Assembly (NCBI RefSeq): GCF_900111585.1 | Contig: NZ_FOHI01000001.1 | Location: forward strand, 591,016 to 655,015 | DNA: 64,000 bases | Direction of reading: 5' to 3' | Origin: Nitrosospira multiformis | Lineage (GTDB): Bacteria > Pseudomonadota > Gammaproteobacteria > Burkholderiales > Nitrosomonadaceae | In this document: positions 1-64,000 of the stretch, one piece after another | Position numbering within the stretch: position 1 is the first letter of the stretch | Layout: each line of letters begins with the position of its first letter | Made by a program: the position numbers and the translations under genes | Notes under the pieces: model-generated | Seen by the model: the letters and a program-made list of their open reading frames with translations, nothing else | The model's database searches: none | Told to the model about the DNA's origin: nothing

Positions 1-3000
1 CTGCTCGCTCGCGGCTATCTCAACCGGGGTGGCCTGACTGCTGAGCGTTTCATAGCCGATCCCTTCGATGAAGGAGGCGGACGGCTCTACCGCACGGGGG
101 ATTTGGCAAGATGGCGCTCGGACGGTCAGATTGAATACCTGGGGCGGCTGGATCATCAGGTCAAGATACGGGGATTCCGCATCGAACTGGGCGAAATCGA
201 AACGCAATTGCTGGCGCAGCCGGGAGTCAGGGAAGCGGTGGTGGTTGCCAGGGAAGGGGCCGGTGCCTCCAATCCTGCGGGAGGAGCAAGACTCGTTGCC
301 TATGTTTCCTTGCATGCGGACGCGGAGATGGAAGTTTCGCGACTGCGTGAAGCGTTGGGTAAGGTTTTGCCAGACTACATGCTGCCTTCGGCGATTGTAG
401 TGCTGGAGAGTCTGCCGCTCAATCCGAGCGGCAAGGTAGACCGCAAGGCCTTGCCTGAGCCGGAGTTTACCCATACGGAGCATTATGAGGCGCCGCAGGG
501 GGAAGCGGAAGAAGTTCTGGCGGGTATCTGGGGGCAGGTGTTGGGTGTGGCAGAGGTGGGACGGCATGACAACTTCTTTGAGCTGGGGGGCGATTCCATA
601 CTCAGCCTCCAGATCGTCACTCGAGCGCGCCGTGCCGGCTGGAAGATCACGCCACGCCAATTGTTCGAGCGGCAGACCATCGCTTCGTTGGCGGCGGTGG
701 CAATGGCACTCGAGGCTCAAGATGCAACCGTTGCTACCCTAACCCCAATCGCAAGCGCAGAACCGAAAGAAGGATTGAGCGACGGAGGCTCGAGGAGACT
801 CCTACCGCTGCTGCCTATTCAGGCTGAATTCTTCGCACAGGAAATTCCTGCGCGACATCACTGGAACCAGGCCGCGCTCCTGGAAAGCCGGGAGCACCTG
901 GATCCTGCACATCTTGGACAAGCACTGGAAGCCGTGGTGCGGCACCACGATGCGCTTCGTTTCCGTTTCGCTAGAAATGAGGGCGGCCAATGGCAGCAGT
1001 TTTGTGGGCAACAGTTTTGGGGGCAGCAGCCTTGTGGGGAATCCATTTCGGATGATTTGTTATGGGTGCGCAAAGCTGCTACCGCCGCCGACCTGGAAGC
1101 GCTATGCAACGAGGCGCAGCGCAGCCTGAATCTCATCGAAGGCCCACTGCTGCGCGCTGTGCTTTTCGATATGGACGATGGCAGCCAGCGGTTGTTGCTG
1201 GTCATTCATCACCTTGTGATTGACGGTGTTTCCTGGCGTATCCTGCTCGAGGATTTGCAGAATGCCTATAGTCAGGCCCGGAACGCCCAAGCTATCGCAT
1301 TGCCCGAAAAATCGGGCGGCTATGAGGTATGGATCGAGCGGCTGCAGCGTTATGTGCATGAAAATACAGAAGAACTTGTTTACTGGCGAAGCTTGACGAG
1401 AGTACCGGCCATACTGCCCCGCGATAACCCAGAGGGTGCGAGCTTCGTCCGGCTCCAGTGCGATGCTGTGCTCAAGCTGGGTAAGGCGCAGACCCGCGCC
1501 TTGCTCAAGGAAGCGCCCGCAGCCTATCGTACTCACGTGAACGACCTGTTGCTTACCGCTTTGGGCAGCGCCCTTTGCTGGTGGAGCGGCCATAAGGCAA
1601 TCCTGATCGATCTTGAAGGCCATGGCCGGGAAGATTTATACGATACCGACCTTTCGCAAACGGTCGGCTGGTTTACCACTCTCTATCCGGTGATGCTCGA
1701 TCCATCCGGGGATCTGGATCAGAGGATTAAGCGAATCAAGGAAAACCTGCGGAAGATACCGAATAAAGGATTGGGTTACGGACTGTTCAAATATCACGGC
1801 ACGCCCGAACAGCGTGAATTCCTGGCATCCTTGCCCAAGCCCGAAGTCGTATTCAATTATCTGGGGCAACTGGATGCGAGTTTCGACGAAAGCGCACTGT
1901 GGACGTTGGCGGCCGAATCGATAGGGGATCTGACCGATGAAAATGCACCTCTCAGTCATGATATTTCCATAAATGGTCATGTTTATGAGGGCGAGCTGTG
2001 CCTTACGGTGAGCTATAGCGACGCGCGTTACCACAGGGCGACAATTGAGGCGTTCATGAACGTTTATCAGGCTGAGCTTGAAACGTTGATTGTCCATTGC
2101 ACCAGCGGCATACAAGGCCTTGCTCCTTCGGATTTCCCTCTGGTCGAACTCACCCAGCGCGAGCTGGACAGTCTGCCCGTAGCCACCGCACAGCTTGAGG
2201 ACCTTTATCCGCTTTCTCCATTGCAGGGGGGCATACTTTTCCACAGCGTATTTGACAGGGACGACCACGGTGTTTACCTCAATCAGTTGAGGGCCGATAT
2301 CGAGGGACTGGATGCAACTCGTTTCAAGGCTGCATGGCAGGCTGCGGTGGCTTGCCACCCAGTGTTGCGGACAGGTTTCGTGATTCAGGATAGCAAGCCC
2401 CTGCAATGGGTAGCCAAGTCCGTCGAGCTGCCATTTGTGGAACACGACTGGCGGACCAGGGAGGATAAGGAGCATAGGGAGGATAGGGAGCGCGATCTTG
2501 AGGCATTGGCCCGGGCGGAACACGCCTCGGGTTTTGATCTTACCAGACCTCCGCTCATGCGCCTCGCGCTGGTGAGATTGACCGACGAGCGGTACCACTT
2601 CATCTGGACGATCCATCACTTGCTGCTTGACGGATGGAGCACTTCCCAACTGGCCGGGGAAGTATTGCGGCGATATGCCGGAGAGCTCTCTCCAGTTCAG
2701 GAAGCGTCGTTTCGGGACAGAGGCGAGTATCGCCGATTTATCGAATGGCTGCAGCATCGTGATATGGAAGCTTCCGAAGCATACTGGAGGGAGCGGCTGA
2801 AGGGAATCGGGGAGCCGACGCGGCTGGCGGCGACATTGCCTGCGCATCGAGAAAATTCCGATCATGAAGAGTATGGGGAGCATTTCACTGAACTGTCGCT
2901 CTCCCTTTCCGAGAGGTTGATTCAGTTTGCCCGTCGCGAGCGCGTCACCCTCAACACTCTGATACAGGGTGTCTGGGCGATCTTGCTGAGTCGGTACACC

Positions 3001-6000
3001 GGGAAGCAAACCGTTCTTTTCGGCGCTACGGTGGCGGGAAGGCCGGCAACCTTGCCGGGAGCGGAGCACTTGCTGGGATTATTCATCAATACGCTTCCCG
3101 TGTCGGTAACGCTCCAGCCCGAGTACCAGATCGGCGCATGGCTACGCGACTTGCAAGCGCAGAACCTCGCCTCGCGCGAACACGAGCAAACACCTTTGTA
3201 TGAAATCCAGCGCTGGCTGGGACAAAGCGGGCAGGGATTATTCGACAGCATTCTCGTGTTCGAGAACTATCCCATGGATGAGGCGTTGCGCGAATCGACT
3301 CCAGGCGGGCCTGCTTTTTCCAATATCCGTAATCGCGAAAGCAGCAATTATCCGATGATGGTATCGGTCATGCAGGGTAACGTGCTATCGCTGGGTTACA
3401 GCTACGATTGCAGATATTTCTCGCGAACGGCGGTGGAGTCCATTGCGAAGCAACTTAAACGGCTGCTTGACAGGATTGCCACCACTCCCGCGAATTCGCC
3501 ACAAAGATTGGGCGACATCGACATACTGAGCGAAGCCGATTGGGCACAGCTTAAGGTCTGGGGGATCAACGAGCAGCGCTATGCCAATACCGAGCCTGTA
3601 CACAGGCTGATCGAACGGCAGGCTGAAGAGCGGTCAGGAGCGGTTGCCCTGGTCTTTGGCGATGTCGAATTGAGCTACGGCGAACTGAATCGAAGAGCGA
3701 ATCGTCTGTCGCACCGCTTGATCAGGCTTGGGGTTGGGCCGGAGGTCAAGGTAGGCATTGCGGTGGAGCGCTCGATCGACATGGTGGTGGGATTGCTTGC
3801 CATCCTGAAGGCGGGCGGGGCATATGTGCCGCTTGATCCGGAATATCCGCAGGAGCGGCTGGCCTACATGGTGACAGACAGTGGCATCGGGCTGCTCCTG
3901 ACGCAAAGCCGGGTTCGATCCGCCATCCCCCATTCTGACCAATGCGTGGTACTGGAACTGGACAGGCTCGATCTCGAGGAGGAATCCGGCAGCAACCCGC
4001 AAGTCGCCCTGCATGGACACAACCTTGCCTACATCATCTATACCTCAGGCTCTACAGGAAAGCCAAAGGGAGTAGGGGTAGTGCATCATGCGCTAAGCCA
4101 TTTTCTTACCAGCATGGGCGAGCTTCCAGGTATGAACGCCCAGGATACGCTTGCGGCGGTGACCGCACTGTCGTTTGACATCGCTGCCCTGGAGCTCTAT
4201 CTGCCTTTGAGTGTTGGCGCACGCCTCGTGCTTGTTCCGCAGGGGGTCAACCGCGATGGTCTGGCCCTTGCGCAACTCCTTCAAACCCACCGTCCCAGCG
4301 TCCTGCAGTCCACACCTGCCGGATGGCGCATGCTGCTTGCAGCCGGATGGGATCCTCTGCAAGGAAAAGCAGAAGGAGAAATACACGGTGGAGACAACAA
4401 ACCGTTCAAGCCCTTGAAAGCGTTGTGCGGCGGCGAAGCGCTTCAGCCCGACCTTGCCGGTCAGTTGTGCGCGCACGGCGTCGAGTTATGGAATATGTAT
4501 GGGCCCACTGAAACCACTATCTGGTCCGCAGTGGGAAAAATCGACCAAAGCGGAGCACCGGTATTGGGTAAGCCTATAGCGGCCACCCGGGCATACATCC
4601 TCGATGCGAATCTCAATCCTGTTCTGCCAGGCGTGGCTGGAGAACTGTATCTCGGAGGGATAGGGTTGGCGCGTGGCTATCCCAACCGTGGAGGACTGAC
4701 AGCAGAGCGTTTCATAGCCGATCCTTTCGATGAAGAAGGAGGACGGCTTTATCGAACTGGCGACTTGGCAAGATGGCGCGGCGATGGGCAGATCGAATAC
4801 CTGGGGCGATTGGATCATCAGGTCAAGATTCGAGGGTTCCGCATCGAACTGGGTGAGATCGAAGCCCAACTGCTGGCTCAGCCTGAAATCAGGGAAGCGG
4901 TGGTAGTTGCGCGGGAAGGAGCCGATGCTGCCCTGGCAGCCACTGATACGCGGTTATCAGGAGGCGCGAAGCTTGTGGCCTATGTTTCATCGCATGGCGG
5001 GGAAGATGTGGATGTTGCCTTACTGCGTCAGGCACTAGCCAAAGGGCTGCCGGACTATATGATTCCTGCGGCAATCGTTGTTTTGGAGAGTTTACCGCTT
5101 AATCCCAACGGGAAGGTGGATCGCAAGGCCTTGCCCGACCCGGAATTTGCCAACACGGAGCGTTATGAGGCACCGCAAGGTGAAGTGGAAGAAGTGCTGG
5201 CGACCATCTGGGCCCAAGTGCTTGGCGTAGCCCAGGTGGGTCGGCATGACAACTTTTTTGAGTTGGGGGGCGATTCCATTCTCAGTCTTCAAATCGTCAC
5301 CAAAGCCTGGCGTGCCGGCTTGAAGATCACACCCCGGCAGTTATTCGAACAGCAAACCATCGCTTCGTTGGCAGAAACAGTGGAGGCCATTGAGGAACCG
5401 ATTGCAGAACCGGCCAAGCCCGAGCGGGGTTATCTGCGCGATTACCTGGGCTCTGCAGCGATTGCAGGGCTCCCATTTACAGAGGATGAAATTGAAGATG
5501 CTTATCCTTTGTCACCCACACAGGAAGGCATGCTGTTTCATACCATGGAAACGGCAGCGGAAGGCGCGGGTCTTTATGTAAATCAGCTCAGCGTGGAAGT
5601 TGAGGGGTTGGACCCGCAACGATTGGCAAATGCATGGATGACTATGGTTAGCCGTCATCCAATACTGCGTACCGGTTTTCTATGGCAAGCTGGCTTGACG
5701 CGTCCGCTGCAAATCATCTTCAAAAAAACATATGCCCCTGTCGCCCCTGTCGTCCACCTGGATTGGCGCGGACTGGATGCGTTGGAATCACGTGTTGCTG
5801 CCTATGCAGAGGACGAGTTGAGACGGGAATTCGATTTTCTCATGCCTCCACTGGCGCGGCTTGCCCTCATACGCCTTGCCGACGATCGCTACCAGCTGGT
5901 ATGGACGCGGCACCACATATTGCTCGATGCGTGGGGGGACGCCATCCTCATCAGCGATTGGCTGCGCTGTTACGCCGGGCAGGCGCTTGCTGCGCCAGGA

Positions 6001-9000
6001 CCGGATTATGGTCACTATGTACGATGGCTTCTGCAACAGGACGAGCAGGCGACCAAGGCTTTTTGGGAAGCCGAACTTGCAGGGGTTGAGGGGCCGACTC
6101 TGTTGGCGAAGTCGACAGGCAAAACAACAAACGGAGCAAGCGAGCCAGACACGCGATCAGGGTTTGCGCAGATATATACTCTTCTGAGCATCGAGGAAAC
6201 CCGTCGGCTGAAAGCCTTTGCGCAGCGGCAGCAAGTGACCCTCAATACTTTCGTACAGGCAGCATGGGCATTGCTTTTGCAACGGTATACCGGCAAAGAT
6301 ACCGTGGTATTCGGCGCTACCGTGGCGGGACGCCCCCCCAGCCTGTCAAAAGCCGAGGAAATAGTGGGAATGTTCATCAATACCATTCCCGTTCCGGTTG
6401 AGCGGAAAAGTGAATTGACAGTAGCGGAGTATCTCGGCCTGCTGCAGAAAATGAATGCAAGATTGCGTGAGCATGAGCACGCATCCCTTGCAGATATTCA
6501 ACGATGGGCCGGTTCCTCCGGTCGGCCCCTCTTCGACAGCATTGTCGTGTTCGAGAATTATCCCATCGATGAGGCAATGCGTAGCAACGAGCTTTATGGA
6601 CTGCGCTTTGGGGAAATCAAAGGCAAGGGACTGACAGGATACGTGATGGATTTACAGGTCGTGGTGGACGACAGGTTGGAAATCGAATACTGCTACGGAC
6701 GCGCCGAGCTTCCCGACGACCTCGTGCTTGATTTGCGCGCGCATATGGAATTCCTGATGAGGGAAATGATGGCTCATCCGGAGCGGCGTGTGGGAGAACT
6801 GGGATGGATGGAAAAAAGAGAGATTGGCCACCTCCTTGCCCTCGGATCCAATGCACATTTGGAAACCTTGCCATCGCGGCTTTCGCGTCAGTTTGTGCAC
6901 AACCTGATCGAGCAGAACGCGGAACAACATCCTGAAGCGATTGCGCTGCTCATGGGTGAACAGGAACTATCCTACGCGGAGTTGAATGAGCGGGCAAACC
7001 GGCTGGCGCACCATCTCGCCCGTATGGGTGTGGGACCGGAAGTGAGAGTAGGAGTGGCGATGGAACGCTCGCTCGAGGTCATTGTCACGCTACTGGGCGT
7101 GCTCAAGACTGGCGGAGCCTATGTACCACTCGACCCCGAATATCCGGTAGAGCGCCTGTCCTTCATGGTGAAGGACAGCGGCATGTCGCTCCTCTTGACG
7201 GAAGAAAAGTTGCTTGCCAAGCTCGGCAGCGGCTTTGGGGTGCAGGCGCTGTTGCTGGATTCACTGGATCTCGCGGCAGAATCAGGCTCTAACCCCGATA
7301 TTCCCCTCCATGAGCATAATCTGGCATACATTATCTACACATCGGGCTCGACCGGGCTTCCCAAGGGAGTGGCGGTCGCGCACGGTCCACTGAGTATGCA
7401 CTGCCGAGCCACGGCGGGAATTTATGGTATGACCTCGCACTCATGTGAGCTGCTCTTCATGTCATTCTCATTCGATGGCGCACATGAGCGCTGGCTGACC
7501 GCACTGACAGTCGGCGCCGGCCTGGCAGTGCGCGACCAGGAACTGTGGACCGCGGAGCAGACATACGACGCTTTGCACAGCTATGGCATTACCAATGCGG
7601 CATTTCCACCCGCTTACCTAGGCCAGGTTGCCGAATGGGCTGCGCCACGCAGCGATCCGCCCCCGGTAGAGCTTTATGTCTTCGGAGGCGAAGCCATGCC
7701 CAAGGCTTCCTACGACCTGGTGCGAAAGACCTTGCGGCCGCGCATTCTGATCAATGGTTACGGACCCACCGAGACGGTTGTTACCCCATTGATCTGGAAG
7801 ACGGAAGCAAGCAACAGTTTCGATTGCGCCTACGCACCTATCGGCAGACCCGTGGGAGAACGTACCGCGTATGTGCTCGACGTCGATATGCAGGCGGTAC
7901 CTGTAGGCATGATTGGAGAATTGTACATCGGCGGCTACGGCCTTGCTCGCGGGTACTTGGAACGAGCGGGGCTGACAGCGGAGCGCTTCGTAGCCGATCC
8001 ATTTGATGGGAATGGCGGGCGGCTCTATCGCACGGGTGATCTGGTGCGTTGGCTGGAGGACGGCAATATCGAATATATCGGCCGTGCTGACCATCAAGTG
8101 AAGATTCGCGGGTTCCGGATCGAGCTGGGCGAAATCGAGGCATGCGTACGTGAGCTTACCGGACTGACCGATATTGCAGTCGTTGTGCGGGAAGGGGCGG
8201 GAGGACCGCAACTCGCCGCTTATGTCGTGCGGAATGAGACGACGGGGACGACTGTGCCAGCCCGGAAGGGGAGTGCAGAGCTGGGAAGCACGCTGAAGCA
8301 GCAACTTGCCAGGCGGCTGCCCGAATATATGGTGCCCACGCATATCGTCATCCTGGATGAGCTGCCTCGACTGCCCAGCGGCAAGCTTGACCGCAGTGCA
8401 TTACCGGAGCCGGATGCTGTTGCTGCCGACACTTATCGAGCACCCTCTACTCCGGAAGCCAGGCTTCTGGCTCAGATCTGGCAGGAGGTGCTGGGTGTGG
8501 AACGGGTAGGCGAGACCGACAACTTCTTCGCCCTCGGCGGAGATTCGCTCTCCAGCCTGAAAGTCATGGCTCGAATGCGCAACCTGCCCGGGTTGAAATT
8601 CGATTTCAAGCTGCGGGATCTGATGCAACGTCCAACCATTGCCGGTTTGCTCGGCCCGGACGTTGAGGCTTCTGACAAAACACAGCCACTGCTGCTGTTA
8701 AACCAGCGCGACGAAAAAGCGCAACTCGAGCCATTATTCTGCATCCATGCCGGATTGGGAACAGTGTTCGACTACCAGCCGCTTGCGCGGCATCTGCAGG
8801 GTAAGCGAACAGTCTATGGAATACCTTGCCGCATGCTCTCCGACCCCCAGCATCGCGATACTTCTCTCGACAAGATGGCGGCAGATTATGTCCAGATCAT
8901 TCGCCGGACACAGCCGGAGGGACCCTACCATCTGTCAGGCTGGTCCCTTGGCGGCACTCTTGCAGCCATGATGGCTGCGTTACTGGAGGCGGAGGGGCAG

Positions 9001-9588
9001 GAGGTAGCGTTTCTGGGTCTCATCGATTCCTTCATTCCCGTCATGGACGAATCCGAGCCCGATGACTGGCGACAGGATTTTTCCGATTTTGTTTCCGTGG
9101 TGCTGCCCGGAGCGAAAATCGATGGCGCGGATGGAGTTTTTCCTGATGGAAATCAAAAGAGTTGTCTGCAATCCTTGAAGCAGCCATCGAGAGAGGCTTT
9201 GGCAGGTTTGCTGGATGAATTGATCTCCACCATGCCGGCTTCGGAAGGTGCAGCTTCGCCTACGAAAGAGAAGCGCGGCGGGTATGCGGATCTGGGAGCA
9301 AGCGAACTTGCTCGTATCTTCGGCATTGCGCGGCACTTGAAAGCGCTTGCTGCACAAGCTCCGGAATTAGGCTGCTTGAACATCCAGCCCGCCTGCTGGT
9401 GGATTGCGACCCGCCCCTTGTCCGACCGGCTGGCTCTTTCAAGGCAAACAGGCCAGCCTGAATTGTCCGGAAACGAAATCGATATCGATCACTTTTCGAT
9501 CATCCGGGCGGAAGCGTTGTTTGTCGAGATGGAAAGTAGGCTTCGATCTGGTGGTGCCAGGACAGCAATTCCCTCGAAGGTTCTATAA
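1..9588 (+). CDS. Nonribosomal peptide synthetase, C-terminal part (siderophore peptide), 5'-truncated
   Basis: The reading frame is open from base 1, so the N-terminus lies outside the window. Visible domains in order: end of an adenylation (A) domain (to ~470); PCP1 (GGDS at 586-597); an epimerisation domain (~800-2130, HHLVIDG at ~1207 and VGWFTTLYPV); a condensation domain (~2200-3500, HHLLLDG at ~2614); A (~3610-5130, YTSGSTGKPKG); PCP2 (GGDS ~5266); C (~5480-6830, HHILLDA); A (~6900-8400); PCP3 (~8440-8640); and a terminal thioesterase (~8690-9560, GWSLGG). The epimerisation domain implies a D-residue loaded by the A domain at the window start. My manual reading of the specificity residues is DILGLGMIW for the first complete A domain (glycine-like) and DGEAVGGVT for the last (resembling ornithine/lysine-type codes); both are tentative. 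The neighbouring ornithine hydroxylase and acyltransferase suggest a hydroxamate siderophore ending in a modified ornithine. Confidence 0.96.
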   Translation: MLARGYLNRGGLTAERFIADPFDEGGGRLYRTGDLARWRSDGQIEYLGRLDHQVKIRGFRIELGEIETQLLAQPGVREAVVVAREGAGASNPAGGARLVAYVSLHADAEMEVSRLREALGKVLPDYMLPSAIVVLESLPLNPSGKVDRKALPEPEFTHTEHYEAPQGEAEEVLAGIWGQVLGVAEVGRHDNFFELGGDSILSLQIVTRARRAGWKITPRQLFERQTIASLAAVAMALEAQDATVATLTPIASAEPKEGLSDGGSRRLLPLLPIQAEFFAQEIPARHHWNQAALLESREHLDPAHLGQALEAVVRHHDALRFRFARNEGGQWQQFCGQQFWGQQPCGESISDDLLWVRKAATAADLEALCNEAQRSLNLIEGPLLRAVLFDMDDGSQRLLLVIHHLVIDGVSWRILLEDLQNAYSQARNAQAIALPEKSGGYEVWIERLQRYVHENTEELVYWRSLTRVPAILPRDNPEGASFVRLQCDAVLKLGKAQTRALLKEAPAAYRTHVNDLLLTALGSALCWWSGHKAILIDLEGHGREDLYDTDLSQTVGWFTTLYPVMLDPSGDLDQRIKRIKENLRKIPNKGLGYGLFKYHGTPEQREFLASLPKPEVVFNYLGQLDASFDESALWTLAAESIGDLTDENAPLSHDISINGHVYEGELCLTVSYSDARYHRATIEAFMNVYQAELETLIVHCTSGIQGLAPSDFPLVELTQRELDSLPVATAQLEDLYPLSPLQGGILFHSVFDRDDHGVYLNQLRADIEGLDATRFKAAWQAAVACHPVLRTGFVIQDSKPLQWVAKSVELPFVEHDWRTREDKEHREDRERDLEALARAEHASGFDLTRPPLMRLALVRLTDERYHFIWTIHHLLLDGWSTSQLAGEVLRRYAGELSPVQEASFRDRGEYRRFIEWLQHRDMEASEAYWRERLKGIGEPTRLAATLPAHRENSDHEEYGEHFTELSLSLSERLIQFARRERVTLNTLIQGVWAILLSRYTGKQTVLFGATVAGRPATLPGAEHLLGLFINTLPVSVTLQPEYQIGAWLRDLQAQNLASREHEQTPLYEIQRWLGQSGQGLFDSILVFENYPMDEALRESTPGGPAFSNIRNRESSNYPMMVSVMQGNVLSLGYSYDCRYFSRTAVESIAKQLKRLLDRIATTPANSPQRLGDIDILSEADWAQLKVWGINEQRYANTEPVHRLIERQAEERSGAVALVFGDVELSYGELNRRANRLSHRLIRLGVGPEVKVGIAVERSIDMVVGLLAILKAGGAYVPLDPEYPQERLAYMVTDSGIGLLLTQSRVRSAIPHSDQCVVLELDRLDLEEESGSNPQVALHGHNLAYIIYTSGSTGKPKGVGVVHHALSHFLTSMGELPGMNAQDTLAAVTALSFDIAALELYLPLSVGARLVLVPQGVNRDGLALAQLLQTHRPSVLQSTPAGWRMLLAAGWDPLQGKAEGEIHGGDNKPFKPLKALCGGEALQPDLAGQLCAHGVELWNMYGPTETTIWSAVGKIDQSGAPVLGKPIAATRAYILDANLNPVLPGVAGELYLGGIGLARGYPNRGGLTAERFIADPFDEEGGRLYRTGDLARWRGDGQIEYLGRLDHQVKIRGFRIELGEIEAQLLAQPEIREAVVVAREGADAALAATDTRLSGGAKLVAYVSSHGGEDVDVALLRQALAKGLPDYMIPAAIVVLESLPLNPNGKVDRKALPDPEFANTERYEAPQGEVEEVLATIWAQVLGVAQVGRHDNFFELGGDSILSLQIVTKAWRAGLKITPRQLFEQQTIASLAETVEAIEEPIAEPAKPERGYLRDYLGSAAIAGLPFTEDEIEDAYPLSPTQEGMLFHTMETAAEGAGLYVNQLSVEVEGLDPQRLANAWMTMVSRHPILRTGFLWQAGLTRPLQIIFKKTYAPVAPVVHLDWRGLDALESRVAAYAEDELRREFDFLMPPLARLALIRLADDRYQLVWTRHHILLDAWGDAILISDWLRCYAGQALAAPGPDYGHYVRWLLQQDEQATKAFWEAELAGVEGPTLLAKSTGKTTNGASEPDTRSGFAQIYTLLSIEETRRLKAFAQRQQVTLNTFVQAAWALLLQRYTGKDTVVFGATVAGRPPSLSKAEEIVGMFINTIPVPVERKSELTVAEYLGLLQKMNARLREHEHASLADIQRWAGSSGRPLFDSIVVFENYPIDEAMRSNELYGLRFGEIKGKGLTGYVMDLQVVVDDRLEIEYCYGRAELPDDLVLDLRAHMEFLMREMMAHPERRVGELGWMEKREIGHLLALGSNAHLETLPSRLSRQFVHNLIEQNAEQHPEAIALLMGEQELSYAELNERANRLAHHLARMGVGPEVRVGVAMERSLEVIVTLLGVLKTGGAYVPLDPEYPVERLSFMVKDSGMSLLLTEEKLLAKLGSGFGVQALLLDSLDLAAESGSNPDIPLHEHNLAYIIYTSGSTGLPKGVAVAHGPLSMHCRATAGIYGMTSHSCELLFMSFSFDGAHERWLTALTVGAGLAVRDQELWTAEQTYDALHSYGITNAAFPPAYLGQVAEWAAPRSDPPPVELYVFGGEAMPKASYDLVRKTLRPRILINGYGPTETVVTPLIWKTEASNSFDCAYAPIGRPVGERTAYVLDVDMQAVPVGMIGELYIGGYGLARGYLERAGLTAERFVADPFDGNGGRLYRTGDLVRWLEDGNIEYIGRADHQVKIRGFRIELGEIEACVRELTGLTDIAVVVREGAGGPQLAAYVVRNETTGTTVPARKGSAELGSTLKQQLARRLPEYMVPTHIVILDELPRLPSGKLDRSALPEPDAVAADTYRAPSTPEARLLAQIWQEVLGVERVGETDNFFALGGDSLSSLKVMARMRNLPGLKFDFKLRDLMQRPTIAGLLGPDVEASDKTQPLLLLNQRDEKAQLEPLFCIHAGLGTVFDYQPLARHLQGKRTVYGIPCRMLSDPQHRDTSLDKMAADYVQIIRRTQPEGPYHLSGWSLGGTLAAMMAALLEAEGQEVAFLGLIDSFIPVMDESEPDDWRQDFSDFVSVVLPGAKIDGADGVFPDGNQKSCLQSLKQPSREALAGLLDELISTMPASEGAASPTKEKRGGYADLGASELARIFGIARHLKALAAQAPELGCLNIQPACWWIATRPLSDRLALSRQTGQPELSGNEIDIDHFSIIRAEALFVEMESRLRSGGARTAIPSKVL
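994..1038 (+). repeat. Three tandem 15-bp units inside the epimerisation domain
   Basis: Three consecutive in-frame 15-bp units (994-1008, 1009-1023, 1024-1038) encode QQFCG, QQFWG and QQPCG. They sit in the early part of the E domain, before the HHLVIDG core, and look like an in-frame expansion within a surface loop. Confidence 0.8.
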
Positions 9589-9675
9589 CCTTTGCGCCTT
9601 GTCTTCCAGTCTTTATCGGCTATAAAGAAATATTGGTTTGATATGAAAAGTGCTCGAAGTTAGCTCGATAATCCA

Positions 9676-9684
9676 AAAGGAAAG
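9676..9684 (+). promoter_or_regulatory. Ribosome binding site selecting the ATG at 9689
   Basis: AAAGGAAAG lies 4 nt before ATG 9689. The upstream in-frame GTG at 9650 has no comparable purine tract, so the shorter start is preferred. Confidence 0.6.
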
Positions 9685-9688
9685 AACA

Positions 9689-10873
9689 ATGAACGTATCT
9701 GAATATGTTCGCGTTACCAGTCTTCCTTACAGCTCCCTCTCGCACGAACTCAACATTTGGGGCAAGCTTTTCTCATCGAAGCAGCTCGCATTCAACATGC
9801 AGATGCAGACCCAATCCAACTGGTGCTGGGCGGCAACCGCAACGAGCGTATCCCATTTCTATTGGTGGTGGAGTACGTGGACGCAATGCCGGGTCGCAAA
9901 TGGAGAGCTTGATCATAGCGACTGTTGCGACACTCCCGTTCCCTCGGCATGTAATGTGCCCTGGTATCTCGACAAAGCCCTCACTCGTACCCACAATTTT
10001 GTCAGCATAATGGGCGGGCAAGCCAGTTTTCAGGCGGTGAAGAGTGAAATAGACGCTGGCAGACCCGTCGGGGCGAGGATCGGATGGAACGGCGGGGGCG
10101 GCCACTTCATGGTGATTTATGGTTATAGCCGTGTCCTTGCTCAGGAGTACTTTGATATCGATGATCCGATATATGGAAAGAGCCATCTTGCTGTCTCCGA
10201 TTTTGCCAGCAATTATCAAGGAAGCGGCACCTGGACACATACGTATTTCACCAAGAGCTTTTTCAAAATGCCAATAAAATATCTCATCCCGCTAGAGTCT
10301 ATACTTCATCGCATATGGGAAGCTCGTTCACTGCTCCAGATAAAACAGGGAAAAATTCCGGCAACCGAATCCGCAGAATCGCGTGCATCTCGAGAAACAG
10401 AGGATGAAAAACGAACATCTCTGGGCATGGCGCAGCGCGTATATTCCCTGGGGCTGGATTCATTGCTCGGTTCGCGGCAGGTAGCTCCGAAACCCGTTGC
10501 CTTGCGGGTTTACGAAATTGTAGGAGACACTCCCCAGGCTTTTTACGATGTTACCGAGGAAGGCGAGTCCCGCGTGCTGCAAATGTCCGCGGCACAACGG
10601 CAACTGGATTTATTCTCGCAAGGTTTGGCCAAAGTTCTGGAGGCGGTGGGAGAAGCGGAGCAGGAGGCTGAACTTCGCGTATTTCGCGTGCCTGCGCTGA
10701 ATTTCGAAGCGCTATGGATCAGCTATGGAGACGAAGGCAGGGACTTGCTTGTTCCATTGCACGCGGTAGGCCGTCTGGTGCAAAACGAGCCGGTGCCCAT
10801 GCGTGAGGCCCTGGAGGCGTTACGAGAAGCAGCACGGCCATTGGCAAACATGGATGACACGATGGGAGCGTGA
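9689..10873 (+). CDS. Papain-like cysteine peptidase (C39/C70-type fold) next to the NRPS
   Basis: A 394-residue protein. The N-terminal half looks like a papain-like cysteine peptidase: Q42-SNW-C46-WAA matches the oxyanion-Gln/catalytic-Cys arrangement, H139 lies in GGGGHFMVIYGY, and D158/D159 in DIDDP could be the third catalytic residue. This resembles the AvrRpt2-like/C70 and 'papain-like cysteine protease' groups. Residues ~215-394 are a helical, charged region that I do not recognise. No signal peptide or membrane segment is visible, so it is predicted cytoplasmic unless exported by another route. It follows the synthetase by 100 bp on the same strand and converges on the esterase. A role in siderophore maturation is inferred only from position. 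Confidence 0.75.
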   Translation: MNVSEYVRVTSLPYSSLSHELNIWGKLFSSKQLAFNMQMQTQSNWCWAATATSVSHFYWWWSTWTQCRVANGELDHSDCCDTPVPSACNVPWYLDKALTRTHNFVSIMGGQASFQAVKSEIDAGRPVGARIGWNGGGGHFMVIYGYSRVLAQEYFDIDDPIYGKSHLAVSDFASNYQGSGTWTHTYFTKSFFKMPIKYLIPLESILHRIWEARSLLQIKQGKIPATESAESRASRETEDEKRTSLGMAQRVYSLGLDSLLGSRQVAPKPVALRVYEIVGDTPQAFYDVTEEGESRVLQMSAAQRQLDLFSQGLAKVLEAVGEAEQEAELRVFRVPALNFEALWISYGDEGRDLLVPLHAVGRLVQNEPVPMREALEALREAARPLANMDDTMGA

Positions 10874-10894
10874 GGGGTGCCATCCTCATCCTGG

Positions 10895-11866
10895 TTAAGT
10901 TCGAGGCGCAGCAAAAGCCCCCCGTAGCTGCTGCGCAACTTCTTCACGCACCTTGCTTGCGTCGTTGAGGATATTCGTCAGGCGCGCAAAGTCGTGCGTC
11001 ATGCCCTCGTAAATTTTGAACTGAGCGGGAACGCCGGCGTCTCTGAGCCTGTTGGCGTATTCAATTCCTTCATCCACGAGCGGATCGTATTCCGCCAGTA
11101 CAATAAATGCCGGAGCGAGGCTGCTCAAATCCTCTGCTTCGAGTGGTGCAAAACGCCAGTCTGTCCGGTCTCTTTCGCTGGTCAGGTAATTGCTGAACAT
11201 CCATTGCAGCGTCGGGGCTTCGAGCAGGTATCCCTTCGCCAGACGGCGGTGCGAATCGGTATCCTGCCACGCGCTTGTGCACGGGTAGAGCAACGCCTGG
11301 AATACCGGTTGTGGCCACCCCATTTCCCTGGCGGCGATAGTCAATCCGGTGGCTAGCGTGCCCCCTGCGCTATCGCCTCCCACGGCTATGCGTTGGGGAT
11401 CGATACCATGAGCGAGTCCGTTGGAAAGAAGCCATTGGTAGGCATCCTGGGCGTCATGCACCGCGGTGGGAAACGAATGCTCAGGCGCCAACCGGTAGCT
11501 GACGTTCAACACGCAGCAGGGGGTCAGCGCAGCCAGTGTCCGGCATAGTGAGTCGTGGGAATCCAGGCTGCCGATACAATATCCGCCTCCATGAAAATAC
11601 AGCAGCGCGGGTGTCGCCAGGCCGTTCAACGGCTCGTCCAGCAGAGGCGCATAGAGTCTTGCCGTTATCTCGTTTCCATCCCGGCAAGGGATGCCGATTT
11701 CCTTGACGCTCGCGACCTCCATACCTGGGCTATCCAGAGCCAGGGTGGATATGTCGTATTGTTCGCGCGCTTTCGTGGGCGGCAACTCATGCAAGGGAGG
11801 AGCACCGTTGCTGATGCCCGCTTCCACAAGTTCGAGAAATGCTGCAAGATCAGGATCAAGCGCCAC
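10895..11866 (-). CDS. Alpha/beta hydrolase, hormone-sensitive-lipase (HSL) family esterase
   Basis: A 323-residue carboxylesterase of the HSL/GDSAG class. The oxyanion motif HGGG is at 92-95 and the nucleophile S166 lies in GDSAGG; the probable triad is completed by D261 (EYDPLVDEG) and H291 (MTHDF). There is no signal peptide, so it is cytoplasmic. It is the last gene of the minus-strand siderophore operon, 44 bp after the TonB-dependent receptor, so it could release iron by cleaving the imported ferri-siderophore. It is not of the Fes/IroE enterobactin-esterase type, so that role is inference; a general short-chain esterase is the alternative. Confidence 0.87.
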   Translation of the reverse strand: MALDPDLAAFLELVEAGISNGAPPLHELPPTKAREQYDISTLALDSPGMEVASVKEIGIPCRDGNEITARLYAPLLDEPLNGLATPALLYFHGGGYCIGSLDSHDSLCRTLAALTPCCVLNVSYRLAPEHSFPTAVHDAQDAYQWLLSNGLAHGIDPQRIAVGGDSAGGTLATGLTIAAREMGWPQPVFQALLYPCTSAWQDTDSHRRLAKGYLLEAPTLQWMFSNYLTSERDRTDWRFAPLEAEDLSSLAPAFIVLAEYDPLVDEGIEYANRLRDAGVPAQFKIYEGMTHDFARLTNILNDASKVREEVAQQLRGAFAAPRT

Positions 11867-11910
11867 GCAAGTGTCTCAGCTATCGTAGAACAAGTTTCTT
11901 TGTGCTGACA

Positions 11911-14247
11911 TTAGAACCTGAGTTTCAATGTCCCTATGACGCTGCGTCGCGTCCCCAGGAAGAAGTTTCCGCCGGTGCTGGCCGAATAGTATTTATCATC
12001 GAATATGTTGTTGGCATTGATGAGAAACTGCCAGGGGCCGTGATCGTATCGCAGCATTGCATCGAAGAGGGTAAAGGAAGGTGTGGTGCTGGTATTCGCC
12101 TCATCATTGAATACCCTGCCCACATAGCGTACGCCACCTCCGATGAAGAACCCCTTCAACCAGCTAACATTCAATGCGCCGAGGTTATAGTCGAGCCAGG
12201 CTGAGGTCGTCAGATTGGGTACGCGAACAGGCATGTTACCTATAAAACCACTGGCGTTTTCTGTTACCTTGACGTCGTTATAAGTGAACGCGCCAATCAA
12301 ATTCATTCCCCGGTAAATTTCCGTTCTTGCTTCCAATTCCGCGCCCCGGGAGCGTATCTCGCCTGCTTGCGACACGCCAATCGGTGTACGGGGATCAGGA
12401 ATCAAAACGTTGGTTTTGGTCAATTCGAACAATGCCGCCGTAAACAAATTCCTGGTGCCTGGAGGCTGATACTTGATGCCTACTTCGTATTGAGAGGCTC
12501 GCGCAGGTTTGAAGGGGCTGTTATTACCAAAATCAATTCCGTATTGAGGTAGAAACGACTGCGAATAGCTGAAATAAGGGGCGATCCCGTTGGAAAAAAG
12601 GTAGGTGAGGCCAGCTCTGCCGGTGTATGCGGAATCCTTGCTCGCGGTATGCTGCGGATCGAAAATATTAACGTTGGTAACGCTCGACACCCTGTCGTGG
12701 CGGCCGCTCAGAGTCAACACCCACTGGTTGAACTTGACTTGATCCTGCACGTAAAAGCCGACCTGGTCTATCTTTTGGTTGCCATCGATGAATAGGAAAT
12801 CCGGAGTGGGCACCGGCTGGTTATATACAGGATTGAAAATATCGATGGAGGGAGCGCTGCCTATAAAATGTTTGAGGGTGGACTCAACACGGTTCCAGTC
12901 GATTCCGGCCAGTACGGTATGATTGAGGGGACCTGTTTGGGTACGAGCTTCCACGTGCGTATCCAGCACGGTTTGATTCAACCGTTCACGGGTAGCGACT
13001 GCACTGCGATCCAAGGTTCGCTCATCTGCAAATCCTGCAGGATTAATGTCTCTATATCTGCCATTGAGCCCCATGAAACGGAAGTTTTGCCGTACCGTGA
13101 AGGTGTCGTTGAAATGGTGCTCGAGTTTGTAGCTGAAGGAAGCCTGGTCGCTTGAGTACCGCGTGAAGTTGGGTTCGCCCAGCAACGTATTAGTGGGGTT
13201 GCCCTCTCGCGTTGCTACGTAAAAGGCGGCCGCTTCGCTGCGGTTGTTCAGGATATCGCCAAAAAGCGTGACCGATGTCCTGTCGGTGGGGCGCCAGGTC
13301 AGTGACGGCGCAATGTAGAAGCGCCTGATCTGGGCTCGGTCTCCACCTGTATTGGGAAAGCGTACCTGGGTGTCCGTATCGAGCGCGCTAGTCACTAGGC
13401 GGAACATGAGCGTTCCATCTTCATTGGCCAGGCCAAAGTCTCCAGCGATTCGCTTGCGGTCGAAATTGCCATACTGAAGCTCGACCTCCCGGATAGGAGT
13501 GGAAGTGGGCAGCTTTGTAACACGGTTTATGATACCTCCCGCGTCGCCCCGGCCAAACGTGACCGAAGTGGGACCGCGCAATACGTCCACCCGCTCGAGG
13601 GAATAAGGGTCGGTAATGAAGTCAGCAAAAAAAAGTCCTCTCCCCTGCTGGCTTAAATTATCCCGGAAGTTGGCAGTGCTCAGGGAGTTGAAGCCCCTCA
13701 TGCTTACATACTCGAAGCCTGTTCCATTGAAACCAAGTGTGTCAGCTACGACCCCCGGTACATAGCGCAGCGCCTCGGTGAAATTGAGATTTACCCCGCG
13801 CATAGTCAGCTCATTGCGATTGATGACTGAAATGGACTGCGGTACCTCTATAATCGGCGTCTTGGTCTTGGTTGCCGTCATGCTGTTTTTAACGCCATAT
13901 CCCTCCTGGACCCCTTTTTCCCGGATGACCAAGGTCGGCAGAACCGTTTCGGAGGGTTTAGCTGATTCAGAATTTTCCCCCTGCTGCGTATTCTCCTGAG
14001 TCGATGGGGCGTTCCCCTTTGAAGCTTTTTCCCCCAATTTGGGAGATTCTGCAGCAGAGGATTCGGCATTACCTTCTGCTGCAGGAACATTCGTTTGAGA
14101 TTTTTTGGCTGATTCCGGGGAAGCTTCCTGTGCATGCACGTAGCCAGCCACGGACAGGCTGAGGAGTGCGTACTGTATTGCGATTACAAGTTTGGTGGGT
14201 CGTGTAAGTGGACAGAGCCCTTTAATAGTTTTTGTATAGGCTTTCAT
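11911..14247 (-). CDS. TonB-dependent outer-membrane ferri-siderophore receptor
   Basis: A 778-residue outer-membrane receptor. A signal peptide (Ala cleavage near VHAQ, ~residue 40) is followed by a low-complexity Glu/Ser/Ala/Pro stretch (~40-105). The plug begins with a TonB-box-like LVIREKG and continues TPIIEVPQSISVINRNEL, typical of the FhuE/FpvA/FoxA siderophore group. A ~550-residue beta-barrel ends in the outer-membrane C-terminal signature LKLRF. No clear N-terminal STN signalling domain is seen, so direct FpvA-style sigma-factor signalling through this receptor is not supported. It lies 94 bp downstream of the ornithine hydroxylase on the same strand, and its likely substrate is the siderophore made by the neighbouring NRPS. 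Confidence 0.93.
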   Translation of the reverse strand: MKAYTKTIKGLCPLTRPTKLVIAIQYALLSLSVAGYVHAQEASPESAKKSQTNVPAAEGNAESSAAESPKLGEKASKGNAPSTQENTQQGENSESAKPSETVLPTLVIREKGVQEGYGVKNSMTATKTKTPIIEVPQSISVINRNELTMRGVNLNFTEALRYVPGVVADTLGFNGTGFEYVSMRGFNSLSTANFRDNLSQQGRGLFFADFITDPYSLERVDVLRGPTSVTFGRGDAGGIINRVTKLPTSTPIREVELQYGNFDRKRIAGDFGLANEDGTLMFRLVTSALDTDTQVRFPNTGGDRAQIRRFYIAPSLTWRPTDRTSVTLFGDILNNRSEAAAFYVATREGNPTNTLLGEPNFTRYSSDQASFSYKLEHHFNDTFTVRQNFRFMGLNGRYRDINPAGFADERTLDRSAVATRERLNQTVLDTHVEARTQTGPLNHTVLAGIDWNRVESTLKHFIGSAPSIDIFNPVYNQPVPTPDFLFIDGNQKIDQVGFYVQDQVKFNQWVLTLSGRHDRVSSVTNVNIFDPQHTASKDSAYTGRAGLTYLFSNGIAPYFSYSQSFLPQYGIDFGNNSPFKPARASQYEVGIKYQPPGTRNLFTAALFELTKTNVLIPDPRTPIGVSQAGEIRSRGAELEARTEIYRGMNLIGAFTYNDVKVTENASGFIGNMPVRVPNLTTSAWLDYNLGALNVSWLKGFFIGGGVRYVGRVFNDEANTSTTPSFTLFDAMLRYDHGPWQFLINANNIFDDKYYSASTGGNFFLGTRRSVIGTLKLRF

Positions 14248-14341
14248 TTTTTTGTAGTTGCTGGTAATTAAAAAATTGTAAGTGGGGGAGGTGTTATCAA
14301 CTCGTATTCATGAGATTGAAGTAGATTTTCGTTTTCAAGAT

Positions 14342-15649
14342 TCAACGGACGGCCACTGCGCGCACCGGATTTTCTGCCTGCTTCGCAACCGGATCATTGA
14401 CCATGCTCATGAGCGCCTGTCCTATTTCGTTCGTTCGAACCGCTGTAACTGAAAGCAACGTATCGCTCAATCCATGGGTTGATTCACAGGCCCCCTGAAG
14501 GAAGATGGCAGGCCGAAAATTCTGCGTACTTTTCAGCCGGTAGTTGCGGTCTACGCTGAAGTTACTCAGGTAGGGTGAAAGGGGTTTCAGCAAGGATTTG
14601 TGATAATCCCGTCGGTAGCCGGTTGCAAGCACGACCGCATCGTAGACAGCGCTGTACTCCCGCCCCCCATTCAAATTGCGCAGAAGCAATTGAATACCGC
14701 CTTCCGGCAAGATACTGACGCTTGCGACTTCATGACGTCGCAGAAAGCGGTGGCGGTTATTGCCGGTCACTCTCTGCTGGTAGAACACATTGAAAATCTG
14801 TTCGATCAGAACGAGATCGGGTGCAGCGTAATTGGTATGCCAGAACTCCTCCAGGAGAGAAACCCGGTCGTGCTCCGAACGACTGAAAACAAAGTCGGTG
14901 AAATCCGCATTGAAGATTTCGTTTACAAAGGGGCTGTCGTCCGATGGCCTGATTGCGCGGGCACGCATGATCAGGTCAACCTGCGGAGCATTCGGGCGAT
15001 TGTGCAGATCCATGAAAATTTCCGATGCGCTTTGACCTGCACCCACGACCGCTATTTTTCTCGCTTCCTTGTGCCGTTCGATCTCGCGGAGATAGCTGTT
15101 CGAATGAAATATGCGTTTGTCACCTTTCAGCGATTGGAAGCATTCGGGGATGCTGGGAACACCGCCGACGCTGACAATGAGATTGCGGGCCAGCCGTTCC
15201 CGCACAGTTCCGGTGGAATCCCGCGAACGTACGCGCAGCAGCATCACTTCATCATTACGCTTCTCCGGTAGCACTTCCAGAACTTCTTCGCCGTAAGCAC
15301 ACCGATCGTCGAAATGGGAGGCGGCCCAGGCGAGGTAATCGTTGAATTCGTGGCGGCTGGGAAAGAAGGTTTTAAGGTTGATAAAGTCCTGCAGCCGCTG
15401 TTTTTGATGGAGATAGTTGATGAATGTAAAGTGACTGGAGGGATTCCGCAGGGTGACCAGATCCTTCAGGAAGGAAATCTGCATATGCGCATTGTCCAGC
15501 ATCATGTTTGGGTGCCAGGCAAAACCCGGCTGTTTCTCGATAAAAAACGCGTCTACGTCGTATCCTTCCTGTTTCTTTTCCTCCAGGGTGATGGCAAGCG
15601 CAATGTTGGAGGGGCCAAAGCCGATACCGATCAGGTCATGTATTTGCAT
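14342..15649 (-). CDS. pvdA: L-ornithine N5-monooxygenase, PvdA/SidA type
   Basis: An FAD- and NADPH-dependent N-hydroxylating monooxygenase of ~435 residues that makes N5-hydroxyornithine, the precursor of hydroxamate groups. The N-terminal FAD motif HDLIGIGFGPSNIALAI closely resembles PvdA. Other family landmarks are MQISFLKDLVTLRNPSS, an NADPH-binding VVGAGQSASE, DDSPFVNEIF and the C-terminal ATGYRRDY. I chose the ATG at 15649 because the FAD motif follows directly and a GAGG lies just upstream; the frame stays open to 15799 but that extension is not family-like. It starts 10 bp after the acyltransferase stop. Ornithine rather than lysine is inferred from similarity to PvdA over IucD. Confidence 0.93.
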   Translation of the reverse strand: MQIHDLIGIGFGPSNIALAITLEEKKQEGYDVDAFFIEKQPGFAWHPNMMLDNAHMQISFLKDLVTLRNPSSHFTFINYLHQKQRLQDFINLKTFFPSRHEFNDYLAWAASHFDDRCAYGEEVLEVLPEKRNDEVMLLRVRSRDSTGTVRERLARNLIVSVGGVPSIPECFQSLKGDKRIFHSNSYLREIERHKEARKIAVVGAGQSASEIFMDLHNRPNAPQVDLIMRARAIRPSDDSPFVNEIFNADFTDFVFSRSEHDRVSLLEEFWHTNYAAPDLVLIEQIFNVFYQQRVTGNNRHRFLRRHEVASVSILPEGGIQLLLRNLNGGREYSAVYDAVVLATGYRRDYHKSLLKPLSPYLSNFSVDRNYRLKSTQNFRPAIFLQGACESTHGLSDTLLSVTAVRTNEIGQALMSMVNDPVAKQAENPVRAVAVR

Positions 15650-15659
15650 AGCGATATCC

Positions 15660-16754
15660 TCAGGATAAAGAAGATATGGAACAGGATGTTGCGATGACAT
15701 CGCGTGGAACCCACAGTCGTTCTGCAAAGAAGCGTTCCCGCAACAACATGCCGAGCATGGCGCGTTTGTGGGGGAAATCGAATTCCTTGAGATTCGCATA
15801 ACCGCACCTGGCGAGATTGCGAATCATTTTGTAATTGTCCGTACGAGGTTCTATGACGACGCGTTGCGTCCTGCAATCGTCGAGAAACAGGTAATGGGAG
15901 ATTGATGGCAGCCAGGCTGTGACGAAAGGCTTGCCACGAAAGCGGGCTTCGCCGATCAGCACGTGCCAGCCTCGATCGAAGTCATCCACATCATAGAAAG
16001 GAGCAATACGGTCTTCTTTTGCCCAGTAAACTTCGAAATAACCGAAAGCCTCGTCATCGAGACTCGCGATAAGGGCTGTGACATGAGGATCCGCAGAAAT
16101 GGCTTGCAGATAAGCCTGATGTTTTGCCAGATCGCCTTCTTCCCGCCAGGATGCCGCTACTACGGGATCATTCATCCAGCGGCTGAAGCGTTCGAGGTCC
16201 CGGTGAAGGTCCACGGTGCGAAATGACAGGGTACGGCCGAGCCAATCGATATGGCGCTGGTATACGATGCCGGCCGGTTTGGGGGGGCGCAGTGGATGGC
16301 GGCGCCCCTCGCTGAGCACATAGGTCACGGGGAAGGCATAGGGCTGAGGCGGCACCAGCCATATTTTCGGCTGTTGCCAGAAAAGCTCGATATCCACTGT
16401 GGTCTGACCGCTCTTGTCTCGAAGGAGAAGACCTGATCGAAGCAGTTCTTCGGCCTGATCGAAAGGAGCCAGGAGATTCAGTTTATCTGCGACAGGAAAA
16501 CTGACGAACGCAGCTTCAATTGCCGCCAATACTTCCACGAGCTTTGGTTTTTCAGCATCGGATCCCATCCATTCCAGAGTCAGCCCGTCAGCCTGCTGGC
16601 CCAGTTGCCACCGCGAATTTTCGACACCATTCACCGGTTGTAAAAGCAAGGTGTTGCCGTCGAGCGTAGCCGAATATGCCGTCCGATCGGGACGGCAAGT
16701 AATCGACGCGGCACAAGCCGAGAGATGCTGGCCTTGCTCGTGTAAATGTCCCAT
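15660..16754 (-). CDS. GNAT N-acyltransferase for N-hydroxyornithine (IucB/PvdY/RhbD-like)
   Basis: A 364-residue protein with a C-terminal GNAT domain of the siderophore type: FSRWMNDPVVAASWREEGD, FGYFEVYWAKEDRIAPFYD and the LDDCRTQRVVIEPRTDN segment, as in the IucB/AlcB/RhbD family. The N-terminal ~170 residues form the poorly conserved extension typical of this family. Expected reaction: acyl-CoA-dependent acylation of the hydroxylamine made by the next gene, giving a hydroxamate. Whether the acyl group is acetyl or longer cannot be read here. It is the first gene of the minus-strand operon, with an iron-starvation-sigma-like promoter ~97 bp upstream. Confidence 0.9.
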   Translation of the reverse strand: MGHLHEQGQHLSACAASITCRPDRTAYSATLDGNTLLLQPVNGVENSRWQLGQQADGLTLEWMGSDAEKPKLVEVLAAIEAAFVSFPVADKLNLLAPFDQAEELLRSGLLLRDKSGQTTVDIELFWQQPKIWLVPPQPYAFPVTYVLSEGRRHPLRPPKPAGIVYQRHIDWLGRTLSFRTVDLHRDLERFSRWMNDPVVAASWREEGDLAKHQAYLQAISADPHVTALIASLDDEAFGYFEVYWAKEDRIAPFYDVDDFDRGWHVLIGEARFRGKPFVTAWLPSISHYLFLDDCRTQRVVIEPRTDNYKMIRNLARCGYANLKEFDFPHKRAMLGMLLRERFFAERLWVPRDVIATSCSISSLS

Positions 16755-16851
16755 CTCGTTTTCCGGATAAGTATTGTGAGAACGTGCTGTCAGGCTACGC
16801 TGTCGCTGTTATTCGTGTTCGCTGTATTTCGCGTTGTTATTCTGGTTAAAG

Positions 16852-16875
16852 ACGAATGAGAAACATTATTTTTTA
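16852..16875 (-). promoter_or_regulatory. Iron-starvation (PvdS-type) sigma box for the acyltransferase-hydroxylase-receptor operon
   Basis: Read on the minus strand it is TAAAA-N16-CGT, 7 of 8 bases of the TAAAT-N16-CGT element known for PvdS-type extracytoplasmic sigma factors. It lies ~97 bp before the acyltransferase ATG. Its 3' half TTCTCATTCGTC is identical to the partner box at 17170. The core also partly resembles a Fur box (about 13 of 19 by my count), so Fur binding is an alternative or additional reading. Confidence 0.6.
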
Positions 16876-16976
16876 CAATTGCTGCTGGATTAATTGCTCA
16901 TTGTGATAGCGTGGACCTTGGGAGAAGTAGGAGGGAACTCTGTTCTAGAGGAAATGGGGGATTAGAAGGGCCAAGA

Positions 16977-17016
16977 GGGTAACTGCGTAAGGGGATAACT
17001 GCCTAGGCGGATAACG
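16977..17016 (+). repeat. Imperfect GGATAACTGC direct repeats
   Basis: Three imperfect copies of a GGGATAACTGC-like unit occur in succession (GGTAACTGC, GGATAACTGC, GGATAACGAC) between the two operons. Function unknown. Confidence 0.5.
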
Positions 17017-17059
17017 ACAAACACTCTTGCTGCAATTGTCTTTCCAGGCCCTGCAAGAG

Positions 17060-17095
17060 GAAATTGCCCTAAGGAGCGAAATTGCTCCAAGGAAT
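17060..17095 (+). repeat. Two 18-bp tandem direct repeats
   Basis: Two adjacent 18-bp units (17060-17077 and 17078-17095) both begin GAAATTGC and share an AAGGA-type end. A third partial copy (GAAATGCCC) follows at 17096. Confidence 0.6.
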
Positions 17096-17169
17096 GAAAT
17101 GCCCGGAACCTGCTTTGGTGATTAACAGGAGATGACGTGAACCGAGAGGTGACATGAACCGTTCAAGCG

Positions 17170-17193
17170 TAAATAATTTTAATTCTCATTCGT
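17170..17193 (+). promoter_or_regulatory. Iron-starvation (PvdS-type) sigma box for the exporter operon
   Basis: TAAAT (17170-17174), exactly 16 bases, then CGT (17191-17193): a perfect match to the TAAAT-N16-CGT element of PvdS-type sigma promoters. It ends 33 bp before the exporter ATG at 17227. The 12 bases TTCTCATTCGTC are shared with the divergent box, in the same orientation relative to the gene served. Confidence 0.65.
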
Positions 17194-17226
17194 CTTCCCT
17201 GATATCCATTTCATTGCGGGACAGCC

Positions 17227-18894
17227 ATGCTCAAGTATCTCATCAACCAATCCAGGGTATTATTGGCAGGCGCTTCATTGGTCACAGTATTCCATGGTGC
17301 TTGCAGCGTGTTGCTCATCGCGCAGATCAGTTCCGCCCTTACCGCGACCGAGAGCGAACGCGGAACCCTGGCGCTTGTTTTTATTGCCACTGCCGTTGCC
17401 GTGATGCTGAGTTATGTAAGCGCAGCGATCCTTTTCGAGCGCCTGGGACAACGGGCGCATGCGGAATTGCGCAGTTTTGTCGCCAGAAAGGTGCTTGCCG
17501 CCGACTACCGTAATCTTGAAACGGTGGGAGCTGCGCGCATACAGTCGGCGCTCGCCGAGCATTGCACGCACGTTGCCGAATTCTTTGTGAGCTTTCCCGT
17601 CATCCTGATGAATGCCGTCATCGTCGCCGGATGTCTGCTTTATATGGCATGGCTTTCATGGCAAGTATTCATGCTCGCTATCCTTGTAGTCGGTCTGGGG
17701 TCCGTGGGATATCATCTTGCGCATCTGCGCGCAATACGTCACTTGAATATTGCGTCCGAAGAGCAGGACAAACTGTTTTCCTATTTTCGATCCCTGACCG
17801 ACGGGGCCAAGGAGCTTCGCCTCAATAACCGGAAGCGGAAGGCATTCTATGAGGATGTGCTGTCGGGCTCGATCGAAACCGTGCGCCGTGAAAGGACATT
17901 TGGAATGTCCGTCTTCGTCGCATCCGGTGGCTGGGCCCAATTCCTGCTCTATGTGTTTATCGGGATGGTACTATTCGCGCTGGTGAGTGATGGTCCTGAC
18001 CGCGCTCTGGTCATGACAGGCTACGCGCTGGTGTTCGTTTACATGGTGGGACCGCTCGAAGCGCTTCTGTTGAATATTCCCCGTGCCAATCTGGCCAAGG
18101 TTTCTGCGGAGCGGATCGAGGAAATAACTCGGGCGATGACGACTCAGGAGATCGAGACCGATTATTCTTCTCTCCCCAGCTTGCAGTCCCTCGCGCTCCG
18201 AGGCGTGTTGCACCGGTATTATCATGAACAGAGCGATGAATTGTTTACCCTCGGTCCCATAGATCTGGATTTCCGTCCCGGAGAGATTACTTTCCTGGTG
18301 GGAGGCAACGGCAGCGGCAAGACCACTTTGGCAAAATTGCTGGTTGGACTCTATCCGCCGGAGGAAGGCCAGATAGTTTTCAATGGGAAAGTGGTCGATG
18401 AAACAAACCGCGATCTCTACAGACAGCTTTTTTCGACAGTTTTTTCGGATTTTCATCTTTTCGATCGCTTGCTTGAAACGAGCAGGGTTGACCTGGATAA
18501 TGAAGGCAACCGGCTTTTAGCCAAACTGCACCTGCAAAACAAGGTTAAAGTACAGAACGGGGCTTTCACTACGCTTGCGCTTTCGCAAGGACAGCGCAAA
18601 CGTCTCGCTTTGGTGGTTGCCTATCTGGAGAATCGCCCGTTTTTTATATTCGACGAATGGGCGGCGGATCAGGACCCGGTATTCAAGGAGGTCTTTTACC
18701 GCGAGCTCCTTCCGGAATTGCGCGCCATGGGCAAGGCCGTACTGGTGATATCGCACGATGACCGTTACTTTCATCTTGCTGACCGGTTGATACGTATGGA
18801 GAGCGGATGTCTGACGTTCAATGGCTGCCCATCTCTGAAAGATGCCCTGCACGCAACCCCGGTCCCGCCGCTGGTACTTAATGGTGTGACATGA
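17227..18894 (+). CDS. Cyclic-peptide/siderophore ABC exporter, PvdE/SyrD family
   Basis: A 555-residue half-transporter with fused membrane and ATPase domains. Around six transmembrane helices (~10-280) are followed by an ATPase domain: Walker A GGNGSGKTT at ~359, signature LSQGQRKRL at ~452, and a Walker B-like FFIFDEWAADQDP at ~472-484. The atypical DEWAADQDP in place of the usual DEPT is characteristic of the PvdE/SyrD/YojI cyclic-peptide exporter group. It likely moves the peptide siderophore or its precursor across the inner membrane. It is the first gene of the plus-strand operon, 33 bp after a sigma-box-like element, and the PepSY gene follows 4 bp after its stop. Confidence 0.92.
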   Translation: MLKYLINQSRVLLAGASLVTVFHGACSVLLIAQISSALTATESERGTLALVFIATAVAVMLSYVSAAILFERLGQRAHAELRSFVARKVLAADYRNLETVGAARIQSALAEHCTHVAEFFVSFPVILMNAVIVAGCLLYMAWLSWQVFMLAILVVGLGSVGYHLAHLRAIRHLNIASEEQDKLFSYFRSLTDGAKELRLNNRKRKAFYEDVLSGSIETVRRERTFGMSVFVASGGWAQFLLYVFIGMVLFALVSDGPDRALVMTGYALVFVYMVGPLEALLLNIPRANLAKVSAERIEEITRAMTTQEIETDYSSLPSLQSLALRGVLHRYYHEQSDELFTLGPIDLDFRPGEITFLVGGNGSGKTTLAKLLVGLYPPEEGQIVFNGKVVDETNRDLYRQLFSTVFSDFHLFDRLLETSRVDLDNEGNRLLAKLHLQNKVKVQNGAFTTLALSQGQRKRLALVVAYLENRPFFIFDEWAADQDPVFKEVFYRELLPELRAMGKAVLVISHDDRYFHLADRLIRMESGCLTFNGCPSLKDALHATPVPPLVLNGVT

Positions 18895-18898
18895 AGCA

Positions 18899-20173
18899 AT
18901 GAAACGAATGATCACGGTGCCGCCGAGCGTAGCCGGAGCACAAGATACCCGACGCGCGGAGAAACTTTCGATCGGGCGCAATTTTCTAGTGCTGGCGCAC
19001 CGCTGGGCAGGTCTTCTATTGGCTGCATTTCTTTTCGTATCCGGCCTTACCGGCGCGGTCATCTCCTGGGATCATGAGCTGGATGAGTGGCTGAATCCTC
19101 AGCTCTTCGAGGCCCGGAATGCTGGCGGCATGCCACAGCCTCCACTGCTGCTGACCGACCGGCTGGAAGCAGCGGACCCCCGGTTACTGGTGACCTGGGT
19201 TCCACTCTCCGTCGAGCCGGGGCATAACATTGGGCTGGTAGTGAAGCCACGCCTCGATCCGGCAACAGGCACGGCCTTCGATCTGGATTTCAACCAGATA
19301 GCCCTCGACCCAGTTGATGGGGAAGTGCGCGGCAAGCGCATGTGGGGTGAAATTTCGCTCAGCCGTGAGAACCTGTTGCCGTTTCTATATAAGCTGCATT
19401 ACAGCATGCATATTCCGGATGGGTTTGGAATCGAGCTGGGTATCCTGTTCATGGGGACTCTCGCGATTATCTGGGCACTCGATTGCTTCATTGCTCTGTG
19501 GATTTCATTTCCCAAGGCGAGTGCATGGACCAAATCCTTCGCATTCCGCTGGCGGCAGGGAGGAGCAAGGCTGAACTTCGATCTGCATCGATCCGGTGGG
19601 GTGTGGGTATGGGGATTCCTGCTGGTTCTGGCCGTGACCGCCGTGTCGATGAATCTCAACCAGCAGGTCATGCGACCGCTGGTATCGCTGTTTTCGACGC
19701 TGTCGCCCAGCCCCTTTACACGTACTCCCAATCCTCCCGACCAGCCTATCGAGCCAATGGTGGATCGCCACACTATCCTGCAGCGTGCGATAACCGAAGC
19801 GGAAAAGCGCGGATGGAGCACGCCTCCTGGCGGCATATTTTATGATCCCGAGATAGGGGTTTATGGTGTCATCTTCTTCGAGCCGGGGAACGACCATGGC
19901 GATGCAGGGCTGGGGAACCCCTCGCTTTTCTTCGATGGCAAGGATGGAACATCCGTCGGAGCGAATGTGCCGGGTGAGGGCAGTGCGGGTGATATTTTCA
20001 TGCAGGCGCAGTTTCCGCTGCATTCCGGACGTATCGTCGGTCTTCCGGGTCGCATTTTCGTATCCGTCATGGGCCTGCTGGTGGCGATGCTGTCAGTTAC
20101 GGGAGTGATCATCTGGCAGAAGAAGCGCTGGGCGCGAAAGAAAATGCTGATGAAGGGAGCAGGAGAGGTATAG
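18899..20173 (+). CDS. PepSY-domain membrane protein, putative ferri-siderophore reductase component
   Basis: A 424-residue PepSY-associated transmembrane protein. The first helix carries the family motif LVLAHRWAGLLLAAFLFVSGLTG (~24-46), including the conserved HRW-G. Further helices lie near 180-205, 240-262 and 390-412, with periplasmic PepSY-like segments between. Related proteins, such as FpvG of the pyoverdine system, help reduce iron from imported ferri-siderophore in the periplasm; that assignment is by analogy. The start lies 4 bp after the exporter stop, so the two are probably co-transcribed. It converges on the minus-strand HTTM operon. Confidence 0.85.
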   Translation: MKRMITVPPSVAGAQDTRRAEKLSIGRNFLVLAHRWAGLLLAAFLFVSGLTGAVISWDHELDEWLNPQLFEARNAGGMPQPPLLLTDRLEAADPRLLVTWVPLSVEPGHNIGLVVKPRLDPATGTAFDLDFNQIALDPVDGEVRGKRMWGEISLSRENLLPFLYKLHYSMHIPDGFGIELGILFMGTLAIIWALDCFIALWISFPKASAWTKSFAFRWRQGGARLNFDLHRSGGVWVWGFLLVLAVTAVSMNLNQQVMRPLVSLFSTLSPSPFTRTPNPPDQPIEPMVDRHTILQRAITEAEKRGWSTPPGGIFYDPEIGVYGVIFFEPGNDHGDAGLGNPSLFFDGKDGTSVGANVPGEGSAGDIFMQAQFPLHSGRIVGLPGRIFVSVMGLLVAMLSVTGVIIWQKKRWARKKMLMKGAGEV

Positions 20174-20237
20174 CTGTATTGCCCTGATTTTTGTCGTTTC
20201 CGCACCTTTCTGATTTTCGGAAAAAACGCCTTTACCG

Positions 20238-20636
20238 TCATTGGTGCGGAATCATTTTTCTGCCCAGTAACGATAGAGCCACTCTGCGGCCGGCCGCGAG
20301 CACAGGATAAACCACCTCAGCGGCATTTCTGTTGCGGAACAGGAATTTGTTCAGTCTTCCAAAAGGTCCCCTGTCAGCACTGAGTATGGAGAGAAGGTGC
20401 ATCGCATTGGCCCCGTGGTAATAATGCCTCTGCCATATCACGACCATGCCTTCATTGATTTCCATGCCTTGGGCCCGCAACTCCGCGACCAGATCAGGCC
20501 TTGTCCGGGCGTCGATGAGTTCTATCCCGCCTATATTCTTCCGTAAAGCGTAAAGCTTCACAAACGCCGCACAAAAAGGGCATTCCCCGTCATAAATGAT
20601 GGAGAGGCGATTTGAATCACTCGCAGTTGCTGTCAT
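20238..20636 (-). CDS. DCC-family thiol-disulfide oxidoreductase-like protein (DUF393)
   Basis: A 132-residue small protein beginning with the family motif IIYDGECPFCAAFV: D-G-x-C-P-x-C with two Cys in a CPFC arrangement, as expected for the DCC/DUF393 family. The rest (WQRHYYHGANAMHLLSIL, a basic C-terminus) is also family-like. It overlaps the HTTM gene stop region by 4 bp (20633-20636) and is the last gene of the four-gene operon. DCC proteins often sit beside HTTM/VKGC-like membrane proteins, but the redox substrate is unknown. Confidence 0.85.
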   Translation of the reverse strand: MTATASDSNRLSIIYDGECPFCAAFVKLYALRKNIGGIELIDARTRPDLVAELRAQGMEINEGMVVIWQRHYYHGANAMHLLSILSADRGPFGRLNKFLFRNRNAAEVVYPVLAAGRRVALSLLGRKMIPHQ

Positions 20637-21466
20637 ATCCAGCCCATCCAGTTTCGAACCGCCGAATTAGCTAGCATGACAGCCGGATAAGTCGCGAGAA
20701 AAGGCCAGACGAACGCGTTCAATCCCATGAAGTAGGCATTGGCAAAATGAAAAAGGGCGAAGCAGCAAAGACTTGCAATCGCCACGCCGGGGGGTGCCAA
20801 TAGAACGAGTGGAAACAGCATTTCCGTCCCGATAGTCAGCCAGCATACGAACTTACAGAAGGCGGGCCGCTCTGCGGCAAAACTCGCGGCAAGGGAGTGT
20901 CCGTATGTTCGAGTTTTCATCACACCGAGCAACGCATTTCCATCTCGCCAGACCGGCGAAACAACCTTAGCGGCGCCGGCAACAAAATAGGCGAGGACCG
21001 CTTGACCGCTGATGGCAAAAACACCAGAGGCCGCCAGGTTCATGTCATCCAGCGCAAGGCCGGCGGAAATGATGGCAACACCTGCGGCAATGACCATTCC
21101 CATCTGATCCGAGCCATCGCCACCGAACCACGTGCGGCGTGACATGTAGAAGCATGAAAGCAGAATGAGCAGGCTGCACGGCAAATCCGCAGGACTAGGG
21201 TAGGGGATCAGCAGCAGAAGCCCTGCGGCAATACGGCATACCAGGACAGCAATTACAGCGGATTCCGCATACACATGATGGCGAACGGATACGGGGATTA
21301 AAAGACGTGGGCGCAGGCGCAGGATATTCCATGTGAGCAAGCCATCGGATCGAAATAGGTGAAGGTTGGCAAACCATTCCGCTGCGGAAAGGAGGGCCCA
21401 TGCGGCCAATAGAGTCTTGGTGATGAGAAGGCATAAGGCGATGTCCGCCATGCCTTCAGTTACCAT
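20633..21466 (-). CDS. HTTM-like multi-pass membrane protein (gamma-carboxylase-like fold)
   Basis: A 277-residue integral membrane protein with roughly six to eight hydrophobic helices and short polar loops (SRRTWFGGDGSDQMG, AKVVSPVWRDGNALLG). The layout, and the AAKxxSPxWRDG plus FHxxxxxFMGLNAFVWPFLATYP segments, resemble HTTM domains, which are related to vitamin K-dependent gamma-carboxylase. Overlaps of 7 bp with the upstream gene and 4 bp with the DCC gene indicate translational coupling. In this context it may modify or export the peptide encoded at the operon's head, but no substrate is shown. Confidence 0.75.
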   Translation of the reverse strand: MVTEGMADIALCLLITKTLLAAWALLSAAEWFANLHLFRSDGLLTWNILRLRPRLLIPVSVRHHVYAESAVIAVLVCRIAAGLLLLIPYPSPADLPCSLLILLSCFYMSRRTWFGGDGSDQMGMVIAAGVAIISAGLALDDMNLAASGVFAISGQAVLAYFVAGAAKVVSPVWRDGNALLGVMKTRTYGHSLAASFAAERPAFCKFVCWLTIGTEMLFPLVLLAPPGVAIASLCCFALFHFANAYFMGLNAFVWPFLATYPAVMLANSAVRNWMGWI

Positions 21467-21975
21467 CGGCTATGAAAACTGGAAAGGAATGAGCATTCCA
21501 GTTCCCGCTCAAGGTGCCCTGTAGACTCGATAATCGCGATTTGAAATTCGGCAGCGTCCGGCTCGGCCGGCACAGCATGGGCTGCGTAATGCAAAAGAAG
21601 GAGGTAGGGGACAGTGAAAGGAAGTCCGGAGGGTCCTACATCGTCGTGTTTCAATAACAGCTTTATTGCCTGAATCGCATCGGTCAGAATCTTCGATGCG
21701 CGCTTCTGTGGATTCCACAAGTACGCCAATTTCGGACGCGGTGGATAAACAGCCACGCTTTTCCAGTCTGTCAGCCGCCCATCGCGGTAACGCTCCCTTA
21801 TAACCAGGTGATAATCCCTGACCCCAGGATTAGGCGCAAAGAATGTCCAGCGCGGAATGATATGGAGTCCGTTAAACCGGTTGATGACGGACTGGAAGCG
21901 CGAGTTTTGCGCCAATAATGTGACTACCAGCCAAAGAGTCACTACCGAATAAAGCAGGATAGAGACTAATGACAT
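21460..21975 (-). CDS. Membrane-anchored protein of unknown function in the HTTM operon
   Basis: A 171-residue protein with one N-terminal membrane helix (~3-23, LVSILLYSVVTLWLVVTLLA) and a soluble remainder. The segment HIIPRWTFFAPNPGVRDYHLVIRE is conspicuous, and similar 'P-x-W-x-FF-AP-x-P' segments accompany HTTM proteins. There is no Cys pair and no enzyme motif I recognise. It begins 12 bp after the small peptide gene stop and overlaps the HTTM gene by 7 bp, so the three are almost certainly one operon. An accessory or anchor subunit of the HTTM protein is the simplest guess. Confidence 0.75.
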   Translation of the reverse strand: MSLVSILLYSVVTLWLVVTLLAQNSRFQSVINRFNGLHIIPRWTFFAPNPGVRDYHLVIRERYRDGRLTDWKSVAVYPPRPKLAYLWNPQKRASKILTDAIQAIKLLLKHDDVGPSGLPFTVPYLLLLHYAAHAVPAEPDAAEFQIAIIESTGHLERELECSFLSSFHSRW

Positions 21976-21987
21976 GGTGAGTTCATA

Positions 21988-22203
21988 TCAGCTAAGCGCG
22001 TTCTCGCGAAGTTTCATGAGTACGCCCAGCGACAGGCCCTCTCCCCCTGATAAGCCTGCATTATCACCCGCTACAGCCGTGCCGGCATTACCAATGGGTA
22101 TCACGATCTGCTCATATTTGTCGGACGTATCGGACGTCATTCTTCTTGCTTCTATAACGGCATCCAGTCCCGCAAGTTCCGCCTCGGCAAGTTTTGTCAT
22201 CAT
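21988..22203 (-). CDS. Small Cys-free Gly/Ala-rich peptide at the head of the HTTM operon (possible precursor peptide)
   Basis: A 71-residue peptide. The N-terminal half is charged and helical (KLAEAELAGLDAVIEARR), followed by a Gly/Ala-rich segment (GNAGTAVAGDNAGLSGG) and a C-terminal tail EGLSLGVLMKLRENALS after a Gly-Gly pair at 53-54. No Cys, Trp or Phe is present. Two Met codons start it; GGAGGA at 22204-22209 directly abuts the first, so the second (22200) may be the real start. The leader/GG/core layout and tight linkage to membrane and redox genes suggest a modified or exported peptide, but this is inference; a small structural protein is the alternative. Confidence 0.6.
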   Translation of the reverse strand: MMTKLAEAELAGLDAVIEARRMTSDTSDKYEQIVIPIGNAGTAVAGDNAGLSGGEGLSLGVLMKLRENALS

Positions 22204-22209
22204 TCCTCC
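22204..22209 (-). promoter_or_regulatory. Strong ribosome binding site of the 71-residue peptide
   Basis: GGAGGA on the minus strand abuts the first ATG (22203) and lies 3 nt from the second (22200). Such a full Shine-Dalgarno supports the small gene as genuine. Confidence 0.65.
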
Positions 22210-22386
22210 ATAGTCAAGATATTCTAAATTTAATGTCAGCCGGAAAAGCGCAGCAGGGCTTTATCTGGAAATCTGATTAAGTGTAGTACAACTTGTGCGC
22301 CATGTACGCTGCTGTGAGCTCCGCTGCTGTAAAGGAATGAAAGGGGATCGCAATGGATGGCGCCTGTTAATGGACCCGGAGGGAAA

Positions 22387-23460
<1,074 letters not shown>

Positions 23461-23476
23461 TTACCGTGATGCAAAC

Positions 23477-23505
23477 AAAAAAGCCCTATCGGCTGATAGG
23501 GCTTT
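23477..23505 (-). terminator. Rho-independent terminator between rpmA and obgE
   Basis: On the minus strand, an 11-bp perfect stem (AAAGCCCTATC / GATAGGGCTTT) with a 4-nt loop is followed by a run of T. It lies 18 bp after the rpmA stop and 25 bp before the obgE start. Confidence 0.85.
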
Positions 23506-23523
23506 CCTGAGAAATAAAATAAA

Positions 23524-23781
23524 TTAAGCCGGGATAATGCTTACTGTCTTGCGCTGTGGCAACCCTTTGACCGTGAAGTTTACCCTGCCGTCCACCTTCG
23601 CGAACAGTGTGTGATCCTTGCCCATTCCAACATTCTCGCCCGGATGAACTCTTGTGCCGCGCTGGCGGATGATGATACTGCCAGCCGGAATCAGCTCACC
23701 GCCAAAGCGTTTCACGCCAAGGCGCTTGGAATTGGAGTCTCGCCCGTTACGGGAACTGCCACCTGCTTTTTTATGTGCCAT
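23524..23781 (-). CDS. rpmA: 50S ribosomal protein L27
   Basis: An 85-residue ribosomal protein L27. It opens [22 protein letters not shown], the standard L27 N-terminus that reaches the peptidyl-transferase centre, and continues [18 protein letters not shown]. It sits 12 bp after rplU and is followed by a terminator. Confidence 0.98.
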
Positions 23782-23793
23782 GCCAAACTCTCC

Positions 23794-24105
23794 TTATACC
23801 GAAATACCGGTAATCTGAATTTCGGTGTAGTTCTGCCGGTGCCCCTGCTGCTTCCGATAGTGTTTGCGCCGGCGCATCTTGAAAATACGGACTTTGTCAT
23901 GCCTGCCTTGCTCCAGTACGGTTGCTTTGACAGAAGCGCCGCTTACCAAGGGTTTCCCCAGCGAAATATTGTCGCCGTCAGCAACCATCAATACCTGGTC
24001 GATCAGAAGTTCGCTTCCGATTTCTGCTGGTACCTGTTCTATTTTGAGTTTTAAGCCGTTTTCGACCCGGTACTGCTTCCCGCCGGTTTTTATGACTGCG
24101 TACAT
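23794..24105 (-). CDS. rplU: 50S ribosomal protein L21
   Basis: A 103-residue ribosomal protein L21. It starts [17 protein letters not shown] and has the basic [20 protein letters not shown]-binding segment, ending EIQITGISV. It is first in the rplU-rpmA pair and divergent from ispB. Confidence 0.98.
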
Positions 24106-24297
24106 GATGAAATCCTGTTTATTGCGCCCGCCAGGGAGCCATGAAAAGAAGTAGACGCGGATTATACAGAGTCACCCACTTAAGGTAAAGGTCTGTTGTG
24201 GATGAGTTTTGTGTCCCGATCCGAGTTTTGCCTGTTTTCGAACTTGACACGTTGGCGGCGACATTTCTACCATGGCATCTTTTTTGCAGGAACCTCC

Positions 24298-25266
24298 GTG
24301 TCAATTGAACGTATCAGAAGCCTGATTGCCCCCGATATGGGCAGGGTGGATACCGTAATTCGTGAAAAACTCCATTCGGAGGTCGTGCTCATCCGGCAGG
24401 TAAGCGAATATATCATCAACAGCGGCGGGAAGCGTCTACGGCCCGCTTTGGTAATCCTGTCAGCAGGCGCGTTCGGTTATACCGGACAATACCATTACAA
24501 TCTTGCTGCCATCGTGGAATTCATCCATACGGCAACCCTTCTGCATGACGACGTTGTGGATGCTTCCGAACTGAGGCGAAGCAAGGCGACTGCAAATGCC
24601 CTGTTCGGAAATGCCGCCAGTGTATTGGTCGGGGATTTTCTATATTCCCGGGCATTCCAGATGATGGTCGAGGTGGATAATATGCGGGTCATGCGGGTAT
24701 TGGCCGATGCAACCAACACGATTGCTGAAGGCGAAGTGTTGCAACTGCTCAATGTTCGTGATCCGGACGTTGATGAGGAAAATTACCTGCGCGTGATTCG
24801 CTATAAGACCGCGAAGCTGTTCGAAGCTGCAACGCGGCTCGGTGCGATCCTAGGTAATGCCACGCCAGCGGAAGAAGAGGCGATGGCCGTGTATGGCATG
24901 CATCTCGGCACCGCATTCCAACTTACCGATGACATGCTGGACTATTCCGGAGATTATCAGGAAACCGGCAAGAATCTGGGTGACGATCTGGCAGAAGGCA
25001 AGCCTACCCTGCCGTTGATCTATGCCATGAAAACAGGATCGAGCGCCCAGGCGGAGATTATACGCAGCGCCATCGAGCAGGGAGGCGAAGGGGGGTTTCA
25101 GCCCGTGCTGGAAGTTATCCAGCAGACCGGCGCATTGGATTATGCCAGACAACGAGCACAGGCCGAATCCGAGATCGCGTCCAATATGATTTCCTCACTG
25201 CCGGATTCAGACTACAAGCAATGCCTGCTGGATCTGAGCACCTTTGCGGTGGCGAGAAATTATTAA
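24298..25266 (+). CDS. ispB: Octaprenyl diphosphate synthase
   Basis: A trans-polyprenyl diphosphate synthase making the ubiquinone side chain. It has the two aspartate-rich motifs HDDVVD (first DDxxD) and FQLTDDMLDYSGD (second), and the substrate segment INSGGKRLRPALVIL. I chose the GTG at 24298: it has AGGA 7 nt upstream and gives 322 residues, matching the E. coli enzyme length. An in-frame upstream start at 24196 would add a non-family N-terminus. It is divergent from rplU, the usual arrangement. Confidence 0.94.
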   Translation: MSIERIRSLIAPDMGRVDTVIREKLHSEVVLIRQVSEYIINSGGKRLRPALVILSAGAFGYTGQYHYNLAAIVEFIHTATLLHDDVVDASELRRSKATANALFGNAASVLVGDFLYSRAFQMMVEVDNMRVMRVLADATNTIAEGEVLQLLNVRDPDVDEENYLRVIRYKTAKLFEAATRLGAILGNATPAEEEAMAVYGMHLGTAFQLTDDMLDYSGDYQETGKNLGDDLAEGKPTLPLIYAMKTGSSAQAEIIRSAIEQGGEGGFQPVLEVIQQTGALDYARQRAQAESEIASNMISSLPDSDYKQCLLDLSTFAVARNY

Positions 25267-25424
25267 TAGTTTTATCTGGACCTAATTCGCCTGCTTGGCA
25301 GGGGCGCGGTGGCACAGTCACCGCGCTAATTTGGATTGCTCCGAAACCCCTTCCTGCGTACAATTGCAGCCCACGTGCCTGACATGAATTGCTCCAGGCA
25401 TCGCCAGTATCAAAATTGATTTTT

Positions 25425-25502
<78 letters not shown>

Positions 25503-25609
25503 TCGGTTTGTTCACATTGGCGTTTTCGACTACTTTTACTGGAAACGCTGTCATATGCAGAATATCTGCGTCATTCATTCCTGACTGTATGCAAGCCGAT
25601 CAGATTTGA

Positions 25610-25659
25610 CCCTCTCCCCTGGCCCTCTCCCCCTTGTGGGAGAGGGCCAGGGGAGAGGG
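25610..25659. repeat. Perfect 22-bp inverted repeat hairpin of CCCTCTCCCC type
   Basis: Two 22-nt arms (25610-25631 and 25638-25659) are perfect reverse complements around a 6-nt loop, CCTTGT. The arm starts CCCTCTCCCCTGGCCC. No T-run follows, so it is not a classical terminator; it resembles dispersed palindromic repeats found between genes in many proteobacteria. It lies between tRNA-Pro and the PP0621-like gene. Confidence 0.9.
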
Positions 25660-25778
25660 TGGATTCGGTGGATTTTTATCTCCCCTCAAGCTTGCACACT
25701 ATTGCATAAGCGGTAGAATGCCGTACATGTCATTTAACTGCTTGCCGCCGGTTTCGATGCCGCAATGGAGATTCCACC

Positions 25779-26021
25779 TTGGGTAGAATCCTGTTCTTCG
25801 CCCTTATTGCCCTTCTTTTTTTCTGGGTAATAAGGAGCTACCGTCGCGCTCTCAAAAAACGTGAGGAGATGCATAAACAGCCTCAATCTCTCGAAGGTGA
25901 GGATATGGTCCGATGTGTCTACTGCGGCGTTCATTTACCCAGAAGCGAAAGTATTACTTCGGAAGGCAGGTTTTTCTGCAGCGATGAGCATCGGCGACTG
26001 CACCTGCAATCTGAATCGTGA
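25779..26021 (+). CDS. PP0621-family small membrane-anchored protein
   Basis: An 80-residue protein with one N-terminal membrane helix (~3-18, RILFFALIALLFFWVI), a basic stretch (YRRALKKREE) and a C-terminal zinc-ribbon-like part with CVYCG and a third Cys in FFCSDEH. This matches the PP0621 family found just upstream of ampD in betaproteobacteria. The start is TTG with GGAG 8 nt upstream. The stop overlaps an in-frame GTG of the ampD frame. Function unknown. Confidence 0.8.
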   Translation: MGRILFFALIALLFFWVIRSYRRALKKREEMHKQPQSLEGEDMVRCVYCGVHLPRSESITSEGRFFCSDEHRRLHLQSES

Positions 26022-26092
26022 ACCCGCCGGTACAAATGGGTTACAGCCGGCAAAATAACGTGGCGGGCGGTGTCCGACAGGATGAGTTCCTC

Positions 26093-26638
26093 ATGCAGGT
26101 CGACGCAACGGGATGTGCGAACGGCATCCGCTTCATCGCATCACCCAATTTTGACGAACGGCCGGTCGGGTGCGCGATTTCACTGCTCGTGATCCACAAC
26201 ATCAGCCTTCCTCCCGATCAGTTTGGCGGGGACGGTGTAGCCGAGTTATTCACCAACAAGCTTGATCCGGAAGCTCACCCCTACTACCGCACCATTCACG
26301 GCCTCAAGGTTTCCAGTCACTTTTATATTCGCCGGACAGGAGAGGTCATTCAATTCGTCCCGTGCGAAAAACGCGCCTGGCATGCGGGGGAGTCCTGCTG
26401 GCAGGGCCGGAGCCGGTGTAATGACTTTTCCATCGGCGTCGAGCTCGAGGGCACCGATTCGCAGCCTTTCACCGATTCTCAATACAGAATGCTGGTCGAG
26501 CTCACGCTGGAACTGCAAAAGGCGTATCCCATCAAGCACATCGCAGGGCATTCCGACATTGCCCCGGGTCGCAAGACTGACCCGGGCCCCTGTTTCGACT
26601 GGGAGCGTTACCGCACCGCCCTCGCTGCCCCGCGTTAA
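26093..26638 (+). CDS. ampD: 1,6-anhydro-N-acetylmuramyl-L-alanine amidase AmpD
   Basis: A cytoplasmic Zn amidase of peptidoglycan recycling. Zn-binding and catalytic segments are visible: LVIHNISLPP (first His), SSHFYIRRTGEVIQFVP, AWHAGES, NDFSIGVELEG, and GHSDIAPGRKTDPGPCF. Starting at ATG 26093 gives 181 residues and the family-like opening MQVDATGCANGIRFIASPNFDERP, close to E. coli AmpD in length. An upstream GTG at 26018 overlaps the previous stop and would add 25 residues. It is coupled to the PP0621-like gene. Confidence 0.95.
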   Translation: MQVDATGCANGIRFIASPNFDERPVGCAISLLVIHNISLPPDQFGGDGVAELFTNKLDPEAHPYYRTIHGLKVSSHFYIRRTGEVIQFVPCEKRAWHAGESCWQGRSRCNDFSIGVELEGTDSQPFTDSQYRMLVELTLELQKAYPIKHIAGHSDIAPGRKTDPGPCFDWERYRTALAAPR

Positions 26639-26698
26639 GCCTTATTTCGAGTCTTGCGCAGCCTCTTGGCTATAAACATCGGAAAAAAATCCCATCCG

Positions 26699-28372
26699 TC
26701 ATCTGGATGAAGCGCGCGCTTTTTCCTTGGCCGCGGTAGAACTATTTCCGCGCGCATTCACGCCATCCGAAAAAATTCCCTGGCTTCGCAAATAGTCCTC
26801 ATAGTTGCCCTTGAAGTCGACGATTCTCTCTGGTTTCATTTCAACGATACGTGTTGCGAGAGAGGATACAAATTCGCGATCGTGGGAAACGAAAATCAGC
26901 GTGCCTGTATATTTCTCCAGCGCTGCGTTAAGCGATTCGATGGATTCCATGTCGAGATGGTTGGTAGGTTCGTCCATCAGCAAGACATTGTTTCTTTGCA
27001 GCATGAGCTTGCCAAACAGCATACGCCCTTCCTCTCCGCCGGAAATGACGTTCACCGATTTTCTGACTTCATCGCCGGAAAACAGCAATCTCCCAAGCAC
27101 ACTCCGTATAGCTTGGTCATCATCGTGTTCGCGGCGCCACTGCGTCATCCATTCGGTAAGCGATATATCGTTGCCGAAGTCTGCGGCATGGTCCTGCGCA
27201 AAATAGCCAGGACGTGCTTTCTCCGCCCATTTGACTTCTCCCGCATCAGGCGACAGATCGCCGGCAAGACAGCGCAGCAAGGTGGTCTTGCCAATGCCGT
27301 TCGGACCGATAATCGCAATTTTTTCGCCCGCTTCCACATTCATGCTGAATTTGTGGAACAGCGGTTTTTGCATTCCCGCAAAACCTTTGGTAATGCTTTG
27401 CACCGATACCGCCAGACGGTGCAGTTTCTCGCGCTCGTCCATGTCCAAGCGGATGTATGGATATTGTCGGCTTGAAGGTTTCACGTCTTCCAGCTTTATT
27501 TTTTCGATCTGACGGGCACGGCTGGTTGCCTGCCGGGCCTTGGAGGCGTTGGCGGAAAAGCGGCTCACGAACGACTGCAATTCAGCAATCTGGGCTTTTT
27601 TCTTCGCGTTGTCGGCCAGCATGCGCTCCCGCACCTGGGTAGAGGCGAGCATGTAGTCATCGTAATTTCCGGGATAGATGCGTATTTCGCCATAATCCAG
27701 ATCAGCCATATGGGTACATACGCTGTTCAGGAAATGCCGATCATGCGAAATGATGACAATCGTGCTCCTGCTGGCGTTGATGACGTCTTCCAGCCAGCGG
27801 ATGGTATTGATATCGAGATTATTGGTGGGCTCATCCAGGAGCAGGATATCCGGATCAGCAAACAATGCTTGGGCAAGCAGTATGCGCAGTTTGAAGCCGG
27901 GCGCCACAGCGCTCATCAGCCCCTGATGTTGCGGCAGCGGTATGCCCACGCCGAGTAGCAGTTCTCCGGCGCGCGCTTCGGCGGAATAGCCATCCAGTTC
28001 GGCGAACCTTGCTTCCAGTTCCGCAGCGCGCATGTAGTCATCTTCCGTCGCATCGGGGTTGGCATAAATTGCGTCGCGTTCTTCCTTTACGCGCCATAGT
28101 TCTTCATGCCCCATCATCACCGTATCGATTACGAGACAATTTTCGAAAGCGAACTGATCCTGGCGCAATTTTCCCACGCGCTCACCCGCATCGACACTGA
28201 CATTGCCGGAAGTAGGCTCCAGATCGCCGCCCAGGATTTTCATGAAGGTCGATTTCCCACACCCGTTGGCGCCGATCAATCCGTAGCGGTTGCCATCGCC
28301 GAACTTAACCGAGACATTTTCGAACAGGGGTTTTGCCCCAAACTGCATGGTGATATTGGCTGTTGTAATCAA
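26699..28372 (-). CDS. ABC-F family ATPase, YbiT-like
   Basis: A 557-residue soluble protein with two ABC ATPase domains and no membrane segment. The N-terminal domain has GANGCGKST and [11 protein letters not shown]; the second has GPNGIGKTT and [12 protein letters not shown] charged linker (~240-300, [25 protein letters not shown]) joins them, as in ABC-F translation factors, and sequence and length fit the YbiT branch. ABC-F proteins act on the ribosome E site; the exact role of YbiT is not settled. It is divergent from accA. Confidence 0.92.
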
Positions 28373-28577
28373 CGTCTTTCCTCTCTTTGTCCCCGCGAAG
28401 GGATTGGAAAAAACCTTCCATTATACGTCTCCTACAGCAGAAACGGAATTATGATCCTCCGCAGAGGGACAAACAGGGAACCGGTAAATAGGACTCGCAG
28501 ACATCCGGCTTACTGAGAGATTCCTCGGTTTTCGCCTGATCCTGTATCATTACCGTTTCGGCTTAAATCGGTGTTTT

Positions 28578-29546
28578 ATGAAGATTACATTTCTGGATTT
28601 CGAGCAGCCGATTGCTGAGCTTGAAGCAAAAATAGAAGAATTGCGTTTTGCCCAGGACGATTCAGCGGTCGATATTTCAGCCGAAATCCTGCGTCTGCAA
28701 AAGAAAAGCCAGTCCCTCACCAACAGCATATACGGGAAGCTCACGCCCTGGCAGATTTCACAAGTCGCGCGCCATCCGCAGCGCCCCTATACGCTCGACT
28801 ACATTCAGAATCTTTTCACGGATTTCGAAGAACTCCATGGCGATCGCGGCTTTGCGGATGACTACGCCATAATAGGCGGATTGGCGCGTTTTGATGGCCA
28901 GACAGTCATGATTATCGGTCACCAGAAGGGGCGCGACACCAAGGAAAAAATTCATCGCAATTTTGGCATGCCCAAGCCCGAAGGGTATCGCAAGGCGCTG
29001 CGCCTGATGCGTCTGGCAGAAAAATTCGCCATCCCGCTGTTCACGTTCATCGATACGCCAGGCGCATATCCGGGCATTGGGGCCGAAGAACGCGGTCAAT
29101 CAGAAGCGATTGGACACAACCTGTATGTAATGGCGGAGTTGAAAGTGCCCGTGATCTGCACCGTTATCGGGGAGGGCGGGTCTGGCGGCGCGCTGGCGGT
29201 GGCAGTGGGCGACGCCATCCAGATGCTGCAATATGCAACCTATTCCGTCATTTCTCCGGAAGGCTGTGCCTCCATCCTTTGGAAAAGCGCTGAGAAAGCG
29301 CCTGAAGCTGCCGAGATCATGGGAATCACGGCGCATCGACTCAAGACCCTGGGTCTGATAGACAAGATCATCAACGAACCTTCCGGGGGCGCTCACCGCG
29401 ACCAGCCCGCTACCATGCAAGCCGTAAAGAAAGCCTTGCAGGACTCGCTCAAGCTCCTGCAGGACTATTCCACCGAAATGTTGCTGGAGAAACGCTTTGA
29501 GCGGCTCATGGGATATGGCCAGTTCAAGGAACTCAAAGTCAGATAA
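28578..29546 (+). CDS. accA: Acetyl-CoA carboxylase carboxyltransferase subunit alpha
   Basis: A 322-residue AccA, the alpha subunit of the carboxyltransferase that forms malonyl-CoA for fatty-acid synthesis. It opens [22 protein letters not shown] and has [65 protein letters not shown] and [15 protein letters not shown]. Length is standard. Its 3' end overlaps the tilS start. Confidence 0.98.
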
Positions 29547-30921
29547 TATCTCGCGCAGAGCGCAGCATGTATTGCGTACCCGGGTCCAAAGCGCCGATCA
29601 TCTGACTATCGCTTTGAGCGGGGGAGTGGATTCAGTGGTGTTGCTGGATCTGCTCGTCCCAATTGCCTCGCAAATGCAACTCCCGCTCTCGGCCGTTCAT
29701 GTCAACCACGGCATCAGCCCCAATGCAGATAAATGGAGTGAGTTCTGCCGGAATCTGTGCCAGTCCCGAAACATTCCCCTTGAAATTGCCAGGGTAAAAG
29801 TCGCGCGAGGACCGGGTATCAGTCTGGAAGCCGCAGCGCGTGAAGAGCGCTATCGCATCTTCAGGGGTCTTCAAACGGATTATATAGTGCTGGCCCAGCA
29901 TCTGGACGACCAGGCGGAAACGCTGCTGCTGCAATTACTGCGTGGCGCAGGGGTAAAGGGTCTGAGCGCGATGCCGGTCGTGAGGACCGGGCGAAAAGAA
30001 ATGGGTGAGGCAGTCTCGGTGAACTCCATCCCTGCACTCGAAGGCAGGCCGAAGCTGCTTCGGCCTCTGCTCGACGTTTCGCGGCGGGAGATCGAAGACT
30101 ACGCGAGAGCGCGTGCCTTGCAGTGGATTACCGACGAAAGCAACGACGAGATATCTTTCGACCGGAATTTTCTGCGCCACGAACTTTTTCCGCTGCTGGA
30201 AAAGCGCTTTCCCGCTTACCGTACGACTTTCCTGCGCGCCAGCCGCCATATGGCAGAGGCCTCCGCTTTACTGGATGAATTGGCCGAAGTCGATAGCGCG
30301 CAATGTACAGTACCCGGAAAACTCCACGTCGAAGACCTGCGGAAACTGGGTTTTCCGCGTGCCCGGAACCTGTTGCGCTACACGCTGACGCAGCATGCCG
30401 TCGTACTGCCCAGCACGGTAAAGCTCGAAGAAATCCTGCGGCAACTGCTCTCCTCGTGCCCCGATACAAAACTGCATGTCGTTTTCGGGAATACAGAAAT
30501 CCGGTGCTTCCGAGATCGGGTACATATACGAAAAGTGGAAGCGATTCCTGAGGCTTGCTGGCATTTGGTTTGGCGAGGAGAAGAGCAGCTTCCCATTCCC
30601 GAGCTTGGCGGAACCCTCCGATTTACACGTTGTATGGGCGCAGGGCTCGGCTTGCAAAAGATCAACGAGCAGCCCGTAACGATCCGTCTGCGCCAGGGCG
30701 GAGAACGGCTGCGTACGGACTGTAACCGTCCGCGCCGGAGCCTTAAAAACCTGCTACGGGAAGCATCCCTGCCACCCTGGCAACGGCAAAGGTTACCGCT
30801 GATATTCAGCGGGGAGCAGCTGATCTGCGTACCGGGGATTGGCGTAGACTGCGATTTTCAGGCAGCGGGCGACGAACAGGGTCTCTTGGTGGAGTGGCAG
30901 CGGAACCTTGTTTCACCCTGA
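29515..30921 (+). CDS. tilS: tRNA(Ile)-lysidine synthetase
   Basis: An ATP-dependent enzyme converting C34 of tRNA-Ile(CAU) to lysidine. It has the N-type ATP PP-loop motif [13 protein letters not shown] (SGGVDS at ~35-40), the [10 protein letters not shown] and [21 protein letters not shown] segments, and a C-terminal tRNA-binding region ([26 protein letters not shown]). The start is uncertain: ATG 29515 overlaps accA by 32 bp, TTG 29497 is longer, and later starts are possible. The overlap suggests coupling to accA, a common arrangement in betaproteobacteria. Confidence 0.94.
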
Positions 30922-30954
30922 TCTTTGATTTCTGGTTCCGATGGAATGAATGGG

Positions 30955-30970
30955 TTCCGCTGTCGCGGAA
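30955..30970. repeat. Short palindrome TTCCGC-TGTC-GCGGAA (dispersed-repeat type)
   Basis: A 6-bp perfect stem with a 4-nt loop, flanked on the minus strand by GTCATTT and GAACCCATTCATT. It resembles common intergenic palindromic elements of the form GTCATTCCCGCG...GGGAATCCA. It lies in the 235-bp tilS-pirin gap. Confidence 0.55.
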
Positions 30971-31087
30971 ATGACAAATATTTATTGCTGAGATATTTTC
31001 TGGAACCCGGGTTAAACGCAATTCCCATTTTTTCGGACATCATTCGCTCGAAAGGGGAATCCAGGAACTCCTGATCCATATTATGGA

Positions 31088-31126
31088 TTTGTCATTCCGG
31101 ATTTAACCCCGGACCCCGGAACCGAT
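31088..31126. repeat. Second intergenic palindromic repeat (GTCATTCCGG type)
   Basis: It begins TTGTCATTCCGGATTTAA and continues through CCCCGG and CCCCGGAACC, giving a TTCCGG/CCGGAA stem. It looks like an element of the same dispersed class as the palindrome at 30955, in the opposite orientation. Confidence 0.5.
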
Positions 31127-31156
31127 CCATTGTTATCGCGCGGGCCCCGACATGTT

Positions 31157-31855
31157 TCACCACAATTCAAACACGAGCACTTCCGCTTTTTGACCCTGAT
31201 CGAGAACCAGACGATCCTCGCCGGTAAGCATGGCGGCATCTCCCGTTTCAAGCGTATGGCCACTCAGTGATACACGACCGCGTGCGATGTGGATATAAAC
31301 GTCATTGCCTGAGCCGATACTCTGTTCAATTCGCTCGTCCCCATCCATCAGCGCAGCGAACATCTTCGCATCGGTCTGTATTTTTACAGAGCCATTGGCG
31401 CTATCCGGCGAGGCAACCAGGCGTAGCTTCCCGCGCTTTTCCGCTTCATCAAAGTATTTCTCTTCATAGCCGGGCGGAATACCCGTCTTGTTGGGCAGGA
31501 ACCAGATTTGCAGGAAATGGACTCTTTCACTTTGTGACGCATTGAATTCGCTATGCCGTACACCCGTGCCCGCACTCATGCGCTGCACGCTACCGGGGCG
31601 GATCACTGAACCGCCCCCAGTACTGTCTTTATGCGCCAGCGCCCCTTCCAGCACATAGCTGACAATCTCCATGTCGCGGTGTCCATGCGTGCCAAAACCC
31701 TGCCCAGGCTGGACAGTGTCGTCATTGATCACCCGCAACGAACGAAATTGCGTATGCTCAGGATCGTAATAGTCTGCAAAAGAAAAGCTGTGCCAGGAAT
31801 TCAGCCAGCCGTGATCGGCGTGACCCCGCTCATGGGCGCGACGTAGTTCGATCAT
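31157..31855 (-). CDS. Pirin-family protein (YhhW-like cupin)
   Basis: A 232-residue pirin with two cupin domains. The N-terminal metal-site region GFGTHGHRDMEIVSYVLEGALAHKDSTG contains the His-x-His and Glu ligands; RMSAGTGVRHSEFNAS supplies the fourth. Opening RRAHERGHADHGWLNSWHSFSFADYYDP is typical of the YhhW/quercetinase-like group. Cytoplasmic; some relatives oxidise quercetin and others act as redox sensors, and the substrate here is unknown. The stop lies 84 bp before the pirin-side edge of the repeat-containing gap. Confidence 0.93.
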   Translation of the reverse strand: MIELRRAHERGHADHGWLNSWHSFSFADYYDPEHTQFRSLRVINDDTVQPGQGFGTHGHRDMEIVSYVLEGALAHKDSTGGGSVIRPGSVQRMSAGTGVRHSEFNASQSERVHFLQIWFLPNKTGIPPGYEEKYFDEAEKRGKLRLVASPDSANGSVKIQTDAKMFAALMDGDERIEQSIGSGNDVYIHIARGRVSLSGHTLETGDAAMLTGEDRLVLDQGQKAEVLVFELW

Positions 31856-31938
31856 GTAAATGCTCCTTTCAGTGAGATGGAAAAAGGGGGACTATCAAGT
31901 TCGGCAATTTGCCTGGCAGTTTCCTCTTTATGCCTGAG

Positions 31939-33585
31939 TCATGTCCCCGTCGCCGCTGTACTGTCGGTTGACGCTGCCGGTGCGCCGCCGATGAAATGTG
32001 AAACGCGCGGTGCTTCATTGCCCGTATGAAAACGATTGACGTTTTCCTGCACACGCTGATCCTCGCGGGTAACGCGAGCATGCTGGCGCAAATGATCGAG
32101 CCACGAATCCTGCTGAAAGAATTCGATATAACGTCCCGGTTTGTCGAGGTCCTCGAAGATTCCCCAGGCAAACGCACCATCCCGCCGACGCATTGCTCCC
32201 AGCGGCCGGATTGCTTCCAGGAAGGCTTTGCGTTGACCGAGCGCGATTTCATATTCGACGGTTACCAGCACCGGTCCCCGCCGCAAATCCGATTCCTCCA
32301 CCGTGGGTGGATGCGCCCAATGGTAGGAAGGAGCAAGATCGGGAATCTCCCGAGAGCCCAGGCTGAAATTGCGTACAGCCAGCGCTGCCACCATGATCCC
32401 GCCGGAAGATAGCAGGAGCGCGGCGGGAACAGTGGTGCTGGCGGCAACCCAGCCCCAGACGAGACTTCCGAGCGCCATTCCGCCGGAAAACACCATGATG
32501 TAGAGGGATAATGCCCGCCCGCGCACCCAGGCGGGGACGGCTGTTTGCGCCGCAACCTGCAGTGACCAGAGCACACCCACCCACGCCGCACCGGATACCA
32601 TCATGGCGCCGCAAAGCGCCGCTTCGTTCCGCAGTGTTGCCAGCGCTATGATCGTCGCGGCATAAACCAGGCTTGCCCCCAGCACCAGGTGATCGCGGGA
32701 CAAAAGCTCATGCAGCCGCGGCAGGAAAAGGATGGCGCCTACAGCACCGAGGCCCACGAAGGAGAGCAGCAATCCATATGTTCCCGGACCACCCGCCAGT
32801 TCGACCCGCGCAATCAGCGGAAGCAGCGCCCATCCTGAAGCCGCGAAGAGAATAAAAGCCGTGGTACGAATCAGCACCGCGCGGAAAGGCGATGCTACAT
32901 GAGCATAACGTACCCCGGCACGCAATGCCTGGAAGAAGCGTTCGGGCGGCAGCGATCGCTCTTCCGGTTCGCGTTTCCACCTCCAAAGGACGACAATCAT
33001 GCCTATAAACGAGAGCGCATTCAGGCCGTAAGCAGCCCATGGTCCGATCTGGGCCAGCAATACGCCGGCAATGGCTGGACCGAGGGAACGCGACAGGTTC
33101 ATCGACAATGAACTCAATGCGACCGCTTCCGGCAACATACTCCTGGGAACGAGCTCGGGGGCGGTGACATTCAGCGCGGGAGTTGCCAGTGATGCACCGA
33201 TGCCCAAGGCAAAGGTCAGAATCAGGAGGTTCCAGATATCGATCTGATCGATAGCAGCAAGTACGGTGAGCATTGTCGCCGCCGCTGCCATCCATATTTG
33301 CGTGAAGAGAAGATAACGCCGCCGGTCTACAATGTCAGTCAGCGCACCTGCAGCCAGCGCGAACAGTACCATTGGCAACGAAGTTGCCGCCTGCACCAAC
33401 GATACCATCACCGGCGAGGGAGACAGGTCGGTCATTACCCAGGCGGATGATACGCCATTGATCCAAGTTCCGATGTTGGAACCAAGCGCGGCAAACCAGA
33501 ATGCCCTGAATGGCAGTATCTTGAGCGGTGCCCAGGTGCCGGAGCGCCCTCCGCTCGATACTTCATTGCCAGCTTGTTTGGTCAC
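31939..33585 (-). CDS. MFS transporter (EntS/DUF894-like) with C-terminal ABM-type domain
   Basis: A 548-residue inner-membrane transporter. Twelve predicted helices (~20-415) carry MFS motifs such as AAGALTDIVDRRRYLLFTQ between helices 2 and 3. After ~430 comes a soluble ferredoxin-like domain (RGPVLVTVEYEIALGQRKAFLEAI, YIEFFQQDSWLDHLRQHARVT) resembling antibiotic-biosynthesis-monooxygenase domains. I chose GTG 33585 because its GTGA overlaps the porin stop (TGA 33582-33584). An ATG at 33822 would add an unlikely Arg/Ser-rich extension opposite the porin frame. Family members export small molecules such as enterobactin; the substrate here is unknown. Confidence 0.88.
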   Translation of the reverse strand: MTKQAGNEVSSGGRSGTWAPLKILPFRAFWFAALGSNIGTWINGVSSAWVMTDLSPSPVMVSLVQAATSLPMVLFALAAGALTDIVDRRRYLLFTQIWMAAAATMLTVLAAIDQIDIWNLLILTFALGIGASLATPALNVTAPELVPRSMLPEAVALSSLSMNLSRSLGPAIAGVLLAQIGPWAAYGLNALSFIGMIVVLWRWKREPEERSLPPERFFQALRAGVRYAHVASPFRAVLIRTTAFILFAASGWALLPLIARVELAGGPGTYGLLLSFVGLGAVGAILFLPRLHELLSRDHLVLGASLVYAATIIALATLRNEAALCGAMMVSGAAWVGVLWSLQVAAQTAVPAWVRGRALSLYIMVFSGGMALGSLVWGWVAASTTVPAALLLSSGGIMVAALAVRNFSLGSREIPDLAPSYHWAHPPTVEESDLRRGPVLVTVEYEIALGQRKAFLEAIRPLGAMRRRDGAFAWGIFEDLDKPGRYIEFFQQDSWLDHLRQHARVTREDQRVQENVNRFHTGNEAPRVSHFIGGAPAASTDSTAATGT

Positions 33586-34994
33586 CAGCGAAAACCCAGG
33601 CTTGTCATAAGAAATGTCACGTCCCTGCCGCCAGCCTGAATCAAGGCATCGCCCACCCGAAAATGGACTGCGGCAGCGCGGATTTCCCATTGTGGATCGA
33701 GAAGGTAAGTGCCCTCCAGCCTGATCTGGTCGCCGATATATCGGCCGGTTCCAATTGTTTCGCGTATTGCCACCAAGGGAGCAGGCGGAGTGTAAACGGC
33801 ATCTGCTTTGTGATGCTTCCACAAAAAATTCCAGCCCAGAAGGAATGTCAGTGACGGGATGGGTCTGATCGTCACGGCCGGCTGCAAATCCATGATATTG
33901 CCCGGTGCCAAGAGTGCTGCTTCGCTGAAATAGGTAGGGTTGGGATAGAGCGCATTGAAGGTACCAAGCTGACCATCTCCAGGTTTTTTATCACCGCTGG
34001 CGATATCCGCTTTCAGACTGAGGCGGGGTGACCATGGCAGCGTGGCGAACGTGAAACCGGTATCGGTGGCAACAGTCCAGGCACGAATGGTTTGATCGCC
34101 GACATGACCTGTCTGAAATACCGTTTCCACGTTCCAGTCCCAACCTTTCTTGGAACCAAAAAGCCGTGCACCGAAGGAATGTCGATGTTCTGGTCCTTGT
34201 GCCGCCGCAAACCGTGCTTGGTCTCTTTCATAGCCAAGCCAGTAGAGATCGAGCTTGAGGAGCTTGATGCTTTCCGGAGCGAGTGAGGCATGCAATCCAT
34301 ATAGCCACTGGGTCTTATTGTCGGTATCGTCAAAAGCTCCAGGTTTGTTGACAACCGGACGAAAGGTGAATCCGTCGATGCGATGCGATCCCTGTTTCCA
34401 GCTGGCACGTACACCGTCGAAAGCAAGGCGAATATTGGGCCCCTCCCGCACCGAGACGAGCCGCGAGGTGCCAAGTGTCATTTCCTGTCGACCCGCACGA
34501 AAGGAAAACATGTCGCCGTTCCACGCCAGAAACCCTTGCTGCAGATCGGGGCTGCTCTGATCGGTGCTGACGGGTCCGCCAGCGCGGCCGGCTTCGTCAT
34601 ATGCTCCGAATTGTACGAATGCCTGCACATGCTTTCCAACCCTCAGGTCGCCATGGGCAAGCCCCCGAAACAGGACATAACTATCGCTACCGCTGCCGAT
34701 ACCAAAATTATCCGGCCCGTAATGCTGAGCGCGTACACGCGCATTGGCGCCAAGGGTCAAAGTGGCCGATTCTCCGATATGCCAGCATTTGGGCTTGACC
34801 TTGTCACACACTTGACTCCAGTCTTCATCGAACCGGAGAGGCTTGTACTCGGATGCATGCGCAGGCGCTGCCAGGGCCAGTACCACAGCACCCAGCCCCA
34901 GATTCCTGTACTGTGCCGGCCGCCGGGCCATTGAAATAGGCATCGAGCGGAAAACTGCTGCCAGTTTGCAGAGCAAGCGAGGACTAATAAGCAC
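33582..34994 (-). CDS. Alginate-export-family outer-membrane porin
   Basis: A 470-residue protein with a signal peptide (LGAVVLALAAPAHAS; cleavage near residue 48) and a beta-barrel-like C-terminal part ending LMTSLGFRW with an aromatic terminal residue. YKPLRFDEDWSQVCDKVKPKCWHIGESATLTLGANARVRAQHY is the typical opening of alginate_export domain proteins. These act as outer-membrane channels; alginate itself is not implied. The true start may be a later Met (e.g. MPISMARR). The gene abuts the amidohydrolase stop and overlaps the MFS start, so the three appear translationally linked. Confidence 0.87.
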   Translation of the reverse strand: MLISPRLLCKLAAVFRSMPISMARRPAQYRNLGLGAVVLALAAPAHASEYKPLRFDEDWSQVCDKVKPKCWHIGESATLTLGANARVRAQHYGPDNFGIGSGSDSYVLFRGLAHGDLRVGKHVQAFVQFGAYDEAGRAGGPVSTDQSSPDLQQGFLAWNGDMFSFRAGRQEMTLGTSRLVSVREGPNIRLAFDGVRASWKQGSHRIDGFTFRPVVNKPGAFDDTDNKTQWLYGLHASLAPESIKLLKLDLYWLGYERDQARFAAAQGPEHRHSFGARLFGSKKGWDWNVETVFQTGHVGDQTIRAWTVATDTGFTFATLPWSPRLSLKADIASGDKKPGDGQLGTFNALYPNPTYFSEAALLAPGNIMDLQPAVTIRPIPSLTFLLGWNFLWKHHKADAVYTPPAPLVAIRETIGTGRYIGDQIRLEGTYLLDPQWEIRAAAVHFRVGDALIQAGGRDVTFLMTSLGFRW

Positions 34995-36875
34995 TCATAC
35001 CGCCCAGCACGAGCAGCCAAGCGCGCCCCAGAAGCCCCCTTGCCCGGTGATGTCGACAGCGTTCTGATAGGCTCGCCCGTGTGCGTGCCCATGCACGGAG
35101 CAACGAGTGTCACAACCGCAGAGTGCCTCGGCCTGTCGATTCATGACCGGTCCGCTTGATACAGCCCTGGAAGGTTTGAAATAGCCACCAAAATGCTGCA
35201 CCGGCGCCCAGTCCGGCATCGCCGGCGGCAAGGGCGGGGCCAGCGTGCCAAACTCGTCGTCACCGTGGACGATGCGTCCGCCGACGACCGTGAGCACGGA
35301 AACAATATTCCGGATCTGCTCGTTCGGCACTTCGAAATAATCGTCGGACAGCACCGCAAGATCGGCATATTGACCCAGCTTGATCTGGCCTTTGACGCCT
35401 TCCTCGTTGGAGAACCAGGTATTGGCCTGCGTGTAGAGCTGTAGCGCTGTCTCCCGGTCTATCAGATTGGCCTCGGGATAGAGCGACAGGCCTCCCACTG
35501 TCCTGCCGGTAATCAGCCAATAGAGGGCATTCCATGGGTCGTAACTGGCCACGCGGGTGGCATCGGTGCCTGCGCCCACCTTTACACCCATTTCCAGCAT
35601 GCGCTTGTAGGGCGGCGTGCGCTCCGCGGCCTTGCTGCCGTAGCGCTGGACGAAGAACTCGCCCTGGTAGGCCATGCGGTGCTGTATTGCAATACCGCCG
35701 CCGAGTTTGGCAATGCGCTCGAGATTGACGTCCGTCACGGTTTCGGCATGGTCGAAAAACCAGTGTATGCCATCGAAGGGAATATCCCGGTTCACTTTTT
35801 CGAAGACATCCAGTGCACGCGAGATCGTCTCGTTGTAGGTTGCGTGCAGCCGGAACGGCCAGTGATTGCTGGCGAGAATGCTCACCACTGCTTCCAGATC
35901 GTTCTCCATGCCCGGCGCCATATCCGGGCGGGGCATGCGGAAATCTTCGAAGTCCGCCGCGGAGAAAACCAGCATTTCACCCGCACCGTTGTGGCGGTAG
36001 TAGCCGTCACCATCACCGGGTTTTCCCATTTTTGTCCATCTGGTGAAATCGGAGACTTCCTGCCCGGCTTTCTGCGTAAACAAGTTATAGGCAATACGCA
36101 GAGTCAGTTCGCCAGCCTTGTGCAGGTCCTCGATGACCTTGTAATCATCCGGGTAGTTCTGAAAACCGCCGCCGGCATCGATTGCTCCGGTCAAGCCCAA
36201 GCGATTCATCTCACGCATGAAGTGGCGTGTGGAATTGAGCTGATACTCATAAGGCAATTTGGGGCCTTTGGCCAGCGCCGCATACAGAATCATTGCATTT
36301 GGCTCCGCCAGCAGCAGGCCCGTCGGTTCCCCGTTGGAGTCCTTGGCAATCAGGCCACCCGCCGGATTAGGGGTATTGCGATCGTAGCCGCAGGCACGCA
36401 GGGCTGCTCGGTTCAGTAATGCGCGGTCATAGAGATGCAAGATGAAGACCGGCGTATCTGGCGCCACCGCATTGATTTCATCGAGCGTTGGCAATCGTTT
36501 TTCGGCAAACTGCATTTCAGTAAAGCCGCCGACGACACGCACCCATTGGGGTGCAGGCGTGCGCGCAACCTGTTCCTTAAGGCGGCGCATGGCGTCAGCC
36601 AATGAGGGGATGCCGTCCCAGCGCAACTCCAGGTTGTAGCTGAGTCCGCCTCGGATGAAGTGCAAATGCGAATCCGTCAGACCGGGAATGACGCGACGGC
36701 GATTGAGATCCACCACCTGCGAGTTGCTGCTGGCAAGGCGCATTATCTCGTCGTCATCTCCCACGGCGCTGAAACAGCCGTTGGAAATTGCGACGGCCGT
36801 TGCTTGCGGATTCCCGCGATCCAAGGTCGTAAACTGGCCGTTGCGGAGGATCAGTTCGGCGCTGGGTTTGCTCAT
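34995..36875 (-). CDS. YtcJ-type amidohydrolase (amidohydrolase 3 family)
   Basis: A 626-residue metal-dependent hydrolase. The metal motif HLHF is in IPGLTDSHLHFIRGG (~65-80). Further family features are ILHLYDRALLNRAAL, TGAIDAGGGFQN, HATYNETISRALDVF, HWFFDHAETVTDVN, VGAGTDATRVASYDPWNALYWLITGR and YTQANTWFSNEE. No signal peptide is seen. After ~580 there is an unusual Cys/His-rich tail (ALCGCDTRCSVHGHAHG and GCSCWAV). The family hydrolyses amide or ring C-N bonds; the substrate is unknown. It lies 81 bp downstream of the isochorismatase-like gene and directly abuts the porin. Confidence 0.92.
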   Translation of the reverse strand: MSKPSAELILRNGQFTTLDRGNPQATAVAISNGCFSAVGDDDEIMRLASSNSQVVDLNRRRVIPGLTDSHLHFIRGGLSYNLELRWDGIPSLADAMRRLKEQVARTPAPQWVRVVGGFTEMQFAEKRLPTLDEINAVAPDTPVFILHLYDRALLNRAALRACGYDRNTPNPAGGLIAKDSNGEPTGLLLAEPNAMILYAALAKGPKLPYEYQLNSTRHFMREMNRLGLTGAIDAGGGFQNYPDDYKVIEDLHKAGELTLRIAYNLFTQKAGQEVSDFTRWTKMGKPGDGDGYYRHNGAGEMLVFSAADFEDFRMPRPDMAPGMENDLEAVVSILASNHWPFRLHATYNETISRALDVFEKVNRDIPFDGIHWFFDHAETVTDVNLERIAKLGGGIAIQHRMAYQGEFFVQRYGSKAAERTPPYKRMLEMGVKVGAGTDATRVASYDPWNALYWLITGRTVGGLSLYPEANLIDRETALQLYTQANTWFSNEEGVKGQIKLGQYADLAVLSDDYFEVPNEQIRNIVSVLTVVGGRIVHGDDEFGTLAPPLPPAMPDWAPVQHFGGYFKPSRAVSSGPVMNRQAEALCGCDTRCSVHGHAHGRAYQNAVDITGQGGFWGALGCSCWAV

Positions 36876-36956
36876 CGGTTCCTCCTGAAATAAGAATAAT
36901 CGGCATGTCCGGCGAGAGATGTGACGCCTTCCTCTGCCTTTTAGCCTTCCTGTGTT

Positions 36957-37583
36957 TTACTTGGTTCGGGCAAAGTAACTCGTCATCAGGTTCCGATAGT
37001 TCGGGATGTGATTGGAGAATAAGGCCCCCAAGCCTTCCACATCGTTGCGCCAGTCGCGGTGCAGTTCGCAGGCCACGCCGAACCAATTTATCATCTGTAC
37101 ACCCGCCGCCTGCATTCTGAACCAGGCGGCGTGACGCGTTACCTCATTGAAAGTGCCTGAAGCATCAGCGACGGCAAATACCTCAAAACCCGCCTCGATG
37201 GCGGAAAGTGCCGGGAAAAGCACGCAAACTTCAGTTACCACCCCGGCGATGATGAGTTGCTTGCGTCCCGTCTTTTTGACCGCATTGACGAAGTCCTCGT
37301 TGTCCCACGCATTGATATTGCCGGGCCGCGCGATGTATGGCGCATCGGGGAACGTTTCCTTGAGTTCCGGCACTAACGGCCCGTTTGGACCATCCTCGAA
37401 ACTGGTGGTCAGGATCGTCGGCAGCTTGAAGTACTTGCCGCAGTCCGCCAAGGCAAGGACGTTATTCTTGAATTCATTTGGGGGGAAATCCTGCACCAGC
37501 GAGATCAGGCCAGCCTGGTGATCCACCATCAGCAAAGCTGCATCATCCTTGGAGAGTCGGCTGTATTTGAAAGTCTTGTCCAT
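36957..37583 (-). CDS. Isochorismatase-like cysteine hydrolase (YcaC type), copy 1
   Basis: A 208-residue cysteine hydrolase. The catalytic triad can be read as D21 (LMVDHQAGL), a Lys after AWDNEDFVNAVKK, and C120 (GVVTEVCVLFPALSA). SFEDGPNGPLVPELKE fits the YcaC subgroup. It is an amidase-like cytoplasmic enzyme with unknown substrate. It lies 110 bp downstream of a second paralogue and upstream of the amidohydrolase in a minus-strand accessory block. Confidence 0.92.
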   Translation of the reverse strand: MDKTFKYSRLSKDDAALLMVDHQAGLISLVQDFPPNEFKNNVLALADCGKYFKLPTILTTSFEDGPNGPLVPELKETFPDAPYIARPGNINAWDNEDFVNAVKKTGRKQLIIAGVVTEVCVLFPALSAIEAGFEVFAVADASGTFNEVTRHAAWFRMQAAGVQMINWFGVACELHRDWRNDVEGLGALFSNHIPNYRNLMTSYFARTK

Positions 37584-37693
37584 TTTTATATTCCTCGTGG
37601 TTTTTGATTGGATCGGGATAATAAGAAAGTAACGGTGAGTTCTTCAAGCTGCGATAGGATCACTCACGAATATTGCGAAAATAAGCACGCGGC

Positions 37694-38326
37694 TCATTTT
37701 TTCTCCTTCTGCACCGCCTGTGCCTTGTCATAGCTTTCGATGAGTAATCGATAATGGGGCATGGGGTAGTCAGCATAAATATCGGCAAACCCCATCGCCT
37801 CTGGCCGGTTCCAGGTTTTCTGCAACTCCGAAATAACCGCTACCGTGTCGATTGGAATCACGCCGGCTTGCACGATGCGGGCGATAGTCAGCTCGGTTCC
37901 CATCTTGCTCCAGTTGCCCGACGCATCCACGACGGCGTATACGGTATACCCTGCGGCCACCGCGCTGATGGATGGGAAGGCCATGCACACGCTTGTAAGC
38001 GTTCCGGCAAGGATCAGAGTTTTGCGCCTGGTCGCCTCGACAGCCTTGACGAAGTCAGGACTATCCCAGACATTGATTTCCCCGCGGCGTGCCACGTACT
38101 GGGCATGAGGGGCAGCCTGGTGGATTTCTGGAATCAATGGGCCGTTGGGGCCATCGGGAACCGAGGCAGAGGTAATGACCGGAATCTTGAGCAGCGCAGC
38201 GACCTTGGCGAGGGAAATCGCATTGCGGCGCAGATCCGGCACGGGGAGGTCCTTGACTAACTGGAACAATCCACTCTGGTGATCGATAAGAAGCATGACG
38301 CTATCGTCGGGGTTGATGTGACTCAT
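37694..38326 (-). CDS. Isochorismatase-like cysteine hydrolase (YcaC type), copy 2
   Basis: A 210-residue paralogue of the next gene. D15 (LLIDHQSGL), the Lys in [13 protein letters not shown] and C114 ([15 protein letters not shown]) form the probable triad; [16 protein letters not shown] aligns with copy 1. It is first in the minus-strand block and diverges from the LysR gene at 38551, which is therefore the likely regulator. The C-terminus is Lys-rich (QKEKK). Confidence 0.92.
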
Positions 38327-38550
38327 AATTTCTTCCTTGATTTAGAGTTTAATAAAAGAGGCTTCATGAGCGTGGCTTCGGCCGCTTCCTTTTTATAGCT
38401 TTTAACAAGCCCGTAAAATAATGGTTCTTGCTCATCCGAGGTGGATTTCGCATCGTCGTATACCTATTCAATGTAGTCTATAAATTACTCTTTCCCAGAT
38501 TGCTTCGGAATTAGTCTTTTCTAGAAATCGGTGTTCGAAAATTCAGAACA

Positions 38551-39477
38551 ATGCATTATCGACTTGATGATATTTTGGCCTTTCTACAGGTGATGGAAAC
38601 CGGGAGCATCAGCACTGCGGCCCAGCGCATGGGTTTGTCGAAGTCAGTTGTCAGCAAACGTATCAGTGACCTGGAGGCTGTGTTAAAGGTTGAATTGCTG
38701 CATCGTTCAACACGCGGAGTGGTTCCAACAGATAAGGGGGCTGCATTCTATCAGCGGGCATGTTCAATTGTTCGACAGCTTGATCAGGCAGCGGAAGAAC
38801 TCATGGAGCAAGATGAATTATGCGGATCGCTACGAATTGCTGCGCCCATGACATTCGGGACTACTTACCTTGGGCCGGTTCTTTTTTCCTTCATTAGCGA
38901 CTATCCACGTCTAGGTCTTGTGCTGGACCTTGACGACCGGAGTACCGACCTACCCGGCGAAGGCTACGATCTTGGGATCCGTATCGGACGACTCCATGAT
39001 TCATCCCTTGTAGCCCGCAAGTTGGCAGTGAGCCGTCGCGTGGTCTGTTGTAGTCCCGCCTATGCTCAGCGTGCCGGTTTGCCGGCAACGATCCAAGAGT
39101 TGGCGAACCACGAGTGCATTGGCTATGTCAATGCCTCCCCTGGTCAAATCTGGCAGTTCGAACCCAAAGGATCTGGAAACATTCCTCATTCGCTGATTGT
39201 CCGGAGCAGGATTGTCACCAATAACGGCGAGTCAATGCGGGATGCGGCTATTGCAGGTCTCGGTATCTGCGTCCTTCCAGTCTTCATCGTCGCCAAGGCG
39301 CTGGCGAGCGGTCAGCTCATCAACGCTTTGCCGACCGCATCCCCGGTTGCGGATACGGTCTATGCCATCTATCCGCGCAACCGGCATCTGCCGAAGAAAG
39401 TTCGTGCAGTAATTGATTGCTTGGTTGCGGCGTTCGAGGGAGAGCCGCCTTGGGAGCGGGAGTTGAGCACCCCATAA
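38551..39477 (+). CDS. LysR-family transcriptional regulator
   Basis: A 308-residue LysR regulator. The N-terminal winged helix-turn-helix is MHYRLDDILAFLQVMETGSI followed by AAQRMGLSKSVVSKRISDLE. The effector-binding half (~90-300) contains FGTTYLGPVLFSFISDYPRL and ICVLPVFIVAKALASGQL. It is divergent from the isochorismatase/amidohydrolase block, the usual layout for a LysR regulator and its targets. The 224-bp gap contains TTTCTAGAAA (38518-38527) and GTTC-N9-GAAC near the start codon, possible operator sequences. Confidence 0.93.
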   Translation: MHYRLDDILAFLQVMETGSISTAAQRMGLSKSVVSKRISDLEAVLKVELLHRSTRGVVPTDKGAAFYQRACSIVRQLDQAAEELMEQDELCGSLRIAAPMTFGTTYLGPVLFSFISDYPRLGLVLDLDDRSTDLPGEGYDLGIRIGRLHDSSLVARKLAVSRRVVCCSPAYAQRAGLPATIQELANHECIGYVNASPGQIWQFEPKGSGNIPHSLIVRSRIVTNNGESMRDAAIAGLGICVLPVFIVAKALASGQLINALPTASPVADTVYAIYPRNRHLPKKVRAVIDCLVAAFEGEPPWERELSTP

Positions 39478-40090
39478 ATTATTCTGTTTCTATCTGGAAG
39501 GACACCTTCACAAAATCATTGACTTACAGGAAGCCAGCATGCTTTTGCGAGTGGCTACAGGACTGGGGCCAAACGAAATCGTGCTGATCGGGATATACCG
39601 AGGATATTCGCTTCATGATGGAAGTCTTAGGATTAGCGAAGGCATTCCTCGAGCAGGCGTAGAAGATTGGATCCTGATGCTAACGTATTACACTCACACT
39701 TATCCCCACAGAAAATAATAAGTTGGGAATCTTCAAGACATAGTCTTCACTTGAGTGCTGCCATCGAAGAGCAGTACGGTGAACGATACCTAATTCATCC
39801 CTTAAGTTCGATCAAGGATCAGGAGCTGGACGCGTGACTCAAGTTTGCGCTCAGTTTGCCGATTACTTATTCAATAACGATATTTCTTAGGTAGAAAGCA
39901 GCTACCTCAGACTCCTGGAATCGGCGCTCTCGGCCAGCCGCCAGTTTCTCATCAGAAGCTTTCGCCTGCTTTGGCAACCCCATCCCCATCATATGGCCAC
40001 GCAGACAGGGATATCTATGTGCTTCAACCTGAACTAGTACTTCAACCTGAATAATAAGTTTGTTTAATTGATAGATCGATGGAGATTGAG
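39478..40090. other. 613-bp gap with degraded coding remnants
   Basis: No intact gene is convincing. A 59-codon frame (ATG 39539 to stop 39716-39718) is preceded by AGGAAG, but its product resembles nothing I know. An overlapping frame without a start (39637-39837) encodes LSAAIEEQYGERYLIHPL followed by SSIKDQELDA, which looks like the C-terminus of a decayed gene. Several stops interrupt both frames upstream. Confidence 0.5.
40083..40086 (+). promoter_or_regulatory. Shine-Dalgarno selecting the cytochrome start at 40091
   Basis: GGAG lies 4 nt before ATG 40091. An in-frame ATG at 40079 has no purine-rich site ahead of it, so the second ATG is preferred. Confidence 0.6.
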
Positions 40091-41806
40091 ATGCAGCAAA
40101 AGATTTTATCCAGCTTTTTTCTCCTGCTTCTTACGTTTGCCTCAGAACTCTTTGCGCAACAAGCCTATGAGGATGAGCCTGACATGACGCCGGTGGCCGC
40201 GCCGTCCAAGGTCAGAATTGAGATCAACAAGAAATATTTCGAGGTTTGTGAAGCAGAGCTGGGATCATTTCCCCAGGAGACCCTCCACTGTCCGGATGCA
40301 GTGCTGATTCCGACCGAGCGCACGCTTGACGGCGGCAAAGTGATCAAGCTGGGTGATGATTTGCCGGAGAGCACTCCCCGGTTCCGCAATTCCGAAACCG
40401 GGCAACTCAAGTTGAATGCCGATACCCAGTTATTCGATGACATCACCTCCTGCGACAAGCCCACCGGCATTTTTCGGGACATGCGTAATGCTGGCTGTGT
40501 CCCCGGCAATCGCGTCAAACACCTGACAAATCAGATCAAGGGCGGGCAAACCGTCGATTGGGTCTACATATGCCGGAAAAATAGCAATTTTTCAAAGCAG
40601 AGGGATCATTACAATGAACTGGGCCTGATCGGCTACAACCGGCATACGGGTAAAACCTGCTATTTTGCCGGGCAGCCGACGCAAACCCTCAAGGTCAACG
40701 GGAAGTGGAAGGTCATCGAGAAGAACGATGAAGGTGCGCCGGTCGAAACCATCAAAACGGAAGTGGATGTTGCTCTGATTCCGGGGGAAAAGATTCCTGC
40801 GCCAGGCTTCAGTAAATTCGATGAAAAAATGGTGGTCCACTGGTCGGTGCCGACCTTTGGCGGCTGCACCCGTTGTCACTCCAACGGTCCGTTCATTCGC
40901 TACCCATTCAATGAGCCGGTCTGCCTGGTTGCCGGTAGCTCTGCCAACTGTCTCAGAAGTTTTTCCAGCAACGAGGCTTGCGGCAAATATCTCGAACAAA
41001 CCTATGCGCGTGGCGACCGTATCAAATATCAGTGTAGGGTTCTGAAACCACGTCGCCAGCCGGGAATGCTGTATTCGGTGATTTCTCCTTTTGATGGAGA
41101 CGGTACGCTCAACAAATTTTTACTGGCGATGAGCGAAGCCGACAAAAAAGATAAATATTATGAAGATCTGATGCAGTATCCCTGGGAAAAACCCAGGCGT
41201 CTGGTCAGCCCCGAGGCGAAAGCGTGCGCGCAATGCCATGCACTCGGAAATGGTGTCTACGCCACTTTTGTTAATTCCCTGTTTTCCGTCCATAGTCTGA
41301 AGGATGAAAAATTTCATCCCGCGGTTGGAGAAAACTGGCGTGCCCGTTTGTTTTTGTCGAATGTTTCCGAGACTCAGCGCAGCGATAGCGCACACGATAA
41401 AAAGATAAAGAGCGAAGGCATCCTGCCGATCAGGATCAGCGCCAAATCGATCAAGGAAGAGAACGAATTGCGGGAAAAACTATCGCTCGGACATTATCAG
41501 ACGGCCTTGCAAAAGATCAATGATTGCGACCGGCAGCCGGGAAATTGCCAATGGGATGATCACTGGACGATGGAGCGGGTCAAAAAGGAACCGTTCAAGT
41601 ATTTGCAGGAACATTGCAGCTATTGCCATACGCCGGAAATGGCCAAGCCGGTTTTAATGACCGAAGCCGATTTCAAACACCCCGATCTGGTTGACAAAAT
41701 CATAGGCCGCATGCACGAACCGACCAATCCGATGCCCCCCAGCGGGCAACTGCCAGGTTCGGTGTTAAATGTCTTGTCCGACTATCTGCGCAAAGCAAAT
41801 AATTAA
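40091..41806 (+). CDS. Exported triheme cytochrome c
   Basis: A 571-residue protein with a Sec signal peptide (ILSSFFLLLLTFASELFA, cleavage near residue 22). It carries three c-type heme sites, CTRCH, CAQCH and CSYCH, at ~259, ~379 and ~509, so it is periplasmic. Several extra Cys (CGKYL, CDRQPGNC) may form disulfides. The heme sites are far apart in a large protein, unlike compact NapB- or c554-type cytochromes. The next gene, an FMN/Fe-S glutamate-synthase-like protein, starts 11 bp after the stop. I cannot assign it to a named cytochrome family; a role in electron transfer is supported only by the heme motifs. Confidence 0.9.
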   Translation: MQQKILSSFFLLLLTFASELFAQQAYEDEPDMTPVAAPSKVRIEINKKYFEVCEAELGSFPQETLHCPDAVLIPTERTLDGGKVIKLGDDLPESTPRFRNSETGQLKLNADTQLFDDITSCDKPTGIFRDMRNAGCVPGNRVKHLTNQIKGGQTVDWVYICRKNSNFSKQRDHYNELGLIGYNRHTGKTCYFAGQPTQTLKVNGKWKVIEKNDEGAPVETIKTEVDVALIPGEKIPAPGFSKFDEKMVVHWSVPTFGGCTRCHSNGPFIRYPFNEPVCLVAGSSANCLRSFSSNEACGKYLEQTYARGDRIKYQCRVLKPRRQPGMLYSVISPFDGDGTLNKFLLAMSEADKKDKYYEDLMQYPWEKPRRLVSPEAKACAQCHALGNGVYATFVNSLFSVHSLKDEKFHPAVGENWRARLFLSNVSETQRSDSAHDKKIKSEGILPIRISAKSIKEENELREKLSLGHYQTALQKINDCDRQPGNCQWDDHWTMERVKKEPFKYLQEHCSYCHTPEMAKPVLMTEADFKHPDLVDKIIGRMHEPTNPMPPSGQLPGSVLNVLSDYLRKANN

Positions 41807-41817
41807 AGGATGCAATA

Positions 41818-43152
41818 ATGAACGAAGAATTGAAAAAGAGCATAGCAGCCAGCATTGAAAACACTCGATTCGACATTTTGCAGATGATCGAACTGGGACG
41901 TCAGCTTATTGACTATCCCGATGAAATCCATCACGGGCCGGTGGTATCCATGGGGGTGCCGAAGGATACGCTGCCCAAATGGGACGATATCCAGATTCTG
42001 ACAGCGCAGCTCCATAAAAAACCATTAACGGATGATGCGTCGGTGGATACTCAGCTAGTGATCGGTCCGCGTGCCCAAAAACCCCTGGTTCTGGATATCC
42101 CGCTGCTGGTCGGCGATATGAGTTATGGCGCGCTGTCGAAAAGGGCAAAGCAGGCATTGTCAAAGGGGGCTGATCTGGCCAGCACTGCGATCTGTTCAGG
42201 CGAGGGCGGCATTCTGGGGGATGAACTCGAGCTGAATCAGAGTTATATGTTCGAATTGGGCAGCGCGCGCAACGGCCTGAAGAAAAACAACGATTTGAGT
42301 CGGTTCGCGAAGGATTTTAAAGGCAAAGTCAAGGCGTTTCACTTCAAGGGCGGCCAGGCGGCCAAGACCGGCACAGGCGGGCATTTGCCGGGAGGCAAGG
42401 TCACGGAGGAGATTGCCAAGGCACGCCAGATTGAGGTCGGCAAGGATGCGATCTCCCCATCCACCTTTGCCGATTTCCACACACCCCGCGATTTTGCTGA
42501 TTTTGCCGATCAGATCCGCGACCAGATGGGCGGCATTCCGATTGGTTTCAAGATAAGCGCAAACCATATCGAGGATGACATGCGCTTCGCGCTCGATGCC
42601 GGAGCCGATTACATCATTCTCGATGGACGAGGTGGCAGTACCGGTGCTGCGCCGGGAATTTTCCGGGACCATATTTCAGTGCCAACGATCGCCGCGTTGG
42701 CGCGGGCGAGAAAATTTCTCGACGCCGCAGGCCATGAGAAAGGCGCAAAGAATAGCGTGACCCTGATCATTACCGGCGGTTTGCGCATCCCTTCCGATTT
42801 CATCAAGGCGTTAGCCTTGGGGGCCGACGGAATCGCCCTGGCCAACAGTGCGCTGCAGGCAATTGGCTGTACCGGTGCGCGCATCTGCTACTCCGGCGAT
42901 TGTCCTGCCGGCATAGCAACTCATGCCCAGCACCTGGTCAACAAGATCGACGTCGACGCCAGGGCGCGTGATCTGGCACTGTTTTTCACCGGCAGCGTGC
43001 ACCTGATGAAGATCATGACAAGGGCCTGCGGCCACCATTCCCTGCGGGAATTTACTCGGGATGATATTTGCACCTGGAAAGCCGAAATATCGAGGTTGGC
43101 CGGAATTCCCTATGCCGGCGTCGAGCCCTCAATCTCTGACCGTCGGAACTGA
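41818..43152 (+). CDS. FMN-binding glutamate-synthase-family protein (GltB central-domain-like)
   Basis: A 444-residue protein equivalent to the FMN/synthase region of the glutamate synthase large subunit. It has GDMSYGALSKRAKQAL, GEGGI, KGGQAAKTGTGGHLPGGKV, LDGRGGSTGAAP and an IGCTGARICYSGDCPAGIATH segment whose C-x5-C-x4-C matches the 3Fe-4S cluster ligands of GltB. The N-terminal glutamine amidotransferase domain and the C-terminal GXGXG repeats are absent, so it cannot draw ammonia from glutamine alone. No signal peptide is seen. It is co-oriented 11 bp after the cytochrome. Confidence 0.9.
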   Translation: MNEELKKSIAASIENTRFDILQMIELGRQLIDYPDEIHHGPVVSMGVPKDTLPKWDDIQILTAQLHKKPLTDDASVDTQLVIGPRAQKPLVLDIPLLVGDMSYGALSKRAKQALSKGADLASTAICSGEGGILGDELELNQSYMFELGSARNGLKKNNDLSRFAKDFKGKVKAFHFKGGQAAKTGTGGHLPGGKVTEEIAKARQIEVGKDAISPSTFADFHTPRDFADFADQIRDQMGGIPIGFKISANHIEDDMRFALDAGADYIILDGRGGSTGAAPGIFRDHISVPTIAALARARKFLDAAGHEKGAKNSVTLIITGGLRIPSDFIKALALGADGIALANSALQAIGCTGARICYSGDCPAGIATHAQHLVNKIDVDARARDLALFFTGSVHLMKIMTRACGHHSLREFTRDDICTWKAEISRLAGIPYAGVEPSISDRRN

Positions 43153-43278
43153 TGCAATCCTTGCGCTGGACGGAACCTGCCGTCTGCTCGATATATCTAT
43201 GACGGGATTCGTGGAAATGAAATATATTACTTCGATGATTGAGCTTTCAGAGCGATAACGAATTCCGGTTTTCCACAC

Positions 43279-44637
43279 ATGGCTAAATCCAAATCCACTT
43301 ATTCCTGCACCGAATGCGGCGGCCAGACCTTGAAATGGCAGGGCCAATGCCCGCATTGTCAGGCATGGAACACGCTTGTCGAGGCGATGAGCGAAAAGGC
43401 GGCAGCGCGATTCACTCCCGTTTCGGAAAGCAGGGAAGTTCAGAGCTTGAGCGAAGTGGAAGCGGAGGAAGAGCAGCGCTATTCGACAGGTTTGCTCGAG
43501 TTTGACCGGGTGCTGGGTGGAGGCCTCGTGCAGGGTGGTGTGGTACTGCTGGGGGGCGATCCGGGAATCGGCAAATCCACGCTGCTGCTCCAGGCATTAT
43601 GCAATATGTCTTTGCTGCCGCTCGCGAGAAACGTGTTGTACGTGAGCGGTGAAGAGTCGGCCAGGCAGGTGGCGATGCGCGCCAAACGGATGGGGCTCGA
43701 TGCAAAGGCGTTGCATTTGCTGGCTGAAATTCGCCTGGAGCGAATCCAGGAAGTGCTGGCCGAACGCAAGCCTGACGTGGCCGTCATCGATTCCATTCAG
43801 ACAGTTTATTCCGACGCACTGCAATCCGCACCTGGTTCCGTCGCTCAGGTACGCGAGTGCGCCGCACAATTGACCCGACTCGCCAAGGCCAGCGGTACCA
43901 GCATAATTCTGGTGGGCCATGTGACGAAGGAGGGTGCATTGGCCGGTCCGCGCGTGCTGGAGCACATGGTGGATACGGTGCTCTATTTCGAAGGCGACAC
44001 GCATTCGAGTTTTCGCCTGATCCGCGCCTTCAAGAACCGGTTTGGGGCAGTGAATGAACTGGGTGTTTTTGCGATGACTGAAAAGGGTTTACGGGAGGTG
44101 AGCAATCCCTCGGCCCTGTTTCTTTCTCATCACGGCGGGCAGGTCCCGGGTTCCTGCATCATGGTGACCCAGGAAGGCACCCGGCCGCTTCTCGTTGAAA
44201 TCCAGGCCCTGGTGGATGAAGCGCACTCGCCTAACGCGAGAAGGTTGAGCGTTGGACTGGAGCAGAACCGGCTTGCTATGCTGCTGGCGGTTTTGCATCG
44301 CCACGCAGGCATCGCCTGTTTCGATCAGGATGTGTTCGTGAATGCGGTGGGGGGCGTGAAAATTACCGAACCGGGTGCCGATTTAGCCGTATTGCTGGCA
44401 ATCGTTTCTTCGCTCAAGAACCGGCCGCTGCCGGAAAAAACGGTGGTGTTCGGGGAAGTGGGCCTGGCAGGAGAAGTGCGCCCCGTCCAGCGGGGCTTGG
44501 AAAGACTGAGAGAAGCCGCCAAGCTGGGTTTTGTGCAAGCCATTGTTCCCAAGGCCAACAAACCGAAAGCGACACCTTCCGGCATCGAAATCATCGCGGT
44601 GGAACGAGTGGAGGAGGCGGTTGCAAGAATGCGATGA
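43279..44637 (+). CDS. radA: DNA repair protein RadA
   Basis: A 452-residue RadA/Sms protein that helps process recombination intermediates. The N-terminal zinc finger CTECGGQTLKWQGQCPHC (four Cys, ~11-28), Walker A GGDPGIGKSTLL, the RadA signature KNRFG and a C-terminal Lon-protease-like domain (VNAVGGVKITEPGADLAVLLA) are all present. Length is standard. It stands alone between the glutamate-synthase-like gene and a convergent peroxiredoxin. Confidence 0.97.
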   Translation: MAKSKSTYSCTECGGQTLKWQGQCPHCQAWNTLVEAMSEKAAARFTPVSESREVQSLSEVEAEEEQRYSTGLLEFDRVLGGGLVQGGVVLLGGDPGIGKSTLLLQALCNMSLLPLARNVLYVSGEESARQVAMRAKRMGLDAKALHLLAEIRLERIQEVLAERKPDVAVIDSIQTVYSDALQSAPGSVAQVRECAAQLTRLAKASGTSIILVGHVTKEGALAGPRVLEHMVDTVLYFEGDTHSSFRLIRAFKNRFGAVNELGVFAMTEKGLREVSNPSALFLSHHGGQVPGSCIMVTQEGTRPLLVEIQALVDEAHSPNARRLSVGLEQNRLAMLLAVLHRHAGIACFDQDVFVNAVGGVKITEPGADLAVLLAIVSSLKNRPLPEKTVVFGEVGLAGEVRPVQRGLERLREAAKLGFVQAIVPKANKPKATPSGIEIIAVERVEEAVARMR

Positions 44638-44774
44638 AGAACCCCACGGAAAGATTCGCTTTCAGGAATATCTGTTACTTTATCTACAGACAGGCTTGGT
44701 GATGATTCCCGGTCCGTCACAAGGATTTGAGAAGGTTTCACATTTCGGGATTCACTTCAATCTTTGACATGCAA

Positions 44775-45302
44775 CTAGGAACCCTTCATTCTTCTCAAAT
44801 CCTCGATTATTTCAGCAGAATTGCGCGAAGCGCTGGCGGATAAATAAATTTTAGCGATCTTGCCTTCCGGGTCAATGAGGTAGGTATTGCGTTTGGCCAG
44901 GCCGATGATGCTCCATATCGAGTCGTAACGCTTGGCAGTCTCGCCTTTACTGTCTGCCAAAAGCGGAAAGGGAAGATCATACTTTTTGGCAAAGTTGGCA
45001 TGGCTTGCGCTATCGTCCACGCTTACACCGACAACTTCCGCGCCCAGATCCCTCAATTGGTGAATGTCATCACGGAATTTACATGCTTGCTTGGTGCACC
45101 CGGGTGTATCGTCCTTAACATAGAAATACAATGCCAGCCATTTGCCGTGATAATCCGAGAGCTTGTGGTTTTTGCCATTTTGATCGGGAAGATTGAAATC
45201 CGGTGCTGCCTCTCCCACCTTAAGAGGCTCGGCAAGTACGCCACGGCTTCCAAAAGTCATAATAAGTGTTACCAACGTTGCAAGTACTCCCAGTACTTTC
45301 AT
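44775..45302 (-). CDS. Exported peroxiredoxin, Bcp/PrxQ type
   Basis: A 175-residue thiol peroxidase with a signal peptide (MKVLGVLATLVTLIMTFGSRGVLAE). APDFNLPDQNGK begins the thioredoxin fold; DDTPGCTKQACKF carries the peroxidatic Cys and a second Cys five residues on, as in Bcp/PrxQ proteins. The ATG at 45302 is chosen for its strong RBS (AAGGAGA at 45307-45313). The frame extends upstream to 45410, but that adds a non-family N-terminus. A periplasmic location is inferred, so its thiol reductant must be periplasmic as well. Confidence 0.93.
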   Translation of the reverse strand: MKVLGVLATLVTLIMTFGSRGVLAEPLKVGEAAPDFNLPDQNGKNHKLSDYHGKWLALYFYVKDDTPGCTKQACKFRDDIHQLRDLGAEVVGVSVDDSASHANFAKKYDLPFPLLADSKGETAKRYDSIWSIIGLAKRNTYLIDPEGKIAKIYLSASASRNSAEIIEDLRRMKGS

Positions 45303-45306
45303 GATT

Positions 45307-45313
45307 TCTCCTT
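45307..45313 (-). promoter_or_regulatory. Ribosome binding site selecting peroxiredoxin ATG 45302
   Basis: AAGGAGA on the minus strand, 4 nt before the ATG, makes the signal-peptide-bearing start the likely one. Confidence 0.7.
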
Positions 45314-45475
45314 GATATTCAAATCGATGTGGCGATTCGGCATCACACGATGTTTCTGCATGGGTTGAAACACTCGTGCTCATACCAGGTCTTCTCTTTT
45401 CATGCTGCATGCATCATATTATGGTTCACTTCCTTATTTGCATGCAAAGCCCTTCAGTTGAGTTTGGACGAGTAA

Positions 45476-46294
45476 TTGAGTAATAAATTCAAATTATGGA
45501 TACTGGCTATACTTTCAGTCGCCATGTTGTTGCTTGCGGCAATTGTTCCACCCATTCCGCAACCCCCGTCATACCACCATTTCGCCGATAGCCGTGACTG
45601 TTTCGGCATTCCAAACTGTTTTAACGTAATCTCCAATCTCGCTTTTCTCTTCGTGGGAGTCGCAGGACTGACATTTTTGGTGAACTCTCGAGGTTCGCTC
45701 GCGGCAAAGGCCTTTACCCTGCCGTCCGAACGCTGGCCTTTCATGATTTTGTTCCTGAACGTGGCCCTGGTATGCTTCGGTTCAGCTTACTACCATCTGG
45801 CTCCTGACAACGATCGCCTGATATGGGACCGGTTACCCATTGCAATTGGCATCATGGCGCTGCTGGCAGCAACGATCAACGACCGGATCGGTCCAAAAGC
45901 AGGGACACGCCTTCTGCCTGTCCTGATTGCGATCGGAGCGGGTACCGTACTGAACTGGTACTGGAGTGAGCAGCGCGGGGTGGGCAATCTGAACTTTTAC
46001 GTAGTCGTGCAGTTCTATTCGTTGCTGGTCATCGTTCTCCTGGGTGTTTTTTTCCACTCGCGCTATACCCGCGCACGAGACATCTACGCTGCGCTGGGGC
46101 TTTATGCCCTTGCCAAGGTTGCGGAATTCACAGACCGGCCGATTTATGCTCTCGGACAAGCAATCAGTGGACACAGCGTAAAGCATCTGCTTGCCGCTTG
46201 TGCCATCTACTGGGTTTTACGCATGTTGAGGAAACGTGAACCTTTGCAGGGAACAATGGAGGAAGCAGCCCCTCGTTCTTCCGCCCTTCCCTGA
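45476..46294 (+). CDS. Ceramidase-family (alkaline ceramidase-like) integral membrane protein
   Basis: A 272-residue membrane protein with about seven helices and the metal-site motifs of the ceramidase/PAQR-like (CREST) family: FADSRDCFGIPNCFNVISNLAF, SAYYHLAPDNDRLIWDRLP (YHLxPDN) and SGHSVKHLLAACAIYW (His-x3-His). The start used is TTG 45476; ATG 45524 would shorten the first helix. In bacteria the substrate of this family is mostly unknown and ceramides are rare, so hydrolysis of some other lipid amide is possible. It lies 45 bp before the truncated haemoglobin. Confidence 0.87.
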   Translation: MSNKFKLWILAILSVAMLLLAAIVPPIPQPPSYHHFADSRDCFGIPNCFNVISNLAFLFVGVAGLTFLVNSRGSLAAKAFTLPSERWPFMILFLNVALVCFGSAYYHLAPDNDRLIWDRLPIAIGIMALLAATINDRIGPKAGTRLLPVLIAIGAGTVLNWYWSEQRGVGNLNFYVVVQFYSLLVIVLLGVFFHSRYTRARDIYAALGLYALAKVAEFTDRPIYALGQAISGHSVKHLLAACAIYWVLRMLRKREPLQGTMEEAAPRSSALP

Positions 46295-46339
46295 CGATGT
46301 GATTATCAGTTAAAGGATAAAGGAAAGAAGGAGAATGAA

Positions 46340-46726
46340 GTGCACCTTATAGAAGCTTACGAACGGATGGGTGGGGAAGCAGCCATCCGCCGTTTGGTAG
46401 ACCGTTTTTACGACCTGATGGATGAGGATCCCGACTATTACGGCATACGCAAGCTTCATCCGCAGGACCTGACTAGTTCCCGGGAGAAATTGTTCATGTT
46501 CCTCTCGGGTTGGACCGGGGGGCCAACACTTTATACGGACAAGTATGGCGATCCTCGCTTGCGCAGTCGCCACATGCCTTTTCCGATTGGCACTTCGGAG
46601 CGCGATCAGTGGTTGGGTTGCATGTATCGCGCCATGGTGGATATCGAGCTGGATGAGGTTTTGTGCAAGAAGCTTGCCATGGCGTTCGATCAGACTGCGG
46701 ACTTCATGCGCAACCAGCCGGAATAA
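46340..46726 (+). CDS. Group II truncated haemoglobin
   Basis: A 128-residue 2-on-2 globin. YERMGGEAAIRRLVDRFYDLM begins the fold; KLHPQDL and EKLFMFLSGWTGGPTLYTDKYGDPRLRSRHMPF include the proximal His (HMPFPI) and the conserved WTGGP/YGDP elements of group II. The start is GTG 46340 with AAGGAG upstream. It likely binds O2 or NO; a role in nitric oxide handling would fit an ammonia oxidiser but is inferred. Confidence 0.93.
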   Translation: MHLIEAYERMGGEAAIRRLVDRFYDLMDEDPDYYGIRKLHPQDLTSSREKLFMFLSGWTGGPTLYTDKYGDPRLRSRHMPFPIGTSERDQWLGCMYRAMVDIELDEVLCKKLAMAFDQTADFMRNQPE

Positions 46727-46802
46727 AACCGATGCAAGGATTGCGCGAATAGCGGGGTGGGAAATGCCCCGCTGCTGATCCTTCAGAACATGGATGAAAC
46801 GG

Positions 46803-48221
46803 CTACTTCCCCCTGAAATAAGCGCTGGAACCGGTCGTGCTTCCAAATGAATCGCGCCTGCTATTCCCTCCGCTACTGGCTCTGGCGGCTCTGGTACTGC
46901 TCGCTGTATTACCCCATGTATCTCGATTACCGGCGGGTGAACGGTTCTGCCCGGCCTTCCAGTCTCCATCGGCTCTGTAAGCGTTGCTCCGGTGCGGAAC
47001 ATCGCTGGACCAGGTACGGCTGCGTTTATGGGCGACACTAGGCGTACTTCTGGGCTGGACACCCGCGCCAGAGCGCGGTTTAACGCGTGGTTCCAGGCCG
47101 GGAACGACATGCGAAGCAATGCGCTGGCCGGTAAAGCGTTCAATTTTTTTCAGATGGATTCCATCCTTGCTGGAGGCGAATGAAACCGCGATTCCTGACG
47201 CGCCAGCGCGTCCCGTCCGCCCGATGCGATGCACATAATCTTCGGCAAACTTCGGCAGATCAAAATTGATGACGTGGGTAATGCCTGCCACATCGATTCC
47301 CCGTGCGGCTACATCGGTCGCCACCAGCACTCTTATGCCGCCCTGGCGCAGTTTTATGAGAGTACGGTTCCGGTCGCGCTGGCTCATGTCCCCGTGCAGG
47401 GCGGCTGCTGCATGACCCTGGGCGGAAAGACCGTCGGCGAGCATATCTGCATCACGTTTGGTGGCCGTAAAAACGATGGCTTGTTTGAGCGCTATATCCC
47501 GAAGCAGGTGATCCAGCAACTGGTTTTTGTGGGAAATGTCGTCCACGTAATGCAGCCGTTGTTCGATATTGTTCAACCGGGCCTTGGATGTGGCTACCTG
47601 GATGCGTTTCGGTGAATTCAGCAGACGTGCAGCCACATTATCCATTGCACTGTCCAGGGTGGCTGAAAACAGCAGGGTCTGACGGGTTGCAGGAGTGGCC
47701 GATGCGATTCGCTCAACATCCTCTATGAAGCCCATGTCGAGCATGCGGTCGGCTTCGTCCAGCACCAGCATTTCCAGGCGGGAAAAATCGATCCGCCCCC
47801 GTTGGATGTGGTCGATCAGCCGCCCTGGAGTGGCCACAAGAATATCGACCACCTGCGAGAGCAGCTTGTTTTGCAGCGGATAAGGCATACCACCCAGTAT
47901 GCTTACCACTTTCGCCCGCGGGAGATACTTCCCATATTTGGCAGTGGCTTCGGATACCTGGAGTGCAAGTTCCCGCGTTGGGGTCAATACCAGCACGCGG
48001 GGTCCGCGGCTACGCACCTCGGAAGGAGAAGCCAGGCGGTGCAGAGCGGGCAACATGAAAGCAGCAGTTTTGCCGGTGCCGGTCTGGGCTGATGCCATGA
48101 CATCATGCCCCGCCAACAATTCGGGAATGGCGTGTTCCTGAATGGGGGTAGGCGAGGTATAGCCCGCATCATTGATGGCTTTAAGAATGAGCGGATGGAG
48201 ATTCAAACTTTCAAAAGACAC
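46803..48221 (-). CDS. rhlE: DEAD-box RNA helicase RhlE
   Basis: A 472-residue helicase with the full RecA-like core: ASAQTGTGKTAAF (motif I), PTRELALQV, TPGRL, VLDEADRM (DEAD), SATLD (SAT) and HRIGRTGRAG (motif VI). The C-terminal ~100 residues are basic and Arg/Ser/Gly-rich (RSGAGVQPRSTPSV, SSTRAARASSGGNSRR), as in RhlE proteins acting on rRNA. Confidence 0.96.
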   Translation of the reverse strand: MSFESLNLHPLILKAINDAGYTSPTPIQEHAIPELLAGHDVMASAQTGTGKTAAFMLPALHRLASPSEVRSRGPRVLVLTPTRELALQVSEATAKYGKYLPRAKVVSILGGMPYPLQNKLLSQVVDILVATPGRLIDHIQRGRIDFSRLEMLVLDEADRMLDMGFIEDVERIASATPATRQTLLFSATLDSAMDNVAARLLNSPKRIQVATSKARLNNIEQRLHYVDDISHKNQLLDHLLRDIALKQAIVFTATKRDADMLADGLSAQGHAAAALHGDMSQRDRNRTLIKLRQGGIRVLVATDVAARGIDVAGITHVINFDLPKFAEDYVHRIGRTGRAGASGIAVSFASSKDGIHLKKIERFTGQRIASHVVPGLEPRVKPRSGAGVQPRSTPSVAHKRSRTWSSDVPHRSNAYRADGDWKAGQNRSPAGNRDTWGNTASSTRAARASSGGNSRRDSFGSTTGSSAYFRGK

Positions 48222-48780
48222 GTTGTTTTTTCCTGTTGAATGAAAAAGTGTGCATCCTCATAAAAACCCGGGTTTCCGTGCCTCAGCCCCTACTTGGAAG
48301 GATTTTGCGCCAAGAGAGTTACGACAAAACTGTCGAGTTCTGCACGGGATGTTTCCATCCCATTTTGTGCCTGAGTCAGGTGATCCGGTATTGATTCTTG
48401 GATGCGCTCTCAAGCGCGCAAGCAGGACGTCCCCCCGAAAACGGACGGGCTGTTGGTCGGCCAGCGCACATACATAAGTAACCGCTTGAAGAACCCATAA
48501 AGGGTTGATCAAGAGTTCCAAACATCGCCGCTAACCACGGTGCCGCCAATTTCCGCTGGAAACTTGAAAATCGAAAAAGCTCTGAAACGGTCAGGAACGA
48601 TGGACCGAAAAAAGCCGTGATGCTATTAGGGCTTTTCGTCGAAGCGCGGAGTATACAGGAAACTGGAGCCTGTATAGAAATTTTTATTGTGAGCTTGCCA
48701 AGCTGGAACAGATTCAGCACAGACCCAGCGGATCCTGTTCCAGCTTGGCAACCTGTCATGCAAAAGTCAACATTCGAAGC
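48222..48780. other. 559-bp gap with hairpins and no gene
   Basis: Between rhlE (upstream side) and the ftsH 3' end. No supported coding frame. It contains a perfect 16-bp inverted repeat (48696-48711 and 48735-48750), an 8-bp inverted repeat TATACAGG/CCTGTATA (48652-48676) and an AAAAAAGCC...GGGCTTTTCG stem near 48608-48637. Confidence 0.7.
48696..48750. repeat. Perfect 16-bp inverted repeat downstream of ftsH
   Basis: TGCCAAGCTGGAACAG (48696-48711) and its exact reverse complement (48735-48750) flank a 23-nt loop, starting 31 bp past the ftsH stop. There is no clear T-run, so it may stabilise an mRNA 3' end rather than act as a classical terminator. Confidence 0.85.
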
Positions 48781-50688
48781 CTACACTTTCTGCAGGACTT
48801 TGTCGCTTTCCGGGGGAGTAGTATCGGTGCGAGGAAGCACAGGCCTGGCAGTGATCTGCCGTTTCAGGTTCTCTATCTCGGGTTCATTCAACGTTTCGAC
48901 CCGAAGTAGCTCCTCCGCCGTCCGGTCGAGCAGCGCGCGATTGTTTTGCAATATCTCGATCGCCCGCTCCAATGCACCATCGACGAGCGCACGCACAGTG
49001 TTGTCAACCGTGTTTGCCGTATCTTCGCTATAGTCCCGGCTTTGCGGCATGGGAATGCCGGGTTGCAGAAACTGCGAACGTTCGCGGTCATACGCAACAT
49101 TCCCGAGAGCTTCGGTCATTCCATAGCGGAGCACCATCGCACGGGCGAGGTCGGTTGCGCGGACGATGTCATCCGATGCGCCGGTCGATATTTCGTTGAA
49201 TACCACACGTTCGGCCGCTCGTCCGCCCATCATCACCGCCATTTTGTTTTCCAACTCTGCCCGGGTCATCAGAAACCGGTCTTCGGTCGGTCGCTGCACT
49301 GTATAGCCGAGCGCGCCTATTCCACGTGGGATAATAGAAACCTTGTGGACCGCATCGGTTCCCGGCAAGGCGAGCGCCACCATCGCGTGTCCCAGTTCAT
49401 GAAACGCGACCACGCGGCGCTCTTCGGGATTGAGCAGGCGGTTGCGCTTCTCAAGGCCGGCTACCACCCGCAGAATGGCGTTATTGAAATCTCCCATTGT
49501 CACGGCGGCGCCATTCCTGCGGGTGGCAAGCAGGGCAGCTTCGTTGACCAGGTTGGCGAGATCAGCGCCCGTAAACCCCGGTGTCAAAGCTGCGACCTGC
49601 TCTTTTTTTACATCAGGATCGAGCTTCACTTTTTTCAGATGCACAGCAAGAATCTGCTCTCGCCCCAGTTTGTCCGGCCGGTCCACCAGCACCTGGCGGT
49701 CAAATCGCCCCGCCCGCAGCAGAGCGGGGTCGAGGATTTCCGGTCGGTTAGTCGCCGCGAGCAGCACCACGCCACTTTTAGGGTCGAAGCCATCAAGCTC
49801 GGCCAACAGTTGATTCAGCGTCTGCTCCTTCTCGTCATGACCTCCAAGCCCATAGGCACCCCGGGCTCGTCCAAGCGAATCCAGTTCATCGATAAAGATG
49901 ATGGCAGGTGCCATCTGGCGTGCTTGTTCAAACAGGTCGCGCACCCGCGCGGCCCCAACCCCGACAAACATCTCTACGAACTCGGAGCCGGAGATCGAGA
50001 AGAACGGAACATTCGCTTCGCCTGCCACGGCACGAGCCAGCAGCGTCTTGCCCGTACCCGGTGGACCCACCAGCAGGATACCCTTCGGTACCCTCCCGCC
50101 CAGGCGGCTGTATCCGGCAGGATCCTTCAAAAAATTGATGACTTCTTCCAGCTCTTCCTTGGCTTCATCTACTCCGGCCACGTCTGCGAAAGTTACCTTG
50201 GTTTCTTTCTCCACGAAAACTTTGGCGCGGCTCTTGCCGATCGACATCAACCCGCCGGTCATGCCGCCTGGATTCATGCGGCGGATGATAAACAGCCATA
50301 TCCCGAAAAAAATCGCCATCGGCAATAGCCACGACAGCAGATCGCGCATCCAGGTGCTCTGAACCACGCCCGTGTACGTCACGTGATGTTGATCGAGCTT
50401 ATCAGCCAGCTCGGGTTCCACCCGCGTGGTCACGAAATCCTTCAACCCGTCGGCGCCTTCCCCCTTCAGGGTGCCATAAATATGATTTTCGGTGATGGCT
50501 ATCTCCGCAATCTTGTCCTCATCCAGCAGGGTATGAAAGCGGCTGTAAGGAATGGGCTCGACCTTGGTATAGCGGGCATACATGCTTTGTATGAGCAGAA
50601 TGCCGAGTATCGCAATAATGACGTACCAGAAGTTGATCTGGGTTTTTTTGTCCATGGGAAGTTGGGCCTTTTTATCCTTTTTATCCAT
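48781..50688 (-). CDS. ftsH: ATP-dependent zinc metalloprotease FtsH
   Basis: A 635-residue membrane-anchored AAA+ protease that degrades membrane and regulatory proteins. Two helices (~21-38 and ~117-136) flank the periplasmic domain. Walker A GPPGTGKT is at ~208-215, the second region of homology at ~310-330 ([22 protein letters not shown]), and the Zn site HELGH at 430-434, in place of the more usual HEAGH. The gene is isolated from rrmJ/folP, so it may be a second ftsH copy; that cannot be tested here. Confidence 0.95.
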
Positions 50689-50784
50689 CAGGTATCCTTG
50701 CTCTCGTACTGTTATATTCGTAGACAGTCAAATGCCTGACTTTGTTCAGCATAGTATACGGAGGCTATAGCGCAAAGCGCTGCA

Positions 50785-50816
50785 CACAGGTTGGGTAGAC
50801 CACAGGTTGTGTAGAC
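50785..50816 (+). repeat. Two tandem 16-bp repeats upstream of tamA
   Basis: CACAGGTTGGGTAGAC and CACAGGTTGTGTAGAC are adjacent and differ by one base. A palindrome AGCGC-AAA-GCGCT (50769-50781) lies just before them. They sit in the 244-bp ftsH-tamA divergent gap. Confidence 0.8.
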
Positions 50817-50932
50817 TATGGCAGGAGAGGACTTGCTAAGCAAAGGCTTGACGCGACCGGGCCGGATGCGCTTTACTCAGGAAAACTGCTTATATCGCTG
50901 GTCTGCTATTCTTTGATTCTGGCGGTCCGCCT

Positions 50933-52825
50933 GTGGGGATAAAGATTTACCTTATTCCGCAGGTTTACATGCAAAGCCTGCCTTTCATTCGCGGGCTTCC
51001 AGTAGTGTTTATACAGCCCTTCTTGCATTTGCCCGTCTTGAAATTCTTGTTTTCTCTTTTGGCGGATAAAGCGTGTCTTTATCTCGGGGTGATCATTTTG
51101 CTCATGCTGAGTAACGACACGGTCGAAGCGGGTCTCTTCGGGGGTCTCTTCGGAGACGAGGCTCCGCCCCCCTCCATCAGGCTTTCCGCTCCGGAGCCCG
51201 TAGCGGATCTGTTGAAAACACATTTCCGTCTGCCAACAGAGGCTTTGGAAGACGAAACCGCGCGCGCCACTTTCATGCGGCGCGCCCAGCGCGAAATCAG
51301 CGAACTGCTCGCCACCGAGGGTTATTTCATGCCCAGGATAACATTGCATCTCTCCACACCCGGCGAGGTACCGCAATTGGAAGTCGCGCCGGGACCGCGG
51401 ACAGTGGTTGCCGGGGTGCATATCGAGTTCAAGGGAGACCTGAGTGTTGATGAACCTGGACGGCGCGCCCGGATTGAAAAGCTGCGATCTGCCTGGTCCC
51501 TCAAGGAAGGCCAGCCCTTTCGCTCCCCTGCCTGGGAAGAGGCCAAATCGGTATTGCTATCCAATGTCGCAGGAGAGGATTATGTCGCAGCCCAGATCGA
51601 GGAAAGCAAGGCGGAGATAGATCCTGATTCTTCGCAGGCGCGGTTAATGGTGATAGTGAACTCCGGGCCGGCATTCCGCTTTGGCGATCTCGACATAAAA
51701 GGGCTTAATCGCTATGAACCCTCACTCATAAGCGGCCTTGCGCCATTTAAACCCGAGGATCCTTATCGCCGTGATCAATTACTCTCGTTCCAGACGAAAT
51801 TGCAGAATCTGCCTCAATTCAGTTCCGCGGCTGTCAATATTCAACCTGACGAAGCAACGCATCAGGCGGCGCCGGTAGAGGTAGTGCTATCAGAGGCGAA
51901 GTCGAAGAGGGTAGGGTTCGGCGCAGGTTACAGTTCCAATACGGGTGCGCGTGGCGAGGTCACTTATACGAATAACGATTTTCTGAATAGCGCATTGAGG
52001 CTCAACAGTGGATTACGTATCGAGCAGAAACGCCAGAGCTTGACGGGCTCAATCGACAGCGTGGCGGATGCGTCGGGAACATGGTTTTCCCTGGGGGCGG
52101 CGGCGGATAGAACCTTCATCCAGCAACTGGAAACCATACGCCAGAAAGTCGGCATCAGCCGCAACCAGCTCTTAGACAAGACTGAAACAAGATTTTCGTT
52201 GAACTGGCAGCGGGAAAACCGGGAGCCGGAAGGGGGCCTGGAGCAGATCAACCAGACCTTGGTGCTGGATGGCTATCTGCGCTATCGTTCCGTGGACAAC
52301 CCGTTATTCCCCAGGGATGGCAGTGTTTCGGAATTGCGTATCGGAGGCGGCAAGCGGGAATTGCTGTCCGATCAGGACTTCTTGCGGACCTATGCAAGAC
52401 ATCAGTTCTGGTATCCGGTGGGCAAGCGCGACGTGCTGTTTCTGAGGGGCGAGCTGGGGTACACCTTTGCTCCTTCACGCTTCGGCATTCCCCAGGAATA
52501 TCTCTTTAGAGCGGGCGGTATTCAATCTGTTCGCGGATACGCTTTTCAGCGTTTAGGCGTGCGGGAAGGGAGCGCGGTGGTCGGGGGCAGGGTAATGTTC
52601 ACAGGATCGATTGAATATAATCACTGGCTTACGCGTAATTGGGGTGCTGCCATCTTTACCGATGTGGGGGACGCAGCCGATACCATAGGTGGGCTGAATC
52701 CGGCTGTCGGATACGGTGGAGGGATACGCTGGCGCAGTCCTGTGGGGCCACTGGCGGTGGATGTTGCCCGTGGGCAGCGGGACGGGAAATTCCGTTTTCA
52801 TTTTTCGATTGCCGTGGCGTTCTGA
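50933..52825 (+). CDS. tamA: Autotransporter assembly complex outer-membrane protein TamA
   Basis: A ~600-residue Omp85-family protein. A hydrophobic leader (~40-60) is followed by three POTRA-like segments (e.g. RPVVAGVHIEF-like VVAGVHIEFKGDLS, GPAFRFGDLDIKGLNRYEPSLISGL) and a 16-stranded barrel with VRGYAFQRLGVREG (the VRGY-type core) and a C-terminal RFHFSIAVAF. The start is uncertain: GTG 50933 is used; ATG 50969 or a later codon is possible. It is followed 6 bp later by tamB, the standard pair that inserts outer-membrane proteins. Confidence 0.93.
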   Translation: MGIKIYLIPQVYMQSLPFIRGLPVVFIQPFLHLPVLKFLFSLLADKACLYLGVIILLMLSNDTVEAGLFGGLFGDEAPPPSIRLSAPEPVADLLKTHFRLPTEALEDETARATFMRRAQREISELLATEGYFMPRITLHLSTPGEVPQLEVAPGPRTVVAGVHIEFKGDLSVDEPGRRARIEKLRSAWSLKEGQPFRSPAWEEAKSVLLSNVAGEDYVAAQIEESKAEIDPDSSQARLMVIVNSGPAFRFGDLDIKGLNRYEPSLISGLAPFKPEDPYRRDQLLSFQTKLQNLPQFSSAAVNIQPDEATHQAAPVEVVLSEAKSKRVGFGAGYSSNTGARGEVTYTNNDFLNSALRLNSGLRIEQKRQSLTGSIDSVADASGTWFSLGAAADRTFIQQLETIRQKVGISRNQLLDKTETRFSLNWQRENREPEGGLEQINQTLVLDGYLRYRSVDNPLFPRDGSVSELRIGGGKRELLSDQDFLRTYARHQFWYPVGKRDVLFLRGELGYTFAPSRFGIPQEYLFRAGGIQSVRGYAFQRLGVREGSAVVGGRVMFTGSIEYNHWLTRNWGAAIFTDVGDAADTIGGLNPAVGYGGGIRWRSPVGPLAVDVARGQRDGKFRFHFSIAVAF

Positions 52826-52831
52826 CAGCGC

Positions 52832-55800
52832 ATGAAGCCTGCAAGCGAACAGCGAATCCAGCATGCCTTCCCAAGCTTCCGCTGGTGGCAATGGATGCTG
52901 CTGGCCGCGATCTTCATCATCCTCACGGTCGCGGGCTCCGCCCTCTGGCTGGCCACAAGCAACTCGGGCCTCGTCTGGCTCGGGTCGGCTCTGTCTCGCC
53001 TGAGCGCGGATAGCATTTCTTTTGAAGGACTGGAAGGAAAACTGTCCCGATCCGTCAGCGTCCGGCGCATGCGCTTTTCCGGGGAAAACCTGCTTATCGT
53101 CGCACGGGATGTGCAACTGGATTGGGAACCTGGTGAATTACGATCAGGCCAACTCAAGATCATCGCCTTGACAGCGGGGGAAGTGGAAGTGGTTTCACCC
53201 CCTTCTCCGGAACCGGCAACGCAGCCGGATAATCTGGAACTGCCCTTGTCGCTGGATGTGCGCAAGTTCGAGATCGGCGTCCTTCGTGTGATGCGCGAAA
53301 AAGGGGGCGCTCCGGTTTTTCGGGCGCTGGACCTTGCCACGAAATTGACAAGTGATGGACACGTTCATCAGATTCCTGAACTGCGTGTCATGCTCGACTA
53401 TGGCCGCCTCACTGCATCAGCCGAACTGAAAGGCGAGAAGCCTTTTCCCCTGGAAGGCCACCTAATCCTGGCAGGGATTGCCGTTCCCAAAGTGCAACAA
53501 CCACCCGGTACGGGGAAATCGGAAGCACGCATTTCTGCCACCCTTGGTGGCGATCTGGCACAGATCGACGTGAAAATCGAGGGGCAGGGCGCCGGGCTGT
53601 CAGGGGAGGGAGACGCGCAATTGCGTCCCTTTGCCCCATTCGTGGTGGCGGGCCTGCGGTTGTCCCTGAGCGGTCTGGATCCTCATGTTTTTTCCGCTAC
53701 GGCGCCTCAGGCCAAACTTGATTTGCAGGCGGATTTGAATGAAAAAATGGGGGGACAACTCGAAGGTACTCTGACCGTCAAAAACAGCAAGCCTGCCGCT
53801 CTGGATACGGGCGGTCTCCCGGTGCTCGAAGCACGCGCGGACCCCGTGTTGTCGGCGGAACTGCTCCAGCTTCATGACTTGAAACTGCTGCTGCCAGGCA
53901 GCGGATCAATCATGGGGGATGTCGTATGGCAACTCAAGCAGGCAAGCGGATCGGCGGATTTGCGCATCCGGCAGGTTAACATGGCCAGGCTGGATACGCG
54001 CATGCGCCCCACGAATGTCAGTGGATCGCTGAGACTCAGTGGGGATGCGAAGAGTCAGCAGGGAATATTGGCGCTTCATGATCGGAAGCTGAGTGCGGGT
54101 GTTCATATGACACTGGCAGACGATGTGCTGACACTGGAAAAAGTGCGCCTCAACCATGGGCAATCCCTGTTTACCGGTCAGGCCAGGATGGAGTTGAACG
54201 GGCAGCGGGAGTTTGATCTGGCGGGCAGCTTGCGGCGCTTCGATATTTCTGCGTTTTTGCAGGGGCCTCGAACCGATCTCAACGCGACACTCAAACTGAC
54301 AGGTGAACTGGGTTCATCCGGAACGCGCGAATCCTCCCGAAAAGTTTCAGAACCGGCGGGTACGGCTCAGTTTGCAATCACCAACAGTCACGTTGCGGAA
54401 CAACCGGTATCAGGCAGTGGCCGCATCGAGTTTGCAGGGCTCAGCCGGGCCAAAGGGGGAATCGAGTTAAACTTCGGCACGAACCGGCTTTTGGCGCATG
54501 GCGGTTACGGGCGTCCAGGCGATCAACTACAGCTTGAATTGAACGCTCCTGCGCTGGCACAAATCGGATACGGACTTGCCGGCTCACTGATGGCGAAGGC
54601 AATAATGGGGAGCAGTTCCGCCAGTTTTATCGAGAAGCCGCTTGAATTGCCGGATATAAGCTTTTACGCCATCGGAAAGGCTATCAAGCTCCCGAATGAG
54701 CATTATCTCGATAATTTTACTGCCGATGGCAAGCTGCACGGCGATGCGATCACGTTAAAGATCCTGGCAGCGGACTACCGGCTCCAGGCAAATCCGCGTC
54801 TGCAACAACTCAATGTGGAAGTGGGGGGCAGTACTTCACAACACGAGATCCAGGTCTCTGTTCAACTGGTCGATGATCAGAGCCTGTCCCTCCGAGGCAG
54901 AGGTGGTCTTACCAAAACGGGGGGACAGTGGCGGGATGCCGAGTGGGCGGGGGAACTGGTGGAGTTGTCCGGGTCCGGCCGAGTTCCATTTAGCCTCAAG
55001 AATACCTCTCCCGTGCGAATTGGCTCCAGCCACGCATCACTCGGTTTATCGAATATCGGCATCGCGGGAGGCGCAGTGCAGATTCGTGAAATCGATTGGA
55101 GTCCTGAAAGGTGGAGCACAAAGGGGCATTTTTCGGGGATTGGGCTGCGTCCCGGGGCTGGAGGGAAAAAGTTGGAGGAGGCTGGGGAGGCTGTGACGGC
55201 AGCGAAGACCGTAAAGACTGCAGGGGCAAATGAAAACGCTGGTGCGGACGAGCGCAGGCGGTATGAAGCCGATCGGGGAGCAGCTTATGAAGCTCTCCGG
55301 CTACACGGAGAGTGGGATATTTCAGCCGGTAGCCAACTGAAAGGTTTTATTGACATCGAACGCGAGGGGGGCGACTGGATATTGCCGGATGAGCCGCCGC
55401 TACCACTGGGTCTGCAAATCCTCAGGTTGTCCGGCCGGGCCATAGACGGCCAACTGACCGCAGAACTCACTGCAAGAGGCAAGCGATTGGGCGAGGCGAA
55501 CGCTCTTGTCTCCATGCCGCTGGCGAAATCAGTCGAGTCCGGGATGCACTGGACGATTTTGCAGGATGCTGCTCTCTCCGGGCACATCTTTGTCAATATG
55601 CAGGATATTTCCTGGACGGGTCCCGCCATTGACAACAGCATCAAAACCGGCGGTGCAGTCGCATTGCAGGCAGATGTGATCGGGACGTTTGGCAAGCCGC
55701 GTCTGGAAGGAAAGATACAGGGGGATAATCTTGCGGTTGCCTCGCTGGAGCATGGCGTGCGGCTTGAACAAGGAAAGCTCGCCGCGCATTTCGACGAGAA

Positions 55801-56884
55801 GTCCCTTCACATGGACATCCTGGATTTCTCGGCGCCCCATCAATCCCCTCCGCAGGACCCTCTGTTGCGGCATCTGGAACTTGCAAAAGGACCGGGTACT
55901 TTGCGGGCGTCGGGAGTCATGGATTTTACCGGAGAGCGCGGCAGTGTCGAAATTACTGCCAATCTTATTCCGTTGGCTCAACGGCCTGATCGCTGGATTA
56001 TTGCTTCGGGAAGCGGTAATGCCACGCTGGAACACAATATGCTCACCCTCAAAGGAAATCTCATGGCGAATGCAGGGCTGCTGGCGCAGCCTACCGCGGG
56101 TCGTCCTCATTTACCCGATGACGTGATTATCATCGGCCGGGACGAGCCGGATGGACCGCAATCCGAGCGCAAGGGATTACGTATCGATGTCGAAGCTACC
56201 CTCGATCTGGGCGAGCGGTTCTACATTCATGCATCAGGGCTGGAGGGCAGGCTTGCCGGACAATTGCATTTGAGGGGTGAGCCCGGACAGAAGCTCCGTA
56301 CTGTCGGCACCATTACCGCACAGGATACGAAATTCGAGGCCTATGGGCAGGATCTGACTGTGGAGCGAGGCATCGTGAGTTTTCAAGGTTCGATCGACGA
56401 TCCGGCACTGAACGTGCGTGCAGTGCGCAAGGGGTTGGCAGTGGTGGCAGGAGTTGAAGTGACTGGCAGTGTGCGTCATCCCGTCATACGGCTGGTATCG
56501 ACGCCGGCCGTGTCCGATCTGGAGAAACTCTCGTGGATTACGCTGGGGCGGGCTCCGGGAGGCAAGGCAGACGCTTCATTATTGCTTGCCGCGGCAGGCT
56601 CCATTCTCGGAGGGCAATCCGGTGGGGTGACCGATAAAATAACCCGGGCACTGGGAGTAGACGAGCTATCGATCCGACAGGCGGGAAGCGATCCCTTGAC
56701 CGGACAAATTGGCACGATCGGCAAGCGCCTGTCGAAGGAGGCTTACATCAGCTACGAACAAGGCCTTGCCGCGGCGGCGGGTGTGACGAAGCTCACCTAT
56801 GCGCTAACTCCCAAGATCACGTTAGTTGCCCGTGCAGGAATGGATAATGCGATCGATGTGCTTTATTCGCTCAGTTTCGATTGA
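52832..56884 (+). CDS. tamB: Translocation and assembly module protein TamB
   Basis: A 1350-residue protein with one N-terminal membrane helix (~20-45, WMLLAAIFIILTVAGSALWLA), a very long beta-rich periplasmic body (AsmA-like repeats) and the C-terminal DUF490/TamB signature (FEAYGQDLTVERGIVSFQG; GVEVTGSVRHPVIRLVSTP; DELSIRQAG; LSKEAYISYEQGL; LTYALTPKITLVARAG). It forms the inner-membrane half of TAM and also takes part in phospholipid transport in relatives. It starts 6 bp after tamA. Confidence 0.96.
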   Translation: MKPASEQRIQHAFPSFRWWQWMLLAAIFIILTVAGSALWLATSNSGLVWLGSALSRLSADSISFEGLEGKLSRSVSVRRMRFSGENLLIVARDVQLDWEPGELRSGQLKIIALTAGEVEVVSPPSPEPATQPDNLELPLSLDVRKFEIGVLRVMREKGGAPVFRALDLATKLTSDGHVHQIPELRVMLDYGRLTASAELKGEKPFPLEGHLILAGIAVPKVQQPPGTGKSEARISATLGGDLAQIDVKIEGQGAGLSGEGDAQLRPFAPFVVAGLRLSLSGLDPHVFSATAPQAKLDLQADLNEKMGGQLEGTLTVKNSKPAALDTGGLPVLEARADPVLSAELLQLHDLKLLLPGSGSIMGDVVWQLKQASGSADLRIRQVNMARLDTRMRPTNVSGSLRLSGDAKSQQGILALHDRKLSAGVHMTLADDVLTLEKVRLNHGQSLFTGQARMELNGQREFDLAGSLRRFDISAFLQGPRTDLNATLKLTGELGSSGTRESSRKVSEPAGTAQFAITNSHVAEQPVSGSGRIEFAGLSRAKGGIELNFGTNRLLAHGGYGRPGDQLQLELNAPALAQIGYGLAGSLMAKAIMGSSSASFIEKPLELPDISFYAIGKAIKLPNEHYLDNFTADGKLHGDAITLKILAADYRLQANPRLQQLNVEVGGSTSQHEIQVSVQLVDDQSLSLRGRGGLTKTGGQWRDAEWAGELVELSGSGRVPFSLKNTSPVRIGSSHASLGLSNIGIAGGAVQIREIDWSPERWSTKGHFSGIGLRPGAGGKKLEEAGEAVTAAKTVKTAGANENAGADERRRYEADRGAAYEALRLHGEWDISAGSQLKGFIDIEREGGDWILPDEPPLPLGLQILRLSGRAIDGQLTAELTARGKRLGEANALVSMPLAKSVESGMHWTILQDAALSGHIFVNMQDISWTGPAIDNSIKTGGAVALQADVIGTFGKPRLEGKIQGDNLAVASLEHGVRLEQGKLAAHFDEKSLHMDILDFSAPHQSPPQDPLLRHLELAKGPGTLRASGVMDFTGERGSVEITANLIPLAQRPDRWIIASGSGNATLEHNMLTLKGNLMANAGLLAQPTAGRPHLPDDVIIIGRDEPDGPQSERKGLRIDVEATLDLGERFYIHASGLEGRLAGQLHLRGEPGQKLRTVGTITAQDTKFEAYGQDLTVERGIVSFQGSIDDPALNVRAVRKGLAVVAGVEVTGSVRHPVIRLVSTPAVSDLEKLSWITLGRAPGGKADASLLLAAAGSILGGQSGGVTDKITRALGVDELSIRQAGSDPLTGQIGTIGKRLSKEAYISYEQGLAAAAGVTKLTYALTPKITLVARAGMDNAIDVLYSLSFD

Positions 56885-57364
56885 TTGAATCCGCCGAGTG
56901 CGCGAAAAAGGCCGGGAATCAATCAGATTGCCGGAACAAACCTCGTATCCGCGTCATAAAAAATACCCTTCCTGCTTATTCTTCAGTTGCGGATGCCCGC
57001 CCCGGAAAGTCCGCAGAATAAAGCCTACCCTTTCGCCTGGCCTAAACAGGCTTCCACCGGAAAAGCCTCACCGCTCAGGATGAGTGTGTTACCGAACAGA
57101 GAGGGCGCGTTTTCGTTCTTAAAATTCGGGCATCTGCTCTAATTCGAGTCGGTGATTGATCTGGGATCAAAGGGACAGACTGCATTGGAATGCAGTATGA
57201 GTCTCCATGGAAAATCTCGTAACCCTCGATCCTTCGACATCCGACATACTCTAGTTGGCCATGCAGACGCCGGTCTGTGTAACAGGAAGTACTCTTGCTT
57301 GCGCCTTCTTCTGTTTCATTGCCGGCAGGTGCTTCGTGACCGGCTTCAATGAAAGGGGAGGAGT
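56885..57364. other. 480-bp gap before the glycan operon; no gene seen
   Basis: No convincing coding frame. It contains a small palindrome CTGCATT-GG-AATGCAG (57180-57195), a possible operator. It ends with a strong RBS, GGGGAGGAG, directly before the ATG at 57365. The promoter of the glycan operon should lie here, but I cannot identify it. Confidence 0.5.
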
Positions 57365-59317
57365 ATGAAGAAGAGAATTGCCCTCATCAGTGAACACGCT
57401 TCACCCATCGCGGCAATAGGGGGTACGGACACCGGCGGACAAAATATCGCGGTGGCCGAACTGGCCCGGCATCTTGCCGCTCTCGGCTACGAAATTGACG
57501 TCTTTACCCGCTGGGATGACCGTCGTGTTCCAAAAATCCTCAACTGGCGGGATGGCATACGCATCGTCCATGTGGAAGCCGGGCCAGTCACGTTCATTCC
57601 CAAGGAAAAGCTGCTGCCTTATATGCCCGCCTTCACGCGGGACATCCTGCGGTTTATCAAGGCGGAAAACAATCGCTACAAGCTCTTTCACGCCCATTTC
57701 TTCATGTCCGGGCTGGTGGCGGCGGATATCAAGCGAAAACTGGGTATTCCTTTCATCGTTACTTTTCACGCTCTCGCAAAAGTGCGGAGGCTTCACCAGG
57801 GAGGGAATGACTGGTTCCCGGACGAGGGCTTTGCCATCGAAGAAAGGGTGATAACAGAAGCGGACCAGATTGTCGCCTTGTGCCCCCAGGATCGCGATGA
57901 TCTGATCAATCTTTATGAAGCTGATCTCGGAAAAATCACGGTTATTCCAAACGGATTCAGGCCGGATGAGATCTATCCTATCGACAAGCTGTTCGCGCGC
58001 ATGGCGCTGAAACTCGATCCCAAGGAAAAAATTATCCTGCAACTGGGGCGTATGGTGCGGCGAAAAGGTGTCGATAACGTCATAAAAGCGCTGGGCTACA
58101 TGCGGCGCGAGCATAACTTCGAAGCACGTCTCCTGATAGTGGGTGGGGAGTCGGATGAGCCCGATCCAAAAACAACGCCTGAAATCGGTCGCCTGCAAAA
58201 ACTGGCTGAAGCAGAGGGTGCGGGCGATCTTGTGACGTTTGTCGGACGCCGGCCGCGCGATATGTTGCATTACTACTATAGCGCGTGCGACGTATTCACG
58301 ACCACGCCCTGGTATGAACCGTTCGGCATCACCCCGCTTGAAGCAATGGCCTGCGGGACGCCCGTGATCGGTTCAAATGTTGGCGGCATTAAATCCACCG
58401 TCATGGATGGCAGGACGGGCTTTCTCGTGCCACCCAACGACCCCGCGTCGCTGGGCCGCCGCATCATAGAGCTTTTGAGCAGCAACAAGCTCATGACGTA
58501 TTTCAAGGAAAACGCTATCCGCCATGTCAATCAGAATTACACATGGATGAAGGCAACGCATCTCACGGCCAACATGTACGAGCGGATTGCAACGCAGAGC
58601 CCGCTGCGGGCGGACGACGAAGAAGATTCCCTGTCCTACATCGACGACTCCTTCGGGTCATTAATAGAGACTATCGAAAAATCCAGGCGGAAAATCCGCC
58701 TTGCCATCCTCGATTCGGCCCAGGCTATTTACCGCTCGTTGGCCCGCGGCGGGAAGGTGTTGGTTTGTGGCAATGGCGGGAGTGCCGCCGAAGCGCAACA
58801 CTTTGCGGCCGAACTCATGGGGCGGTTTGAGGCGAACGGTCGCCGCGCCTTGCCCGCAATGGCACTCACTGCCGATACCGCCTTTGTGACCGCCTGGTCG
58901 AACGACTATACATTTGACGATGTGTTTGCCAGACAGGTCGAAGCACACGGGCAGCCGGGAGATGTTCTGGTTGTCATCAGCTCGAGCGGGCAGTCAGTCA
59001 ACCTGGTCAAGGCCCTCCGGACTGCGCGCCGGCGCGAGATGTTCTGCATCGGCCTGCTCGGCAAGGAGGGCGGTCCTGCCAGCGAACTGACTGATGTCAG
59101 CATCATCGTTCCGTCAAACGAAACTTCACGCATCCAGGAAGTACAACTGCTTGTTCTCCACGTGCTCAGTCATCTGATCGAGCAGCAAATCGTGGTGGAC
59201 GACCTGAATACCATTCAGATAACGGAAGAGTGGTCAATAAAGCACTTTCAGGTCCAGGAAATGGCTAAAAACGTTAATAAGAGGAAAATCAAGCATGAAT
59301 CAACAAAGTGTGACTGA
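57365..59317 (+). CDS. GT4 glycosyltransferase fused to a GmhA-like SIS isomerase domain
   Basis: A 650-residue two-domain protein. Residues 1-~430 are a sucrose-phosphate-synthase-like GT4 glycosyltransferase: IGGTDTGGQNIAVAELA, HAHFFMSGL, TFHALAKVRRLHQGGNDWFP, ILQLGRMVRRKGVDNVI and the EPFGITPLEAMACGTPVIG acceptor/nucleotide-sugar motif. Residues ~450-640 are a SIS domain resembling sedoheptulose-7-phosphate isomerase: VLVCGNGGSAAEAQHFAAELMGRFE, VVISSSGQSVNLVKAL, EVQLLVLHVLSHLIEQ. The GmhA-like half would supply D-glycero-manno-heptose-7-phosphate for the downstream GmhB and HldE. It overlaps the next gene by 23 bp; strong RBS. Confidence 0.92.
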   Translation: MKKRIALISEHASPIAAIGGTDTGGQNIAVAELARHLAALGYEIDVFTRWDDRRVPKILNWRDGIRIVHVEAGPVTFIPKEKLLPYMPAFTRDILRFIKAENNRYKLFHAHFFMSGLVAADIKRKLGIPFIVTFHALAKVRRLHQGGNDWFPDEGFAIEERVITEADQIVALCPQDRDDLINLYEADLGKITVIPNGFRPDEIYPIDKLFARMALKLDPKEKIILQLGRMVRRKGVDNVIKALGYMRREHNFEARLLIVGGESDEPDPKTTPEIGRLQKLAEAEGAGDLVTFVGRRPRDMLHYYYSACDVFTTTPWYEPFGITPLEAMACGTPVIGSNVGGIKSTVMDGRTGFLVPPNDPASLGRRIIELLSSNKLMTYFKENAIRHVNQNYTWMKATHLTANMYERIATQSPLRADDEEDSLSYIDDSFGSLIETIEKSRRKIRLAILDSAQAIYRSLARGGKVLVCGNGGSAAEAQHFAAELMGRFEANGRRALPAMALTADTAFVTAWSNDYTFDDVFARQVEAHGQPGDVLVVISSSGQSVNLVKALRTARRREMFCIGLLGKEGGPASELTDVSIIVPSNETSRIQEVQLLVLHVLSHLIEQQIVVDDLNTIQITEEWSIKHFQVQEMAKNVNKRKIKHESTKCD

Positions 59318-60026
59318 CAAGGTCGTTATTGTGACTGGCGCAGGCCAGGGATTGGGCGAGGCGATCGCAAACACGCTCGGCGCGGCAGGAGCAGTCGTCT
59401 GCGCCTGCGATATCAAGGAAGACAAGGTGAAAAACGTGGCCCAGGCCATTAACGATGGGGGCGGCGCTGCTTATCCATTCGTGCTGGATGTACGCAACGC
59501 GGAGGATATCCGGCAGACTGTCGATGACATCATGGCCGAGCATGGACGCATCGATATCCTGATCAACAATGCCGGTACTGACATGACCCTAGGGATTGAA
59601 GATTTAAGCGTGACCGATTGGGACCGGGTGGTGGACGTCAACTTATGTGGTCCTTTCCTGTTGTCGAAAACTGTCTATCCGCTTCTCAAGCGTCAGGGCA
59701 GGGGTCATATCGTCAACATTGCCTCGACAGCGGCGAAGCGGGTCTGGACGGAGGCAAGTGCCTACCACGCGAGCAAATGGGGCCTGCTCGGTTTCAGTCA
59801 TGCGCTGCACGCGGAAGGACGCCGGGACAATATCAAGGTCACTGCGGTGATAGCAGGTGGAATGCGCACGCCTTTTATCATGGACAGGTTCCCCGATACC
59901 GATCCAAACGTTCTCCAGGATCCAAAAAACGTGGCCGACACCGTGCACTTTGTCCTGACACAACCCGACGAAACGGTGATTCCCGAAGTTATGGTTCTGC
60001 CGATGCGGGAGACATCATGGCCGTAG
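59295..60026 (+). CDS. Short-chain dehydrogenase/reductase (SDR)
   Basis: A 243-residue classical SDR. The NAD(P) motif TGAGQGLG is near residue 13; NNAGTD, a Ser in NIASTAA and the catalytic Y-x3-K pair in AYHASKWGLLGF are present. The Asp in ACDIKED after the second strand suggests NAD preference. Located inside the heptose operon, overlapping the upstream fusion gene by 23 bp and gmhB by 10 bp. It is not a HldD-type epimerase by sequence, so the sugar step it serves is unknown. Confidence 0.92.
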   Translation: MNQQSVTDKVVIVTGAGQGLGEAIANTLGAAGAVVCACDIKEDKVKNVAQAINDGGGAAYPFVLDVRNAEDIRQTVDDIMAEHGRIDILINNAGTDMTLGIEDLSVTDWDRVVDVNLCGPFLLSKTVYPLLKRQGRGHIVNIASTAAKRVWTEASAYHASKWGLLGFSHALHAEGRRDNIKVTAVIAGGMRTPFIMDRFPDTDPNVLQDPKNVADTVHFVLTQPDETVIPEVMVLPMRETSWP

Positions 60027-60616
60027 TGCCTACGGAAACTGAAACCGGAAAGGCGGTGTTTATCGACAAGGACGGTACCCTTGTTCGCGATGTACCTTAC
60101 AACGTCGATCCGCAGTATATCCGATTGACCGTGGGGGCGGGTCCAGCCCTCCGGAATATGAAAAATGCGGGTTATAAATTGATTGTCATTTCCAATCAAT
60201 CCGGGATCGCTAGGGGCTTGTTCGAGGAAAAGGATTTATTTCCGGTTAACCGCTGTATCCAGTCCTTGCTGGCGCAATATGATGTTTCCATCGATGCTTT
60301 TTATTACTGCCCGCACGGGCCGGCCGATGATTGCCGATGCCGTAAGCCGATGCCGGGAATGATTTTAAAGGCTGCCAAAGATCAGGGCGTGCGCCTGCAA
60401 ACCTGCTGGATGATCGGCGATATCCTGAATGACGTGGAAGCGGGAAACCGCGCGGGTTGCCGCACGATTCATCTGGATAACGGTAACGAGACGGAGTGGG
60501 TAAAGGGTAGCGATCGAGAACCAGTGTATTCGGTAACAGATTGGATGGAAGCGGCGGAAATTATTTGTCAGCGTGCCAACTGCGATGCCGCGCGCGGGGA
60601 GATTGCCCACTGCTGA
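60017..60616 (+). CDS. gmhB: D-glycero-beta-D-manno-heptose-1,7-bisphosphate 7-phosphatase, GmhB-like
   Basis: A 199-residue HAD phosphatase. The nucleophile motif FIDKDGTLVRDVPYN (D-K-D-G-T), VISNQSGIARG and MIGDILNDVEAGNRAGC are present, with the zinc-binding YYCPHGPADDCRCRKPMPGM loop characteristic of GmhB. ATG 60017, overlapping the SDR stop by 10 bp, gives the family-like N-terminus; the frame runs upstream but only within the SDR gene. It removes the 7-phosphate before nucleotidyl transfer. Confidence 0.93.
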   Translation: MAVVPTETETGKAVFIDKDGTLVRDVPYNVDPQYIRLTVGAGPALRNMKNAGYKLIVISNQSGIARGLFEEKDLFPVNRCIQSLLAQYDVSIDAFYYCPHGPADDCRCRKPMPGMILKAAKDQGVRLQTCWMIGDILNDVEAGNRAGCRTIHLDNGNETEWVKGSDREPVYSVTDWMEAAEIICQRANCDAARGEIAHC

Positions 60617-60690
60617 TACTGGCAGTTTTCTCGATTGCTCCCTGGAATTTGCTTTGACCCCGTATGCCTACAGGGCGACCCATTCCAGGT

Positions 60691-60699
60691 AAAAGGAGG
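60691..60699 (+). promoter_or_regulatory. Ribosome binding site selecting hldE ATG 60704
   Basis: AAAAGGAGG lies 4 nt before ATG 60704; the in-frame upstream start at 60635 has no such site. Confidence 0.7.
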
Positions 60700-60703
60700 C
60701 AGC

Positions 60704-62179
60704 ATGAACAGCAGTTATCTTGACACTATCGATCGCTTCAGCGGTTTGAACGTACTGGTAATCGGTGATGCGATGCTCGATGTGTATCTCGACGGAGCGG
60801 CAAATCGTATCTGCAGGGAGGCGCCTGTTCCCATCGTGGATATCAGGGATGTCAAGGCAGTGCCGGGAGGGGCGGCTAATACGGCAGTAAATCTGGCACA
60901 ACTGGGCGCCACAGTCCACTACCTTTCGGTTGTCGGATGTGATCACGAAGCCGAGTTGCTGAAAGAATCGCTTGTCAGTCATGGCCTCGACATTTCCCTG
61001 GTTATCTGCGATCCAACCCGTCGAACGCTTACCAAACAGCGCGTAGCCGCGGGCACCCAACTGCTGGTGCGTTTTGATGCCGGCACGACGGAACGGGTGT
61101 GCAATAAGCATGAACAGCAGATGATCGATACTCTGAACGAAAAGTTTCATGAGATGGATGCTGTCGTTGTCTCCGATTATGGCTATGGCATTCTCACGGA
61201 CACGGTGATCAATGCTCTGCGTGTCTTGCAGAAAAAAAAGGAAAACACTCTGGTAATCGACGCAAAATCGCTCGATAAATACAGTCGGGTTGGAGCGACC
61301 GTGGCCAAGCCGAACTACCAGGAACTCGTCACGCTGCTTGCCATCACGGAACCGGCGCCTGTCGGTCAGCGATCAGAGCAGATCAGGCTCTACGGACAAA
61401 AGCTGCTCAAAAAAACCGGAACGAAATACGTTGCGGCCACCATCGATATCGAAGGCGCATTGCTGTTTCAGCACAGTAAGGAGCCTTATCGCACATTCTC
61501 CAAACCGGTAGAGAACACCAGGGCGGCCGGAGCAGGGGATACCTATGTAAGCGCGCTCACGCTGGCCCTCGCCAGCGGATCGCCTATTGAGGTGGCGGGT
61601 GAGATTGCCAAGTCTGCCGCGATGGTGATACTTCAAAAATCCCACACCGCGACCTGCACTCAGAACGAACTGCGGCATTACCTGGGAAGCAGCAGTAAAT
61701 ATATCGCGGATTGGCAAGGCCTGAATAATCGCTTGGCTGCGTTTAGAAAAGAAGGCAAGCGCATCGTGTTTACCAACGGGTGTTTCGACCTCCTTCACAG
61801 CGGCCATGTCAGCTACCTCGAGCAGGCGCGGGACCTGGGTGACGTTCTGGTGCTGGGCCTCAATTCCGATGCGAGTATAAAACGCCTGAAGGGGAGCAAT
61901 CGTCCCATCAACAACCTGTATGAACGTATCCGCATACTGTCCGGATTGGAGTCGGTGACACTCATGACGTCATTCGAGGAAGACACCCCGATCAATCTTC
62001 TGGAAGTAATTCAGCCGGGTGTGTATGTAAAAGGCGGCGACTATACGATCGAAACGCTTCCCGAAGCCCCGGTGGTCCGGGCATACGGCGGAAAAGTGGA
62101 AATCATGCCTTTTGTTCAGGACCGATCCACGACAAACATCATATCCAGGATCAAAAGCATGGACAAACAGGTAGCCTAG
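60704..62179 (+). CDS. hldE: Bifunctional heptose-7-phosphate kinase / heptose-1-phosphate adenylyltransferase
   Basis: A 491-residue fusion. Residues ~1-330 are a PfkB/ribokinase-type kinase: VLVIGDAMLDVYLDGAANRI, EAPVPIVDI, VPGGAANTAVNLAQLGA and the catalytic region NTRAAGAGDTYVSAL. Residues ~350-491 are a nucleotidyltransferase: FTNGCFDLLHSGHVSYLEQAR (HSGH motif) and LNSDASIKRLKG. Both halves of HldE are thus present. It acts between the GmhA-like SIS domain and GmhB, then forms the ADP-heptose. Confidence 0.95.
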   Translation: MNSSYLDTIDRFSGLNVLVIGDAMLDVYLDGAANRICREAPVPIVDIRDVKAVPGGAANTAVNLAQLGATVHYLSVVGCDHEAELLKESLVSHGLDISLVICDPTRRTLTKQRVAAGTQLLVRFDAGTTERVCNKHEQQMIDTLNEKFHEMDAVVVSDYGYGILTDTVINALRVLQKKKENTLVIDAKSLDKYSRVGATVAKPNYQELVTLLAITEPAPVGQRSEQIRLYGQKLLKKTGTKYVAATIDIEGALLFQHSKEPYRTFSKPVENTRAAGAGDTYVSALTLALASGSPIEVAGEIAKSAAMVILQKSHTATCTQNELRHYLGSSSKYIADWQGLNNRLAAFRKEGKRIVFTNGCFDLLHSGHVSYLEQARDLGDVLVLGLNSDASIKRLKGSNRPINNLYERIRILSGLESVTLMTSFEEDTPINLLEVIQPGVYVKGGDYTIETLPEAPVVRAYGGKVEIMPFVQDRSTTNIISRIKSMDKQVA

Positions 62180-62193
62180 GCCGGAAAATCAAA

Positions 62194-63423
62194 GTGTTTG
62201 CCGAAGCCTGGAAAAATTACAAGAACATATTATGCGTCCGCCCGGACAACATGGGCGACGTGCTGATGAGCCAACCGGCGATGCGGGCGCTCAGGGAATC
62301 GGTTCCAGGCAGAAAAATCACCCTGTTGACTTCCACTGCGGGAGCATGCATTGCCCCCTTCATTCCGGAAGTGGACGAAACGATCCCGTTCGATGTTCCC
62401 TGGGTAAAGACGACCGAAACCAATGGAGCGCAACGGTTGCTGGCGCTTGCCGGTGAATTGCAAGCCCTTCAGCTTGATGCCGCAGTAATCTTTACAGTCT
62501 ATAGTCAGAATCCATTGCCGGCTGGCATGTTGTGCTATCTGGCGGGTATCAAAGCCGTTCTGGGCTATTGCCGCGAGAATCCCTACCAGCTTATCAATCA
62601 GTGGGTGCCGGACAGGGAGCCGCTGGACTATGTTGTCCACGAGGTCGAACGACAGCTTCGTCTGGTCGAGATGGCCGGCGCGCAAACCCCCGATACAAGG
62701 CTCCTGCTGAAAATTCCCGAGGAGACGGGAAAAGAAGCAAGAGATAGGGTATGGGATATATTAAATGTTGCCGGCATCCGGGCAGGTATGCGCTGGCTGG
62801 TGCTGCATGCCGGCGTCAGTGAAGAAAAGCGTCTTTATCCGGCCAGTGATTATATAACGGCCTGCCAGTCGCTCATCACGCAAGGCTATAAAATCCTGCT
62901 CACAGGCAGCGGCAGCGAGCGCGATTATGTAGACCGGATCGCTCGCCAGCTCGGTGATGCCGCGATAAATATCGCAGGTGAGCTATCCCTTGCAGAACTC
63001 ATTGTCCTGGTCGAAGCGGCGCCTGTCTTGATCTCGAATAATACCGGTCCTGTCCATATTGCCGCAGCCGTCGGCACCCCCGTGGTGGTGCTGTACGCGA
63101 TGACAAATCCCCAGCACACGCCATGGCAAGTGCCAAGCAAGGTGCTCTACTTCGAGGTGCTGTCGGAGCTGAGGACAAAGAACCGGCTGCTTCAGTCCTT
63201 CCCCGGACTCTCCACACCCAGGGCTTCGGCGGAGGCAATAGTAGCGGCTGTAGGTGAGCTTGTTTCCCTACGGAGAAAACCCAGATCCTTCATTCCAAGC
63301 TCCCTCCTCCGGAATCCAGTCCGCACCTGCAATAGCCTTTCTGATATTGCACTGGCTGCCTGCTTCACTCCGCATAATGAATATGGCATGTGCCCCCCTG
63401 ATCGATATGGCGAGGATATATGA
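62194..63423 (+). CDS. Glycosyltransferase family 9 (heptosyltransferase-like)
   Basis: A 409-residue ADP-heptose transferase. ILCVRPDNMGDVLMSQPAMRAL opens the fold; GYCRENPYQLINQ, VLHAGVSEEKRLYPASDY, LLTGSGSERDYVDRI and ISNNTGPVHIAAAVGTPVVVLY are GT9 features. The final ~55 residues (RKPRSFIPSSLLRNPVRTCN onwards) are not family-like and may be a divergent tail. Start GTG 62194, 15 bp after hldE. The stop overlaps the ATG of a 50-codon frame (ATGA). Confidence 0.9.
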   Translation: MFAEAWKNYKNILCVRPDNMGDVLMSQPAMRALRESVPGRKITLLTSTAGACIAPFIPEVDETIPFDVPWVKTTETNGAQRLLALAGELQALQLDAAVIFTVYSQNPLPAGMLCYLAGIKAVLGYCRENPYQLINQWVPDREPLDYVVHEVERQLRLVEMAGAQTPDTRLLLKIPEETGKEARDRVWDILNVAGIRAGMRWLVLHAGVSEEKRLYPASDYITACQSLITQGYKILLTGSGSERDYVDRIARQLGDAAINIAGELSLAELIVLVEAAPVLISNNTGPVHIAAAVGTPVVVLYAMTNPQHTPWQVPSKVLYFEVLSELRTKNRLLQSFPGLSTPRASAEAIVAAVGELVSLRRKPRSFIPSSLLRNPVRTCNSLSDIALAACFTPHNEYGMCPPDRYGEDI

Positions 63424-63572
63424 AGCCAGCACAAACCCGGGTTGTATTTATATCGCATCGTTCCGGCGCTGATCTGGAATCCAGGCGGAAACGACAACGG
63501 CAGGCCGCGCATGCTATTGCATTCCGTCTCTCGCGCTCCAGGGACCGTTTTGTTCATTCGCCAGATCAATAA
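63420..63572 (+). CDS. Possible 50-residue Arg-rich peptide between GT9 and GT2
   Basis: ATG 63420 overlaps the GT9 stop as ATGA, suggesting coupling, and the frame ends with TAA at 63570-63572. The product is basic (LESRRKRQRQAAHAIAFRLS) and I do not recognise it. It may be a spurious frame or a remnant of a longer gene. Confidence 0.25.
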   Translation: MKPAQTRVVFISHRSGADLESRRKRQRQAAHAIAFRLSRSRDRFVHSPDQ

Positions 63573-63586
63573 ACAAGGGGTACATG

Positions 63587-64000
63587 ATGCGGGCAGGCGT
63601 TACCGTAGTCATTCCTTCCTACAATCGCCCTACGGCCTTGGCGGTGACGCTTACTGGGCTTTGTTTCCAGCAACACCAGGATTTTGCTGTCGTTATCTCC
63701 GACCAGAGCGATCTCCCAATCTATAGGAATGCCTCTGTGCAGACGGCAATCCGCCTGCTGGAAAAAAAAGGCCATCAGGTTCAGCAACTGACCAATCTGC
63801 CGCGTCGCGGCCTGGCGCAGCAACGGCAATTCCTGCTGGATACGGTCGATTCGTCATACTGTCTTTACCTCGACGATGACATTCTGCTGGAGTCTTTCGT
63901 TCTGGGAAACATGCTGCAGGCGCATCAGGAAGAAGAGATCGGATTTGTCGGGCAGGCAGCCATCGGGTTGTCATATCGGGACGATTGCCGGCCTTCCGAG
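63587..64000 (+). CDS. Glycosyltransferase family 2, 3'-truncated by window end
   Basis: The first 138 residues of a GT2 enzyme: VTVVIPSYNRPTALAVTL at the N-terminus, FAVVISDQSDLP, RRGLAQQRQFLLDT and the DxD-type YLDDDILLE, which binds the metal/sugar nucleotide. AGGGG upstream favours ATG 63587 over the adjacent ATG 63584. The frame is open to the last base of the window. It continues the glycan operon. Confidence 0.88.
   Translation, partial: MRAGVTVVIPSYNRPTALAVTLTGLCFQQHQDFAVVISDQSDLPIYRNASVQTAIRLLEKKGHQVQQLTNLPRRGLAQQRQFLLDTVDSSYCLYLDDDILLESFVLGNMLQAHQEEEIGFVGQAAIGLSYRDDCRPSE

Follow-up and report, generated by a model that had tools for sequence, protein, structure and literature searches.

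Linaridin clusters, such as those of cypemycin, grisemycin, legonaridin and corynaridin, are the described systems closest to the locus considered here. LinL is the marker protein of these clusters, and its partners are an HTTM protein, which may be part of LinH or a separate protein, and an alpha/beta-hydrolase (a passage in PMC9927463). The roles of LinL and LinH are disputed: LinH or LinL is thought to dehydrate in one passage of PMC7794033; cypemycin dehydration is credited to kinases and lyases in a part of PMC10880069; and grmL is described in a section of PMC10373908 as indispensable for grisemycin production, with GrmL as a possible peptide epimerase, which is a proposal. In corynaridin all Thr and Ser are dehydrated, as another passage of PMC9927463 states. 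Clusters predicted in Pseudomonas and Pedobacter (parts of PMC4432341 and PMC4384143) mean that predicted linaridins outside actinobacteria are already known. Among the papers covered by our literature search, none mentions both linaridins and Nitrosospira.

We analyzed a window of 64,000 nucleotides from Nitrosospira multiformis (the whole stretch of contig NZ_FOHI01000001.1 under study), in which four adjacent genes encode a small peptide, a LinL-like protein, an HTTM-type membrane protein and a DCC protein. Nitrosospira is a common, ammonia-oxidising soil nitrifier. The first-pass annotation, made from the sequence alone, knew of no described pathway with this set of genes; this was incomplete, since homology to LinL and to linaridin HTTM proteins places two of the four genes in a described kind of RiPP pathway. 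We hold with moderate confidence that the operon is a linaridin-like RiPP system, in which LinL and HTTM, as a complex in the membrane, would modify a peptide precursor (epimerisation being the likeliest reaction) and the DCC protein would be a redox partner.

Operon layout and distribution

As reported at first pass, the four genes lie on the minus strand with spacings of +12, -7 and -4, values that the ORFs confirmed. The peptide gene is the first in the operon, followed by the LinL, HTTM and DCC genes; obgE, a conserved neighbour upstream, is given for context and lies outside the system.

20238..20636, minus strand: gene of a DCC1-like thiol-disulfide oxidoreductase, 132 aa, CPFC motif
20633..21466, minus strand: gene of an HTTM-type polytopic membrane protein, 277 aa, by homology related to HTTM proteins of linaridin-type clusters
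21460..21975, minus strand: gene of a LinL-like protein, 171 aa, single predicted N-terminal transmembrane helix (hydrophobicity)
21988..22203, minus strand: candidate precursor peptide gene, 71 aa as annotated, Cys-free ORF
22204..22209, minus strand: Shine-Dalgarno GGAGGA of the peptide gene, read from the sequence
22387..23451, minus strand: obgE

Judging by the overlaps, the four genes would form one transcript; promoter and terminator scans at the operon gave signals no more than in shuffles. GC content of the four genes is 0.51-0.55 vs 0.548 for the window. There is no protease, exporter, immunity or alpha/beta-hydrolase gene among the four; an Abhydrolase_3 gene is located at 10895-11866, about 8.4 kb from the operon, within a siderophore region. 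A functional tie to the siderophore genes nearby (ABC exporter, PepSY) was rejected, as they run in the direction opposite to the operon. Siderophore genes adjoin the operon in four of seven loci of relatives and were not found in L034, L035 and L036, a count limited by L035 being a contig of only 4.5 kb; of 15 genomes that lack the operon, eight also have PepSY at their obgE locus.

In a search of 61 genomes (own included) with the peptide, 22 matched at E<=1, eight of them strongly (2e-40 to 1.5e-20); the other 14 matches had E values of 0.024 or worse and were mostly situated within long frames. The HTTM gene was present in exactly the eight of the 61 genomes that have the peptide. A peptide profile run against 61 genomes of the family returned the same eight as well as two matches at E 0.07, which are taken as chance (one has six internal stops). 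Within the genus, 8 of 23 genomes carry the operon. LinL and DCC genes adjoin HTTM in all seven other loci examined, and the gene order is common to all eight; small overlaps differ (the HTTM start is at -11 in L034 and at +11 in L036). The refuting condition set at first pass, a peptide absent or not conserved beside HTTM/DCC pairs elsewhere, gave a mixed outcome: in Nitrosospira the peptide is accompanied by both partners in 8/8 genomes, but the peptide model matched 2 of 19 HTTM-bearing loci scanned, both from Nitrosospira, and matched neither of the other two loci with both HTTM and DCC (L050, L051).

The operon lies behind obgE in seven of the eight carriers. The eighth copy (genome G018) is on a 4.5 kb contig beginning 311 bases upstream of the peptide; its HTTM frame is interrupted by TGA and TAG, and this HTTM was left out of two HTTM alignments and of the HTTM dN/dS calculation. 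Carriers are scattered on the obgE tree (8 of 23 tips; many forks are weak), and in one more genome, G004, DCC stands alone behind obgE as a full-length gene (61.7 percent identity over 128 aa). The simplest history would be that of an ancient operon with several losses, one of which spared DCC. Acquisition of the complete operon by horizontal transfer is not favoured: the seven copies with enough flank are all at the same obgE site. The scattered carriers, the lone DCC and the near-window GC were also taken into account.

LinL of N. multiformis Nl18 is 96 percent identical to the LinL of the window. A contig scan with two strict patterns, which miss distant LinLs by design, gave 24 stretches from six loci, all titled Nitrosospira or Nitrosovibrio. 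Viral contigs searched with the HTTM protein yielded no relative, and the peptide was found in none of 72,556 plasmid records. A LinL profile had one match among 250 genomes of the order, the window's own genome; among 369 genomes of the class, the Nitrosospira LinL profile had three (own and two fusions). HTTM profiles, run on 299 and on 397 genomes from the phylum, gave three and five matches, respectively, own included.

The peptide and its three partners

The peptide had been described as Cys-free and headed by a strong Shine-Dalgarno. Both statements hold: there is no Cys in any of the eight homologues, and GGAGGA, directly touching the first ATG, precedes the gene in seven of the eight copies. 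As for the length, the ORF does have 71 codons for amino acids, but a second ATG at 22200 has the better Shine-Dalgarno spacing and its Met is conserved in 8/8 homologues; for these reasons the peptide is probably 70 aa long (21988-22200). The Gly-Gly followed by a 17-residue tail was also found as described (residues 53-54, then 17 residues). Of the 37 positions invariant across the eight homologues, 16 fall in residues 1-30, 19 in residues 31-58 and two in residues 59-71, which means that the middle, not the tail, is constrained. The conserved segment reads IVIPI-N...GDN.GL.GGEGLS, with E55 and the GGEGLS motif invariant in all eight peptides. The dN/dS values of the window copy against the seven others are 0.00, 0.03, 0.10, 0.13, 0.15, 0.15 and 0.23; the peptide gene is real and under purifying selection. 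The eight homologues have no Pfam or NCBIfam match, and none contains PxxxTP; the peptide shows no transmembrane-like segment (by hydrophobicity). Compared by hhalign with the precursors of linaridins, the family is not similar (probability 0.1 percent).

The product of the second gene was initially called a membrane anchor. While the transmembrane helix is predicted, the identity can be given more specifically: by BLASTP, hhalign and HMM comparison the protein is a LinL homologue. BLASTP against three LinLs of actinobacterial loci gave E values of 4e-17, 6e-20 and 3e-13, and hhalign against nine actinobacterial LinLs gave 1.2e-27. An HMM of nine actinobacterial LinLs, none from Nitrosospira (the rows were supplied by eight of the plasmid loci described below), matched both Nitrosospira loci given (L036, 4.3e-30; L034, 1.6e-26) as well as Embleya (1.7e-29) and Haloplanus (3.7e-11); weaker matches were seen in the tail region of the G385 fusion protein (7.1e-4) and for the partner in G639 (4.4e-4). 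At E<=0.01 this HMM had no match in L049, L055, L097, L098 and L051; profile comparison still ties the LinL-like type of the first four to LinL (2.1e-9). The LinL structure model was poor (pLDDT 47.7) and unusable for fold search, and the LinL profile against PDB sequences gave nothing convincing (RBL4, ranked first at 4.7e-4 but without a passing stretch, is taken as chance).

The HTTM label stood by way of homologues and fold resemblance, but not by the window protein's own Pfam or NCBIfam call. Among 15 aligned HTTM proteins eight match PF05090 and six match SdpB TIGR04033 (the TIGR04033 scores examined are all far below cut-off); the window's own protein matches neither. NCBIfam names none of the four operon proteins, and Pfam above cut-off names DCC alone. 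In a tblastn search with the HTTM protein 17 of 72,556 plasmid records matched (E 1e-22 to 2e-8), 11 of the 17 being from Streptomyces; E values were 1e-22 for L053, 9e-20 for L052 (separate gene) and 8e-17 for L054 (fused). On this sequence evidence the window protein is homologous to the HTTM proteins of linaridin-type clusters.

The best AlphaFold model of the HTTM protein had pLDDT 76.6 and pTM 0.76 (43-53 for the other four models). In a Foldseek search of the PDB, GGCX took ranks 1-5 (probability 1.00, TM 0.51-0.60 on the query), with E 3.5e-3 to 3.1e-2, rmsd 7.4-7.9 and only one of the five HTTM models confident; the matches that followed had probability 0.33 or less. The HTTM profile found no sequence match among PDB chains at E<=1. 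Nine positions are invariant in the 15 HTTM homologues, including K167 and H240; K167 sits in a Y-x-x-x-G/A-x-x-K motif, also kept in 15/15. The title of a PDB entry among the GGCX fold matches names a K217A/K218A mutant, and the motif around the catalytic Lys218 of human GGCX is presumably similar to that of K167. For gamma-carboxylation, raised at first pass, support goes no further than this resemblance in fold.

The DCC protein was correctly recognized (PF04134, E 1.4e-14, 55.7 bits vs cut-off 27.8). Its C19 and C22 are invariant in 8/8 copies, the motif being CPFC or CPLC. At E<=0.01 the Nitrosospira DCC model matched none of the 11 plasmid loci; nor does it detect the divergent DCC domain of G385.

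Gene content was examined in 11 of the 17 matching plasmid records. A LinL gene, as defined by the HMM, adjoins HTTM in 10 of them, and a weaker LinL-like gene does so in the eleventh, L055. An alpha/beta-hydrolase is annotated in six of nine annotated regions; in the Embleya and Kocuria loci, which have no annotation, it was read by eye from ORFs (GxSxG present). None is annotated in the Rhodococcus DMU1, Paroceanicella and Haloplanus loci (3 of 11). PxxxTP occurs in 8 of 12 candidate precursors from plasmid loci, a hand-picked set in which at least that of L063 may not be a precursor; the L054 precursor carries PVMATP and matches NF033752 linaridin_CypA at E 5.7e-4 (20.3 bits vs cut-off 35). 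Most of the examined plasmid loci are taken as linaridin clusters.

Proposed function and its alternatives

Peptide modification or export, or else membrane-protein maturation, had been suggested at first pass; the look of a peptide-modification operon was strengthened by the LinL and HTTM homology and by the gamma-carboxylase-like fold. In the mechanism that we propose the Cys-free peptide of 70-71 aa would be precursor and substrate of a membrane-bound modifying complex made of LinL and the HTTM protein. The complex may epimerise residues within the conserved segment, a proton being abstracted at an active site of the HTTM protein in which the invariant Lys and His are retained; the part of DCC would be to maintain the redox state of this complex or of its substrate, and the peptide would be cleaved and exported.

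Epimerisation, taken by itself, is a tentative choice. It appears the likeliest modification because the grisemycin LinL gene is required for production and its product is a proposed peptide epimerase; it is favoured also because the peptide offers few Ser/Thr to dehydrate (0-2 Thr and 2-4 Ser, 3-6 together, in the C-terminal half across the eight homologues, with S58 the sole invariant one) and because, as judged by eye, the part that follows the putative cleavage region is free of Ser/Thr in candidate precursors from Kocuria (L058, 5069) and Tsukamurella. Given the latter precursors, LinL/HTTM need not be dehydratases only.

One could suppose instead that the operon is a maturation module for a membrane protein or enzyme, comparable to LMF1, which matures lipases, or to SdpA/SdpB, which serve SDP; LinL, HTTM and DCC would mature another exported protein, and the peptide would be a regulatory or adaptor subunit. 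We regard this as unlikely. It is true that LinL-like/HTTM pairs without a peptide of the Nitrosospira family exist (L048, L049, L055, L097, L098), and in four of the five the 700 nt upstream hold no small ORF with a Shine-Dalgarno (in L098 there is one, of 39 aa); the pair, therefore, does not prove a RiPP, and the proteins of such pairs may mature other substrates. Also, in two genomes of the same class as Nitrosospira the protein types are physically linked: in G385 (L038) a single protein combines HTTM with a LinL-like tail and a DCC domain (PF04134, E 1.2e-4, below cut-off), and in G219 (L051) an HTTM-LinL-like fusion is followed on its strand by a DCC gene (E 8.8e-32). Together with the Nitrosospira operon, this makes three gene arrangements tying HTTM, DCC and LinL-like types together. 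The LinL-like tails of G385 and G219 are weak against the Nitrosospira profile (2.6e-6 and 7.7e-4); the DCC profile and the G219 fusion gave nothing convincing against PDB sequences. A maturation role is further suggested by the L034 HTTM copy, which matches PF06762 LMF1 at 3.7e-5, below cut-off, and by the SdpB matches mentioned above. The HTTM tree argues the other way: it sets the two-gene pairs (90/91) and the fusions (100/100) apart from the Nitrosospira proteins, which share an unresolved fan with those of linaridin type and of Haloplanus; not even the three rows from Nitrosospira come out as one group (one HTTM alignment took four and two took three of the eight Nitrosospira HTTMs). The position of the peptide gene as first in the operon and its co-occurrence in 8/8 also speak against a maturation module.

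A bolder speculation, which we consider rather improbable, is that LinL, HTTM and DCC make up a self-contained redox-coupled peptide-modifying machine on a gamma-carboxylase fold, in which DCC would supply the HTTM site with electrons from thiols, much as VKOR serves GGCX; the product would represent its own RiPP class in ammonia oxidisers, one that is a sister or an ancestor of linaridins and SDP and not derived from them.

Ordinary linaridin chemistry, with LinL/HTTM dehydrating Ser/Thr of the peptide to Dha/Dhb, is improbable. The dehydration attributed to LinH or LinL, the fully dehydrated corynaridin and the invariance of S58 are consistent with it, whereas the low numbers of Thr and Ser in the C-terminal half, where no residue of this kind other than S58 is invariant, and the lack of PxxxTP weigh against it. 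Carboxylation of E55 in the invariant GGEGLS by the HTTM protein, with DCC recycling quinone as VKOR does (an extension of the idea raised at first pass), is highly improbable: the five GGCX fold matches, the invariance of E55 and its motif and the 15/15 Lys motif would suit it, but the Foldseek E value is 3.5e-3 at best, a fold alone does not give the reaction, and Gla is not known from linaridins, nor vitamin K from ubiquinone-based nitrifiers.

If the linaridin-like reading is right, this minimal four-gene version, without a hydrolase and with few Ser/Thr, would show what the LinL-HTTM pair does alone; the operon would also connect linaridin enzymes with the gamma-carboxylase fold and with DCC redox proteins.

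Comparison with known systems

SdpABC is like the Nitrosospira operon in combining a small protein, an HTTM-type membrane protein and a partner; it is unlike it in that the Nitrosospira peptide is without a transmembrane-like segment and the SdpA model does not detect LinL. That model had no match in 5/5 genomes and, in one of eight plasmid records, a weak one (E 0.15) that lies outside the LinL gene. Membership in SdpABC was rejected, as the window genome has no match to the SdpB or SdpA models. The best model of the Nitrosospira HTTM protein resembles the transmembrane fold of GGCX within the limits of the Foldseek values given above; the protein differs in having no fused lumenal domain and, as stated, no sequence counterpart among PDB chains. 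The proteins of G385 and G219 link the same three types as the Nitrosospira operon does, but come with no peptide of the Nitrosospira family and with an HTTM distant in the tree.

In comparison with linaridin clusters, the Nitrosospira operon is without alpha/beta-hydrolase, methyltransferase, SDR, decarboxylase and exporter, and has a DCC gene where actinobacterial clusters have the hydrolase, methyltransferase and exporter; its peptide is unrelated in sequence to linaridin precursors and without their PxxxTP, and its host is betaproteobacterial. On the other hand, a small precursor gene, a LinL homologue and an HTTM homologue are common to both. The operon would thus work like a linaridin system but is not a canonical member, and it should not be classified among the linaridins.

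Surroundings of the operon

Beside the operon, the stretch at window 103-20173 has the appearance of a siderophore locus of the hydroxamate type; it encodes an NRPS of 3161 aa, a Lys/Orn monooxygenase, a TonB receptor, an ABC exporter and a PepSY protein. The exporter and PepSY genes have an orientation opposite to that of the operon and are outside it. Directly after the NRPS gene we saw a surprising neighbour:

window 9650-10870: gene for a 407 aa protein with a domain of the papain-like cysteine protease family PF12385 (E 1.4e-9)

Apparently reduced or interrupted copies in relatives

L072 (genome G004) 1064-1447: solitary DCC gene, full length, behind obgE
L035 (genome G018) 1044-1871: HTTM frame with TGA and TAG inside

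The solitary DCC gene is apparently a remnant of the operon. The rest of the operon in L035 is retained despite the interrupted HTTM frame; the interruptions reflect either decay of this copy or an assembly error.

Plasmid loci with matching HTTM proteins

L060 (Haloplanus) 2454-5390: 77 aa Cys/Gly-rich ORF, ATP-grasp, LinL-like and HTTM genes
L058 (Kocuria) 5069-5272: candidate precursor, no Ser/Thr after the peptide letters ATP

YcaO and SagB-type genes adjoin the Haloplanus set, a RiPP-like locus in an archaeon. On the Streptomyces plasmids L062 and L063, a lantibiotic dehydratase gene and a LanC-type gene adjoin the LinL, HTTM and hydrolase genes; these loci are possible hybrid clusters. 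Since Ser and Thr are missing from that part of the Kocuria candidate precursor, it hints at a LinL/HTTM activity wider than dehydration, one of the roles proposed for these proteins.
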